From contig CAIQUS010000087.1 in the NCBI GenBank assembly GCA_903875045.1, forward strand, positions 1 to 50,414: a stretch of 50,414 nt of DNA, given 5' to 3'. Every line of letters starts with the position of its first letter. The first letter of the stretch is position 1. Origin of the DNA: an uncultured Bacteroidales bacterium (GTDB lineage: Bacteria; Bacteroidota; Bacteroidia; Bacteroidales; FEN-979). This document shows, one piece after another, positions 1 through 50,414 of this stretch. The notes beneath the pieces are model-generated. The model had not been told where the DNA came from, ran no database searches, and worked only from the letters and a program-made list of their open reading frames with translations. The position numbers and the translations under genes were made by a program.

Positions 1-2
1 AG

Positions 3-122
3 TTCAAGTCTTTTACTGGCGCCGAATCTTTTGCAATCCTGCGATCGATAATTGATACTGCGATTAAAAATAATCTGAATCCTTTGCATTCTCTCTCCCA
101 AATTAATGCCCTACATTTGTAG
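3..122 (+). pseudogene. C-terminal fragment of a transposase (IS66-like?)
   Basis: An open frame runs from the window edge to a TAG at 120-122 and encodes about 39 residues containing GAESFAILRSIIDTAIKNN. This resembles the C-terminal tail of IS66-type transposases (G-A-x-x-F-x-x-x-R-S followed by a short helix and N-P). The rest of the protein would lie outside the window, so it may be complete there. A few bases downstream a different protein resumes in mid-sequence, which suggests an insertion sequence ending around 123-145. No terminal inverted repeat can be defined because only one end is visible. The family assignment rests on remembered tail motifs and is tentative. Confidence 0.5.
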
Positions 123-133
123 GGGGTGAATAG

Positions 134-2218
134 TTACAAATATTCAACAACACCATTTATCTCTCGGGTAATTTATTGGGCAAACCTAACAGTTCTGACA
201 GAGCAAAAAGTTCCTGTATAACTGTTGAAAATGGCGTCGTTGACTTCGATATCCGGAACAACATCCTATATAACGAGATGGGCAGAGATCCGGCAAATAC
301 TTCTTCCGAAATCAGCACCTACCAAATCTATTCGTGGGCCGACAAAGAAAAATTTACAAACATTAATGCCAACGACTATTACCATACCGATCAACCGGGT
401 GTGAACGAATTTATCGGATGGTTTGACGATTCAATTATATATGCTGACCTCGATGACTGGAAAACCGCTACGGGGCAGGATGCAGACTCGTACAGCACCG
501 ATCCGCATTTTACCTCCGCCACCAACCTGAAACCCATTGCAGGTAGTTTTCTGGTTGGTGAAAATATCGCGGCCATCACCACCGATTACGAGGGCATTAT
601 GCGGAACAACCCTCCCCATATCGGGGCTTATGAAGGAGCCCCAAGCGTTTGGGTTGGTGGTACATCAACCGATTGGGCAACGCCGGGCAACTGGGATAAC
701 AGCTTAGTGCCGGTGGCATCGGATAATGTTGCCATCAGCCCGACAGCAACCTATATGCCGTACATCACAACCACCACGGCTTCGCCGGCTGTTTGCAACA
801 CGCTTACCATCGCATCGGGCGCCGAACTTTTAATTGCGCCTGGCAAAGCGCTCACGGTTTATGGTTCACTAACCAAAAGCGCCAATCCTGCCGATCTCGT
901 CATCGAAAGTGGCGGCTCGCTTATTCACAATTCCAACGATGTAGCAGCCACGGTAAAGCTGCAAATAACGGGTAGTTCAACGCTCACCCTAAATAAATAT
1001 CATTTTGTTGCCATCCCAACCCAGTACGCTACCCCAACTACCAACCTGTTTTCAGGCTCGTATATTTACAAGCTTGACCCACTTCAACAAATTGATCCAC
1101 CCACTAATCCGGCTTATGGCAATTGGGTTGGTCTCGGTAGCTCAACCACTACCCCCTTATTGCTGAACCAGGGCTATATGATATACTATCCCGGAAATTC
1201 GCATGAATACACGTTTACCGGAAACCTGAATAATGGAACTTTCAATTATTCACTCGTTGGCCATTCGGGAACAGATGTTTATACCTATAACCTGGTTCCC
1301 AATCCATACCCCTCGTCGCTTGTATGGAATACTGCCGATGCGGCATGGACAAAATCGACAGGCATAGGCGGTACTTGCTACATTTGGAATGCGGCTTCAG
1401 GCAATTACACCAATCTTGCTTCATCTGCAACTTCGTATATACCGGTAGGTCAGGCCATGATGGTACTGGCAGTAGATGAGGCTTTGCCAACACTCTCGGT
1501 GAATAACAATGCCCGCAGCCACAGCACCCAGGCATTTTATAAATCGGGCGGCATCGAAAACCAACTGACCATCAAAGCAACGGCCAACGGCTACGCAGAT
1601 GAAACGGTGGTGCATTTTATCGGGGAAGCTACCGAAGGCTTCGACCTTCAGGTTGACGGGATGAAATTGCAGGGGCTTGAAGATGCGCCGCAACTTTACA
1701 CCCTTTCGGCAGATAAGAAATTCAGCATCAACAATCTGCCTCTCTTTCAGGATCAGCGCAATGTGGATTTGAATTTTGAAACCAAATTTACCGGGCCGGT
1801 TAGTTTTACCATCAGCGGAATTGAAAGTTTTGACCCATCAATAAACATCTGCCTCAAAGATGAACTCACCAGCCAAACCATCAACCTCCGCAACCAGCAG
1901 GTTTACTCGTTCAGCCATAATCCGGAAAATGCAGCCAACCGGTTTAAACTGGTTTTTGGCGGCGCCTATGGTATTGGAGAAGGTGAAAACTTTTCCGGGA
2001 ATATTTGGGTTTCCGGAAACACAATTTACATCAGCGCATCCACTCTTGCCGGTGAAACGGCGATCGTTGAGGTTTTCAATGGTGCCGGACAGACTGTGTT
2101 TAACAAACAGGTTATCCTTTCAGACGAAACCAAAGTCTTCACCAGTCTGAGCGGAGTTGCCGTGATCAGGGTAACCACTTCGAAAGGGCTGATAGTTAAA
2201 AAAGGGATTTTCAAATAA
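134..2218 (+). CDS. 5'-truncated T9SS-exported beta-helix/surface protein
   Basis: The frame is open from 134, just after a TAG at 131-133. It begins in mid-domain with residues like NNTIYLSG and VDFDIRNNILYN, which are typical rungs of a right-handed beta-helix. No signal peptide or credible start is present; the first start-like codon is a TTG at 176. A Gly-Gly-Thr...Gly-Asn-Trp module (residues about 165-215 counted from the TTG) is followed by beta-sandwich-like sequence. The protein ends in a T9SS type A sorting domain (roughly the last 75 residues: VEVFNGAGQTVF ... VIRVTTSKGLIVKKGIFK). The upstream neighbour is the tail of a transposase, so the gene was probably cut by an insertion and the N-terminal part lost. 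It is unlikely to be exported now. The gene at 38549 encodes a paralogue with the opposite end missing. Confidence 0.75.
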   Translation, partial: LQIFNNTIYLSGNLLGKPNSSDRAKSSCITVENGVVDFDIRNNILYNEMGRDPANTSSEISTYQIYSWADKEKFTNINANDYYHTDQPGVNEFIGWFDDSIIYADLDDWKTATGQDADSYSTDPHFTSATNLKPIAGSFLVGENIAAITTDYEGIMRNNPPHIGAYEGAPSVWVGGTSTDWATPGNWDNSLVPVASDNVAISPTATYMPYITTTTASPAVCNTLTIASGAELLIAPGKALTVYGSLTKSANPADLVIESGGSLIHNSNDVAATVKLQITGSSTLTLNKYHFVAIPTQYATPTTNLFSGSYIYKLDPLQQIDPPTNPAYGNWVGLGSSTTTPLLLNQGYMIYYPGNSHEYTFTGNLNNGTFNYSLVGHSGTDVYTYNLVPNPYPSSLVWNTADAAWTKSTGIGGTCYIWNAASGNYTNLASSATSYIPVGQAMMVLAVDEALPTLSVNNNARSHSTQAFYKSGGIENQLTIKATANGYADETVVHFIGEATEGFDLQVDGMKLQGLEDAPQLYTLSADKKFSINNLPLFQDQRNVDLNFETKFTGPVSFTISGIESFDPSINICLKDELTSQTINLRNQQVYSFSHNPENAANRFKLVFGGAYGIGEGENFSGNIWVSGNTIYISASTLAGETAIVEVFNGAGQTVFNKQVILSDETKVFTSLSGVAVIRVTTSKGLIVKKGIFK

Positions 2219-2259
2219 ACTTTGATTTGAAACAGGAAAACACATTGATTAACAAACAA

Positions 2260-2490
2260 ATGACCATGAAAAAAATTATCCTTATTCTCGCATTTTTAAC
2301 CATTGGAAGCATTGCTACATTGGCACAGGCTCCCCCACCACCACCTGCTTCGGCAAACGAAGGCGGTAATGGCCCCATCGGCGGCGGCGGCGCACCCATT
2401 GATGGCACGCTGGCCACTGCACTATTGATGGTTGCCGGTTTTGGCGCCTGGAAATTGTTTAAATCAAGACGGTGGCTGGGGCAAAACTGA
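2260..2490 (+). CDS. Small PID-CTERM-like secreted/membrane protein
   Basis: A protein of 74-76 residues; the start is ATG 2260 or ATG 2266 (M-T-M-K-K). It has a cleavable signal peptide (MKKIILILAFLTIGSIATLAQ), then a run of five prolines, a glycine-rich linker ending GGGAPID, a hydrophobic helix (about 20 residues) and a basic tail (KLFKSRR). Proline/glycine linker, PID, helix and basic tail is the layout of the PID-CTERM sorting-signal family of Bacteroidetes small proteins, whose role is unknown. It follows the truncated T9SS gene by about 40 bp on the same strand. No catalytic residues are visible. The family call is from memory of the motif. Confidence 0.7.
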   Translation: MTMKKIILILAFLTIGSIATLAQAPPPPPASANEGGNGPIGGGGAPIDGTLATALLMVAGFGAWKLFKSRRWLGQN

Positions 2491-2722
2491 AAGATCCTGA
2501 GGCGAACGAATTTCAAGAATGGAGTAACCGTTTTTAATATTGATGGCATTGTAACCCCTTACTGATCAAAATATCCACCAATAACTGAAGTGTCAATGAA
2601 TATCTTGAGGGTTTTCATGAAAGAGAAATTTAAGCAAAAATACTAAAGAAAACCGCCTGATGCACTTGTGAACTTTGAATAAACAACCCAAAGCGATAAA
2701 TTAAAGATTCAAACCATGAGGG

Positions 2723-2905
2723 CACTCCGATCAGTCTGCTAACAAATAATTTTACCGCAGAGGGCCGCAGTGTTTATTCACAGAGGGCCGCAAAGTTATA
2801 GTTATCTGAGAGTTATCTCTGCGGCCCTTTGCGGTTTCTTTGTGTTCTTTGCGGTTTAACAATTTTTTAAATGGTGATTTGATGAATAAACGACTTTTCG
2901 GAGTG
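2723..2905. repeat. MITE-like element, copy A (183 bp)
   Basis: The element starts CACTCCGATCAGTC and ends GACTTTTCGGAGTG, giving imperfect 14-bp terminal inverted repeats. It is nearly the same sequence as 50230-50413 and the reverse complement of 17648-17830. Inside, CCGCAGAGGGCCGCA pairs with CTCTGCGGCCCTTTGCGG further right, so a long hairpin can form. The whole 2491-2939 gap holds only this element and unremarkable A/T-rich sequence; apparent reading frames in it are translations of the repeat. No transposase is encoded. Confidence 0.8.
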
Positions 2906-2939
2906 GACTCAAACATGAAAACCATCGAGGTATAAGGCA

Positions 2940-3662
2940 CTACACCCTGTAAAGATTCAAAAACTCCTTCTGGAAATCTTTCCAGCAATCATCTGGCAAA
3001 GCGGCAAGAGAATGGTCGGCTAATTCGCCGCCGTCCTGGAGGATGACCATGGATGCTTCGGGCGAGTAATTTCGCATGGTCACGGCAAGGAAATCCCTGA
3101 ACCGTGCCAGCTCCTTTTCCGACCAGTTGGTGGCCTCCTCGGCAAAATAACATGACTTTGCCTCGGCCATCCAGTTGGTGGGCTTGATCTTATAAATCCA
3201 CCCTTTGCCATAAGGATCCTCGTTCATCACCGCCGGGTTTTCATTCAGCATTGTGTTGGTGTCAACGATTTTTCCGGAAACGGGCGATAATATGCTGAGC
3301 AGTTTACCATCCTGGTCAATCTCCGTGAGCAAATCACCCTTGCTGATCGTATCGCCCGGCTTTTTCAGATTGTTGAATTTCACTTCTCCGGTGATGTGCA
3401 GCAAAAGGTCATCGAGCCCCACGGTGGCGGCGCCCGAGCGTTCCATAAACATCCAGGTGTGGTTCCGGCTGTAAAACAATCCCTGGGGAATCCGTAAAAT
3501 TTTAGCGGATAGGATACCCAGCGCCTTCTGTATTTGCCGGGTAATTTTTACTTGTCTGTTTAAAATAATTGAAAAGGGGATCAGCAGTGCCAGGAAAGCG
3601 ATGATGACCAGATATTCAATGCCCTTGGTGGCAAAAATATCAGAATAACTAAATCCGTCCAT
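2940..3662 (-). CDS. Membrane-anchored GcvH-like (lipoyl-domain fold) protein
   Basis: A 240-residue protein with one N-terminal membrane helix (about residues 15-35), then a GcvH-family domain (about 60-165) beginning NHTWMFMERSG and containing SPVSGKIVDTN and a GKGWIYKI segment, as in glycine cleavage H proteins. The C-terminal ~70 residues end in a Trp- and Phe-rich segment shared with the other GcvH-like protein at 5858. At the position of the lipoylated lysine of GcvH I read Gly, with Lys one residue later, so normal lipoylation is doubtful. It is the last gene of a minus-strand cluster with an NrfD-type protein (23 bp upstream) and a ferredoxin, so a structural or electron-transfer role in that membrane complex is inferred. 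No glycine cleavage T or P genes are near. Confidence 0.8.
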   Translation of the reverse strand: MDGFSYSDIFATKGIEYLVIIAFLALLIPFSIILNRQVKITRQIQKALGILSAKILRIPQGLFYSRNHTWMFMERSGAATVGLDDLLLHITGEVKFNNLKKPGDTISKGDLLTEIDQDGKLLSILSPVSGKIVDTNTMLNENPAVMNEDPYGKGWIYKIKPTNWMAEAKSCYFAEEATNWSEKELARFRDFLAVTMRNYSPEASMVILQDGGELADHSLAALPDDCWKDFQKEFLNLYRV

Positions 3663-3685
3663 AATGTTGTTTTTTAAAGGTTAAT

Positions 3686-4912
3686 CTATTTGTTTTCTTT
3701 TACCCAGGATGGGGAATCGCGCAAAACAGGCATGCGGTTGATCACCCATCTGAATATCCATATTTCTGTAAATATCACGGCCATGGTTACCACCAGTTCC
3801 ATCCACGACGGATAATATCGTATGGCCATATCCCATCTGAACCCGATAACGGTCACGTTCAGCCGGTTCAATATCACGCCAAGCATGGTGAGAATGGCTG
3901 CCACTTTGATCATCGTAATGTTGTGGGTGCGGTAACTGACAAAGAACAGGATCATCGGAAGCAGGACAAATCCCAGCATTTCGAGCAAATACCAGTATCC
4001 CAGCGGTGTATTGAGCAGCGCCCAGTGTTGCCCGTGAATAAATATGAGCAACTGCATGAAAAAGTAGGCAAACATGGCACCGGCACATATTTTAGCCAGA
4101 CCATGGATGATACCCTTCTGTGCATGATGGTTTTTTTCGCTGATCTGACTGAAAAAGACTTTGTGTGTGATGGACCCTTCAAAAATGACCATGGAAAGTC
4201 CGGCGAAAATGCTTGACACAAAAAACATGATGGGGATAAATTCGGAATACCACAGCGGAAATATTTTATCCTTGGCCATCAGGTATAGCGCACCCAGCCC
4301 CGACTGATGCAGGGTTGACAGGGTAATACCGAAGATAACGGCGGCAATGGTCATGCCTGAGAGGATTTTTTGGATTCGCCGGGCTCCGAGCCATTCGGCA
4401 ATTGCCGGCGAAAACTCAATCAGCTGGGCGATCATATACAGTAAAAAGTGCCATGCCACCAGGAACAACACGGAACTTACTCCAAAGCTATTCCCGATAA
4501 TCGGGTTGATCACATGCCAGGGCCTTCCCAGGTCAAGAAGCAATGCCCCGGCGTAAAAAACATAAGCCAAAAAACCGTTCAGCACGGTTACCCGTACGAT
4601 GGAATGGTATTTTCGCATATTCAGGATATACACCATGAAAGTGAGCACATAAGCGCCGCCGGCAAAGGCTACGCCTGTAACCACATCAAAACCGATCCAC
4701 AAGCCCCAGGGAATATCCTGCGACAGGTTGGTTATGACACCGAGCCCTTTCCAGAAACGGATGACGATCAGCACCAAACCCAGCAGCATGATCGGAATGG
4801 AGATGATGTTGAACGGAGTAAGGAATTTTCCTTTGGGTTTTAACTCACTGATGAGGAACTTCCAGATGGAGGTTCCGTCATGATCTGCGGTAGTCTCATA
4901 GCTGTTATTCAT
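3686..4912 (-). CDS. nrfD: NrfD/PsrC-family polytopic membrane subunit
   Basis: 408 residues from the ATG at 4912, chosen because the longer frame upstream lies inside the ferredoxin gene. About nine or ten hydrophobic helices are visible, with the family-like WGLWIGFDVVTGVAFAGGAYV segment near residue 65 and DLGRPWHV near 123. Members of this family form the quinone-interacting membrane part of complexes such as polysulfide, nitrite and tetrathionate reductases. The start overlaps the end of the ferredoxin gene by 8 bp, implying translational coupling and a joint complex. No molybdopterin enzyme or cytochrome c nitrite reductase is nearby, so the terminal substrate is unknown. The symbol denotes the family, not nitrite reduction. 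Confidence 0.88.
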   Translation of the reverse strand: MNNSYETTADHDGTSIWKFLISELKPKGKFLTPFNIISIPIMLLGLVLIVIRFWKGLGVITNLSQDIPWGLWIGFDVVTGVAFAGGAYVLTFMVYILNMRKYHSIVRVTVLNGFLAYVFYAGALLLDLGRPWHVINPIIGNSFGVSSVLFLVAWHFLLYMIAQLIEFSPAIAEWLGARRIQKILSGMTIAAVIFGITLSTLHQSGLGALYLMAKDKIFPLWYSEFIPIMFFVSSIFAGLSMVIFEGSITHKVFFSQISEKNHHAQKGIIHGLAKICAGAMFAYFFMQLLIFIHGQHWALLNTPLGYWYLLEMLGFVLLPMILFFVSYRTHNITMIKVAAILTMLGVILNRLNVTVIGFRWDMAIRYYPSWMELVVTMAVIFTEIWIFRWVINRMPVLRDSPSWVKENK

Positions 4913-5771
4913 CGTCTTTCTCCTCGTTAAGGTGATTGTTTTTTGTTGCCTGATAGATTCCTGCCAGGAGTGCCGGCACAAGCACGAATACGGAAGGAAC
5001 ACTATAAAGGAATCCCGTGGTGAGGGCAGGATAAGAGGATTGCTGCAACTTATTGTTCAGCCCCAGTTCTTCAAAAGGCACCGGGGATAGATACAGCCAG
5101 CCTGTTCCGCCTGCCGCATGTTCACCATAAATCTGATCAACATACAAACCCGGCTTTTCATACATTCTCCGGCGGGCTTCTTTCATAAGGTCCCTGCGTT
5201 TACCGTACATCAATGCCTCGTTGGGGCAGTTAAACGCACAGGCAGGAGGTTCCCCCGTTTTAAGCCGGTCGAAACACATATCACATTTTTGAATTTTCGG
5301 GTTTGCACTGAAATATTCAAATTTGGGACTGTCGAAAGGACAGGAAACCATGCAATAGCGGCATCCCATGCATTTATCGCCATCCCATGTTACCGGGCCC
5401 ATTTTTGTTTTGTGCATGGCTTGTGTCAAACAAGCGGCCACACAAGCAGGTTCATTGCAGTGCATACACTGCCTTTTGATAAATACATCGCCTTTCGATG
5501 TTTTATACGTATTCACAACGGTGTTGCACGTTGGATCTGTTTTGCGGATAGCCGGGATATCTTTGGAGGGTGGTGGATCGGGAAATCCATGCGCTGTAGC
5601 ACAATCGAATTCACAGCCACGACAGCCCTTGCAGCGGGCTGCATCGTAAAGGATCCCATAAAATTCTACGCCATTATCGTTTTTTACTGAGGCATTCGCC
5701 TCCCTTCCGATCGCCAGGGTCATTCCTGAAACTCCCAGCACTTTAAAAAAACTTCTGCGGTTAAGTCCCAT
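4905..5771 (-). CDS. Tat-exported four-[4Fe-4S] ferredoxin (NrfC/HybA/TtrB-like)
   Basis: 288 residues beginning with a Tat-type signal (N-R-R-S-F-F-K at residues 4-10, then a hydrophobic stretch), so the folded protein is probably periplasmic. Cys motifs for four clusters follow: Cys47/50/53/57 (CKGCRGCEFDC), CMHCNEPACVAAC, CMGCRYCMVSCPFD, and CDMCFDRL with PACAFNCP. A C-terminal hydrophobic helix (about 248-270) would anchor it, as in HybA. Such proteins pass electrons between a periplasmic redox partner and an NrfD-type subunit, here the next gene, with which it overlaps by 8 bp. The gene lies 86 bp after the PstS/GcvH-like fusion, with a hairpin between. Confidence 0.9.
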   Translation of the reverse strand: MGLNRRSFFKVLGVSGMTLAIGREANASVKNDNGVEFYGILYDAARCKGCRGCEFDCATAHGFPDPPPSKDIPAIRKTDPTCNTVVNTYKTSKGDVFIKRQCMHCNEPACVAACLTQAMHKTKMGPVTWDGDKCMGCRYCMVSCPFDSPKFEYFSANPKIQKCDMCFDRLKTGEPPACAFNCPNEALMYGKRRDLMKEARRRMYEKPGLYVDQIYGEHAAGGTGWLYLSPVPFEELGLNNKLQQSSYPALTTGFLYSVPSVFVLVPALLAGIYQATKNNHLNEEKDDE

Positions 5772-5808
5772 AATTCATGGTATTATAGATTTTTCTAAAT
5801 ACACCTCT

Positions 5809-5844
5809 CCCCAAACCCTTCGCACTGAGGAGAAGGGTTTGGGG
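5809..5844. terminator. Perfect 13-bp stem hairpin inside the operon
   Basis: CCCCAAACCCTTC at 5809-5821 and its exact complement at 5832-5844 enclose a 10-base loop. It lies between the fusion gene (ends 5858) and the ferredoxin gene (starts 5771). No clear U-tract follows on the minus strand, so it could be an attenuator, an mRNA-stability hairpin or a palindromic intergenic repeat rather than a full terminator. Confidence 0.5.
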
Positions 5845-5857
5845 ATGAAGGCACGAT

Positions 5858-7549
5858 TTATTTAGCGTTATCAATAAACTTTGTCTGAAAATCTTCCCAT
5901 ACTTCCGGGCCAAGATCTGCAAGCACGTTGTTTTTCAATGCTCCGCCATCCTGCAACGCCACAAAGGCGTATTCATGGGTGCCGGCATTTACTACCGTGG
6001 CCAAAAAATCCTTCAGCCTCGAAAATTCACCCTTGATCCATGTTCTGTATTTGTCGGCCATGGATAAAAACTGAATTTCCATGGACCAATTAGCCGGTTC
6101 GATCGAATAAACCCATCCCTCAGAATAGGGAGCGGTTTGGAGTGCCGACAGGTTTGTCATCAGGTTTTTATTGCAGGAGGTAATAGTTCCAGAAACAGGT
6201 GAATAGACAAGCAAATGCTTTCCTTTTTGGATAATTGTAAGCAAAGCTTCGCCTTTTTTAATCTTCACCCCGGCAGGTTTCATCCCGATGCTTGTGAGAG
6301 GGCCTGTAATGTGTTGCAAAAAGTCATCGATGCCGATTTTTACACTACCATCTTTTTCCATGAAAGCCCAGGTATGTGTTTTGTCATAATAGAGTCCTTT
6401 GGGAGCATCCACCGAATTTTCATCAAAAACAGATGGGAAAGCAGTGGTGCCATCTGTAAAAGACCCTCTCTTATTTCTGTTACGCCGAATAACCAGGCTT
6501 ACCATAAAACCCAATACAGCAAAAGCGATGACAACCAAAAGAACCACCCTGATGACAGCGTAATTGTCCTTTTCAGGAGCTGTAATATATATGGCCGTAG
6601 AATTTAATTTATCCGATTGTGTTTGTCTTTCACTCGAAACAAGGTCGCTGTAACCATTCATGCTCAAATATTGTTGTCCATCCGAAACCACCCACCTCAG
6701 AAAGGCTACTTCAGCATCGTTGCCTGGTTTTATCGCCGAAACTGCATAGATGTTGCCACACAATGCTTTGGGATATTTTCCAATCCAAACGCCCCGTGAG
6801 AAATCTTGCATGTTATCATAAATGTCCTCCATGAAATCAATTTTCCCATTCCCGTTTTTATCGATGGGCACCAATTTGATATCAGCAAGCAGTTGATTGC
6901 CTGGTGCCATCAGGTCGACCAGCTTGCAAAAGCCCAGTGCGTCAGGGTCTTTTTGAATCGCTGAAATCATCTCCTGTCCGTTTGATACTTTTATTCCATC
7001 CATCGTAAGTTGATGGTTGTTCAGGAAATTTCCCACCCCGGCAGCAATCGCAGGATCGTTTATGATATAGCAATGAACCGGAATTTTTTGGTCATTTCCC
7101 AGGAGCATTCCCCAATTCTGAGTTCCCTGACTTTCAAAAATTCTAGCAAACCCTTGCGGGGTAATGCCTTTTGTGTTGATCTCCTTCAGCAATGGATTTT
7201 TTGCATTCATTACCGGTACGATCACATCACGGCCTACAACCATGTCCCACGCTGGAAGCGGGCTAAGGGCAGCATAAGGTTCATTCGAAATAAACCCAAT
7301 CCCTTCCTGTGTTTTCAATATATCGGCCACATTGTTATCAGAAACGTTCATCACGTTTAATTTTAACGTGGGATTTAACCTGTTGTATTCGCTGGCCCAT
7401 TTCATCGTCAGATGATATAAATCCGGGGATGTGAAGACATTTATGGAACCCTCAGGTGAAGGGTTGTTTCCGGTTACGGCTTCTTTACTGATGGCGATAC
7501 TGCAGGTGAGCAGTAAAAACGCGCTGATTAATAAGATCCTGGTTTTCAT
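5858..7549 (-). CDS. PstS-like binding domain fused to a GcvH-like domain
   Basis: 563 residues from the ATG at 7549, which gives a proper signal peptide (MKTRILLISAFLLLTCSIAIS). Residues about 32-315 look like a periplasmic type-2 binding protein of the PstS/tungstate kind (SINVFTSPDLYHL ... GNIYAVSAIKPG). They carry an EF-hand-like loop (DKNGNGKIDFMED near 239-251). A single membrane helix at about 335-357 ends in R-R-N-R-N-K-R. After it comes a GcvH-family domain (YYDKTHTWAFMEKDG, YSPVSGTITSCN, SEGWVYSI) and a C-terminal tail like that of the 2940 protein. The GcvH part would be cytoplasmic if the PBP part is periplasmic. The canonical lipoyl-lysine position is Gly here too (QKGKH). It is the first gene of the NrfD module. 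No pstCAB genes are adjacent, so phosphate uptake is unlikely. Confidence 0.8.
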   Translation of the reverse strand: MKTRILLISAFLLLTCSIAISKEAVTGNNPSPEGSINVFTSPDLYHLTMKWASEYNRLNPTLKLNVMNVSDNNVADILKTQEGIGFISNEPYAALSPLPAWDMVVGRDVIVPVMNAKNPLLKEINTKGITPQGFARIFESQGTQNWGMLLGNDQKIPVHCYIINDPAIAAGVGNFLNNHQLTMDGIKVSNGQEMISAIQKDPDALGFCKLVDLMAPGNQLLADIKLVPIDKNGNGKIDFMEDIYDNMQDFSRGVWIGKYPKALCGNIYAVSAIKPGNDAEVAFLRWVVSDGQQYLSMNGYSDLVSSERQTQSDKLNSTAIYITAPEKDNYAVIRVVLLVVIAFAVLGFMVSLVIRRNRNKRGSFTDGTTAFPSVFDENSVDAPKGLYYDKTHTWAFMEKDGSVKIGIDDFLQHITGPLTSIGMKPAGVKIKKGEALLTIIQKGKHLLVYSPVSGTITSCNKNLMTNLSALQTAPYSEGWVYSIEPANWSMEIQFLSMADKYRTWIKGEFSRLKDFLATVVNAGTHEYAFVALQDGGALKNNVLADLGPEVWEDFQTKFIDNAK

Positions 7550-7676
7550 AATTTTATACTTTAAGGATGATGACGGATTTGTATATTCAATTATGATGCC
7601 AAAGAACAAAATGAGGATTAAGTAATTGTAATTCAGGCAATAAGGAAGGATGGTGTTTAAGAATTACACACTGTTA

Positions 7677-7767
7677 AGTGTTGAAATATTAAACACTGCC
7701 GTTGGAATTGTGATGTGACAGCTTGATAATCAAACCATTTGAGAGGGGTGTATAAATATTAAACACC
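7677..7767. promoter_or_regulatory. Two operator-like dyads upstream of the NrfD-module operon
   Basis: AGTGTT-N9-AACACT (7677-7697) and GGTGT-N11-ACACC (7747-7767) are each 21 bp overall. Both contain the direct repeat AAATATTAAACAC (7684-7696 and 7754-7766). Their centres are 70 bp apart, close to a whole number of helical turns. They lie 128-218 bp upstream of the ATG at 7549, in the 250-bp gap before the DUF2235 gene, and might bind a dimeric regulator. No good promoter box was found in the gap. Confidence 0.35.
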
Positions 7768-7802
7768 TGTTGAAAAATTCAACAAAAGCAAAAAAATGGC
7801 TG

Positions 7803-8828
7803 TTATTTATTAAGAAAACGAACCAGGTTTACCGGGCGATAGGTGGGATCGTTGTTATATCTATCGAGTACGGCAGGATGCAACTGTTCATTTGTAGCGC
7901 CTGTGTCGGGAATTTTTAAGCCGATGGGACGATGAAGGATACCTGCCAGGCTGTATAATCCGTTCATTGATTCATGCTTCAGCCCCATTGGATCGGGGTG
8001 GGTTTCAATCTTGTCAAAGCTCAGATGACAGCCTTGGGCTTTTTCCAGCATCCATTCCAGGGCAATGTCCGACAATGCAGAAACAGGATAGCCACCTCCG
8101 GTATCAGAATGCACACCTGGAAACCATACTTGTTCAAGGACCTGTTCACCGGAATTTTTTTGCTGATGCCATAAGGCAGGTTGAAAATTCTTCCGTTTCT
8201 CATCAATGGCCAGTGCATGATAAGCATGTTCAATTTTGGAAGATAATTCGGTGTCGTGAAACTCATTCCGGCCACTCACGACTCCGTGGAGAAAGAGTGG
8301 ATTTCCCAGGGCACCCACTGTATCCCAAACACCGATGAATTTTATTTTCGTTGACTCTTCAACGGCATAAGTTTTTCTGAAAAGGGTAGCTTCTTCTGAT
8401 TTCGGGTGATATGCCGGGTGCCGCGACCGGTATAGTTCGTAGGCTTTTCCTATCTTGTCTGCATATTTTATATCGAGAATTCCCGAATTTCTGATCAGGC
8501 CCGACAAACTCCGAACGGTGAAAGCCCCGCGGCTGAATCCGAAAAGGAAGAGTTCATCATCCGGCTCGTAATTGTTCATGACGAACCTGTATGCCTGCCT
8601 GATGTTTTCTGAGATGCCGGTACCTGTTGCACCATCATAGACCTTTTTCAGAAAATTTCCTTCGGCGCCGATTCCCAGGTCGTAATACAATTTTTGAACA
8701 GTTCCATCTGCCGATTTGGCGCTGAGGGCATTGGCCATTTTAACCACATTGGTTTTACAGGGCTTGCCATTGTCCAGTTTATCCGGCGTATTCCAGGTGC
8801 CGTCACAAAAGATTGCAATTCTTTTCAT
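7803..8828 (-). CDS. DUF2235 alpha/beta-hydrolase (Tle1-like phospholipase family)
   Basis: 341 residues, no signal peptide. The N-terminus RIAIFCDGTWN, the nucleophile elbow GFSRGAF near residue 100 (G-x-S-x-G) and the later WFPGVHSDTGGGY segment are hallmarks of DUF2235. This family includes type VI secretion phospholipase effectors of the Tle1 type, and also stand-alone proteins of unknown substrate. No VgrG, PAAR or other T6SS gene is visible. The gene starts 10 bp after the hipA remnant, so it is probably co-transcribed with hipB and hipA'. The length is slightly below typical Tle1, which carries extra membrane-anchoring regions. Confidence 0.85.
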   Translation of the reverse strand: MKRIAIFCDGTWNTPDKLDNGKPCKTNVVKMANALSAKSADGTVQKLYYDLGIGAEGNFLKKVYDGATGTGISENIRQAYRFVMNNYEPDDELFLFGFSRGAFTVRSLSGLIRNSGILDIKYADKIGKAYELYRSRHPAYHPKSEEATLFRKTYAVEESTKIKFIGVWDTVGALGNPLFLHGVVSGRNEFHDTELSSKIEHAYHALAIDEKRKNFQPALWHQQKNSGEQVLEQVWFPGVHSDTGGGYPVSALSDIALEWMLEKAQGCHLSFDKIETHPDPMGLKHESMNGLYSLAGILHRPIGLKIPDTGATNEQLHPAVLDRYNNDPTYRPVNLVRFLNK

Positions 8829-8838
8829 GGGTTAATTT

Positions 8839-9318
8839 TTAAATGGTTGAAAGGTTAATGATTGTTTTGCTGATGGCATCCCTGAGTGCAGAATTCACGT
8901 TGGTTTCCTCTGCGTATTCCGGCCAGTTGTTCACCACTTCGTTTATCCGTGTAACAATATTGGCAGCTTTTTTTATATTCATTTGACTGGCAACAGAGAG
9001 TAAATCATCACTGGTGATGTTTTGTCTTTTTCCATTGATACTCAGCGACTGTTGGTTCACCCAAGTACTTCCAGGGCGGAATGAATGGCAAACATCAAAT
9101 GCCGGTGAAAGGCTCCCTCTGAAAGCCTTGCTTTCTCTATGCCCGGCAAAAGTGAATGTTCGTCCTCTTGCTTCTGCCAAGGGCATTTGGAGGGGTGCAA
9201 GATCCCAGTGATTTTTCAGGAATGAAGGCTCAAATTCGAATGTTCCCAACCGTGTTGAGGCATCCCACGCGACGGCTCCTGCACGGTGGTTCCAGATGTT
9301 CACATAGGCTGTTTCCAT
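8839..9318 (-). CDS. hipA: HipA with in-frame deletion of the kinase core
   Basis: 159 residues from the ATG at 9318, against roughly 400-440 for HipA. Residues 1-65 match the HipA N-terminal domain (AYVNIWNHRAGAVAWD, LGTFEFEPSFL, PLQMPL). They then jump at about residues 66-70 (KAFRG|SLSPAFD) to the HipA C-terminal region (SPAFDVCHSFRPGSTWVNQQ, SINGKRQNITSDDLL). The missing middle would hold the ATP-binding loop, the catalytic Asp and the metal site, so kinase activity is not expected. The reading frame is intact, there are 2 bp between the hipB stop and this ATG, and the DUF2235 gene follows after 10 bp. It may be a decaying toxin or a retained scaffold. Confidence 0.8.
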   Translation of the reverse strand: METAYVNIWNHRAGAVAWDASTRLGTFEFEPSFLKNHWDLAPLQMPLAEARGRTFTFAGHRESKAFRGSLSPAFDVCHSFRPGSTWVNQQSLSINGKRQNITSDDLLSVASQMNIKKAANIVTRINEVVNNWPEYAEETNVNSALRDAISKTIINLSTI

Positions 9319-9320
9319 GA

Positions 9321-9677
9321 TCACCAATCTGATTCGGTGTTCGGTTTCTTTTCACCACGGGAGTTGTGCTGCGCCCGGATCCTCTTTGTTTGCTCGAGCT
9401 TGGCTAACTGCAGTGGACTGATTTGCTGCTTAACCTGAAATTCCTGGAGCAGATTCAGGAGTTTTAAAGCACGGAGAAGCTGAATAAATACCATTAAGCT
9501 GGTATTCTGCCCTCTTTCCAATAAACTCAGGGTTGAACGAACGATGCCCGCCTCTTTAGCAAGCTGGCTTTGTGTCTTGTTTTGCTGCAGGCGGTGATGT
9601 TTAATGAAAGAGCCAATGGTTTCCATCAAGGCAGTATCACTTGCAGCCATACTAAAAATGTTTGATATTTCAGTCAT
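9321..9677 (-). CDS. hipB: HipB-like antitoxin, XRE-family HTH regulator
   Basis: 118 residues with a helix-turn-helix at about 23-75 (IGSFIKHHRLQQNKTQSQLA ... RSTLSLLERGQNTSL), the family's usual fold. It ends in a basic, polar tail. HipB proteins bind operators upstream of their own operon and neutralise HipA. The partner toxin directly downstream has lost its kinase core, so the antitoxin role may be lost while autoregulation remains. A repeated motif lies around the start codon. Confidence 0.85.
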   Translation of the reverse strand: MTEISNIFSMAASDTALMETIGSFIKHHRLQQNKTQSQLAKEAGIVRSTLSLLERGQNTSLMVFIQLLRALKLLNLLQEFQVKQQISPLQLAKLEQTKRIRAQHNSRGEKKPNTESDW

Positions 9678-9723
9678 TATACTTGATGTTGGTGTTTAAT
9701 GTCTGATATTTCATACAAAAATA
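9663..9723 (-). promoter_or_regulatory. Putative hipB promoter box and direct-repeat operator
   Basis: A TATTTTTG box (minus strand, 9716-9723) matches the Bacteroidetes -7 consensus TAnnTTTG and lies 38 bp before the hipB ATG. No -33 TTG at the expected distance was found. TGATATTTCA occurs twice, at 9663-9672 and 9704-9713, 41 bp apart (about four helical turns). The copies flank the probable transcription start and could be HipB sites. Confidence 0.4.
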
Positions 9724-9765
9724 AGAAACTTTAACGGATCATAAAAATATTTTCAAGGAAAGGAG

Positions 9766-11451
9766 TCATTCAGCCGTCACAACAATCTTTTCTTCGGTTA
9801 AAACCACCTCTCCGGTCGGGGTGATCCCCCTGAGTAGAATGGAATACCTGCCCGGCGTGTCAGGGGTTGTAAATGAAATACCGGCAGTACCATTGTCATC
9901 TGTGTGAACAGCCGGGTTCCAGTAAACGGTGTTGCGTGAATCAGGGAGATGGGCGGATGCAGGAACCAATGGGATATTTTCAGTACACTCTTCAAGAAAC
10001 TGGTAATGGACAAAGGTACCTGAGGAGGGAAGATCGATGCCTGCAAAGTCGTTTTTTTTCGAGACAAAGCAGATGATGCCCCCGTAGGTATTGTTCCCTT
10101 TGACATAAAGTGAGTTAATCAGTTCAATCCGTTCAATTTCACGGGGCGACATCCCAAGGATCTTTTCAATATCATTAACGGCAACCCAATCGACCAGCAG
10201 AAGCGGATCATACAGGAGCATTTCATCCTGATCGGTGTAAAACCTGAACTGTTTTTTTCCGTTTACTTTTCTTAATTTTCCCAATCCCGGCAATTCTGTG
10301 AAATACTCCCCGATGGAGGGCAGGTCAATGTATTTATCCATCACCAGTATTTCCGATGGCTTTCCGTAGAAAGAGATTTTATGTTCTTCCGCCAGGGAGT
10401 CGGCAGAGAGGGAATCCGCCCTGAACAGGGAAGTAATCCTGAAATTAACCGCCAGCTTATATGCAATCTTCATCTCTACCTCACTCAGGGCGAATACCGG
10501 CGAAGAAAGAGATACCGGCCTGGAGCAGAAATCATTGTCGATAAGTATTTCGGGTTTGACATCGGGCAGGTCATCAGCACAAAGGAAGATATCCAGACTG
10601 CTGTGATAATCCGGTAAGGCAAAAAAGAATCTTCCGGCGGAATCGGTGAGGACCACCATAATGTCTTTGTCACCGATGATGGAAAGATTGATTTTGGCAT
10701 TGGCGACAGGTTTCCCGGACTCTTTTCCAATTAACTTTCCTGACAGTGAGATACCCCTCGTTTCGGGAAAGTACAGGCTGTTATTTGCATCGTCGGGAGG
10801 GTGCTTAACCGGAAAAAAGGAATCCTGGAAAGAGGATTCAGGGATTACAGAAAGGCATAACCCGGAGGGTGAACTTTTTCCGGTATCCCCATTTACAATT
10901 AAACGGATCTCCTCCCTGGGAGCGAATGTTTTTTTGCCGGATTTGATCATCATGGACAAATTCCCTGCAAATACGTTCCTTTTATTTGTTGCAAAACCTG
11001 CGGTGTCAAAAACATCTTTACCTGAAAGCACCTCCGTTTTCAAGGGATTGATGATCTTCAGCATGATGAATTTATATTCATCTGTGCCGGCATTTCTCAT
11101 AAAACGGGTGTAAAGCTTCAGGTAATAAATACCGGAAATGGTCTCTTCCGGAATCTTGAAACAACCCTGGCCTGAAGAATTTTGCAGAAGATATTTCGCC
11201 CCGGCAATTTTATTCCCGTCAGGGGTGATCAACTCACAATACAAAACCCGGCTGAAATTTATTGAGTTGTGATCCTTCCCGGAAAAAATCAAGGCGGAGA
11301 AGTGGACTTTTTCTCCCGAAATGTACAATGTCCTGTCGGTGAATACCTGTATCCGTTCCCCGGCAGCATCGACGAAAAGATTTTGCGATTTCAGTCCCGG
11401 AAGGACCAATATCAGCAGGAACATCACAAGATATAATGATCGTCTTTTCAT
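9766..11451 (-). CDS. Exported macroglobulin-like (MG2) repeat protein
   Basis: 561 residues with a signal peptide (KRRSLYLVMFLLILVLPGL). An MG2-like strand pattern (FTDRTLYISGEKVHFSAL, about 36-54) is followed by a regulatory beta-sandwich (SGKLIGKESGKPVANAKINL, about 245-295) and a second macroglobulin-like segment near the C-terminus (DDNGTAGISFTTPDTPGRY). There is no thioester motif and no T9SS sorting domain. Similar proteins accompany TonB receptor/DUF4249 loci in Bacteroidetes; their function is not established. It begins 1 bp after the DUF4249 stop, so the genes are coupled. A TonB-plug-like segment (YIDLPSIGEYFTELPGLGK ... VNDIEKILGMSPREIERIE) lies at about 380-445. Confidence 0.7.
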   Translation of the reverse strand: MKRRSLYLVMFLLILVLPGLKSQNLFVDAAGERIQVFTDRTLYISGEKVHFSALIFSGKDHNSINFSRVLYCELITPDGNKIAGAKYLLQNSSGQGCFKIPEETISGIYYLKLYTRFMRNAGTDEYKFIMLKIINPLKTEVLSGKDVFDTAGFATNKRNVFAGNLSMMIKSGKKTFAPREEIRLIVNGDTGKSSPSGLCLSVIPESSFQDSFFPVKHPPDDANNSLYFPETRGISLSGKLIGKESGKPVANAKINLSIIGDKDIMVVLTDSAGRFFFALPDYHSSLDIFLCADDLPDVKPEILIDNDFCSRPVSLSSPVFALSEVEMKIAYKLAVNFRITSLFRADSLSADSLAEEHKISFYGKPSEILVMDKYIDLPSIGEYFTELPGLGKLRKVNGKKQFRFYTDQDEMLLYDPLLLVDWVAVNDIEKILGMSPREIERIELINSLYVKGNNTYGGIICFVSKKNDFAGIDLPSSGTFVHYQFLEECTENIPLVPASAHLPDSRNTVYWNPAVHTDDNGTAGISFTTPDTPGRYSILLRGITPTGEVVLTEEKIVVTAE

Positions 11452-11452
11452 C

Positions 11453-12604
11453 TTAATTGGGCCAAAAATCGGGTTTTACAATTGTTCCGCCAAGTTTACG
11501 GCAGTCGACACATTCACGGGTCAGTACTTTCACCACCCCGGCATTAAAATAAAAATAGATGGGATATTCCCACGTAAAAAACTCTTTCCAGCCAAAGCGG
11601 CCAAGCCCCTCTTCGTAGCAGGAAGTGGGTATTACGTGGCTTACTCCTTCAATATCCCTGTAAAAATATCTTCGGGTCGACTCAGATGCTGCATAAAAAA
11701 AACCAAGAACGCTTTTTTCGGGGTTTGTCATGTTCAGCATGTTGCCTTTAATGGCAAGGGGTTGTTTTTCATACAGGCCGCCCTGTTCATTGCTGTTGAT
11801 GCGTAACTGCTCCCAGTAATTATACGCCTGTTCACTCAGGGCAAGCTGACGGACCAGCATGCTGTACAGGATCCCCAAACGTGTGCCGTTTATATCAAAA
11901 GAGTGTAAAGGAAATTGTTTGTAAACGTTCTGAGTAAGGCTTTTTGTGGAGACAGTATAAACATTCTTCACCATTTCGGTGGCCCAGCAAACCATATTGG
12001 AGGAATCAGGGGGGATGATTTCGCGGATGGTGCCATCATAATAAAAATGGGCAGGCTGGGCGGCATGGTACTCCCAGGTTTCAATGATATCCCATTTGTA
12101 ATACTGACTATAGTTCCCGACAGCATTCAGGTCAATGTAAAACTGTATGACCTTCATTTGTTTTGTTGAATTATTTACAGGAACATCATTGAGGGAATAA
12201 TATACTGAATCCTGCGGGGGGCCATCAGGCATTTTATCGAATCCCGATGCCAGTTCTTCTCCGCCGGGCGTGGTAACCTTCACCTGGTATGAGGTGCCTG
12301 GTATCAGGTCTTCGTGAACCATCCATACCTGGTATTTCCCCGGCGCTGATTCCTGCAGCGGAAATTCATTTCCTTTATCATTTAAAATTTTAACCTGGCA
12401 GCCCTCAACCGGAATATACCTGGGTGACCCCACAGGTGAAGACATGGAAACGTCGACCACCTGCCAACCTTCCAGACTGGTTACCTGCCCGGAAACCACA
12501 TACTTGTTTTCCGAATTGGTATCAATAACCGGATTATATGGTTTGATGCAGGCGAACAGCAGCAGCATGGTGAATATGGCAGAGATATTTTTAATCCGAC
12601 GCAT
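11453..12604 (-). CDS. DUF4249 lipoprotein
   Basis: 383 residues from the ATG at 12604, which gives a lipoprotein signal (FTMLLLFAC with Cys as the +1 residue, then IKPYNP). The sequence matches DUF4249: an N-terminal beta-sandwich (KYVVSGQVTSLEGWQVVDVS) and a C-terminal part with two Cys (ECVDC). Family members are outer-membrane-associated lipoproteins encoded next to TonB-dependent receptors and are thought to be their partners. The start overlaps the receptor gene's end by 14 bp, supporting coupled expression. The substrate is unknown. Confidence 0.85.
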   Translation of the reverse strand: MRRIKNISAIFTMLLLFACIKPYNPVIDTNSENKYVVSGQVTSLEGWQVVDVSMSSPVGSPRYIPVEGCQVKILNDKGNEFPLQESAPGKYQVWMVHEDLIPGTSYQVKVTTPGGEELASGFDKMPDGPPQDSVYYSLNDVPVNNSTKQMKVIQFYIDLNAVGNYSQYYKWDIIETWEYHAAQPAHFYYDGTIREIIPPDSSNMVCWATEMVKNVYTVSTKSLTQNVYKQFPLHSFDINGTRLGILYSMLVRQLALSEQAYNYWEQLRINSNEQGGLYEKQPLAIKGNMLNMTNPEKSVLGFFYAASESTRRYFYRDIEGVSHVIPTSCYEEGLGRFGWKEFFTWEYPIYFYFNAGVVKVLTRECVDCRKLGGTIVKPDFWPN

Positions 12605-15362
12605 AATTCCCGAGTTTAAACATCCATGTGACCGTGAAAACAGGTACACCAATGACTGAATATTGGTAACTTTTAATTTTTCCATCTTCCAGTTTGAAGT
12701 AAACCGAATATGGATTATCCCGCCCGGTTACATTGTATAGGTTGAATATAAATGAATTATGAAGAAATTTGTTTCTTTTAAGGCTTCCCTCAATGGTTAG
12801 GGAGAGGTCGAGTCTGAAATAGTCAGGGATGCGGTATTCGTTGCGGTTCGAATAATCCACATAAGGTGTGCCGTTGACATAGTAGAAAGAGGTAGGGTAG
12901 GTTACCGGTCGTCCGGTTTGATAGGTTATGACACCCGAGGCCGTCACCCTTCGGCTGAAATGGTAAATGATGACTGTGTTCAGCACATGCGGGATGTCGT
13001 AGTTTGCGGGATAGGCCAGTCCGTTGTTGATCCGTTCCCATGGCTGATCACCATTCACTTTGATAATGGAGCGCGAAAAGGTGTAAGAGAGCCATCCTTC
13101 CAGTTTCTGGCCGTTGTGGCGGAGCAGAAACTCTAAACCGTAAGCATCCTGTTTACCGGGTAAAACAGTGGTTTCCACCAGCGGATTGCTGATAAAATCT
13201 GCACCGTCAACGAATTCAGGATAGTTGGCTGTCCGCTTGTAATAGAATTCCAATGAAGTTTCCCATCCCGACAGTGGAAAGGTTCGGAAAACACCGGCCG
13301 AAACCTGGTTGCTCCTGGCCGGCGGAATATGGTAATCGGCCAGTTTCCACTGGGAATTTGGTGCCAGGGCAATGGTATTATTCAATACAAAAAGGTTCTG
13401 GTGCATCTGGTTGTAAGCGACTTTTACCGTTCCGTTTGCATCGGTGCGCATGATCAGCGCGACCCGAAGATCCGGCTCGAAGTACCATTTGATTGGCTGT
13501 AAGTTGCCAAAATGCAGTGTGTCGTTGATGTAACGCGGGTCTTTCGGGGCTCCGGGGTAATAGGTGTAAACGGTTCTGGGCCCGATCGGGTTGAAGAGTG
13601 TAAGACGGAGACCGGCGGAGATGTTCATCCAGGGAAGAACATCGTAAGAATCGGAAAGATAGAGTGCATTTTCGATACCCTTGTCGTTGCCAAGTTCAAC
13701 AGGCAGTCTTACCGATTTTTCACCATAAGGCTTAACGGTTCCCCGCTCCAGGTTGTAAAAAGTAATGCCGGCACCATATTGCAGCGTGTTTTTGGTGGTT
13801 AAATTGTGGGTAAAGTCGGCATTGACACGGTAATCGCCAATACGATATGCATGTTCGTATGCCAGGGGCGGTTCCTGCTGATCGACGGTTTTAAAGGCAT
13901 ATTGAGAACCGGTAATGGAGAAGTCGGCCCGCAGGGAAGGGCTGAAATTGTAGTTGAAATTCACCGAAGCGCCATTGTTGGAGTACTGGTAGGAGTTGAT
14001 ACTGGCGAGATTGAACTTATCCTGGCTATGGTAAACAAAAAGGGATAGTTTACTTTTACGGAAATCGTAGTTCCAGGAGGCTGTCAAATCGCTGAAACCG
14101 GCTTTGCTGGCATGGATCACAGGGTCATCGATGTTGCGCAGAACCCAGTCGGAATAGAGATAGCGGCCACTGAGAAGGAACGAACTGGTGTCTTTTTTTA
14201 AAGGGCCTTCGATTGAAAGATTGGCGGCTACCGGGCTCACTCCCCCACGGGCAGTGAAGCGTTTGCGGTTCCCCTGCCTTCCGATGATGTTGAATACCGA
14301 GCTGAGCTGACCGCCATACTGGGCCGGAATGTGACCCTTGTAGATGGAAAAATCTTTGATGATATCGGCATTGAACGCCGGAAAGAAGCCAAAAAGATGG
14401 GAAGTGTTATAAATAGGAATCCTGTTAATATAGAAAGCATTTTGATCGTAGTTGCCACCTCTGACATTGAGCCCGGCCGAACCTTCACCTACCGTGACAA
14501 TACCCGGTAACATTTCCGCAACTTTCAGAATATCACGCTCACCCATCATCATCGGGATCTCTTTGATCGCTTTGGCGGATATTTTTTCCAACCCGGGATC
14601 TTTGAACCGGAAATTCATCTGCTGGTCGCCAAACACCACCACCTCTTTCATCTGTATGGCCAATTTTTTCAGCTCTATGCTGAACTCCCCATCCGAAAGA
14701 ACATCGAGAAAATATTTCCTGGTCTCCAGTCCCATGAAGGCAAAAATGGCGGTATACCGGCCGGGTTTAAGCACCATGCTCAAAACGCCATTATGGTCGG
14801 CAGCTGTACCGGCTTTGATCTGTACCAGGTACATCGTAGCGCCAATGAGTACCTCACCGGTTTGCTGGTCGGTGATCCTGCCGCGTATGGTAACCATGGA
14901 GCCGCTCTTCGAAAGACCTTTTTTACCAACACGTAACGTTTGCACCGCATCAGTCTTTCTCCCCGTGATATAGCGCTCTTCACTCTGCGTGAGTGCCCTT
15001 GTACCAGGGGTCGCGCTGTCGGGTTGCAACGGTTGTATTTCAAACAGGGGCAATCCTGACGGAAGCTTTTCACCCGGCAGGACGACCAGGTTGTCATTCC
15101 AGACGGATACTTTGAGTCCTGTGCCGTCCAGGGCTTTTTCGGTCGCAGCGGTTACCGCGATATTGTCAGCATAAAGATTCACCTTCAACCCTTTTACCAA
15201 AGATGCATTAAAATAGATCTTCACCCCGGATTCACGGTAGATATAATCGCAGTATTCTGTGAATGGTAAAGCGTTGAAATGGCATGACACAATGGTGTCC
15301 GGACCTTTACCCTCTGAGGGAAGGCTGAAAAACAGCAGGTGAAAAAACAGCAGCAATTTCAT
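12591..15362 (-). CDS. TonB-dependent outer-membrane receptor with STN and carboxypeptidase-like domains
   Basis: About 923 residues from ATG 15362, which gives the signal peptide MKLLLFFHLLFFSLPSEG. An in-frame start 21 bp upstream would overlap the preceding gene. Domain order: STN/FecA-like (about 25-95, FNALPFTEYCDYIYRESGVK); carboxypeptidase-D regulatory-like (about 160-250, RGRITDQQTGEVLIGATMYL); plug (about 265-385, EMLPGIVTVGEGSAGLNVRG and SVFNIIGRQG); and a long barrel ending in an aromatic strand (TVTWMFKLGNYASD). STN domains usually signal to an anti-sigma factor, but none is present here. The ligand is unknown; with DUF4249 and the MG2-like protein it forms an uptake or envelope module. 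Confidence 0.88.
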   Translation of the reverse strand: MKLLLFFHLLFFSLPSEGKGPDTIVSCHFNALPFTEYCDYIYRESGVKIYFNASLVKGLKVNLYADNIAVTAATEKALDGTGLKVSVWNDNLVVLPGEKLPSGLPLFEIQPLQPDSATPGTRALTQSEERYITGRKTDAVQTLRVGKKGLSKSGSMVTIRGRITDQQTGEVLIGATMYLVQIKAGTAADHNGVLSMVLKPGRYTAIFAFMGLETRKYFLDVLSDGEFSIELKKLAIQMKEVVVFGDQQMNFRFKDPGLEKISAKAIKEIPMMMGERDILKVAEMLPGIVTVGEGSAGLNVRGGNYDQNAFYINRIPIYNTSHLFGFFPAFNADIIKDFSIYKGHIPAQYGGQLSSVFNIIGRQGNRKRFTARGGVSPVAANLSIEGPLKKDTSSFLLSGRYLYSDWVLRNIDDPVIHASKAGFSDLTASWNYDFRKSKLSLFVYHSQDKFNLASINSYQYSNNGASVNFNYNFSPSLRADFSITGSQYAFKTVDQQEPPLAYEHAYRIGDYRVNADFTHNLTTKNTLQYGAGITFYNLERGTVKPYGEKSVRLPVELGNDKGIENALYLSDSYDVLPWMNISAGLRLTLFNPIGPRTVYTYYPGAPKDPRYINDTLHFGNLQPIKWYFEPDLRVALIMRTDANGTVKVAYNQMHQNLFVLNNTIALAPNSQWKLADYHIPPARSNQVSAGVFRTFPLSGWETSLEFYYKRTANYPEFVDGADFISNPLVETTVLPGKQDAYGLEFLLRHNGQKLEGWLSYTFSRSIIKVNGDQPWERINNGLAYPANYDIPHVLNTVIIYHFSRRVTASGVITYQTGRPVTYPTSFYYVNGTPYVDYSNRNEYRIPDYFRLDLSLTIEGSLKRNKFLHNSFIFNLYNVTGRDNPYSVYFKLEDGKIKSYQYSVIGVPVFTVTWMFKLGNYASD

Positions 15363-15366
15363 TGTG

Positions 15367-16059
15367 TTACTTGAGGTTGCCAATAAAGGTAATCATTTCA
15401 GCGATTGCCTGGTCGGAAGCTTTTCTTATTTTTATTTTATTCTTGCGCAGGTAACTTTTTATCTCCGGCCTGTGCGCCGCATCGAAAAGTTTAATCAGGC
15501 TTCGTTTCGACGTGAACGGTTTGAGCTGCCCATTTGTAAACACATAAGAATCCCTTACGGCGCGGGTAAAGGTCAGACTAAAAGATCCGACAGAACCATC
15601 CACATCCAGGTTTTTTCGCCAGAAATAAAGTATCCGCACCGGGCCTGCACCCAGCACCTGAAAGAAACGTGGCTCTTTTTCAAGGTCGAGAAACTCAAAA
15701 TTCATGGATCCCAGACTGAAGCCGGTGAGCCAGGCTTTGGACACTTCGATGGTATTCCGTAGGATTGTTTCAGATTTAAATTGCAGTAAAAGCTGCTGGT
15801 TGAAAATGTCATAATTCAGGTAAACGTCCTGGTAACATTTCCCGTTCAGGGTTATACTTCCATTACTGAAAGTCTGTGAAAGTAGGTATTGATGTCCCTT
15901 GGCCCCGGCGGGAGGAAAATAGGTGTATTTTTTTCCATTGCAAAGTGTTTGATCCAGGCCATAAACCCGGTCTAAAACCTTGGCCGCATCCTGTGATCTG
16001 AGTGTTCCCGAATAAGAAATAAGAAGAAAAAACAGTAAAGACCAGGTCAAACTTTTCAT
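15367..16059 (-). CDS. Conserved periplasmic protein upstream of the TonB receptor
   Basis: 230 residues with a signal peptide (MKSLTWSLLFFLLISYSGTLRSQ). I do not recognise a named domain. The mature part is rich in beta-strand-like segments with aromatic residues. The C-terminal 60 residues are basic and helical (SLIKLFDAAHRPEIKSYLRKNKIKIRK). It ends 4 bp before the receptor's start, so it belongs to the same transcription unit and may serve the same transport or sensing process. Confidence 0.6.
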   Translation of the reverse strand: MKSLTWSLLFFLLISYSGTLRSQDAAKVLDRVYGLDQTLCNGKKYTYFPPAGAKGHQYLLSQTFSNGSITLNGKCYQDVYLNYDIFNQQLLLQFKSETILRNTIEVSKAWLTGFSLGSMNFEFLDLEKEPRFFQVLGAGPVRILYFWRKNLDVDGSVGSFSLTFTRAVRDSYVFTNGQLKPFTSKRSLIKLFDAAHRPEIKSYLRKNKIKIRKASDQAIAEMITFIGNLK

Positions 16060-16101
16060 CCGGAAGGTTTACACTTATATAAAAACATGATTCTGAATAT
16101 A

Positions 16102-17472
16102 TTATTGTTTGATAAACTTTTCCATGGTGACCGATTCATTTTGGCTCAGCCTGAGAAAATAAACCCCGCCGGGCAAGCTGGTAATATCAAGCCGGGTCTT
16201 TGGCTCAGTTATTTTTTCAGAGATAAGTTCCTTGCCGGTAATATCTGTGATGGTCAGATAGCTTTTTCCTATTGGATATGCGGTTTCCACTGTCAGGTAG
16301 CCGGTGGCAGGATTCGGATACACCGACACCCTTGATCGGGTTGACTCATGAAGTCCGACATAAACGGAATCAAATTTCATAACCGTTGCACCAACAACTG
16401 AATCTGCAAATGCCACATAAGGTTCACCGGTCAAACTGAAGGCAAGGCTTGTACAATCAGCTTCATCTGCCGAGAAACCTGCTGTGCCGACCACAACCCA
16501 ATTGGTGCCATCAAACTTCATCACCGTTGCTTTCGAGTTATTCGCTTCATCCTCAAATGCCACAAAAGGTTCACCGGCAGGACTGAATTTCAGGCAGGTA
16601 TATTCGGGAAACCCTGTTGAAAATCCAGCATTCCCAACGTTTACCCAACCGGATCCGTTAAATTTCATGACGGTGGCCTTGTAAGCACTCGCATAATCTG
16701 AATAACCTACATAAGGTTCACCGGACGGGCTGAAAGCAAGGCTTGTATAGGAAACCTCTCCTGCTGAAAAACCAGCATTCCCGACAGTCACCCAGTTGGT
16801 CCCATCGAATTTCATCACAGTGGCTTTGTGCGAATTCGCTTCATCTTTATATGCCACATAAGGCTGACCGGCAGGGCCGAATGCAAAACTTAAATATAAC
16901 GCCATTTCGTCAGAAAAACCCTCATCCCCGACTTTCACCCAGTTGGTGCCGTCAAATTTCATGACGGTGGCACCAGAATTCACATAATCATTGTAAGCCA
17001 CATAAGGTTCACCTGCCGGACTGAAGGCAAGATTGGTATACTGTGGAAATCCTGCGGAGAAACCCGGAATTCCGACATTCACCCAATTTGCCCCGTCAAA
17101 TTTCATGACAGTGGCTTTGTAAGAACTCCCAAAATCGGTGAAAGCCACATAAGGGTCACCTGAGGGACTGAATGCGAGACTTGTAAAAGAAACTCCCCCT
17201 GCTGAAAAATCGGGTGCACCCACCTGAACCCAGTTGGTTCCGTTATATTTCATCACATTGGCTTTTAAAGAATTCCCTTCATCTTTGAATGCCACATAAG
17301 GTTCACCCGCAAGGCTGAAAGCCAGACTGGTGTAATCCGCCTCTGATGGAGAGAAACCCGGATTTCCCACATTCATCCATGCATGATCCAATGGAGAATC
17401 TTTATCCCTGGTCTGCTGGGCAACTAGTGCAACCGGGAATAATAACAATAAAAAATAGCAAAGTTTTTTCAT
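16102..17472 (-). CDS. T9SS cargo protein with seven 49-residue repeats (probable beta-propeller)
   Basis: 456 residues from ATG 17472 (signal peptide MKKLCYFLLLLFPVALVAQ); the longer frame adds a non-signal extension. Seven tandem units of about 49 residues follow, each like FSAGxxxYTSLAFSPxGEPYVAF, then KATVMKFDGTNWVxVG. Seven units suggest a seven-bladed propeller. The C-terminus is a complete T9SS type A sorting domain (RVSVYPNPATGYLTVE ... YFLRLSQNESVTMEKFIKQ). The DNA repeats are also well conserved, which points to recent duplication or gene conversion. Ligand and role are unknown. It lies 42 bp upstream of the TonB locus on the same strand. Confidence 0.8.
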   Translation of the reverse strand: MKKLCYFLLLLFPVALVAQQTRDKDSPLDHAWMNVGNPGFSPSEADYTSLAFSLAGEPYVAFKDEGNSLKANVMKYNGTNWVQVGAPDFSAGGVSFTSLAFSPSGDPYVAFTDFGSSYKATVMKFDGANWVNVGIPGFSAGFPQYTNLAFSPAGEPYVAYNDYVNSGATVMKFDGTNWVKVGDEGFSDEMALYLSFAFGPAGQPYVAYKDEANSHKATVMKFDGTNWVTVGNAGFSAGEVSYTSLAFSPSGEPYVGYSDYASAYKATVMKFNGSGWVNVGNAGFSTGFPEYTCLKFSPAGEPFVAFEDEANNSKATVMKFDGTNWVVVGTAGFSADEADCTSLAFSLTGEPYVAFADSVVGATVMKFDSVYVGLHESTRSRVSVYPNPATGYLTVETAYPIGKSYLTITDITGKELISEKITEPKTRLDITSLPGGVYFLRLSQNESVTMEKFIKQ

Positions 17473-17636
17473 CCTGTCTGCTGTTTTTAACCCTTGACCA
17501 TCCAATGATGGTGTTTCAAGACCCTTGTTTTTTTAAGACCGACAATTTACAAAAAAAAGGGATTTGAACTTCAATAAATCTGCAAACACTGTAAATTATG
17601 TCAATTTGAAGCCCGGGACCTGCAACTTGGAACGTG

Positions 17637-17841
17637 AAATTTGAGACCACTCCGAAAAGTCGTTTATTCATCAAATCACCATTTAAAAAATTGTTAAACC
17701 GCAAAGAACACAAAGAAACCGCAAAGAACCGCAGAGATAACTCGCAGATAATTATAACTTTGCGAAACTCTGCGAAAATACTCTGCGGCCCTCTGCGGTT
17801 AAATTATTTGTCAGCAGACTTTTCGGAGTGCCCTCAAATTT
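17637..17841. repeat. MITE-like element, copy B (inverted relative to A and C)
   Basis: CACTCCGAAAAGTC at 17648-17661 is perfectly repeated, inverted, at 17817-17830. The inverted match extends outwards to AAATTTGAG (17637-17645) and CTCAAATTT (17833-17841), with only two mismatches in 25 bp. The inside carries 10-bp units (CCGCAAAGAA, CACAAAGAAA, CCGCAAAGAA, CCGCAGAGAT). It sits within a GGAAC-type repeat tract (about 17620-17640 and 17841-17865). The gap 17473-17875 holds nothing else recognisable. Confidence 0.82.
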
Positions 17842-17875
17842 GGAACCTGGAATTTGGAACTTATCAAAGTGGGTT

Positions 17876-19993
17876 TCATCCCCTTTTGACGATCATAAAC
17901 TTACCGGTTACCCGATGCCTGCCAGCTGTAAGTATTGCAAGATAAACACCGGCCGGAATATCCCGGACTGATAGTTCAATCGTGTTGTTCCCCTGTTTTA
18001 TATCTGTGTAATAAGCTGATTTTACGATTTTTCCGGTGGAATTATGAATACACAATTGCATTTTAGTGCACTCAGGGGAATAGAAACGGGCATTAAGAAG
18101 ATCAGAAACAGGATCCGGAAAAATGCACAATGAGGGGATCAGGGGTGAATTTGTCGTGATACCGAGGCTGTCGCAATCCTGATATGGTTTTCCCGGGGAA
18201 CCGCCCAAACAGCCGGTAAACCAATTGTTGCCATCCGACAGCTCCCCACGGTCATCACGCAGTTCAATGGTTCTGCCGGTCCCATCCGCCATTCCGGGCC
18301 AGGGTGGAACGGCATAGTAACGCACCTGCGCCATCAGAAGCCCGCCGGCATCGTAAAGCCTTACCTTTTCTCCATTGGAGGCCAGCTCAAAATTAAAAGG
18401 ACCGGCAACATTCGAAAGGTCTGGATGAAAACGTTTGAATTTGATGGTGTCCTGACAAAAGACAAGAAACTGACCAGGGCCAATGGTTGTCGGGGAGCCC
18501 ACTACATATTCATTGTTGTCGTTCCCGTCTTTTAATGTCCATCCCGTCAGGTTAATTGTTTTGCTGCCGGTGTTGCGGATTTCAACCCAATCACCGGTAT
18601 CCAGGGTGTCCGACGACTGGTAGTTAATTTCATCAATGGCTATTGGCCCGTGTTGGGCAACCATGGCAATAAAAATGCTGTTTGGAGTAGTCACCGCAAT
18701 GCTGTCAAAAACTGCATTGTTGGAGAGAACACCGGTTACCGCAATATCGCCCGAGGGCAGCAGGGCAATCCCCATCCCTTCGTCAACCCAGGTGCTGCCG
18801 GCCCCTTTGGCCGATAAAACCTGGCCATCCTGGTCCATCTTGATGACATAAACATCTCCATATCCATGGCTCCATAACACTGATGGACCCACTTCAGCCG
18901 ATCCCCGAAAGGAGCTGGTTAAATAAATATTGTTTTTCGCATCAATGCACATCAGGTTGTTGCTCCTGCATGAGACATCAAGCGAATTTGCCCATACGAA
19001 ACTACCGTTTGCATTGAGTTTCGCGGCATAAGTTGCAAAGGAGTAGTATCCGCCACCGGTGTTCAGCGTGAAGGGACCGAAATGGGCGATATTTTCATAA
19101 GATCCGTTGATAAATATAGCTCCATCGTTTCCGCAAACCACCGATGAACCCCGGTCGTCGCCACCGCCACCTGCCTGAACAGCCCAGATAACATCACCTG
19201 AGGTATTCAGCCTGGCAATAAAGATGTCATAACTTCCAAATCCGCTCAGGTTAATGGTGCCAAAAGAGACCTGATTGATAAAGGTTCCGGCCAGAATTAC
19301 ATTGCCTGAAGAATCAACACTGACAGATTGCGGATATGAAGTGCCGGTGCCCCCGGAACGGCTGATCCATTTCGCCTCTCCGTTTCGTCCGATTTTTAAC
19401 AGAAAGCATGCACTCCGGAATGAGTAGGTAGTTATCGTATCATAAACAAGGTCGCCTTCAAACTGTCCGGCAACATAAATATTTCCCTCCTTATCGCCTG
19501 TGATGCTCTTTGGATTGTTGTTGTCACCCGCCACTTGTTTTGCCCAGATGAGATTTCCGGCGCCATTGTATTTTGCGATAAATGTATTGAAATAGGCTGC
19601 CTGAAAAGCAAATCCATTCCCGAAATCGATATTCCCGTAAAAGGAACCGGTTACATATACCGAACCCTGGTCGTCAAAAGCGAGCGCCTCCCCCTGAGCC
19701 CGTTGCGATGCAATAGGTGCAACGGACCAGATAAAGCCTGATGAGGGGTTGTATTTTGCTAGGAACATATTTTCAGAAGCGGAAAAAGGAACCGAATCAT
19801 GACCGAAATAGCAGGTTGAATCGTACCTCCCCGTGATATAAAGGTTCCCCGCCGGATCTGCAATGATTGACCTGGACTCTTCCATGCCCTTCCCGCCTGC
19901 AGTGACGACTTTGGTAAACATGGCTGACTGGGCTTGAACTGCCTGCCAGCAAAGCAACCAGACAGGCAACCAAGATAAAAAATACCTGAACAT
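17876..19993 (-). CDS. T9SS cargo protein with SBBP propeller and lamin-tail domain
   Basis: 706 residues from ATG 19993, which gives the signal peptide (MFRYFLSWLPVWLLCWQAVQA); the upstream extension is not signal-like. Residues about 25-460 are SBBP-type repeats (DPAGNLYITGRYD, FLAKYNPSSGFIWSV, DKEGNIYVAGQFEG), probably a propeller. Residues about 475-590 resemble a lamin tail domain (IAIDEINYQSSDTLDTGDWV, LTGWTLKDGNDN). A T9SS sorting domain ends the protein (LCIFPDPVSDLLNARFYS ... GRHRVTGKFMIVKRG). Exported and probably surface-anchored or released; substrate unknown. It is divergent from the beta-helix gene at 20088. Confidence 0.82.
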   Translation of the reverse strand: MFRYFLSWLPVWLLCWQAVQAQSAMFTKVVTAGGKGMEESRSIIADPAGNLYITGRYDSTCYFGHDSVPFSASENMFLAKYNPSSGFIWSVAPIASQRAQGEALAFDDQGSVYVTGSFYGNIDFGNGFAFQAAYFNTFIAKYNGAGNLIWAKQVAGDNNNPKSITGDKEGNIYVAGQFEGDLVYDTITTYSFRSACFLLKIGRNGEAKWISRSGGTGTSYPQSVSVDSSGNVILAGTFINQVSFGTINLSGFGSYDIFIARLNTSGDVIWAVQAGGGGDDRGSSVVCGNDGAIFINGSYENIAHFGPFTLNTGGGYYSFATYAAKLNANGSFVWANSLDVSCRSNNLMCIDAKNNIYLTSSFRGSAEVGPSVLWSHGYGDVYVIKMDQDGQVLSAKGAGSTWVDEGMGIALLPSGDIAVTGVLSNNAVFDSIAVTTPNSIFIAMVAQHGPIAIDEINYQSSDTLDTGDWVEIRNTGSKTINLTGWTLKDGNDNNEYVVGSPTTIGPGQFLVFCQDTIKFKRFHPDLSNVAGPFNFELASNGEKVRLYDAGGLLMAQVRYYAVPPWPGMADGTGRTIELRDDRGELSDGNNWFTGCLGGSPGKPYQDCDSLGITTNSPLIPSLCIFPDPVSDLLNARFYSPECTKMQLCIHNSTGKIVKSAYYTDIKQGNNTIELSVRDIPAGVYLAILTAGRHRVTGKFMIVKRG

Positions 19994-20087
19994 GAAATGG
20001 AAATTAAGTACCATGCAGCTTAAGGATAACAGAACTTCAATGATAAGGAAAAAATTGCTTAATTTGTGAGAAATTTCAACCTCTGCC

Positions 20088-21875
20088 ATGAACTTGTTCA
20101 GCCGGAAAATAAAAGGACCATTCATACTGATACTGGCATTTTGTTTTGTGTGGCTGAATTCACCCAAAGGCGAATGTCGCATCATTCATGTTCCAGCGCA
20201 GTACTTCTCGATACAGCAGGCAATTAATGTTTCAATGAACGGCGATACGGTGCTGGTTGATGATGGGTTTTACCCTGAGCAGGTCAATTTTCTGGGTAAA
20301 AATATCGTGGTGGCTTCGCGGTATATTCTTGACAATGACTCAATACATATATACAATACCGAGATCAACCGGAGCCACCTGAATGAAGGGGTTAAATTTA
20401 TCAACGGGGAAGGCCCTGCCGCGCAACTTATCGGGTTTACCATCAGCAATTGCCTGTGGAAGGCTGTTTATTGCAAAAACAGTTCTCCACGCATCAGAAA
20501 CAACATCATCAGTGGGAATAAAGCAGCCGGAATTTACCTTGATCATTCTGCAGCGATCATCAGCGACAATGAAATTCATTGTTCCCCGGAATTTGATCTG
20601 GGTGGTCCGTACGATGCTGTTCACCTTTTTAACTCCGGGCCGGTGATTGAAAGAAACCGGATCCTCTGCAACGACCAGGGGGGCAATGTTCATGCAATCG
20701 ATTTTGATCTCTGGAATTCTGTTTTCCCTGGGATCACCACCAATGTCGGCGAGAACCTGATTTTAGGTGAGATCTTCGGGGGTCTGCCCGATAACGGGTT
20801 ACCCCAGCTGATCCATCACAATATTTTTACCTCCGGAAACGGGTTTTCTTCGGCCATGAACATTACCGAATGTGCCTCCAACCTGAAAGTATTCAGCAAT
20901 ACCGTGATTGGTGGCAGCGGCATCTGGATACAGGGAGGGAATTATCCCGACATCAGAAACAACATTGTTGCCTATGCGAATGTCGGGATCGAAATATGGG
21001 CCGATACCGTTACTATTGCCTACAACAATATCTGGGATTGCAAAACACCTTATTCCGGCGTTTCTGATCAAACCGGCATCAATGGAAATATTTCCGCTGA
21101 TCCCGGATTTATTGACCGCGCCAATGGGGATTTTCATTTTTTTTGCTGGTCAGCATGTATAGATGCCGGGGATCCTTTGTCGGACTATTTACAGGAACCT
21201 GCACCAAATGGCGGGCGGATCAACCTGGGATGTTACGGGAATACATCCGAAGCCGATCCTACCGTGGCATGTTTAAGGATTATTCCTGAATACATCGATT
21301 TCGGATACGTCCCTGTGAATAAACAGAAGGATACCACTGTGATCCTTGTCAATGCCGGACCTGTGCAACTTGATATTTCTTCGGTGAGCAACAGCAATAT
21401 CATCTCTTTTGGCACCAGCTATCCCGGTGGTACAACCATCCTCAACCCCGGCGACAGCCTCACGCTGATCGTTGTTTTTCATCCTTTCATAAATAAAACC
21501 CATTATTCGGATAGTATCATTGTTACTTCGAATTCGCCGAGCCCCGGAAACATTTACCTGAACGGCCATACCGCCCTGGGGTTAAACGATATCGAAACCA
21601 TCAGAAAACTTAAATTGTATCCGGTGCCGGTTACAGGGGATTGTTTTTATCTTGAACCCGGAACAGCATGGCCCCGAGAGGTCCTTGTAGAGATTTTCAA
21701 TATCTCCGGGAAATTGGTTTTCTCTCAAATGCTGATTCCACAAGAGGGCCAGCCGTTAAAAATCTATCCCGGTAAATTAGCTGCGGGAATGTTTTTCCTG
21801 AAAATTACAAGTGATTCCTCACCGCGGAAATTGGGAGATATTTTCTTCTGCATCCAACCGGCGTGCCCGTATTGA
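20088..21875 (+). CDS. T9SS cargo protein with parallel beta-helix
   Basis: 595 residues. The start is a Met followed by a charged stretch and a hydrophobic segment (GPFILILAFCFVWLNSP). Residues about 30-390 form a right-handed parallel beta-helix of the NosD/pectin-lyase kind (QQAINVSMNGDTVLVDDGFY; repeated IRNNIISGNKAAGIYL-type rungs). Residues about 405-500 look like an Ig-like HYDIN/ASPM-type domain (IDFGYVPVNKQKDTTVILVN). A T9SS-type domain follows (LKLYPVPVTGDCFYLE), but its last residues (GDIFFCIQPACPY) depart from the usual lysine-ending strand. No pectinase catalytic residues were identified, so it may be a binding protein. Confidence 0.8.
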   Translation: MNLFSRKIKGPFILILAFCFVWLNSPKGECRIIHVPAQYFSIQQAINVSMNGDTVLVDDGFYPEQVNFLGKNIVVASRYILDNDSIHIYNTEINRSHLNEGVKFINGEGPAAQLIGFTISNCLWKAVYCKNSSPRIRNNIISGNKAAGIYLDHSAAIISDNEIHCSPEFDLGGPYDAVHLFNSGPVIERNRILCNDQGGNVHAIDFDLWNSVFPGITTNVGENLILGEIFGGLPDNGLPQLIHHNIFTSGNGFSSAMNITECASNLKVFSNTVIGGSGIWIQGGNYPDIRNNIVAYANVGIEIWADTVTIAYNNIWDCKTPYSGVSDQTGINGNISADPGFIDRANGDFHFFCWSACIDAGDPLSDYLQEPAPNGGRINLGCYGNTSEADPTVACLRIIPEYIDFGYVPVNKQKDTTVILVNAGPVQLDISSVSNSNIISFGTSYPGGTTILNPGDSLTLIVVFHPFINKTHYSDSIIVTSNSPSPGNIYLNGHTALGLNDIETIRKLKLYPVPVTGDCFYLEPGTAWPREVLVEIFNISGKLVFSQMLIPQEGQPLKIYPGKLAAGMFFLKITSDSSPRKLGDIFFCIQPACPY

Positions 21876-21951
21876 TCCCTCCTTTGGAATGTCTTACAAC
21901 CCTGCATTTCAGCCCTACACAATTTAGAATATTTCCAAAAGAATCTTTTTG

Positions 21952-21959
21952 TATTTTTG
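21952..21959 (+). promoter_or_regulatory. Possible -7 box for the hdr-flx operon
   Basis: TATTTTTG fits the Bacteroidetes -7 consensus TAnnTTTG and is 35 bp before the hdrC ATG. I found no TTG at the usual 19-21 bp upstream, so support is moderate. Confidence 0.35.
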
Positions 21960-21994
21960 TGGCTGTTAAATCATTAACAACACAACATTGTACC

Positions 21995-22564
21995 ATGATA
22001 ACACTTGGATCACAGGGAAAAAATACATTTCTGGAAGACGTCAATGTGAAAAGCGGCGCCAATGTGCTGGAATGCTATCAATGCGGCAAGTGTGTAAGCA
22101 CCTGCCCGGTTTCGCAATACATGGATTTTCCGCCGCGTGAGATCATGCAGATGATCAAGCTGGGGCTGCGAAATGAGTGTTACATGGCCAACTCCCACTG
22201 GTTTTGTCTCACTTGTTCTGCCTGTTCGGGACGCTGCCCGCGCGAAATCGACATCCCGGCTGTGATGGAAGCTGTTCGTCACCTTGCCATTGATCAGAAT
22301 TATGTCAATGATTCAAAGAAGGTGAAGGAGATCCGGAAATTCCATGAGATCTTCCTTGACATGATCAAACGTTACGGGCGTAATTACGAACTCCGCATGA
22401 TGGCCGAGTTCAACATCCGTACCCGTAACCTTTTCAAAGACATGCACCTGGCACCCAAAGCGCTGCTCAAAGGAAAAATCCCGCTGGGGGTTAAACCGCT
22501 TAAGAGCGCCAAAGCCATCAAGCGCATGTTTGCAATTGCCGAAAAACTGGAAAAGAATAAATAA
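21995..22564 (+). CDS. hdrC: Heterodisulfide reductase-type subunit HdrC
   Basis: 189 residues from ATG 21995; an upstream extension in frame is not conserved-looking. Two [4Fe-4S] motifs are complete: Cys27/30/33/37 (CYQCGKCVSTCP) and Cys71/74/77/81 (CLTCSACSGRCP). HdrC passes electrons from HdrA to the catalytic HdrB. First gene of a seven-gene operon; hdrB follows after 11 bp. Cytoplasmic. In non-methanogens the complex is thought to reduce a DsrC-like or other thiol-disulfide partner, but no such partner is in the window. Confidence 0.93.
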   Translation: MITLGSQGKNTFLEDVNVKSGANVLECYQCGKCVSTCPVSQYMDFPPREIMQMIKLGLRNECYMANSHWFCLTCSACSGRCPREIDIPAVMEAVRHLAIDQNYVNDSKKVKEIRKFHEIFLDMIKRYGRNYELRMMAEFNIRTRNLFKDMHLAPKALLKGKIPLGVKPLKSAKAIKRMFAIAEKLEKNK

Positions 22565-22575
22565 TCTGACCGAAG

Positions 22576-23520
22576 ATGAAGAAATTAACCTATTTCCCGG
22601 GTTGTTCTGCACATGGTACCAGTGAGGAGTTTGACAGTACCCTCAAGCTGGTGCTCAAAACCCTGGATGTGGAACTGGAAGACATTCCCGACTGGAATTG
22701 CTGTGGTGCCACCTCAGCCCATGTGATGACAGAAAACCTGGCTTATGCGCTTCCGATGCGCAACCTGGTGCTGGCTGAAAAACTCGAGAACACCACCATG
22801 GGCATCGCCTGTGCTTCCTGCTATCAGCGGATGAAGGTGACCAAGGTCCACATGGACGAAAACCCTGAACTGGCCAAACGGATCAACTCCACTGTTGTGG
22901 AAGAGGGAACCTACCAGGGAAAAGTCGATGTGAAATCGATGTTGCAGTATTTTTATGAAGACATTGGCGTGGAGCCTATCAGGGAAAAGGTAAAGAAATC
23001 CCTTGCCGGTTTGAAAGTAGCCTGCTATTACGGATGTTTGCTTACCCGGCCGAAAAACATTACCAATTTCGACTCCCCTGAGTACCCCGTTTCCATGGAT
23101 CAGATTTGCGAAGCCCTGGGTGCCACAGCCACCGAATTTGATTATAAAACGGAGTGTTGCGGTGCCTCCTTTTCCATCTCCAATACCGAAGTGGTCCTGA
23201 ACCTCAGCGGCCAGGTGCTGGCGATGGCCAAAGAGAGCGGTGCGCACGCCATTGTGGTTGCATGCCCGCTATGCCAGTCAAATCTCGATATGCGCCAACC
23301 GGACATTGAAAAACAACAAGGGGTGAAATATGACATTCCTGTTTTTTATATCACCCAACTTATGGCGCTGGCTTTCGGACACCCGATTGACCAGTTGAAG
23401 TTCCCGAAACATATCGTTCCCGTTGAAGGTGCATTGGCCAACATCGGGAAGGTTGCCCCCGTACCCGAGAAAGTTAAAAAACCCATCAAAGCTGTTGAAG
23501 CAGAAAGCGAGGCTAAATAA
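22576..23520 (+). CDS. hdrB: Heterodisulfide reductase-type subunit HdrB
   Basis: 314 residues with two CCG domains. The first has Cys10, the Cys42-Cys43-Gly pair and CASC (about 78-81). The second has CYYGC (about 154-158), ECCGAS (about 194-199) and CPLC (about 233-236). In HdrB these bind the noncubane clusters that reduce the disulfide substrate. All key Cys are present. The C-terminal ~25 residues are a Lys/Glu/Ala-rich tail. Its TAA shares one base with the hdrA ATG. Confidence 0.93.
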   Translation: MKKLTYFPGCSAHGTSEEFDSTLKLVLKTLDVELEDIPDWNCCGATSAHVMTENLAYALPMRNLVLAEKLENTTMGIACASCYQRMKVTKVHMDENPELAKRINSTVVEEGTYQGKVDVKSMLQYFYEDIGVEPIREKVKKSLAGLKVACYYGCLLTRPKNITNFDSPEYPVSMDQICEALGATATEFDYKTECCGASFSISNTEVVLNLSGQVLAMAKESGAHAIVVACPLCQSNLDMRQPDIEKQQGVKYDIPVFYITQLMALAFGHPIDQLKFPKHIVPVEGALANIGKVAPVPEKVKKPIKAVEAESEAK

Positions 23521-25493
23521 TGGCAAGAGTAGGAGTTTTCGTTTGTTTTTGCGGTGCCAACATCGCCGATTACGTGGATGTTCCTCAGGTTGTTGAGGAG
23601 GTGAAACGTATAAAAGAGGTCAAATTCGCTACCGAATATAAGTATATGTGCTCAGACCCGGGACAGGGCATGATCCGGGATGCCATTGTGCAATACAAAC
23701 TCACTTCGATCGTGGTGGCTGCCTGTTCGCCACGCATGCACGAAAAGACCTTCCGCAAAGCCTTGTCCGATGCCGGTATGAACCCCTATCTGCTGGAAGT
23801 TGCCAACATCAGGGAGCACTCATCATGGGTTCATCAAAAAAATAAAAAAGCCGCTACCGACAAAGCCATGGACCTTTGCCGCATGGCGGTAGCCAAATCC
23901 ATCGCCAACGAGCAACTGCATGAAATCTCTGTTCCGGTTACCAAGCGTGCCCTTGTGATCGGAGGCGGTATTGCCGGTATCCAGGCCGCACTCGACATTG
24001 CCGATGCCCGTATTCCGGTAGTCCTTGTCGAAAGGAGCCCGTCGATCGGTGGTAAAATGGCACAACTTGATGAGACCTTTCCCACCCTCGACTGTGCCCA
24101 GTGTATCCTCACGCCCAAGATGGTGGATGTGGCCTCCCATCCCTATATTGAACTCATCCCTTATTCAGAAGTTATTGAATTGCAGGGATTTGTTGGCAAT
24201 TACAAGGTTAAGATCAGAAAGAAGGCCTCTTATGTTAATTTCAAAACCTGTACCGGATGCGGTGCCTGCTGGCAGAAATGCCCTGTGAAGGTTCCGAATG
24301 AATATAATATGGGCATTGACAAGCGCAAGGCCATTTATACGCCATTCCCGCAGGCGGTTCCAAACAAACCTGTTATTGATGCCGAGCACTGCACCATGCT
24401 GCTGAAAGGCAAGTGCGGGATCTGTGCCAAGGTTTGTGACAAAGGATCCATCGACTACACCATGCAGGATGAGATCATCGAGCGGGAGATTGGCGCGGTG
24501 GTTGTGGCAACCGGCTACGACATGTGGGACCCTAAGCCATACGAAGAATATGGTGTAGGCAGGTTTAAAGACATTATTACCTCCCTGGAATTTGAACGCA
24601 TGGTTTCGGCCAACGGGCCTACCAATGGGTTACCTCTTCGCCCTTCAGACGGCAAAGTGCCCAAAAATGTTGTGTTCATCAAGTGTGTGGGTTCACGCGA
24701 TGAAGCCAAAGGCATTGAATATTGTTCCAAGATTTGCTGCATGTACACCACCAAGCATACCATATTGCTGCATCATAAAGTACATGGTTCACACGCGTAT
24801 GTCTTTTACATGGATATCAGGGCAGCTGGCAAAGGCTATGAAGAATTTGTGAAAAAAGCGCAGGTTGACACTGGTACAACCTACCTCCGTGGCCGCGTTT
24901 CCAAGATATATAAAAAGGGCGATAAACTGATGGTGCGAGGCGAAGATGCCCAGATTGGCCAGGTGGTGGAAGTGGAAGCAGACCTTGTAGTGCTGGCCAC
25001 TGCCGTGAGTGCTCCGAAAGACAATCCGGATCTCGCCCGTTTGCTGGGCATTTCCTACGATAAATATGGTTATTTGTCGGAAGCACATCCGAAACTTCGC
25101 CCGGTCGAAACGGCCAAGGCCGGAATTTTTCTGGCAGGTTGTACACAGGCACCCAAGGACATCCCCGAAACCGTGTCGCAGGCTTCGGCTTGTGCCGCCA
25201 AGGTTTGCGGTCTCTTTGCCGGTGATACCATGAAGAAAGACCCGATGATCTCTACCATCAACAATGAATATTGTTCGGGTTGCCAGAATTGTCTGAACGT
25301 TTGTCCTTATGGTGCCATCGTGACCGATGATGTGCCGGTAGGACATGGTTCAAAAGATTTGCGTACTGTGGCCAAAATAAATGAAGGCGTTTGCCAGGGT
25401 TGCGGCTCCTGCGTGGCGATTTGCCGCAGCATGGCCATCAATCTTGCCGGCTTTACCGATCCTCAAATCATTAACGAGATAGTTTCAATCTAA
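23520..25493 (+). CDS. hdrA: Heterodisulfide reductase-type subunit HdrA (FAD, multi-cluster)
   Basis: 657 residues, the usual bacterial HdrA length. An N-terminal Cys-containing domain (about 1-130) precedes an FAD-binding fold with GGGIAG at 148-153. The HdrA-specific CAQCILTPKM lies at 192-201. A [4Fe-4S] site at Cys244/247/250/254, CVGSRDE and CSKICCMYTTKH in the insertion, and two C-terminal ferredoxin clusters (from Cys585 and Cys625) follow. HdrA is the flavin-based electron-bifurcating subunit, able to pair an exergonic reduction (via HdrCB) with ferredoxin reduction. It overlaps hdrB and mvhD by one base each. Confidence 0.94.
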   Translation: MARVGVFVCFCGANIADYVDVPQVVEEVKRIKEVKFATEYKYMCSDPGQGMIRDAIVQYKLTSIVVAACSPRMHEKTFRKALSDAGMNPYLLEVANIREHSSWVHQKNKKAATDKAMDLCRMAVAKSIANEQLHEISVPVTKRALVIGGGIAGIQAALDIADARIPVVLVERSPSIGGKMAQLDETFPTLDCAQCILTPKMVDVASHPYIELIPYSEVIELQGFVGNYKVKIRKKASYVNFKTCTGCGACWQKCPVKVPNEYNMGIDKRKAIYTPFPQAVPNKPVIDAEHCTMLLKGKCGICAKVCDKGSIDYTMQDEIIEREIGAVVVATGYDMWDPKPYEEYGVGRFKDIITSLEFERMVSANGPTNGLPLRPSDGKVPKNVVFIKCVGSRDEAKGIEYCSKICCMYTTKHTILLHHKVHGSHAYVFYMDIRAAGKGYEEFVKKAQVDTGTTYLRGRVSKIYKKGDKLMVRGEDAQIGQVVEVEADLVVLATAVSAPKDNPDLARLLGISYDKYGYLSEAHPKLRPVETAKAGIFLAGCTQAPKDIPETVSQASACAAKVCGLFAGDTMKKDPMISTINNEYCSGCQNCLNVCPYGAIVTDDVPVGHGSKDLRTVAKINEGVCQGCGSCVAICRSMAINLAGFTDPQIINEIVSI

Positions 25494-25981
25494 TGGAAGC
25501 AGCAATAAAAGATCAACTCGTAAGCATTGAAAAGCCTGAGCTGGTTGCACCTCCCGACTGGGAACCGGTGATCATGGGCATTTTATGTAACTGGTGTTCA
25601 TACGCAGGATCTGACCTCACAGGAACCTCCCGGATCCAATATCCGCCCAATATCCGGATTATCCGTGTTCCGTGTTCATCGCGCGTTGACCCGTGGTTCC
25701 TGATCAAATCATTGCAAACCACCGCCGACGGTGTGCTGGTTTCAGGGTGCCATCCGGGCGATTGCCATTATATCAGCGGAAATTATTTTGCCCGCCGCCG
25801 GTTCCTGGTCACCAAGAAGCTGTTGAATTTTGTCGGATTCCATGAAAACAGGATACAATTTTCGTGGGTCTCTGCTGCCGAAGGCCCAAAATTCGCAAAA
25901 GTGGTGAACAAAGTGACCGAAGACATCAAAAAACTCGGTCCGCTTCATTTGTATAAAAAAGAAAATTTCGAAAAGAAATGA
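25493..25981 (+). CDS. mvhD: MvhD/FlxD-type electron-transfer subunit
   Basis: 162 residues. The MvhD/FlpD core is clear: ILCNWCSYAG near residue 30, VPCSSRVDPWF near 62, and GCHPGDCHYISGNYFA near 85, which supply the cysteines of a [2Fe-2S] cluster. The protein connects an electron-donating module (hydrogenase, formate dehydrogenase or Flx) to HdrA. Here no hydrogenase follows, and the next genes are Flx-like, so it corresponds to FlxD. Its stop overlaps the next start by 4 bp. Confidence 0.9.
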   Translation: MEAAIKDQLVSIEKPELVAPPDWEPVIMGILCNWCSYAGSDLTGTSRIQYPPNIRIIRVPCSSRVDPWFLIKSLQTTADGVLVSGCHPGDCHYISGNYFARRRFLVTKKLLNFVGFHENRIQFSWVSAAEGPKFAKVVNKVTEDIKKLGPLHLYKKENFEKK

Positions 25982-26835
25982 ACTACACGAATCAGATCCA
26001 GGAAATCGCTGCAAAACTGTTTGCTGAAGGGAAGATCGATGTGTTCGTTGGTTACCGTATGAACGGATTCGACGACAATCAGGTTCCGGTACTGATCACC
26101 GGGCCCCAGGATGTTTCCAAACTGGTGTTCACCGACAAATCGGTTTTCAACCTCGTGAATTACCTCAAGACCGATCACACCCGCAAAAAACGTGTAGGGC
26201 TCGTGGTAAAAGGGTGCGACAGCCGTGCACTCAACCTGATGCTTACCGAAAAGCAGGTGAAACGCGAAAACCTATACGTGGTGGGTATCTGCTGCGAAGG
26301 CGTGGTGGATGATGCCGGACAAAAAATGCAGAATTGCCTTGAGTGTATCGTACCCGAGGCCGTGGTGTATGATGAATTGCTGGGAACAGCAGGCAAGGCT
26401 GAGACCAGGGCTTACAAGGTGAATGTGGATATTGCCGCACTTGCTGAAAAACCCCTCACTGAGCGTGCTGCCTATTTCGAGGAGGTATTCGAAAACTGTA
26501 TCCGTTGCAATGCGTGCCGCCATTCATGCCCGCTGTGCTATTGCGCAAAATGCTGCATCGATCAGGAAACAGCTGCTTTGTACAACGGTGCAAATACCAC
26601 CTCTGCAGCATTTCATGCCCTGATGACATGGTCGTTGCACCTGGCAGGCCGCTGTGTCGATTGCCGCAACTGCGAAAAGGCGTGTCCAAGCCACCTCCCT
26701 TTGCATTTGCTGCACAAGCAGAATGAAAGTGTGATTTATGAGAACTTCCAGGAGCACCTTGCAGGGGTTATTCCCGACGACCGGGGTGCCTTTTACAAGT
26801 ACAGTCTGAAAGATCCCGATGATTTTATCATGTAA
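25978..26835 (+). CDS. Flx-type iron-sulfur subunit (FlxC/FrhB-like)
   Basis: 285 residues. The N-terminal ~130 residues contain KGCDSRAL and GICCEG segments like those of FrhB/HydB-type proteins. Two ferredoxin-like sites follow: CIRCNACRHSCPLCYCAKC (about 169-187) and CVDCRNCEKACP (about 222-233). By position (between mvhD and the flavoprotein) it is an iron-sulfur subunit of the Flx donor module. Whether it matches FlxB or FlxC cannot be decided by eye. Probably cytoplasmic and part of the Hdr complex. Confidence 0.8.
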   Translation: MNYTNQIQEIAAKLFAEGKIDVFVGYRMNGFDDNQVPVLITGPQDVSKLVFTDKSVFNLVNYLKTDHTRKKRVGLVVKGCDSRALNLMLTEKQVKRENLYVVGICCEGVVDDAGQKMQNCLECIVPEAVVYDELLGTAGKAETRAYKVNVDIAALAEKPLTERAAYFEEVFENCIRCNACRHSCPLCYCAKCCIDQETAALYNGANTTSAAFHALMTWSLHLAGRCVDCRNCEKACPSHLPLHLLHKQNESVIYENFQEHLAGVIPDDRGAFYKYSLKDPDDFIM

Positions 26836-26841
26836 TCCGAA

Positions 26842-27900
26842 TTGAAACTTATGAACGTTGAAACATTTGTTACCGATAAAGCCGGCTTGAACAAATTCTA
26901 TGAGGCCATCATGGCCGGTCATGAAACGTATGCCCCGGTAGAAAAATTCGGCAAGTTTGATTTTAATCGGGTGAGCCGGATCGGGGAATGCAATCCTGAA
27001 TCACCGATCTCAAAGACCCAGAGCATCAAACCCCTTTTCTTCCCCCGGTCAGCCAAGGTGATGAAATACGTTGCCACCAGTGCCGGTACAGAGGTGTCGG
27101 AAGTGGATGAAGATCCGCTGGCCGGTAAACGCGTTATCCTTGGGGCGAAACATTGCGATGCCCGTGCCCTGCAGGTTCTTGATAAAGTGTACAACTGGGA
27201 TTATATTGATACCGATTACCAGAAACGTCGAGAAAACACAATAATCATTTCCACCCGTTGCGACAAAGCCGATACCCACTGTTTCTGCACTTCGCTCGAT
27301 TACGATGTGGAGAACCTTGATGCACTGGATGTATTGGTGGTGAACGGGGCAGATGGGAAAATCTATCTCCAATCCAGAACTGAAAAAGGTGCTGAATTCC
27401 TGCAAACCGACGTAACCCGTCACGCGTCACGCGTCACAAAAGAAATCGCTGCCCCGGATCTGAAGAAACAATACGATTCTTTCTCAGGAACCTTCAGGTT
27501 AAAGATGGATTACAAAGAGGTAAACGCAAAGCTTTCCAGGATATTCGACACACCGGAATTTGAAAATGTTTCGGGTAATTGTGTCAGTTGCAATACCTGT
27601 GCGTTCGTTTGTCCGACCTGTCATTGTTTCAAGATCTCCGATGAAAAAGTAAAAGATACCGGGGTCCGTTACAAAAGTTATGATTCCTGTAATAATGGTT
27701 ATTTTACCCTGATGGCCGGAGGCCACAACCCACGCCCGGTAAAATACCGTCGCTGGCGGCAACGCGCCATGCATAAGTTTGTTTATTACAAGGAGCGCTT
27801 TGGCGAGAATCTCTGTGTGGGATGCGGTAAATGTACCATCGCCTGCCCGGTGAACATAAGTATTTTCGAGGTGGTAAACCAGGTTGCCATTGGACAATAA
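26842..27900 (+). CDS. Flx-type iron-sulfur subunit (FlxB / HydB-AsrA-like)
   Basis: 352 residues from ATG 26842 (M-K-L-M-N-V); the second ATG (26851) is an equally good start. The sequence resembles the beta subunit of sulfhydrogenase and the A subunit of anaerobic sulfite reductase: PISKTQSIKPLFFPRSAKV near 50-70, GAKHCDARAL near 98, and clusters CVSCNTCAFVCPTCHC (about 246) and CVGCGKCTIACP (about 324). The linker at about residues 192-198 (TRHASRV) is encoded by an exact short tandem repeat, CGTCACGCGTCACGCGTCAC (27418-27437). This looks like an intergenic-type repeat tolerated in frame. Confidence 0.82.
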   Translation: MKLMNVETFVTDKAGLNKFYEAIMAGHETYAPVEKFGKFDFNRVSRIGECNPESPISKTQSIKPLFFPRSAKVMKYVATSAGTEVSEVDEDPLAGKRVILGAKHCDARALQVLDKVYNWDYIDTDYQKRRENTIIISTRCDKADTHCFCTSLDYDVENLDALDVLVVNGADGKIYLQSRTEKGAEFLQTDVTRHASRVTKEIAAPDLKKQYDSFSGTFRLKMDYKEVNAKLSRIFDTPEFENVSGNCVSCNTCAFVCPTCHCFKISDEKVKDTGVRYKSYDSCNNGYFTLMAGGHNPRPVKYRRWRQRAMHKFVYYKERFGENLCVGCGKCTIACPVNISIFEVVNQVAIGQ

Positions 27901-27977
27901 TGTGCTGATGTGCTGATGTGCTAATGTGCTGATGCAAAATAATTCAATAATTCAATAATTCAGTCATTCAATAATTC
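27901..27977 (+). repeat. Two short tandem tracts in the operon (8-9 bp units)
   Basis: GTGCTGAT-type units are repeated four times (27902-27934), then AATTCAAT-type units about four times (27942-27977). They fill the only real gap in the otherwise overlapping hdr-flx operon, just before the flavoprotein ATG at 27982. The tract separates translation of the last gene from the others. Confidence 0.75.
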
Positions 27978-27981
27978 CCAG

Positions 27982-28815
27982 ATGGAACAGCTTTTAGTAC
28001 CCATGATCTGCAAGGTTGACAAAGTCATCCAGGAAACACCCGATGTTCGTACCTACCGCCTGAAATTCAGGGAGGAGGGGATGTTAGAGAAATTCATCTA
28101 TTTCCCCGGGCAGTTTGTTGAATTCTCTCTGCTGGGTTCAGGTGAATGTACCTTTTGCATCGCCTCTTCAGCTACTCGGAAGGGCTATTTCGATTGCTCC
28201 ATCAAAAAAGCAGGGGTGGTAACTGCCGATATTCACCAAAGTCTCGAAGAAGGGGATGAAGTTGGCATCCGCGGCCCGTTTGGCAACTGGTTCCCGCTGG
28301 AAGACCTTAAAGGGAAAAACCTGTTGTTTGTCGGGGGTGGAATCGGGTTAGCCCCTTTGCGCTCCCTGATCCAGTATTGCATCGACAACCGGAATGATTA
28401 CAAGGATTTCACCATTCTCTATGGCGCCCGTACTTCGGCTGATATGTGCTACAAGGATGAGATCAAAGAGTGGCAGGACAACAAAAGCCTGAAAATAGTG
28501 CTCACCATCGACAGACCTGAAGAGACCTGGACCTCCAATGTGGGTGTGGTTCCTAAGATTCTCGAAGAAGTGGTAAAACCGGTAATCGAAAACACAAAAG
28601 TAATTACCTGCGGGCCTCCGATCATGATCAAATACACCATCCAGTCATTGCTGAAACTGGGGTTCGCTGATAAAGACATCATTACCACCCTGGAGATGAA
28701 GATGCAATGCGGATTAGGCAAATGTGGCCGCTGCAACATCGGGTCAACTTATGTGTGCAAGGACGGGCCGGTCTTTACCAATGAGCAGTTGAAATCGTTA
28801 CCGGATGAATTTTAA
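27982..28815 (+). CDS. flxA: FAD/NAD(P)-binding oxidoreductase subunit (FlxA / HydG-like)
   Basis: 277 residues. It has a ferredoxin-reductase FAD domain (about 1-105, with FPGQFVEFSLLG), an NAD(P) domain (KNLLFVGGGIGLAPLRSLI near 113-132, CGPPIMIKYT near 213) and a C-terminal [2Fe-2S] motif CGLGKCGRC...CKDGP (about 237-258). These are the features of sulfhydrogenase gamma, AsrB and FlxA. In Flx-Hdr complexes this subunit oxidises NADH and feeds electrons through FlxD to HdrA. Last gene of the operon; a GxxExxY repeat locus follows. Confidence 0.88.
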   Translation: MEQLLVPMICKVDKVIQETPDVRTYRLKFREEGMLEKFIYFPGQFVEFSLLGSGECTFCIASSATRKGYFDCSIKKAGVVTADIHQSLEEGDEVGIRGPFGNWFPLEDLKGKNLLFVGGGIGLAPLRSLIQYCIDNRNDYKDFTILYGARTSADMCYKDEIKEWQDNKSLKIVLTIDRPEETWTSNVGVVPKILEEVVKPVIENTKVITCGPPIMIKYTIQSLLKLGFADKDIITTLEMKMQCGLGKCGRCNIGSTYVCKDGPVFTNEQLKSLPDEF

Positions 28816-28832
28816 CTGATATTCCCGGGATT

Positions 28833-28940
28833 TCTCTGTGGTTTCTGTGTTAAATATGTATTGTATATCTTTACACAGAGTTACACAGAGTTGCACAGAG
28901 ATACACAGAGGCGCACAGAGGCGCACAGAGGGACACAGAG
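28833..28940. repeat. 10-bp repeat array (CACAGAG), left arm
   Basis: Seven exact-length 10-bp units (NNRCACAGAG) fill 28871-28940. They are preceded by inverted half-units (CTCTGTGGTTTCTGTGTTAAA, starting at 28834), so a hairpin can form within the left arm as well. The array lies just 3' of the GxxExxY gene on its strand and is inverted relative to the array at 29351. Confidence 0.9.
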
Positions 28941-28961
28941 ATTTCGCTGAGTGTCAGGGGT

Positions 28962-29333
28962 TTAAATTCTGTATCTTTTGATACCATTTTTAAGCATTGT
29001 CACATTGAAATTAATCAAAAGACCGATGCTTTTATGTGCAAACTTCATATAGGTTAATATTTGCGCATGGTGAACCGGGTGAAAGGCATCGACAGTTTTT
29101 AATTCAATGATCACTGTATCTTCGACCAACAGGTCTATCCTATATCCATAATCCAATTTAATCTCCTTGTAAACTACCGGAACTGGTTTTTGTTTTACCA
29201 CACTCATACCAGCATGATTTAACTCGTACATGAGACATTCCTCATAAGCCGATTCCAATAATCCCGGTCCAAGGTGTTTATGCACTTCAATTGCACAACC
29301 AATGATCTTTTCGGTGATCTGATTGATTTCCAT
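28962..29333 (-). CDS. GxxExxY-family protein (PDDEXK-like fold)
   Basis: 123 residues, full family length. It carries the name-giving motif G-L-L-E-S-A-Y (residues 24-30). PDDEXK-type nuclease residues follow: Asp in YRIDLLVED, the E-L-K triad end in TVIIELKTV (about 74-82), and a downstream QILTY (like the Q-x-x-x-Y motif of RecB nucleases). The substrate and role of the family are not known to me. It is isolated between converging genes and bracketed by inverted arrays of 10-bp CACAGAG repeats, about 20 bp away on each side, an arrangement that suggests the gene and arrays form one unit. Confidence 0.88.
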   Translation of the reverse strand: MEINQITEKIIGCAIEVHKHLGPGLLESAYEECLMYELNHAGMSVVKQKPVPVVYKEIKLDYGYRIDLLVEDTVIIELKTVDAFHPVHHAQILTYMKFAHKSIGLLINFNVTMLKNGIKRYRI

Positions 29334-29350
29334 AATTTTTGTTTTTAAGT

Positions 29351-29490
29351 TTTACCTCTGTTTACCTCTGTGTATCTCTGTGTATCTCTGTGTATCTCTG
29401 TGTATCTCTGTGTATCTCTGTGTATCTCTGTGTAACTCTGTGTAACTCTGTGTAAATATGTGTATCTCTGTGTAAATATGTGGATCTCTG
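29351..29490. repeat. 10-bp repeat array (CTCTGTG), right arm
   Basis: Fourteen consecutive 10-bp units, mostly TGTATCTCTG, with variants TTTACCTCTG, TGTAACTCTG and TGTAAATATG. On the minus strand they read ATACACAGAG, leading directly into the GxxExxY start (18 bp from its ATG). The strict 10-bp period places each core on nearly the same DNA face. Downstream, 29491-29688 shows nothing recognisable. Confidence 0.92.
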
Positions 29491-29688
29491 GTGAAAAGGT
29501 AAGAAAAACTCACACCGAGGCCACAAAGTAAGCATAGCGAGATTTATCAGGCTCAAGATCAGCGCACCTCTGATGAATCGCACTTACCTTAATTGCTTAA
29601 TCGGAAAAAAGTAAAAAGGTTGTACCATTGTGAAGAAAAAAATCATTTTATTTCAGCAATGTTTATTTAAAGTTTAACATCTAACTGT

Positions 29689-29696
29689 TATCTTTG
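29689..29696 (+). promoter_or_regulatory. Possible -7 box for the 29745 gene
   Basis: TATCTTTG matches TAnnTTTG and lies 48 bp before the ATG, a reasonable leader length. A -33 TTG is not evident at 19-21 bp upstream. Confidence 0.4.
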
Positions 29697-29744
29697 TCTA
29701 TAGGCCAGCAATAAAATGTTCTAACCCGTTAATCAACCCGAAAA

Positions 29745-30359
29745 ATGAAACGCAAACTTACTCTTCCGCTTCTGGTTTTATTTGTTTGCCAGATGAGTTT
29801 CGGCCAGGACAATACAAAGCTTGTAACCAAAGATAATACTCAAATAGTTGCAAAAGATACAGTTATAACAACGAAACCTCCTGTAAAAGTCGAACGTCGC
29901 TGGGGAGATGGCGGTGTTGGGATCGGCATCGATTATGGTGGTTTGATCGGGGTAAAGGCCACTTTTTACCCGATTGCTTACCTAGGGGTCTTTGCTGCCG
30001 GAGGATATGAACTCATCGGAATAGGATGGAACGTTGGCTGTTTGGGGCGCATCATTCCTGCCGATGGCCGTCACGGGGTAAGACCCTACCTGAAAGTGAT
30101 GTACGGTGTTAACGGGGTTACCAAAGTGACCGGTAAAAGCGGGTATGACAAAATGTTTTATGGTGTCACGCCTGGTATCGGGCTGGAAACCAGGTTCGGA
30201 AAAAAGAAGAAAAGCGGTATTAACATCGACCTGAATATTCCGATCCGTTCTCCGGAGTATTTTGACATGGTTAACCGGATGAAAAATGACCCACAGATAA
30301 AGATGAACAATTCAACTATTCCGATCTCTGTCTCGATTGGTTATAATGTGGAATTTTAA
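29745..30359 (+). CDS. Predicted outer-membrane beta-barrel-like protein
   Basis: 204 residues with a signal peptide (MKRKLTLPLLVLFVCQMSFG). The mature part begins with short Asn-Thr-rich repeats (TKDNTQIVAKDTV) and continues with Gly/aromatic alternating strands (VGIGIDYGGLIGVKATFYPI, VFAAGGYELIGIGWNVG). It ends in an aromatic residue (SVSIGYNVEF), as expected for a small outer-membrane barrel. No named family is recognised. It is convergent with the 30382 gene, 22 bp apart. Confidence 0.65.
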   Translation: MKRKLTLPLLVLFVCQMSFGQDNTKLVTKDNTQIVAKDTVITTKPPVKVERRWGDGGVGIGIDYGGLIGVKATFYPIAYLGVFAAGGYELIGIGWNVGCLGRIIPADGRHGVRPYLKVMYGVNGVTKVTGKSGYDKMFYGVTPGIGLETRFGKKKKSGINIDLNIPIRSPEYFDMVNRMKNDPQIKMNNSTIPISVSIGYNVEF

Positions 30360-30381
30360 GGATTACAGGAAACCAAATGGT

Positions 30382-32589
30382 CTAAGGCCGGCGCTCCAAC
30401 TCTTCAACCCGCTTCAGCAGCAATTCCACTTTTTGTGAAAGAGCATCGTTCGCATGTTTCAGATTTACAATGTTTTGCTGTTGTTCCTGCACAGCTTTCA
30501 ACAAAGGCGTGATCAGGGTGGAATAGTTAACAGTTTCGGGTTTTCCTTCCTTGTCGAAACTCACCATATCAGGGATTACCTTTTCAACCTCTTCAGCGAT
30601 CAAACCGTATTGTTTTGTGTTTTTTTCATCCGTTTTGTAGGTGTAGTTTACCGGACGTAATCGAAAAAGCCAATCAACATTTTCCATGTCCAATATATTG
30701 GTCTTATATCTGGCCGAAGAGACCAGGTATCCTATCTTCCCATTGAGGTCGGCATATAACTGCCGTGTAATGTTTTGCACCGAACCATAAAAAGCCCCGG
30801 TGCAATAGAGGCTGGAAATACTGGCGTCGCCAAGCCTGACCTGGTTGCTGGCATCTGCGACGGCACCATATCCCAGCGAGGTAGCGTTTGTCAGGTTGGC
30901 TGTACTTACATCTGAATAGCATCCGATGGCGGTGTTGTATGAACCGGTAACATTGGTTAGCATGGCGTCTTCTCCCATGGCGCAATTGAATGTTCCATCA
31001 GTATTGTTTTGCAGGGCACCGGTACCAAAGGCATTGTTGTTCCCGGCCAGATTCTTATAAAGTGCATAATACCCAAACGCATTGCAACTGTAAAAATCAG
31101 TAGAAGATGAAACCCCGCCATTCAAGGCATTTGATCCCACTGCAGTATTGTTTGACCCGCCGGATTTTTTCAGTGCTGTATATCCAACCGCAGTATTGTT
31201 GCCGCCACTGCTGTTATATGACAGCGAATAACCCCCCACGGCAACATTACCGGTACCCTGGTAATTATCATTCAAGGCCTGTAATCCGACAGCCGTGTTA
31301 TCATCGGCCAAATTATAATATAAGGCATAACTTCCGATTGCCACGTTGTTGGAACCATTTGTATTCATATATAGTGAGCTGTTCCCAATGGCAACATTAT
31401 CGTTTCCGGTTTGATTCTTAAAGAGAGAAGAAGCACCCACACCTGTATTACGCAATGATCCATTGGAAGAGTATAATGATTTAAAACCGATGGCCGTATT
31501 TCTTAACCCGTTCTGATCAGATTTCAATGTTTGAAAACCACATGCTGTGTTCTCGTAACCTGAGATATTGCCCATCATCGATTTACTTCCGATGGCAGTA
31601 TTTTCATAATAATTGTAAAGGCTATTCACCGAAGAAAACAGTGCCGAGTCACCGATGGCAACAAGGTTGTGGCCCTCGGTGTTGTTTTTCAGGGCAGATG
31701 CCCCTATAGCGACATTGCTGTACCCGTAAGTGTTGGCTTGTAAGGCAAAAGCCCCCTGTGCAGTGTTGAAATTGCCGGTTGTATTGAGGTTCATGGCTGA
31801 AATTCCGAAGCTGCAGTTATCATGACCATAGGTGTTGTATTCAAGAGCGCCTGCACCAGTTGCAGTGTTGTTCAGCCCGCTGGTGTTGCGATATAATGCC
31901 TTGGCACCAACCGCAGTATTAAAGTAGGCTGTATTATTTTTCAACGACTTTGTTCCGATTGCTGTGTTATAATACGAATTGTTCATGTAAAGCGAACTGT
32001 CTCCCACCGCAACGTTTCCATTGCCAGCGAAATTCGTCGTGAGGGAGTAAGCACCAACGGAGGTGTTGAAAGTACCATAATTATTTTTTAAGGCTGCTGT
32101 GCCGAAACCGGTATTATAAAAGCCCGTGGAGGATGCTCCCGCCTGAAGGCCGAAAAACGCACTTTCACTAAAAGGATTAATTTCTCCGGCTGGCTGGTTA
32201 TTTACCTTTAATCTTAAGGGAGTGTAGTCAGTTGTTCCTAAAAAAATCCCGGGTGTAGAAAATCCGCTATTGCCCGAAACACTCCAGAAACTTCCGGTAC
32301 CTGTCATCTGCCATACGGGGTTGATGCTGGTACCCGAATTAAAGTACAAACCAGGGGTGTTGTCGGTCTGGTAGATCATTAACCCATTGGCCGGACTGAC
32401 GATATTATTTCTCTCCGTTAACGTCATCCGGGGGATTAAAATGCCTTTGCCGGAACTTTTCACATCAAGCATGGCCGAATTATCAGGCAAAGCACCGTCG
32501 GTATTGATCCCTACCTGGCAGAACGAGCGAAAAGCTGTTGTTGCCATCATCAATCCAAGGATAAAAACAAGGCGAAAAATGGTTCTCAT
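30382..32589 (-). CDS. Surface protein with YadA-like head repeats and S74 chaperone domain
   Basis: 735 residues from ATG 32589 (signal peptide RTIFRLVFILGLMMATTAF); ATG 32613 is also possible. After QVGINTDG and a LIPRM-type segment (about 25-55) come about 25 repeats like NTAVGxxAL and NVAIGxxSL (about 140-590), resembling trimeric adhesin head repeats. The C-terminus has a peptidase-S74 intramolecular chaperone domain (SSARYKTNILDMENVDWLFR, YGLIAEEVEKVIPD), which self-cleaves after trimer assembly in phage tail fibres. It ends in a coiled coil. No phage genes are near. It lies 60 bp after the regulator at 32650, so it is a likely target or co-transcribed gene. Confidence 0.85.
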   Translation of the reverse strand: MRTIFRLVFILGLMMATTAFRSFCQVGINTDGALPDNSAMLDVKSSGKGILIPRMTLTERNNIVSPANGLMIYQTDNTPGLYFNSGTSINPVWQMTGTGSFWSVSGNSGFSTPGIFLGTTDYTPLRLKVNNQPAGEINPFSESAFFGLQAGASSTGFYNTGFGTAALKNNYGTFNTSVGAYSLTTNFAGNGNVAVGDSSLYMNNSYYNTAIGTKSLKNNTAYFNTAVGAKALYRNTSGLNNTATGAGALEYNTYGHDNCSFGISAMNLNTTGNFNTAQGAFALQANTYGYSNVAIGASALKNNTEGHNLVAIGDSALFSSVNSLYNYYENTAIGSKSMMGNISGYENTACGFQTLKSDQNGLRNTAIGFKSLYSSNGSLRNTGVGASSLFKNQTGNDNVAIGNSSLYMNTNGSNNVAIGSYALYYNLADDNTAVGLQALNDNYQGTGNVAVGGYSLSYNSSGGNNTAVGYTALKKSGGSNNTAVGSNALNGGVSSSTDFYSCNAFGYYALYKNLAGNNNAFGTGALQNNTDGTFNCAMGEDAMLTNVTGSYNTAIGCYSDVSTANLTNATSLGYGAVADASNQVRLGDASISSLYCTGAFYGSVQNITRQLYADLNGKIGYLVSSARYKTNILDMENVDWLFRLRPVNYTYKTDEKNTKQYGLIAEEVEKVIPDMVSFDKEGKPETVNYSTLITPLLKAVQEQQQNIVNLKHANDALSQKVELLLKRVEELERRP

Positions 32590-32649
32590 GGTCTCACAAT
32601 TTATGGTATTCATTTGAGTTTCTCATCGGGTCAAAAATAAAAAAGCCCC

Positions 32650-33282
32650 CTACACCAACCTCTCCTTCATCGCCTTGATAACCGCTTCCGATTTGGAGTT
32701 GACGTGAAGTTTCTTGTAGATGCTGTTGATATGGGTACGAACTGTCCCGATGGAGATGCAGCAGGAATCAGCGACCATTTTATAACTGTCTCCTTTGACG
32801 ATGCACCTGAGAATATCGAGTTCCCTGGAGGAGAGTGCATAGTCATTGGCATCAGGATGAGGATTTTTCGAGAAGAATTCCATCACTTTTCGCGCAATTT
32901 CACCGGTCATCGGAGAGCCTCCATTGTAAAGATCGGCAATTGCTTCGAGGATCTGAATGGCATTCGATTTTTTCAGAAGATAACCGGTAGCGCCGGAACA
33001 AAGTGCTTCGAAAACTTTCTGCTTGTCATTAAAAACGGTATAAATCAGGATCTGAATTTCCGGGAAACTGGCCTTGATCATGGAGGTAGCTTCGATCCCG
33101 CTGATGCCGGGCATGTCAATATCCATGACTACGACATCGGGCTTCGCCTCCCTGAAGTTTTGCAATAAGGTTCCACAGTCGGGGTAAGCGCCGGCCAGTT
33201 CCATGGTTTCTGTTCCCATGATGAGGTGGGAGAGACTCTTTCGAAGGGAGTCGTTGTCTTCGTATATGGAAACTTTTATCAA
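32650..33282 (-). CDS. LuxR/NarL-type response regulator
   Basis: About 211 residues. No ATG is available; TTG 33282 is chosen because it gives M-I-K-V-S-I-Y-E-D-N, aligned with the ATG start of the paralogue at 46915. The receiver domain has acidic residues Glu8-Asp9 and the phospho-acceptor Asp54 (VMDIDMPG). The C-terminal LuxR HTH spans about 145-205 (SSRELDILRCIVKGDSYKMV, GTVRTHINSIYKKLH). Its partner kinase is the gene directly upstream (33343). A promoter of its own lies between them. Confidence 0.9.
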   Translation of the reverse strand: MIKVSIYEDNDSLRKSLSHLIMGTETMELAGAYPDCGTLLQNFREAKPDVVVMDIDMPGISGIEATSMIKASFPEIQILIYTVFNDKQKVFEALCSGATGYLLKKSNAIQILEAIADLYNGGSPMTGEIARKVMEFFSKNPHPDANDYALSSRELDILRCIVKGDSYKMVADSCCISIGTVRTHINSIYKKLHVNSKSEAVIKAMKERLV

Positions 33283-33303
33283 TGCAGTATTTATTCGACA
33301 GCG

Positions 33304-33334
33304 CAATATTACGGATTATCATCGCCATGATCAA
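33304..33334 (-). promoter_or_regulatory. Promoter of the response regulator gene
   Basis: On the minus strand TTG (33332-33334), 20 bp, then TAATATTG (33304-33311), fitting the Bacteroidetes -33/-7 arrangement (consensus TTG and TAnnTTTG, one deviation). The same boxes and spacing recur before the paralogous regulator at 46940-46970. An 8-bp inverted repeat (ATCATATA-AC-TATATGAT, 33334-33351) overlaps the kinase stop codon and the upstream box. Confidence 0.55.
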
Positions 33335-33342
33335 TCATATAA

Positions 33343-36300
33343 CTATATGATTTTTACTTTGAGGCTGATTTGGGTTCCATCACCGGGGCGTGATGTAATG
33401 CATATCGTTCCGCCGATTTTCCCGGCACGTATTTTCATATTGCCGATCCCATTTCGTGAGGTCACCGCTTCAGGGTTAAAACCTATCCCATCGTCTGCAA
33501 CGATCATGGTTAAATTGCCCGATTCTTCCCTGAACCGGACTTCGGCTTTCTGACATTGGGAATATTTTATGAGGTTATTTATCGATTCTTTCGCAATTAA
33601 ATACAGGTTTCTGCGGGTCTCCATCTGTAAATGCAGTGAGGATAATTTTTCAGGGATTTCGAAGTGAAACTGAATGTTTTTTGATTCAAACAGGGGGATG
33701 GCATATTCCCTGATCCGAAGCCCGAGATCCTGGAATTTGTCATTGGACGGAGTCACAGACCAGATGATGTCATCAATCCGTTCGAGCATATCGTGTGCAT
33801 TGTTGCCAATTTCCCTGATCATATCCGATGATTTCGGATTATCTGTTTGCCTGCCTGCAATGTCGCTCAGAATTGATATACCGCTCAGGGTTGAACTGAC
33901 ATCATCATGCAGGTCGGTGGCGATGCGGGTACGCAGCCGTTCTACTTTCAGCAGCTGGTTTACCCGGTAACGGTAAATGAATGCAAACAAGGTAAACAAT
34001 GCAATGATGCAGACAAGGATAAACCACCAGGTTTGCCAGAAAAAAGGGTGAACGACAAGATGAATAGTTTCCTTGCAGCCATACCAGCCTTCGCCTTGGG
34101 CTGCACTGACAAAAAATGAATATTTCCCGGGTGGAAGATTGGTGTACCGTGCTTCACGTGAAGTTTCGGCGTTGATCCATTCTTTGTCATAACCTTTGAG
34201 TTTATAACGGTATCTGATATGGTTGCTTTGATGAAAACTCAATGCCGTAAAGCGGAAAGTCAGATTATTCTGATCAGCGGTGAGATCCAGAATTGCAGGG
34301 ATTTTATGGTCAAATCCTGTTTTACTATCCCGGCCATTGATCTCTAATGCCTCAAATACCACCGTCAGATCATGTTTTTCAGTGTATCCTGCACCGCGGA
34401 TGTTCTTTGTTTCATATCCGGTTGAATCGCCTGAATAGATGTTTCCTGCAGAGTCGATATACGTTCTTGCCGACCCTGCCGGAACCTCATGAAGCCCGTT
34501 TTGATGATCGAAAACCTGAAATCGTTCACGATACGGGTCCACATGCAACAACCCATTATTGACCACCCAGAAACCGGCGTAAGGATCCCGGGAAATCCAG
34601 CCGATACCCGGGTCGTTAATCCCGTTGCCTGAATGAAACAACTTGATGTCATAAGTATTCTCCGTCCTCATATCAACTCTTACCAACCCGGTTCCGTCAA
34701 TGGCCAGCCACATTCTACCCAGGGAATCTTTTTCCAGTCCGTTGATCCACCTTTTTTGAATACCAAATTTGTGAAGGGTGTCTATCAGTGAGTTGAAGAA
34801 GATCTTTTTCACCGGGTCATAAATACTCACCCCGTTCCTGCATCCGAACCAAATCCGGTTGTATTTATCTGTTTGTATGCCAACAAAGTGTGTCCCGGCT
34901 ATGAGAGATGCCGGGGTTTCAGGAAGATGTTTAAAGTAATCTGCCCGTTTTCTGAGTTTATCAATGCGTATCACTCCGTCGTACCGGGTCCCGATCCACA
35001 AATTTCCATCGACATCCTCTGTCATGCCATAAACTACCTCATCGGTCAATTGCAATGCTTTTCCATCACTTGTGCGGAATATGCGGATGAGGTTTGCCTG
35101 CTGATCAATATAGCGCAGGCTGCTTCTGGTGGTTACCCATAACCTTCCTTGCAAATCATGATAGAACCGGTTGATTGAAAGACCTTCCGGCGGAAATGGT
35201 TTTTCAGCAGCAATCAAACTCCAGGAATTCTTTTTCAGATCATGCACGGGCAGTCCGGCACAATGATAGGTTCCGATAAATAATTTTCCGGTGGCATTGT
35301 CTTTAAAAAAATCGCTGATCCACCAGAATTTATAGGGCACTTTGACTTGTTGAAAAGAGAAATAATCTCTGTTCTCCATATCGATCCCTTTTCCCCAAAC
35401 CCAAAAATCGCGATCTTTGTTAAAATAGGCACCGCCATGAATGACATCTGAAGCAAGCGATTTTTGGTTTTCAGGATCATTTTTAAAAAAAGAAAAAGCG
35501 CCGGTTTTTTTGTTGAAAATACCCAAACCCATCCCATCTGTGGCAAGCCATATTTCCTGTGAATTTTTAGGGATCATCGTCAGGATTGAAATTTTTGAAA
35601 GCCCCGGGTTATATACTTTCCAGGTTTCTGTTGAAAGATCAAAGGAACACAATCCGAAACCCCATCCGCAAACCCATATCTGGTGACGGGAATCAGGAAG
35701 CATGCTTCTGATCATGTTATAGTCAGGATGAGGACCCTTATATACGCGATCGATGGCCTTTTTTAGAATATCGAACCTGACCAGGCCGCACATCGTCCCA
35801 AGAAGCAAGGCACCCGGTTTCCGCGGGTCTTGTGCGATGCAGGTAATTATATTCAAATCATCTTCCTGTTTCTGTGCCCCGCAGTTTAATCTGAGTTTAA
35901 AGTGATCAAAGGAACTGCCGTTGCGGGTCGCGCGTATCAGCCCGTTGGCTGTGGCAATCCAAACGTGACCGTTCGCTTCTTCAAAAAAGGAATTAATCCT
36001 GCCCACCGGGAACTTCCCTTGTCTGGTTCCATCAAACGGAAAATTTCTAAGTGTACCATCGTGGGGTTTGTACAGGCTCAATCCGTTGCCAGTTCCGATC
36101 CAGAGGATGGAATCGGATGTCTGCAACAGGGTATAAATGCTGTTATCCACCAGGGATGTACCATCACCGGGAATGGAACGAAACACCTTCATGTCGTGGC
36201 CATCGAATCGCACCAATCCGTTGGAAGTGCCAATCCAGATGTAGCCGCGGAAATCCTGGATTGCACAAAATACAACGTCAGATGGCAAACCGTTTTCACG

Positions 36301-36423
36301 GGCCAGGTGGTTAAAATAGAGCTCCCCCGGAACTGTGACCTTTCCTGCCTGTCCAAACCCTGTTAACCAGGCGGCAAAGAACAGCAGTTGAAACAGAAAG
36401 ACACTCGGAAAGTATTTTGTCAT
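33343..36423 (-). CDS. Propeller-type sensor histidine kinase (Reg_prop-Y_Y_Y-HisKA_3-HATPase)
   Basis: 1026 residues. Signal peptide (1-25), a periplasmic region of Reg_prop repeats (about 35-670, e.g. IQDFRGYIWIGTSNGLVRFD), a Y_Y_Y domain (about 690-770, GYDKEWINAETSREARYTNL), one membrane helix (about 797-817), HisKA_3 with phospho-accepting His in DLHDDVSSTLSG (about 839), and HATPase_c with N-box (IAKESINNLIKYS) and G-box (DDGIGF). This layout is typical of Bacteroidetes sensors of extracellular polymers. Unlike most of them it has no fused receiver or AraC domain; signalling must go to the separate regulator 60 bp downstream. Confidence 0.92.
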   Translation of the reverse strand: MTKYFPSVFLFQLLFFAAWLTGFGQAGKVTVPGELYFNHLARENGLPSDVVFCAIQDFRGYIWIGTSNGLVRFDGHDMKVFRSIPGDGTSLVDNSIYTLLQTSDSILWIGTGNGLSLYKPHDGTLRNFPFDGTRQGKFPVGRINSFFEEANGHVWIATANGLIRATRNGSSFDHFKLRLNCGAQKQEDDLNIITCIAQDPRKPGALLLGTMCGLVRFDILKKAIDRVYKGPHPDYNMIRSMLPDSRHQIWVCGWGFGLCSFDLSTETWKVYNPGLSKISILTMIPKNSQEIWLATDGMGLGIFNKKTGAFSFFKNDPENQKSLASDVIHGGAYFNKDRDFWVWGKGIDMENRDYFSFQQVKVPYKFWWISDFFKDNATGKLFIGTYHCAGLPVHDLKKNSWSLIAAEKPFPPEGLSINRFYHDLQGRLWVTTRSSLRYIDQQANLIRIFRTSDGKALQLTDEVVYGMTEDVDGNLWIGTRYDGVIRIDKLRKRADYFKHLPETPASLIAGTHFVGIQTDKYNRIWFGCRNGVSIYDPVKKIFFNSLIDTLHKFGIQKRWINGLEKDSLGRMWLAIDGTGLVRVDMRTENTYDIKLFHSGNGINDPGIGWISRDPYAGFWVVNNGLLHVDPYRERFQVFDHQNGLHEVPAGSARTYIDSAGNIYSGDSTGYETKNIRGAGYTEKHDLTVVFEALEINGRDSKTGFDHKIPAILDLTADQNNLTFRFTALSFHQSNHIRYRYKLKGYDKEWINAETSREARYTNLPPGKYSFFVSAAQGEGWYGCKETIHLVVHPFFWQTWWFILVCIIALFTLFAFIYRYRVNQLLKVERLRTRIATDLHDDVSSTLSGISILSDIAGRQTDNPKSSDMIREIGNNAHDMLERIDDIIWSVTPSNDKFQDLGLRIREYAIPLFESKNIQFHFEIPEKLSSLHLQMETRRNLYLIAKESINNLIKYSQCQKAEVRFREESGNLTMIVADDGIGFNPEAVTSRNGIGNMKIRAGKIGGTICITSRPGDGTQISLKVKII

Positions 36424-36452
36424 GGTCTAGGTACAAGGGTACCCGGGTTTTA

Positions 36453-36737
36453 TTATAAAAACTGCCCGAAGCCTGCAGCGTAACTCTTCACCTCGAACTC
36501 GATAACGGAATAATCGGCTACACCATGGATGACATAGGGATCGTTTTTCATAATATCCAAAACTTCTGATTTGTCGGATGCCTTCATCAGGATGAACCCG
36601 CCGGTGCGCGGGATCTGGGGGCCTGAACAGATGGTTATTCCTTTTGCATAGAGGTTTTTCAGGAAGGCACGATGAGCTTCGAGATGTTCATCAACCTCTT
36701 CAAGGGGTTTTAAATAAACAGAATGAATAGCGAACAT
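36453..36737 (-). CDS. YciI-like (YCII-related) small protein
   Basis: 94 residues from ATG 36737. The ferredoxin-like YciI fold is suggested by HLEAHRAFLKNLYAKGITIC, GPQIPRTGGFILMKASDK and NDPYVIHGVADYSVIEF, with the conserved His and Asp. Members are possible hydrolases or dehalogenases of unknown substrate. It ends 29 bp before the histidine kinase, on the same strand, so it may be the first gene of that unit. A TAATTTTG box (36756-36763) precedes it by 18 bp. Confidence 0.8.
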   Translation of the reverse strand: MFAIHSVYLKPLEEVDEHLEAHRAFLKNLYAKGITICSGPQIPRTGGFILMKASDKSEVLDIMKNDPYVIHGVADYSVIEFEVKSYAAGFGQFL

Positions 36738-36755
36738 ATCTTTTGGGTTTTGAAG

Positions 36756-36791
36756 CAAAATTAACATTTAAAGCGAAAACACTTATCTTTG
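36756..36791. promoter_or_regulatory. Divergent promoter boxes
   Basis: TAATTTTG on the minus strand (36756-36763) faces the YciI-like gene. TATCTTTG on the plus strand (36784-36791) lies only 4 bp before the ATG at 36796. The latter implies a nearly leaderless transcript if used. Neither has a clear -33 element. Confidence 0.35.
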
Positions 36792-36795
36792 TATC

Positions 36796-38505
36796 ATGAA
36801 AAAGCGCTCCATCAATTTCCTCGTTATTGTGGCAATCCTGCTGATTTGCCCGATAGTTTCCTTTAGTCAGAACAAGAATATTCCGGCTGCTGAAAAAGCC
36901 CGGATGCATCATGAACAACCCGATCAGAAGTATCTTGCCCCTAAGCCAGGCATGTCGAAAACTTCACCAGCCGGAAGGTTGAAAAGTACGGGTTTCTTTA
37001 CCACACAGGTCAATGTGGATGCAAATGGCAACAACATTGTTGGCGATGCGGCCAATGAGCCTTCCATAGCGGTCGATCCTGTCAACCCCGATAAAATGGT
37101 TATCGGCTGGCGGCAGTTCGACGATGTGAACAGCAATTTCAGGCAGGCAGGATATGGTTATTCATCAAATGGAGGTTTAACCTGGACATTCCCGGGAGTG
37201 ATCACCCCACTCGTTTTTCGATCTGATCCTGTACTCGATTTCGATGCGGAAGGACAGTTTTTTTACAACAGTCTGACAAGCGATGCAGGCATTTATACAT
37301 GCAGGGTATTTAAAAGTACAAACGGTGGCGCCACCTGGGATCTGGGTACCGAAGCCCATGGAGGCGACAAGCAATGGATGACCATCGACCGTACCAGCGG
37401 CCCGGGCAGCGGTAATATCTATTCGGCCTGGAACTCCTCCTATAGTTCGTGCCAGCCCGGTTTTTTCACCAGGTCGGCCGATGCCGGCGCCAGCTATGAA
37501 GATTGTGTGGAGATTGACGGGAATCCTTTCTGGGGAACCATGGCGGTCGGGCCATCCGGCGAGTTGTACGTTTCCGGTGCCGGATCCTTTGATGGCATTA
37601 CGGTGTCAAAATCAACCAATGCCCAGGCACCCGGCTCCACGATTAACTGGAATTATGCAACGCATGTCGATATGGATGGGTATATTGTGGGGCAGGATCC
37701 TATCAATCCCGTCGGCATTCTCGGACAGGTAAGTATTGATGTAGACTGCTCCACAGGACCAGGACGCGGAAATGTTTACGTTGTGGCATCGATGGCAAGG
37801 AATTCAGTGTATGATCCTGCCGATGTGATGTTCTCAAAAAGTACCGATGGCGGGGCGACCTTTGAGCCACCTCTGCGCATCAATACAGATGTAAGCACAA
37901 CCAATTACCAGTGGTTTGCAACCATGTCGGTGGCACCAAACGGACGTATTGATGTGATATGGCTCGATACCCGTGATGGAGGTCCAGGCTCATTTTTATC
38001 TGCACTCTATTATTGCTATTCAGATGATCAGGGAGCAACCTGGTCGATCAATAAAAAATTGTCGGATGTGTTTGATCCGCAGGTGGGTTATCCCCAGCAG
38101 GCAAAAATGGGCGACTATTTTGACATGGTATCAGATAATGCCGGTGCACATCTTGCCTGGGCCAATACACTGAACGGGGAACAGGATGTTTACTATACAC
38201 ACATCATTCCCACCATTGTCGGAATGAATGAAACAAGGAACATTCCCAGCCTTTCCCTGTTGGCCAGCCCCAATCCATTCAAGGGGCAGACGACCATCCG
38301 GTATACTATTCCTGCAGATTGTTTTGTTAAAGTTGTTATCTGCGATCTGTATGGGGCGGAAATCCGCACACTGGTGGAGAAATCACAACCGTCGGGTGCT
38401 TATACCATTCATTTTTCTGATGAAGAGCTCTCTTCCGGGTTCTATTTTTGCCGGTTGTCAGCCGGGGAACAAACAAAAACGGTCAGGTTGATCAAATTAA
38501 AATAA
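36796..38505 (+). CDS. T9SS cargo protein with sialidase-like (BNR) propeller
   Basis: 569 residues with a signal peptide (about 1-25). The body is BNR-type: NEPSIAVDPVNPDKMVIGWR, GYSSNGGLTWTFPG, FKSTNGGATWDL, SKSTDGGATFEPP, YSDDQGATWSINK. Asp-box motifs (S-x-D-x-G-x-T-W) are clear, as in exo-alpha-sialidases, but the Arg triad and catalytic Tyr were not identified, so enzymatic activity is uncertain. The C-terminus is a T9SS type A sorting domain (SLLASPNPFKGQTTIRYTI ... FCRLSAGEQTKTVRLIKLK). It is convergent with the gene at 38549. Confidence 0.85.
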   Translation: MKKRSINFLVIVAILLICPIVSFSQNKNIPAAEKARMHHEQPDQKYLAPKPGMSKTSPAGRLKSTGFFTTQVNVDANGNNIVGDAANEPSIAVDPVNPDKMVIGWRQFDDVNSNFRQAGYGYSSNGGLTWTFPGVITPLVFRSDPVLDFDAEGQFFYNSLTSDAGIYTCRVFKSTNGGATWDLGTEAHGGDKQWMTIDRTSGPGSGNIYSAWNSSYSSCQPGFFTRSADAGASYEDCVEIDGNPFWGTMAVGPSGELYVSGAGSFDGITVSKSTNAQAPGSTINWNYATHVDMDGYIVGQDPINPVGILGQVSIDVDCSTGPGRGNVYVVASMARNSVYDPADVMFSKSTDGGATFEPPLRINTDVSTTNYQWFATMSVAPNGRIDVIWLDTRDGGPGSFLSALYYCYSDDQGATWSINKKLSDVFDPQVGYPQQAKMGDYFDMVSDNAGAHLAWANTLNGEQDVYYTHIIPTIVGMNETRNIPSLSLLASPNPFKGQTTIRYTIPADCFVKVVICDLYGAEIRTLVEKSQPSGAYTIHFSDEELSSGFYFCRLSAGEQTKTVRLIKLK

Positions 38506-38548
38506 AGGCTCGGGCAAGAATATTTCTTCATCCTGGGATGACAAAGCC

Positions 38549-41500
38549 TTACGGGCAGAATTTCATCAAAACAATATCTCCCATTACATCGAGATATTTT
38601 CCCGGGTTTACAGTCAGTGTTACTCCCGGGTTGATCAGCAGATCCTTACAGGTCGCACCGGCATTACGAATCGTCGGGTTATTGACGGAAAACGTCAGTC
38701 TCACGTTTTCAAGAGCTGTTGGTATAAGACCCGTTGACCAGTTCGAGGGTTCATCCCAGAAAGGATCAGTTCCGCCAAGCCATGTCGTATAGACTTTCTG
38801 CGAGAATTCGTTGGCTCCGACATCAGGCGGATTTTCCCTTGGAAGCCCATCCTTGTCTGTATTGATGCCTGGAACACAGATACCCTTGTTATCCAGCTCT
38901 TCCGGCCCCGTACAGTGCAAATCAGTTGTCGAAGCAAAAACGGGTTCAATGGAAACAGAGTTCAGGTCCTGCCACATATAGAACGACCGCTGCCAGCCTG
39001 TAAAATTCAGGTTGGAACTCCCGTACCCGTTTGATCCCAACTGGTTCGGATCAAATGTGTACAGGTCATTGTGGTTGCTCCCGAATAAGTATGGGTTGCC
39101 GACGCCGATGGCATAATTCGCATTGGGTGTGACAGCGTAGGCATAATGAAGGCTGTTGTACAGGATATTGTTCCTGAGGTGGTTTGCTGCACTGCCCGGT
39201 CTGTTGAAACAAAAGGTCGTACTGTAGTTCATAAAAGATGAGGATTGCGACAGACTGACTGTGTTGAAATAGTAATCGTTGACACCCCCCGCTGCCGACA
39301 CATCCAGGATGCCGGTCATGGCATAATGTGACCTGTGTGAATAGCCACTGGGAGGAGGTTCCAGGGAGATCATGTTGTTGAATATCTTGCTGTTGCCGGT
39401 CGACCTGACATAGATGCCTTCCACGGAATCCACCGTTCCGGTATAATTCTCACCGACACTGAACAGTCCAAAAAGTGTGTTGCCATTTACGGTTGGGTTA
39501 TCTCCGCAAACCTGGATCCCGGTTATTTTAGGTGTGGAAGGTTCATAGGGAAATATGGGACACATCAGCCCTGTAAACAGATGCAGGTTGTAAATTCTAT
39601 TGTTGCTGATTTCGCAATCGGGGCCCAGGAAGGTTCCATTGAGATTGGTCCCGATCCCCGCCATCATAACGCCGCTCCCCCACACTGCATCGGTGGTAAT
39701 GTTTGCAATAATATTATGATTGATATGAACGGTGTGGTTGCTGTATTGATTATAAATATAGATTCCAATTACTGGTCCTGTGGTTACAATATTGTTTGCC
39801 AGCGATGGGCTGCCGATGGTGTCATATTCAATATTCGCATCCTGGTTCTCAACATATATCCCATACTGAAGACCACCCAGTCTTGAAATAACATTCCCAT
39901 GAATCATAACCGGCTGGCCCGGCGAGTTATTCTGACCACCGAATATTTTGATAGCTGCTGACATCGCCTGATCCCCCGATCCGTCGAAATGATTGGTTGA
40001 AATAAAATGGGAATTCCCCCTGGCAATGCAAATGCCGTTTCTATCCCTGTAATAGGGGTTGTAGTAAGATGGACGGAAATATGGCAGATCGACTGAATTA
40101 TAAATGTGATTCCCTGTAATCTCCCATGCGTCATTTCCCCAGTGGTTCCATCCTGTGACCGGATCGGCAGGCCGGCCGATCAGGATGGCTGAACCACGGC
40201 AATCGCGGATAGCACAATTCCTGATGATGTTGTAATTGTTGTTTTGCTCAAGGGTATCACAGGTGATGCCATTGTTCAGCACCCCCACTCCCCCTACCCC
40301 CAACCAATAGTGTGCGTATGTTATTTCGCAATTTTCGATGGTGTTGTAGCTATTCCCAACAGGAGACCCCAGCGATTCGCCAAAATGGATCGCCCCCGCA
40401 TATCCTTTACAGTTGGCCATGACAAGGCAGTTTTTAATGATGTTGGAAGTTGCTCCACCGACGAAACTGAACACCCAGCCCAGGGTGTCGCCCCCGTTGG
40501 AATTCTGGAGGATCAGCCGCTTTTCCGACTCATCCCCGGGCTTGAACCCGTCGATGGTTACATTGGACGCCCCCATGAGTTTGATCATTGGTCCGCTCAT
40601 GTTGGCGCGGAGTAAACGGAAATCGTAAGGTGGCGTTGGCATGGGCCCGCCCGGCCTGATGACCAGTGAGGAATAACTGGCAGGCCCGGTACCGCTTGCG
40701 TTCAGGACGGCCTGGGTGTTGTCCTCAATATTGGAGATGACCTCGAGGTAAAGATTTCCGGTGATGGTGCCGGCATTGATGTCATCAAATGCATCCGCCA
40801 GCGTTGGGTAGGTGCCGACGTCGCCGACCGTGTAGTTATTGTATAAAAACTCATTGATACCTGGATCGGGGTGAAGAGGATCCCGCGGGTTGCCATCGAT
40901 GTCATCGGGCACATCCACAAGTACCAGTGCCGTGTTGTTCAGGGTCGCATTCATTTCGATATGCAGATCTGTAATATCCAGGAAATTGGGAAATACAGAA
41001 AAAGAAGCCATATCCTGGGGCGGGGAAAAAGCAGATTGCCATGAGGCAAAAGTCAGAGGAACAGTTCCACCGGTAACTGAACCGACTATATTGTCATATA
41101 AAGTAAACAGGTCATTGTGGTCGCTGTAAAAATCGGTGCTTTCGGCGGAGTTGACTGTCACGGCATAGTTTTTCATTACCGCTGACATCCGTTCATTGTA
41201 GAACACGTTGTTAATCAAGGTGGATCGCAGGTTGACGTCACGGTTATAGCATGAAGTCAATCCACTACCGGTACTAACGCCTCCGATAAATACAGAGTTA
41301 TAATAGTATAAATGACTTTCCGTGCCTGAACCGTACGTTCCGGGATCATAAAATCCGAAAATCGTCACCGTATTTTGGTTGAAACCGTTTTTAATGGAGA
41401 TCATGTTGTTTACCGCACGAATCTGACAATTCCGGTTATTAAAAACCATCCCGTGAATGGAGGGATTTCCGGTACAATTATCCAGGAGGTTGTAAATCTT

Positions 41501-42949
41501 GTTTTTTGTTACCGATGCATTGCCGTTATCCCCGCTTACCACAATGCCCTGCACCTCTGTTGCGAAGCTTCCCCCGTTGTTGCTGATCAGGTTCGAAATC
41601 AGGTTTCCGTTGATGCTCAAAGCGGCGGCAGTGCAGGAAGTTACGATGCCGCGCACCAGCGGACCGCTGCAATTTCCGCGGGAAACGAGGTTCTCAATCG
41701 TGTTTTCAGAAATTGTTATGGTGTTGCCCTCAGGAGCGCTGAAAACGTAAATCCCGCATAAAGCTTCATCCTCCAGCAGGTTGAATGCCGTGATATTCCT
41801 GACGGCATTGTAGGAGATTTCAAAATTGGCCGGGGTTGATGTGGCGGTGGCAATGATCCCATAGATTTTACCGATACCGGTCACCACAATGCCTGATGCT
41901 GTTTCCCCCCATCCCCCGATTTGATTGCCACTGAGTATGGCATTGGTTCCTTTGACTTCAATTCCGCTGAACGCCGGCCCGTGGGTCTCCATGTTTTTAA
42001 TGGTGTTTCCATCGATGTAGGCTGTCATGGTATTATCACCTTCCACATAAATACCACAGGTAGAATTAAGGAGATATGTATTGACCCAGGCTGTTCCGCC
42101 ACCGTTTGGCTGTGATCCCCCGATCCGGTTCCCCTGAATGGCGAGGCTGTCGCCGTTGATCACCCGGATGGCATAATTGTCGGCGTGGGATGAAAAAGAA
42201 GAAGTCTGGTAGAAGTTGTTTCCGGTAATCTGCCAGCCTCTTCCGCAGGGGGAGGGCAGGTTGATTCCATGGAGATTCCAGTCGTAAATATTGCAATAGG
42301 ATATCGTGTTCCGTATGTTTTCGGGGGTCCCTTCGGAGCTGATGCCCGTAAACAGCTGCCCGGACGGGGTTTTGGTAATGTCGCAGTGATCGATGATGTT
42401 GTTGTTATTTCCCAGGCCGGCCCCTGCGCCAATGCTGAAGATAATGGCCCCCACGTTGGTGTGGCTGTTGCATTCAAAATGAACGTACTGGATCAGGTTA
42501 TGGCAGGCTCCATATTCAAACCTGACCGACCCGGCAACTGTTGGCGTTCCCGCGCCATTGTTGACCAGATAAAGATTGGATTCTCCCGACACCCCATCGA
42601 GTTGCCCGTTGATGGTGACATTCGTTGCAGCTGCCAGTGCGATCATCTCCCCGGAGATGTTGGCTGTCAGTGTCCAGTGTCCCGACGGGGGAGTGCCTGT
42701 CGGCTGGATCAGGACGCTGGTGTAGGAAGCCGGTGCATAGCCGGCCTGCAAGGTTGCCGTGTTGTTGTCGGTAATATCCGAGATGATGTTCAGGGTGATG
42801 TCGCCCGTGATTGTTCCAGCATTGATGGCGTCGAAGGCCAGTTGCAGGGTGGGATAGTCTCCGCCGGATCCTACGGTCACTGTACTGCTTAATTGTCCAA
42901 AGGACAGATTGGAAATCAAACAGGCAATAACAAATATGAGTTTCTTCAT
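38549..42949 (-). CDS. Giant exported beta-helix protein, probably 3'-truncated
   Basis: 1466 residues from ATG 42949 (signal peptide MKKLIFVIACLISNLSFG). Two related halves each begin with a G-(D/T)-Y-P-T-L-x-x-A-F-D-x-I-N-A-G-T-I-T-G unit (about residues 28 and 715) and continue as long parallel beta-helices rich in Asn rungs. The C-terminal part enters a Gly-Gly-Thr...Asn-Trp-Ser module (WLGGTDPFWDEPSNWS) and stops soon after (MGDIVLMKFCP). There is no T9SS sorting domain, although its paralogue at 134 has about 450 residues after this point. The end is therefore probably a truncation. It is the last gene of the 45877-38549 surface-protein cluster. Confidence 0.8.
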   Translation of the reverse strand: MKKLIFVIACLISNLSFGQLSSTVTVGSGGDYPTLQLAFDAINAGTITGDITLNIISDITDNNTATLQAGYAPASYTSVLIQPTGTPPSGHWTLTANISGEMIALAAATNVTINGQLDGVSGESNLYLVNNGAGTPTVAGSVRFEYGACHNLIQYVHFECNSHTNVGAIIFSIGAGAGLGNNNNIIDHCDITKTPSGQLFTGISSEGTPENIRNTISYCNIYDWNLHGINLPSPCGRGWQITGNNFYQTSSFSSHADNYAIRVINGDSLAIQGNRIGGSQPNGGGTAWVNTYLLNSTCGIYVEGDNTMTAYIDGNTIKNMETHGPAFSGIEVKGTNAILSGNQIGGWGETASGIVVTGIGKIYGIIATATSTPANFEISYNAVRNITAFNLLEDEALCGIYVFSAPEGNTITISENTIENLVSRGNCSGPLVRGIVTSCTAAALSINGNLISNLISNNGGSFATEVQGIVVSGDNGNASVTKNKIYNLLDNCTGNPSIHGMVFNNRNCQIRAVNNMISIKNGFNQNTVTIFGFYDPGTYGSGTESHLYYYNSVFIGGVSTGSGLTSCYNRDVNLRSTLINNVFYNERMSAVMKNYAVTVNSAESTDFYSDHNDLFTLYDNIVGSVTGGTVPLTFASWQSAFSPPQDMASFSVFPNFLDITDLHIEMNATLNNTALVLVDVPDDIDGNPRDPLHPDPGINEFLYNNYTVGDVGTYPTLADAFDDINAGTITGNLYLEVISNIEDNTQAVLNASGTGPASYSSLVIRPGGPMPTPPYDFRLLRANMSGPMIKLMGASNVTIDGFKPGDESEKRLILQNSNGGDTLGWVFSFVGGATSNIIKNCLVMANCKGYAGAIHFGESLGSPVGNSYNTIENCEITYAHYWLGVGGVGVLNNGITCDTLEQNNNYNIIRNCAIRDCRGSAILIGRPADPVTGWNHWGNDAWEITGNHIYNSVDLPYFRPSYYNPYYRDRNGICIARGNSHFISTNHFDGSGDQAMSAAIKIFGGQNNSPGQPVMIHGNVISRLGGLQYGIYVENQDANIEYDTIGSPSLANNIVTTGPVIGIYIYNQYSNHTVHINHNIIANITTDAVWGSGVMMAGIGTNLNGTFLGPDCEISNNRIYNLHLFTGLMCPIFPYEPSTPKITGIQVCGDNPTVNGNTLFGLFSVGENYTGTVDSVEGIYVRSTGNSKIFNNMISLEPPPSGYSHRSHYAMTGILDVSAAGGVNDYYFNTVSLSQSSSFMNYSTTFCFNRPGSAANHLRNNILYNSLHYAYAVTPNANYAIGVGNPYLFGSNHNDLYTFDPNQLGSNGYGSSNLNFTGWQRSFYMWQDLNSVSIEPVFASTTDLHCTGPEELDNKGICVPGINTDKDGLPRENPPDVGANEFSQKVYTTWLGGTDPFWDEPSNWSTGLIPTALENVRLTFSVNNPTIRNAGATCKDLLINPGVTLTVNPGKYLDVMGDIVLMKFCP

Positions 42950-43052
42950 TTTTAGAAAGTTTATTGTAACCAATCAAATTCAATTTAATACTCAGTTGCT
43001 CTTTCACCTCTGGAGCTGAGTGGCAGATGATTTCATTTCGTCACTGTTTTCG

Positions 43053-44450
43053 TCAAAGATTCCTGACGCACCTGACAGAAAATCCACAGGTTTTGTAGTA
43101 CTCAACCTTTGAAGAATAAGCGGCATGATAATAAAGACCATGATACCATGCCATTGTTGAGGTAGACTCAAATGAAGACCAAAAAGGGCCCAAAATTGAA
43201 ATAGCGGAGAAACCGTCGGCTCCAACAACCTGTCGGAAACCGCCGGGAAGACCCTTAAAGCCACTGGAATTTGTAGCTCCTGTATTTGGAGTGGCCCAAT
43301 GCGTCGTTCCCGTTTCTTTCAATTTTCCCCCGGCATCTGTGCCATCTGACATTCCACAATTGTGCGTAGGATCCAGGTAATTTTCCATCTGGCACCATTC
43401 AGCATCGGAGGGGATATGCCAGCCGGCCGGGCAGATGCCTTGCCTTCCGCTGGGATTGGAATTGCTTGAAGTAGTGTACCCCATCATTTCGTCCCACTGG
43501 TACAAGCCTCCATAAACATCGCAATTAGCGGGCATATTGTTATAGCAATACTTTTCAATAATGCTGTTGTCAGATTGGTCCAAACCTCCCACAAGAGCGA
43601 TACCAATATTCAAATTCTCCTTCATCCAGCATTGCTGGCCGATTTTTACTGTGTTGTAGGTTTGCCCGCCGTATGAAAAAGATGGGATCGCCGGACACGG
43701 AGAACCATCCGGAAGAGCATTATAGGCAATATTGAACCATTCAGTTCCCGTATAAAACTCAATACTGTTGCTTGAGGTGTTAAAAATCATCAATCCTGCA
43801 GGAGGACTGCTGATGGCATCCCGCTGCAGCGTTGACATCCTTGGTGGAAGGAATCCCCTCAGGGTGGAAGACACATCCAGGGCGGCAGCATTATCCGGTG
43901 TGGTAGTGCCAATGCCCACTTTACCCCCCATGATGGAGGTCCGGCCATTGGCATAGATGAGCAGGTTGTCGTCAACATCCTCACTGAGATATACAAAATC
44001 AACATCGCCGAAGTTTAATTTCGCACCTGATCCAAAGCTTTCCATACCGGTAAGGCGAATCACATTATTTGAAACAGTATTGGAGACCATTAACCTGTGG
44101 GATGAATACAAAGTTCCTATACCAACATTTCCGTCAGGATAAAAAATATCGGATCCGTCCCTGACCCACTGGCTGCTGACGATGCTCCAGGAAGGGACTG
44201 ATGGTGTGCCTGTATTGGAGTAAAACAAATTGTCGGTTGTGCAGAAAATCAGTAGTCCGGTTGCAGGATTTGCAATGGCGTCGCGCTCCACATCACTCAT
44301 GCGTGGAACCAGGATTCCTTTTCCGGAGGATTTAATATCCAGCATGGCCGAACTATCGGGTGCAGAACCATCCGTATTGATGCCCACCTGGGCAAACAAC
44401 GCCCGGCTTACTACAAGAATTGTTACGATTAAAAGTGATACGGTTTTCAT
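43053..44450 (-). CDS. Exported FISUMP-domain protein with QVGINTDG N-terminus
   Basis: 465 residues with a signal peptide (about 1-20). The N-terminal QVGINTDGSAPDSSAML, then the LVPRM-type segment, closely matches the start of the S74 protein at 30382; this segment occurs twice (about 20-75 and 183-230). The C-terminal ~200 residues are a Fibrobacter succinogenes major paralogous (FISUMP) domain: YNTVKIGQQCWMKENLNIG, CPAGWHIPSDAEW, FWSSFESTSTMAW, GFSVRCVRNL. These are surface-exposed domains of unknown ligand. It lies 23 bp downstream of the 44474 gene. The gap to the next gene (42949) is about 100 bp and holds nothing clear. Confidence 0.87.
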   Translation of the reverse strand: MKTVSLLIVTILVVSRALFAQVGINTDGSAPDSSAMLDIKSSGKGILVPRMSDVERDAIANPATGLLIFCTTDNLFYSNTGTPSVPSWSIVSSQWVRDGSDIFYPDGNVGIGTLYSSHRLMVSNTVSNNVIRLTGMESFGSGAKLNFGDVDFVYLSEDVDDNLLIYANGRTSIMGGKVGIGTTTPDNAAALDVSSTLRGFLPPRMSTLQRDAISSPPAGLMIFNTSSNSIEFYTGTEWFNIAYNALPDGSPCPAIPSFSYGGQTYNTVKIGQQCWMKENLNIGIALVGGLDQSDNSIIEKYCYNNMPANCDVYGGLYQWDEMMGYTTSSNSNPSGRQGICPAGWHIPSDAEWCQMENYLDPTHNCGMSDGTDAGGKLKETGTTHWATPNTGATNSSGFKGLPGGFRQVVGADGFSAISILGPFWSSFESTSTMAWYHGLYYHAAYSSKVEYYKTCGFSVRCVRNL

Positions 44451-44473
44451 AGTTAATATATAGGATGAGAGGT

Positions 44474-45877
44474 TTAATTTTTAATAATCTTGGTAATCTC
44501 CGACCTTTCTTTTAATCTCACGTGCACCATGTAAATCCCTTTTGGCTGACCTGATAGTGAAAACTGTTTTTTGTTTTCCCCATTCATGGTTTGATGAAGG
44601 ATTTGCTGCCCGTTCATATTGTAAATGGCAACATAGGCTGATACGGGTGTTTCGGTTTGACTGAGTTCAAGGACAATAAAATCGGTGGTTGGATTGGGAA
44701 AGATTCTGATCCATTTGAATTCAGAATGTTGCACATATTCAGTGGTTTCCATCTCTCCGCGTACCGGATTTTCGACAAGCGGATTAAACATCGACCCGCA
44801 ATAGATTGTGGTGGTTGTGATGTACCCGTGCAGGTAGCCCCCGGCGTTTACGGTGGCTCCAGGCAGAATTGAAATTGAACTCCCCGCCACCAGGGTAACT
44901 ATGCCGTGGTCCTCCACAATAAAGGTATTGCCGTTGCCGGCAACCGTAAGAACCTGGACGGCATCGTAGCAGTTCGATACCCCGCCCGGAATGATGATGT
45001 TGGTCAGCTCCTGGTTGAACGGCGTGGTGGTACTCTTTAACCCGGTAAAAGAACTGAACGCCGTGATTCCGGTGGCTGCCAGTTGATGTGTGGTGGCGTT
45101 TGTAAGGCCATAGGTAACCCAGGGCAGCGGGTTCACTTTGGTGCAAGAGAGCATGTTTTCCGTTCCGGTCACATCCGCGGCAGTATATTGAAAGACTGCA
45201 CTGCAGGTAAACCCGGTAATCCCGGACCGGGAGAGGGTCCAGTAACGGTTAAGATAATTTCCGGTGATGGTCGTATCGGGATATTTATTGTTTGCCAGGG
45301 TGATGCCGATATAGCTGCCTGACGGGAAAGTTCCTCCGGTAAAATTCAGCGTTGCGGGGGAGTATTCAGGCGTTCCGGTTTGATCGCCCACCGGGAAAGT
45401 GAAACTTCCGGTAAATCCTGCCGGGAACTCCTTTTGCAATTGCCCTGTACCCGTCGCATCCACCATGTTCGCAGCGGAAGGCACCCCTGTAATGGTTGCG
45501 GCAGAACCCAGAATAAAATGCTGAGATCCCAGGCCAATCACTCCGGAAGTGAGTGAAAGGATTCCGTTTACCCGGGTATTCCCCTCAATGGTAAGCCCGG
45601 ATGGGTTGTTTACTTCCATGTTCTGAATCACATTCTGTCCAAAGATGGATTGATTGAGCGAGCCTGAAAAAACAATACTGCCAGTTCCGAGTGAATTGGT
45701 GTCACTGTTCTGGTTTTCCAGGTTCTTTTTCAGCACCAGTGTTCCCTGGTTATGAAGGATGCCCCCGCTCTCCATGATAACCTTGTTAGTGAAAGTTCCG
45801 GTATTGATGCCCACCTGGGCTATCATTGAGTTGTCAATAAGGGAAAAAAACAAAAGCAAAGAGATCAGGGTTTTCAT
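44474..45877 (-). CDS. T9SS cargo protein with QVGINT N-terminus
   Basis: 467 residues with a signal peptide ending at MIAQVGINTG. The middle is beta-rich with asymmetrical repeats (SGSIVFSGSLNQSIF-like, GVIGLGSQHFILGSAATITG) and a segment like FPVGDQTGTPEYSPATLNF that recurs in Bacteroidetes surface proteins. Residues ~390-467 form a T9SS type A domain (IRIFPNPTTDFIVLELS ... YMVHVRLKERSEITKIIKN). It is the first gene after the broken regulator and has its own good promoter. Confidence 0.85.
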   Translation of the reverse strand: MKTLISLLLFFSLIDNSMIAQVGINTGTFTNKVIMESGGILHNQGTLVLKKNLENQNSDTNSLGTGSIVFSGSLNQSIFGQNVIQNMEVNNPSGLTIEGNTRVNGILSLTSGVIGLGSQHFILGSAATITGVPSAANMVDATGTGQLQKEFPAGFTGSFTFPVGDQTGTPEYSPATLNFTGGTFPSGSYIGITLANNKYPDTTITGNYLNRYWTLSRSGITGFTCSAVFQYTAADVTGTENMLSCTKVNPLPWVTYGLTNATTHQLAATGITAFSSFTGLKSTTTPFNQELTNIIIPGGVSNCYDAVQVLTVAGNGNTFIVEDHGIVTLVAGSSISILPGATVNAGGYLHGYITTTTIYCGSMFNPLVENPVRGEMETTEYVQHSEFKWIRIFPNPTTDFIVLELSQTETPVSAYVAIYNMNGQQILHQTMNGENKKQFSLSGQPKGIYMVHVRLKERSEITKIIKN

Positions 45878-45904
45878 GGTAAAAGAGCTTGTGGATTAGT
45901 TGAT

Positions 45905-45935
45905 CAAAATTAGGGAGGAAAGGAGGGGAGCGCAA
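45905..45935 (-). promoter_or_regulatory. Promoter of the 44474-45877 gene
   Basis: On the minus strand TTG (45933-45935), 20 bp, then TAATTTTG (45905-45912), which fits TAnnTTTG. It is 28 bp before the ATG. Confidence 0.6.
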
Positions 45936-46102
45936 CCGGATAAAGGACTGGGTTTTGGTGGGTGAAGGATGCGAGCAGGGTCAAGAAATCATAGGGTCAC
46001 GCGGTCACAAAGTTGTGGATTGTTGCTAAGTTTTTTGATTTTTCGTATTACCTTTTTGAATTTTTCCGATTAAGCAATATATGGGAAATGAAATCTAATC
46101 AA

Positions 46103-46226
46103 CTCCTCCGCGGTTCTTTGCGCGAACACTCCGCGGTTCTCTGCGCCAAAACTCTGTGGTTCTCTGCGTTTAAATCAATTTTAACCGCAGAGGGCCGCAA
46201 AGAAGGCGCAGAGAACCGCAGAGAAA
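46103..46226. repeat. Palindromic 10-bp repeat element (CCGCAGAG)
   Basis: The left arm (46103-46172) carries inverted units (CGCGGTTCTCTGCG, CTCTGTGGTTCTCTGCG). The right arm (46181-46226) carries CCGCAGAGGG, CCGCAAAGAA, GGCGCAGAGA and ACCGCAGAGA, so the arms pair around an AATCAATT-type loop. It resembles the inside of the MITE-like elements but lacks the CACTCCGAAAAGTC ends. It occupies the 400-bp gap 45878-46277 together with a GGTCACGCGGTCAC motif near 45994. Confidence 0.8.
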
Positions 46227-46277
46227 GTTCTACCGGGACAACCCATAAACATAAAAAACCAGATAATTAGAGATATG

Positions 46278-46915
46278 CTACCTTACAAGTCTCTCCTTCA
46301 GCGCTTTAATCACTGCCTCCGACTTGGAGTTGACATGAAGCTTTTTGTAGATGTTGTTGATGTGGAAACGGACCGTACCCATGGAGATGAAGCATGTGTC
46401 GGCGATCATCTTGTAGCTGTCGCCTTCAACGAGGCATTTCAGGATGTCGAACTCCCTTGATGACAGCGCATAATCATTGTTTTTGGCAAGGATGGGATTC
46501 GCGAAAAATTCAAATACTTTCCGGGCAATTTCACCGGTCATGGGCGAGCCGCCATTGTGCAGTTCGGCAATGGCCTCAATGATCTCCACCGCAGAGGATT
46601 TCTTCAGCATATAGCCGGTAGCGCCGGCACACAGCGCTTCGAATACTTTGTTTTTGTCTTCAAAAATGGTGAGGATCATGATGTTGATTTCGGGGAATGA
46701 TGCCTTGACCATGGCAGTGGCTTCAATTCCTGAGATTCCCGGCATGTCAATATCCATCAGGAGACATCTGGTTTGGCAACAACGCAGTTTTCCATCACCA
46801 TACTGCAATCGGGATATGCGCCCATCAAATCAAGGGTTCGCGTACCCAACACAAGGTAGGAGAGACTTTCACGCAAGGCATCGTTGTCTTCGTATATGGA
46901 AACCCTGATATTCAT
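46278..46915 (-). pseudogene. LuxR/NarL-type response regulator, frameshifted
   Basis: Two overlapping frames together encode the paralogue of the regulator at 32650. The 5' part (from ATG 46915) gives MNIRVSIYEDNDALRESLSY ... VVAKPDV and then a stop. The 3' part resumes at VMDIDMPG-equivalent MDIDMPGISG and is intact to the LuxR HTH (SSREFDILKCLVEGDSYKMI). Compared with the intact paralogue one base is missing at about 46758-46766, directly before the phospho-acceptor Asp. Either a real mutation or a sequencing error. If real, the second two-component module has no working regulator in cis. Confidence 0.85.
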
Positions 46916-46939
46916 TTTTGAAATCTCATGTTTGACATG

Positions 46940-46970
46940 CAATATTACAACCTGGCGCAGGCAAATGCAA
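46940..46970 (-). promoter_or_regulatory. Promoter of the frameshifted regulator gene
   Basis: TTG (46968-46970), 20 bp, then TAATATTG (46940-46947) on the minus strand, 24 bp before ATG 46915. Boxes and spacing are the same as at 33304-33334. Confidence 0.55.
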
Positions 46971-47011
46971 CTGTATAATTATATGGTTTGAGTTTGCGAC
47001 ACCCATCCACT

Positions 47012-47034
47012 CCCTCTCACGGGGGAGAAGGGGC
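47012..47034. repeat. GC-rich palindrome between kinase and regulator
   Basis: CCCTCTC and GAGAAGGG flank a short loop; the downstream GGCCGGGGGGTGAGG matches a widely seen intergenic palindrome type. A related copy is at 50124-50160, before the kinase start. Possibly a structural or termination element. Confidence 0.4.
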
Positions 47035-47049
47035 CGGGGGGTGAGGCAT

Positions 47050-50000
47050 TCACTTCAACTTCACCCTCAAAATAATTTCCGTCCCCTTCCCAGGCGACGA
47101 TGTGATTTTAAATTCCGAATTGATCTGGCCAGCTCTTAGTTTCATATTTTTTAAACCATTGCGCGATGTGAGGACCTCAGGATTAAACCCTTTTCCGTCA
47201 TCAATGATCTCCATGTAGAGACCCGGATGCTCCTGTCTGAATAAAAGTTTTACCGAAGTGCATTCAGAATATTTGACAGCATTGTTGACGGCCTCCTTTG
47301 CGATCAGGTAAATGTTCCTTCTGACTTCCATCGGCAAGGCAAGAGAGTTCATCTGCTTGTCAAAACGGATTTCATGCCTGATGTTTTTGGACTCAAACAG
47401 CGGAATTGCGAATTCGCGGATACGTAATCCGAGGTTCTGGAATTTATCGTTGGTCGGGTTTACAACCCAGATGATGTCGTCAATTTTTTCAAGCATCTTA
47501 TGGGCATTGGTACCAATACTGCCCAGCATTCTGGCCGATTGCGGATTATCCACCTGTTGAATCAGAATGTCACTGAGGATGGAAATACTGCTCAGGGTCG
47601 ATCCGATATCATCATGCAAATCGGAGGCAATACGGGTTCTCAGCCGTTCAAGCCTGAGCAGTTCCTTTACCCTGTAACGGTATATGCTGAAAAGTATAAA
47701 CCCTGTCATCAGGATTACCAGGGAAATAAACCACCAGGTTTTCCAGAAAAACGGACGTATGTTGATCCATATCGAAGATTCCTGGTCGAGCCGGATCCCA
47801 CGGTTCGACACCTGGAATACAAAACGGTATTCTCCCGGAGGCAGGTTGGTGTACCGTGCTTCCCTTCCCTTTCCCGCCATGATCCAGTCACGGTCATAAC
47901 CTTCCATCTTATACCGGAACAATACCTGCTCTACATCCTGGAAGCAGATTCCCGTGTAGCGGATTAATAAATTATTCTGATCTGCACCCAGGATGTGTGG
48001 TTGACCGGGATCAGCAATGCTCCCCAACGGAACATTTTTTCCGTTGACTTCCAGTGATTCGATCAGTAGTTTGATGGTTATTGGCGTATAATCAAGCTCC
48101 CGGATATTTTTTGTTTCAAATTTGCCTTTGCCGCCAATGTAAATATTTCCGTCGGAATCCGTGTAAAGACTTTCATCATAACCCAATGGCCGTGTGAGCC
48201 CGTTGTGTTCATCAAAAAGATGGAAGGATTCATTATAGGGGTTGATATGCAGAAGCCCGTAGTTGATCATCCATATTCCGCCGTTTACATCCATGGTCAT
48301 CCTGCCCGTGGTTGGATTATTCAGGCCGTTCGACATATTGAATAGTTTAAACCGGAAGTGCCCTTTTACCGGCTGGTCAACGCGAAGTAAACCCGATGCG
48401 TCTGCAATAACCCACATACGCCCGAGTGTGTCGCGTACGATGCCATTGATCCAGCGTTTGGTTACCCCGAATTGCAGCAGGGAATCCATGATGTCGTTAT
48501 GGAAGTTCTTATTTTCCGGGTCATAGATGCTTACACCGTTGTCGGTGGCAAACCATATATTTTTATACTTATCGGAACAAATGGCAAGAATGTGCCCCCC
48601 ATTGATGATACTGAAAGGATCATTCGGATCGTGTTGATAATGGGTGATCCGGGATCGTGAGGAGTCTATTTTTATCACGCCTTCACTTTGTGTCCCTATC
48701 CATAAATTGGATTGTTCGTCCTCCATGACGGTATATATCGTTGGATTTTTCAGTGGCAAAGGGTTGCCATCCGATGTATGGAATGGCATCAGTTTCCTGC
48801 TGCCCGGAGAAAGAAACCAGAGACCCGAACCCGTTCCAAGCCATAAAGTGGAGTTTGAATCTTTGAAAAGAGTGAGAATACTTAACCCGTTTCTTCCGGG
48901 ATTCGAAGAGGGTGGTATGATACGCCAGCTTTTCTTCTTTTCATCCCAGTCGAAAAGCCCTTGACAATTTGCAGAGCCAACATATAAATGTCCGGTTTCC
49001 CTGTCCCTGAAAAAAGAGCTTGAATAATTGTTCGCAAAGGGAATGGCCACATTCCGGAAGGATCGGTACTGCTGATTCAGGATATTGATCCCGTCATCGC
49101 CGATAATCCACAAATCTTTTTTATTGTTAAAATATTTAATGCTTGTTACTGTATTGGATAACAGGGAATTTTCATCACCGGCAATTTTTTGATGAAATTT
49201 GAATGAGTGGTCAGCTTTGTTAAAAACGCCAAGCCCGTGGTTGATTGTTGCAAGCCAGAACTCATTCCTGTTTTTTTTGGTAATGCCGACAATGCTGATG
49301 GGGCTTTGTGCATGATAGGGAAATTCCTGCCAGGTCCCGGTTTTAAGGTCGAGGCAGTTCAATCCGTTACCCCAGCCACAGTTCCAGAGATAACGTCCGG
49401 CATCCAGGTTCAGGGCAATGATGCCGGTCATGTTATTGATGATTTTTTTGTAATCATGGGAAATGGTTCCACTTTTCTTGTCGAATTGAACCAATCCGCC
49501 CAGGGTTGAAATGAGCAATTTATCCTTGTCCCCCGGATACTGGATGATCATGGTAATAAAGTCAAACAGGTATTCCCTGTCACTTTTATGCACACTTTTT
49601 CTGAGAGAAAAACAGGTAAACTCAACCGGATTCCGTTTCATATAAACCAATCCGTTTTCAGACCCGATCCAGACGCTTCCATCCGGATCTTCAAAAAAAC
49701 ATACAATGCTTTTAACTGGAAACCACTCATTCCCCTTGAGGTATACAGAGTAATTTTTAAATGTTCTTGAAAATGGATTATAAACTGAAATCCCATCGAT
49801 GGCACCGATCAGCAACAACGAATCGCGTGTTTCCAGCAATGCATTGAAACAGTTATCAATTACCGAAGAGGGATCATCCCGGTCAGACCTGAATACGGTG
49901 GTGTTGCGACCATCATATCTCACCAGACCGTTATCTGTTCCAATCCATATATATCCCTGAAAATCCTGGATTACACAACGCACACGGTTGGAAGGTAGTC

Positions 50001-50118
50001 CGTTATCCCGGGTGAGACGGGAAAAACGCATCACCTCCTCCTGTGCAGGCAAAAGAACCTGGGAGCAGGTGAATAGCAGGATGGGGACAAACCGGCGAAT
50101 AATCTGGAGCAAATTCAT
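47050..50118 (-). CDS. Propeller-type sensor histidine kinase, paralogue of 33343
   Basis: 1022 residues with a signal peptide (NLLQIIRRFVPILLFTCSQV). Reg_prop repeats (about 30-660, IQDFQGYIWIGTDNGLVRYD), Y_Y_Y (about 690-765, GYDRDWIMAGKGREARYTNL), one membrane helix (about 790-812), HisKA_3 with His in DLHDDIGSTLSS (about 835) and HATPase_c (IAKEAVNNAVKYS, DDGKGF). All catalytic boxes are present, so the kinase looks functional even though its cognate regulator (46278) is frameshifted. It has no receiver or DNA-binding domain of its own. Confidence 0.92.
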   Translation of the reverse strand: MNLLQIIRRFVPILLFTCSQVLLPAQEEVMRFSRLTRDNGLPSNRVRCVIQDFQGYIWIGTDNGLVRYDGRNTTVFRSDRDDPSSVIDNCFNALLETRDSLLLIGAIDGISVYNPFSRTFKNYSVYLKGNEWFPVKSIVCFFEDPDGSVWIGSENGLVYMKRNPVEFTCFSLRKSVHKSDREYLFDFITMIIQYPGDKDKLLISTLGGLVQFDKKSGTISHDYKKIINNMTGIIALNLDAGRYLWNCGWGNGLNCLDLKTGTWQEFPYHAQSPISIVGITKKNRNEFWLATINHGLGVFNKADHSFKFHQKIAGDENSLLSNTVTSIKYFNNKKDLWIIGDDGINILNQQYRSFRNVAIPFANNYSSSFFRDRETGHLYVGSANCQGLFDWDEKKKSWRIIPPSSNPGRNGLSILTLFKDSNSTLWLGTGSGLWFLSPGSRKLMPFHTSDGNPLPLKNPTIYTVMEDEQSNLWIGTQSEGVIKIDSSRSRITHYQHDPNDPFSIINGGHILAICSDKYKNIWFATDNGVSIYDPENKNFHNDIMDSLLQFGVTKRWINGIVRDTLGRMWVIADASGLLRVDQPVKGHFRFKLFNMSNGLNNPTTGRMTMDVNGGIWMINYGLLHINPYNESFHLFDEHNGLTRPLGYDESLYTDSDGNIYIGGKGKFETKNIRELDYTPITIKLLIESLEVNGKNVPLGSIADPGQPHILGADQNNLLIRYTGICFQDVEQVLFRYKMEGYDRDWIMAGKGREARYTNLPPGEYRFVFQVSNRGIRLDQESSIWINIRPFFWKTWWFISLVILMTGFILFSIYRYRVKELLRLERLRTRIASDLHDDIGSTLSSISILSDILIQQVDNPQSARMLGSIGTNAHKMLEKIDDIIWVVNPTNDKFQNLGLRIREFAIPLFESKNIRHEIRFDKQMNSLALPMEVRRNIYLIAKEAVNNAVKYSECTSVKLLFRQEHPGLYMEIIDDGKGFNPEVLTSRNGLKNMKLRAGQINSEFKITSSPGKGTEIILRVKLK

Positions 50119-50123
50119 GTTAG

Positions 50124-50160
50124 CCCCCTCCGCTCCCTGTTGGGGAGGCCGGGCCGGGGT
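50124..50160. repeat. GC-rich palindrome before the kinase gene
   Basis: GCCCCCTCCGCTCCC and GGGGAGGCCGGGCCGGGG form an imperfect stem just upstream of ATG 50118. It is of the same type as 47012-47034. Confidence 0.4.
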
Positions 50161-50229
50161 TATTTTGCCTGAAAGGTAATATTTTATATCAAACTACGGA
50201 AATGTTTTCTCACTATTCAATATTGAGGG

Positions 50230-50413
50230 TACTCCGATAAGTCTGCTAACAAATAATTTAACCGCAGTAGGGCCACAGAGCTTTTTCGCAAAGGACCGCA
50301 AAGTTATAGTTATCTGTGAGTTATCTCTGCGGCTCTTTGCGGCTTCTTTGTGTTCTTTGCGGTTTAACAATTTTTTAAATGGTGATTTGATGAATAAACG
50401 ACTTTTCGGAGTG
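50230..50413. repeat. MITE-like element, copy C (runs to the window edge)
   Basis: It starts TACTCCGATAAGTC and ends GACTTTTCGGAGTG, in the same orientation as copy A (2723-2905) and nearly identical to it, including the GGTTTAACAATTTTTTAAAT stretch near the right end. The right flank is cut by the window end. Confidence 0.8.
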
Positions 50414-50414
50414 G

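Follow-up and report, generated by a model that had tools for sequence, protein, structure and literature searches.

Genes for the GxxExxY protein, a small predicted nuclease, recurrently lie between two inverted arrays of short DNA units, with core spacings that are matched on the two sides of the gene and that follow the clade of the protein. We tentatively propose, giving the idea nearly an even chance, that gene and arrays constitute a compact selfish element that would work like the REPIN-RAYT systems with an unrelated nuclease. We favor this explanation because the unit recurs across phyla, its arms match in spacing, and the type of array tracks the protein clade; further, gene-less arrays follow the genomes that bear the gene, and one site is found with the unit full, part-deleted, or absent. 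A compact selfish element had been one suggestion of an earlier, sequence-only reading of this DNA, and given the recurrence, the matched arms, and the absence alleles, it stays the best one; recognition, cutting, and movement by the nuclease are what we infer. GxxExxY proteins have been named in databases without a function, and repeats of the CACAGAG and CACGAAG types lie scattered without an owner; linking the two gives each a testable role.

The unit in the window and its predicted nuclease

The window, by which we mean the whole 50,414-bp stretch of DNA analyzed here, is the complete contig C87 of a draft genome of 5.96 Mb in 253 contigs. Its GxxExxY gene is flanked on both sides by arrays (Table 1). 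Seven exact CACAGAG cores, spanning 28874-28940 at a strict 10-bp period, begin 21 bp past the stop codon, and an inverted array of 13.5 copies with 88% matches (TRF) lies 22 bp ahead of the ATG, in agreement with the inverted pair of 10-bp arrays about 20 bp from the coding sequence noticed in the sequence-only reading. The fourteen 5' units counted there are reached only by including degenerate ones: 10 cores are exact copies of CTCTGTG (CACAGAG on the minus strand), and the remaining positions, as read from the sequence, are degenerate (AATATGTG, CTCTGTT). Similarly, gene and arrays do form one unit, but the unit proper (28872-29490) measures 619 bp rather than about 650 bp. The short remnant just beyond the 3' array is perhaps the leftover of an outer arm.

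Table 1. Positions of the GxxExxY unit, related arrays, and promoter-like motifs in the window
Feature	Position	Strand	Remarks
GxxExxY gene	28962-29333	minus	123 aa; predicted PD-(D/E)XK nuclease
3' array	28872-28940	plus	seven exact CACAGAG cores, 10-bp spacing; oriented toward the GxxExxY gene
5' array	29356-29490	minus	13.5 copies of a 10-bp unit; oriented toward the GxxExxY gene
Degenerate two-unit remnant	28834-28849	minus	CTCTGTG-2-TTCTGTG, read from the sequence; opposite orientation to the 3' array
Promoter-like motif	29594-29624	minus	TACAACCTTTT-N9-CCGATTAAGCA; score 20 of 22; upstream of the 5' array
Promoter-like motif, strict copy	46048-46076	plus	adjoins the gene-less hairpin at 46106-46225
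Gene-less hairpin	46106-46225		minus-strand arm 46106-46168, plus-strand arm 46186-46223; CGCAGAG/CACAGAG-type units
Gene-less hairpin	17697-17797		plus-strand arm 17700-17736, minus-strand arm 17758-17797; CGCAAAG/CGCAGAG-type units
Further gene-less arrays or hairpins	50274-50361, 2817-2853		CGCAAAG/CGCAGAG-type units

A three-unit pattern of the array matches 12 times in the window and never in 100 dinucleotide-preserving shuffles. The whole 5.96-Mb genome holds 19 matches at two places, namely, the window unit and a single array on C161, where PF13366 has no match on the contig, and none to the reversed pattern. Hydrogenase/sulfite-reductase-like subunits are encoded on one side of the unit and a protein without a family match on the other. 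Three of 18 genomes have the unit at its own site. Because relatives vary in what follows the neighboring gene on its 3' side, the window site was dropped as a clean empty site, and we used nuoJ-nuoK and comM for absence alleles. Elsewhere in the window, at 16613-17307, there is a 147-bp tandem repeat of 4.7 copies with 68% matches (TRF).

The window protein belongs to the families TIGR04256 (E 3.2e-46, 156.5 bits against a cut-off of 35) and PF13366 (E 2.7e-44, 150.7 bits against a cut-off of 22). In an alignment of 24 proteins, G22, G24, E27, Y30, D67, E77, K79, Q91, and Y95 are invariant, constituting the motifs G24xxE27xxY30, D67, E77-x-K79, and Q91xxxY95; D67, E77, and K79 bear out the PDDEXK-type residues that had been read from the window protein alone. 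With these D...E-x-K residues and an alpha/beta core (AlphaFold2 model, pLDDT 95.2), the protein is a member of the PD-(D/E)XK superfamily, and we take the D, E-x-K, and QxxxY motifs to be those of the RecB/Cas4/lambda-exonuclease branch. The top-ranked Foldseek matches are LHK-Exo, lambda exonuclease, and SSO0001, the last presumably a Cas4 (best E 2.3e-3, none below 1e-3), and a search of the PDB by sequence found no relative up to E 10. On sequence and model, the protein is predicted to be a minimal lambda-exonuclease/Cas4-like PD-(D/E)XK nuclease, which shares with Cas4 and lambda exonuclease the fold and the active-site order including QxxxY but is about half their size and is flanked by its own arrays. 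Thirteen of 18 homologue pairs have dN/dS values of 0.04-0.15, a range in which several dS values exceed 1 (saturated). The range omits the five pairs for which dS was not finite; these include one poorly aligned pair (0.45 identity) and the two comparisons involving the gene of the window (dN 0.095 and 0.136). A toxin or defense nuclease, with the arrays as regulatory or self-marking DNA, would be compatible with the PD-(D/E)XK active site and with a weak similarity to Cas4 (PADLOC, E 8e-4), but among the neighboring genes that came into view, no partner was noticed, and at E 1e-5, matches occur in none of 50,697 phage records and in only 8 of 72,556 plasmid records; we regard this role as very improbable.

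Paired arrays and core spacing among homologues

When 100 relatives were searched with the PF13366 profile, 54 gave matches, each carrier genome having 1 to 13 of them, and presence was patchy within the genus. Our first set of homologues comprises 96 places in 42 genomes, i.e., 95 of the 111 best-listed PF13366 places and a fourth copy in the window's genome. It leaves out the remaining 16 best-listed places, of which many lie on short contigs or are extra copies within a genome, and everything lower on the list; a stop codon interrupts the frame in two of the 96. When the 300-bp 5' flank was aligned locally with the reverse-complemented 3' flank, 60 of the 93 homologues with enough flank scored at least 14, versus 29 of 930 mismatched flank pairs and 6 of 381 control open reading frames (ORFs) of the same loci. 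An array detector that calls at least three 7-bp cores spaced 8-14 bp apart, run identically on the controls, recognized a pair of arms, one on each side and both facing the gene, in 42 of the 96 homologues versus none of the 381 control ORFs, and an array of any kind in 76 versus 48. These counts are low estimates, since the detector reported G016:C103 and G013:C45 as array-free even though arrays are present there, running into the start of the reading frame.

The second set consists of the best 80 of at least 576 confirmed relatives from GTDB species genomes, with the 24-protein alignment as the query. Here, both arms point toward the gene in 34 of 80 homologues versus 0 of 128 shifted controls, and any array is found in 70 versus 12. 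Hence, in both sets, most homologues do not lack flanking arrays, the outcome on which the sequence-only reading had made its proposal depend. Fourteen phyla are represented, with some array in 13 and the two-arm layout in ten; among these best 80, the latter was seen in Chloroflexota (4/4), Planctomycetota (5/6), Pseudomonadota (5/7), Bacteroidota (13/43), and the archaeal Methanobacteriota (1/2). At the 61 loci with an arm past the stop codon, its median distance from the frame is 6 bp; for the 49 with an arm ahead of the start, it is 16 bp. In the available portions of the open-licence literature, GxxExxY and PF13366 appear in passing, as in reports of PF13366 expansion in Arctic microalgae or of a GxxExxY protein encoded by an algal virus (PMC9756366 and PMC12085832); within that literature, as distinct from the NCBIfam and Pfam entry texts, we found no description of repeats around GxxExxY genes.

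An arm usually consists of three or four cores of 7 bp, such as CACAGAG, CACGAAG, CACTAAG, CACAATAG, CGCAAAG, and CGCAGATT, with spacing vectors such as 8-9-10, 9-10, 9-12-9, 9-13-9, 10-11-10, and 10-12-10. The first two spacings are equal on both sides of the gene at 32 of 42 loci in the first set (2,000 shuffles: mean 4.2, maximum 11) and at 23 of 34 in the second (shuffles: mean 4.3, maximum 12). In the first set, whose protein tree has 76 labeled rows and weak resolution (41 of its 93 inner branches are open), the spacing label requires 37 changes (shuffled mean 56.7, minimum 52) and the core label requires 43 (mean 61.0, minimum 56), while the genome label is near chance with 64 (mean 65.9, minimum 61). 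The tree of the second set gives 40 changes for spacing (shuffled minimum 47) and 36 for core (minimum 40), and on it the host phylum clusters too (25 changes, shuffled minimum 27). Close proteins of different genomes share the spacing in 52-57% of pairs, and distant proteins of one genome share it in 0 of 36 pairs at tree distances of 1.5-2.5 and in about 1 of 14 beyond. Spacing thus differs between clades and is largely conserved within each, and in the first set, the array type tracks the GxxExxY protein clade and not the host genome. Arrays that vary without regard to the gene, named in the sequence-only reading as grounds for abandoning its proposal, are contrary to what the tree displays. 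Its strict 10-bp period with all cores on one DNA face, on the other hand, is ruled out as a rule of the family, in view of the three or four units and clade-specific spacings of most relatives. The window protein sits in a clade with mostly 10-11-10 arms, for which reason its long, strict 10-bp arrays look like an expanded form of the usual arm. Another expanded array is that at L127 (G002:C56), where the GxxExxY gene has long arrays at 8-bp spacing.

Taking these findings together, we propose an element in which a single small nuclease of the lambda-exonuclease/Cas4 kind is combined with a promoter and with two short-unit arrays in inverted orientation. As an oligomer, the nuclease would read its own array, with three or four cores and their spacing as the address, and would cut or resect there; repair might then copy the element or its hairpin into the cut site. 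In the genus of the window, this step may fall in natural transformation, with the palindromic arrays folding as single strands. If spacing is indeed the address, the system would be a natural case of a tiny nuclease recognizing a composite site by its geometry. Alternatively, clade-specific arrays could be co-inherited with the protein without being recognized by it. As to the repeat-guided nuclease system also considered in the sequence-only reading, nothing that we came across pointed to a guide RNA.

Two GxxExxY copies located at different places in the genome, L064 and L065 (G000:C218 and G000:C5), have arms only on the 3' side and are bounded by ends that match, TATGACTATCCG...CGGATAGTYATA; they represent a different, transposon-like packaging of the gene.

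Occupied sites and dispersed gene-less arrays

The comM-family gene (YifB, TIGR00368), which we take to be ComM, has a match in 18 of the 19 genus genomes; we read 17 loci, 14 of them with a readable 3' end. Four of these have a full unit directly behind the gene (G003, G012, G013, and G016), three are part-deleted, and in the other seven, a stretch of about 1.4 kb contains no unit. The leftovers take the form of fused outer half-arms in G017, both arms around a gene fragment in G015, and a 5' arm alone in G001 (within 948 bp of sequence). Eight loci were inspected by eye beyond the site, and six of them share one convergent neighbor, which we take to resemble a UbiA-type prenyltransferase: G016 with the full unit, G015 with the leftover, and G000, G004, G007, and G009 with no unit. 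Alleles without the unit, for which the sequence-only reading had proposed to look, therefore exist at this site. The four full copies are two sister pairs within one subclade of the protein tree, so that one old insertion followed by repeated loss is possible, and the pattern fits repeated loss as well as gain, the two being indistinguishable here. In the copies behind comM in G016 and G013 (L413 and L415), the 5' array enters the coding region, and the first codons, MHEGAQRE, are array units. In another genome (G018:C16:48784-49311), a comM-family fragment with stops lies beside a broken GxxExxY frame on the same strand, and the comM-linked unit and the gene next to it appear to have decayed together.

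The spacer between nuoJ and nuoK could be read at 13 of 17 loci. It is empty at five; at another five, it contains a gene for a four-helix-bundle protein between inverted AT-rich arrays (the gene in G017 being matched only in part). One further locus has a piece of such a gene, one has a gene-less CACAGAG hairpin, and the window's genome has a GxxExxY unit with an in-frame stop codon. In the window and at these two other sites, the GxxExxY unit lies between protein genes.

Arrays also occur without a gene. The strict 10-11-10 four-core pattern is found in 10 of the 19 genus genomes, with up to 46 matches (in G013), and an 8-9 pattern is likewise found in 10 of 19, with no control matches for either (reversed control for the former). 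Many gene-less arrays are hairpins with two arms 11-16 bp apart; of the 14 that we inspected, the eight in G013 have unrelated flanks (by eye), and five of the six in G003 lie within a larger repeat. No target-site duplication was recognized by eye in the flanks of these 14 or at nuoJ-nuoK. The tight outward hairpins have an orientation opposite to what deletion of the gene from an ordinary unit would leave. G013 further contains dispersed array-105 bp-array elements of about 180 bp without a GxxExxY gene (L358, L360, and L361), with three copies alike inside and a fourth, of equal length, different inside, and one hairpin-flanked locus of G003 (L371) holds a remnant of a GxxExxY gene. G013 has 46 strict 10-11-10 arms, yet the three that were read of its five homologues are of another type.

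Across the 100 relatives, the CACAGAG-type pattern is present in 38 of 54 gene-bearing versus 5 of 46 gene-free genomes, with 658 versus 14 matches, counts that in gene-bearing genomes include the gene's own arms and that come from related, partly incomplete draft genomes, making p-values inexact. At least 10 such matches were counted by hand in 18 of the 54 and in none of the 46, and over all 100 relatives, the reversed control gave 5 matches in two genomes. Among 57 genomes of other families, the pattern is present in 14 of 28 gene-bearing versus 1 of 29 gene-free genomes. Gene-less arrays are thus dispersed almost only in gene-carrying genomes.

These hairpins bear on the idea that the gene is a passenger and that the arrays are the ends of miniature elements moved by another enzyme, with nuclease genes trapped between them. 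The abundance of gene-less hairpins would agree with this, as would three copies that lack a 5' arm and have arms only 3' of the gene (G000 having two of them and G002 one), the RAYT-like and IS200-type genes that in the genus also stand behind the promoter-like motif, and a second gene family, TIGR02436, with the same layout. But both RAYT-like genes that we read (L378 and L389) have their own dense repeats beside them, of the ACAGGTTGG and CACCCTGACGGGGTCC types, unlike the GxxExxY arrays; moreover, array spacing tracks the GxxExxY protein tree, and arrays are nearly absent from gene-free genomes. A passenger gene hence appears quite unlikely.

A shared promoter-like motif and known systems

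A motif of the form TTACYTTTT...CGATTAA, the type also present upstream of the window's 5' array, has 21 near matches 5' of arrays, all in sense, versus 7 elsewhere in 917 kb. With loose scoring, it precedes 36 of 96 GxxExxY genes within 320 bp versus 3 of 381 control ORFs, while the strict form, TTACYTTTT-N10-CGATTAAGCA, has 63 sites in 14 of the 19 genus genomes and none in the control. At 30 of these 63 loci, the strict motif precedes genes for ComEC (5), RadC (1), TIGR02436 (1), RAYT-like proteins (2, below the cut-off), IS200-type proteins (2, one just below the cut-off), PorV-like proteins (4, one scanned and below the cut-off, the others by eye), and lamin-tail proteins (2), as well as intact GxxExxY genes (2), decayed or gene-less arrays (5), and others (6). 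At 3 of the 14 comM-family loci, the motif likewise lies ahead of the gene. ComEC, ComM, and RadC are competence genes. We considered the motif as an insertion target and set this aside for a promoter-like element, because all 21 near matches are in sense 5' of the gene and unrelated genes are preceded by it as well. Judging from the motif, GxxExxY elements are perhaps expressed with competence genes, and it is possible that the motif marks a competence regulon that mobile elements have joined.

The same motif can be read in favor of the host: the arrays might be operators or targets for a recombination nuclease that belongs to the competence regulon and serves the cell, and might be dispersed by other means. 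Such a nuclease would trim or resolve palindromes in incoming DNA, and the arrays would provide self-regulation as an operator or as an mRNA stem closing off the gene. Consistent with this are the motif common to comEC, radC, and comM-family genes, the position of the GxxExxY gene, which in four species immediately follows the comM-family gene on its 3' side, the purifying selection on homologues, and the predicted transcript of the window unit, which folds as a long stem (z -14 versus 20 shuffles), as expected from inverted arrays. The patchy presence and the variable number of matches per carrier, however, fit a selfish element better, and the part-deleted copies and the sorting of array types by protein clade rather than by host genome also stand against a host function, which we consider unlikely.

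Returning to the selfish element, if mobility holds, its spread would be tied to natural transformation by the motif that it has in common with comEC, radC, and comM-family genes, and the GxxExxY nuclease would be a second type of enzyme, beside RAYT, living with dispersed hairpins. One may go further and envisage a new class of prokaryotic mobile elements (gene in at least 14 phyla, arrays in 13) with ends written in a spacing code, a competence-coupled spread with the uptake of single-stranded DNA, and the shedding of hairpins as landing sites; we hold this broader proposal to be somewhat doubtful. Homing endonuclease genes and the Rpn recombination-promoting nucleases, the latter of a different PD-(D/E)XK family, are parallels in which a small nuclease is the sole gene of a spreading unit; homing endonuclease genes differ in that no intron, intein, or fixed cognate site is shown for the GxxExxY unit.

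The closest parallel in organization is provided by REPIN-RAYT systems, in which a small enzyme gene is tied to inverted palindromic repeats and to dispersed hairpin doublets (Bertels and Rainey 2011, PMC3116915). In both, one small enzyme gene is linked to such repeats, repeat groups are tied to particular enzymes, and hairpin doublets are dispersed outside genes, here tied to the enzyme by co-occurrence only. The differences are that the enzyme is a PD-(D/E)XK protein and not the tyrosine transposase by which RAYTs are defined and that, in place of a REP sequence, there is a row of three or four cores, each 7 bp long, with a spacing code.

A second family shares the layout. TIGR02436, a four-helix-bundle family that we take to be the S23-type family, has genes in all 19 genus genomes, and most of those tested lie between inverted short-unit arrays, also at nuoJ-nuoK. 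The intervening sequences (IVS) of 23S rRNA are described as small elements with one ORF and are called selfish (PMC4990558), in both of which they are like the GxxExxY unit; they encode the four-helix-bundle S23 protein, with no nuclease, and are located in rRNA and excised by RNase III (PMC4990558). The GxxExxY unit instead lies between protein genes where read, and its ORF is PF13366. Among described elements, the 23S rRNA IVS comes closest to the TIGR02436 units. Thirty TIGR02436 loci were returned (L188-L217), of which 27 entered the flank test and 26 were testable; 22 of these 26 have inverted flanks with a score of at least 14, versus 17 of 260 mismatched pairs. Their arrays are short repeats of many sequences, other than those of the GxxExxY arrays.
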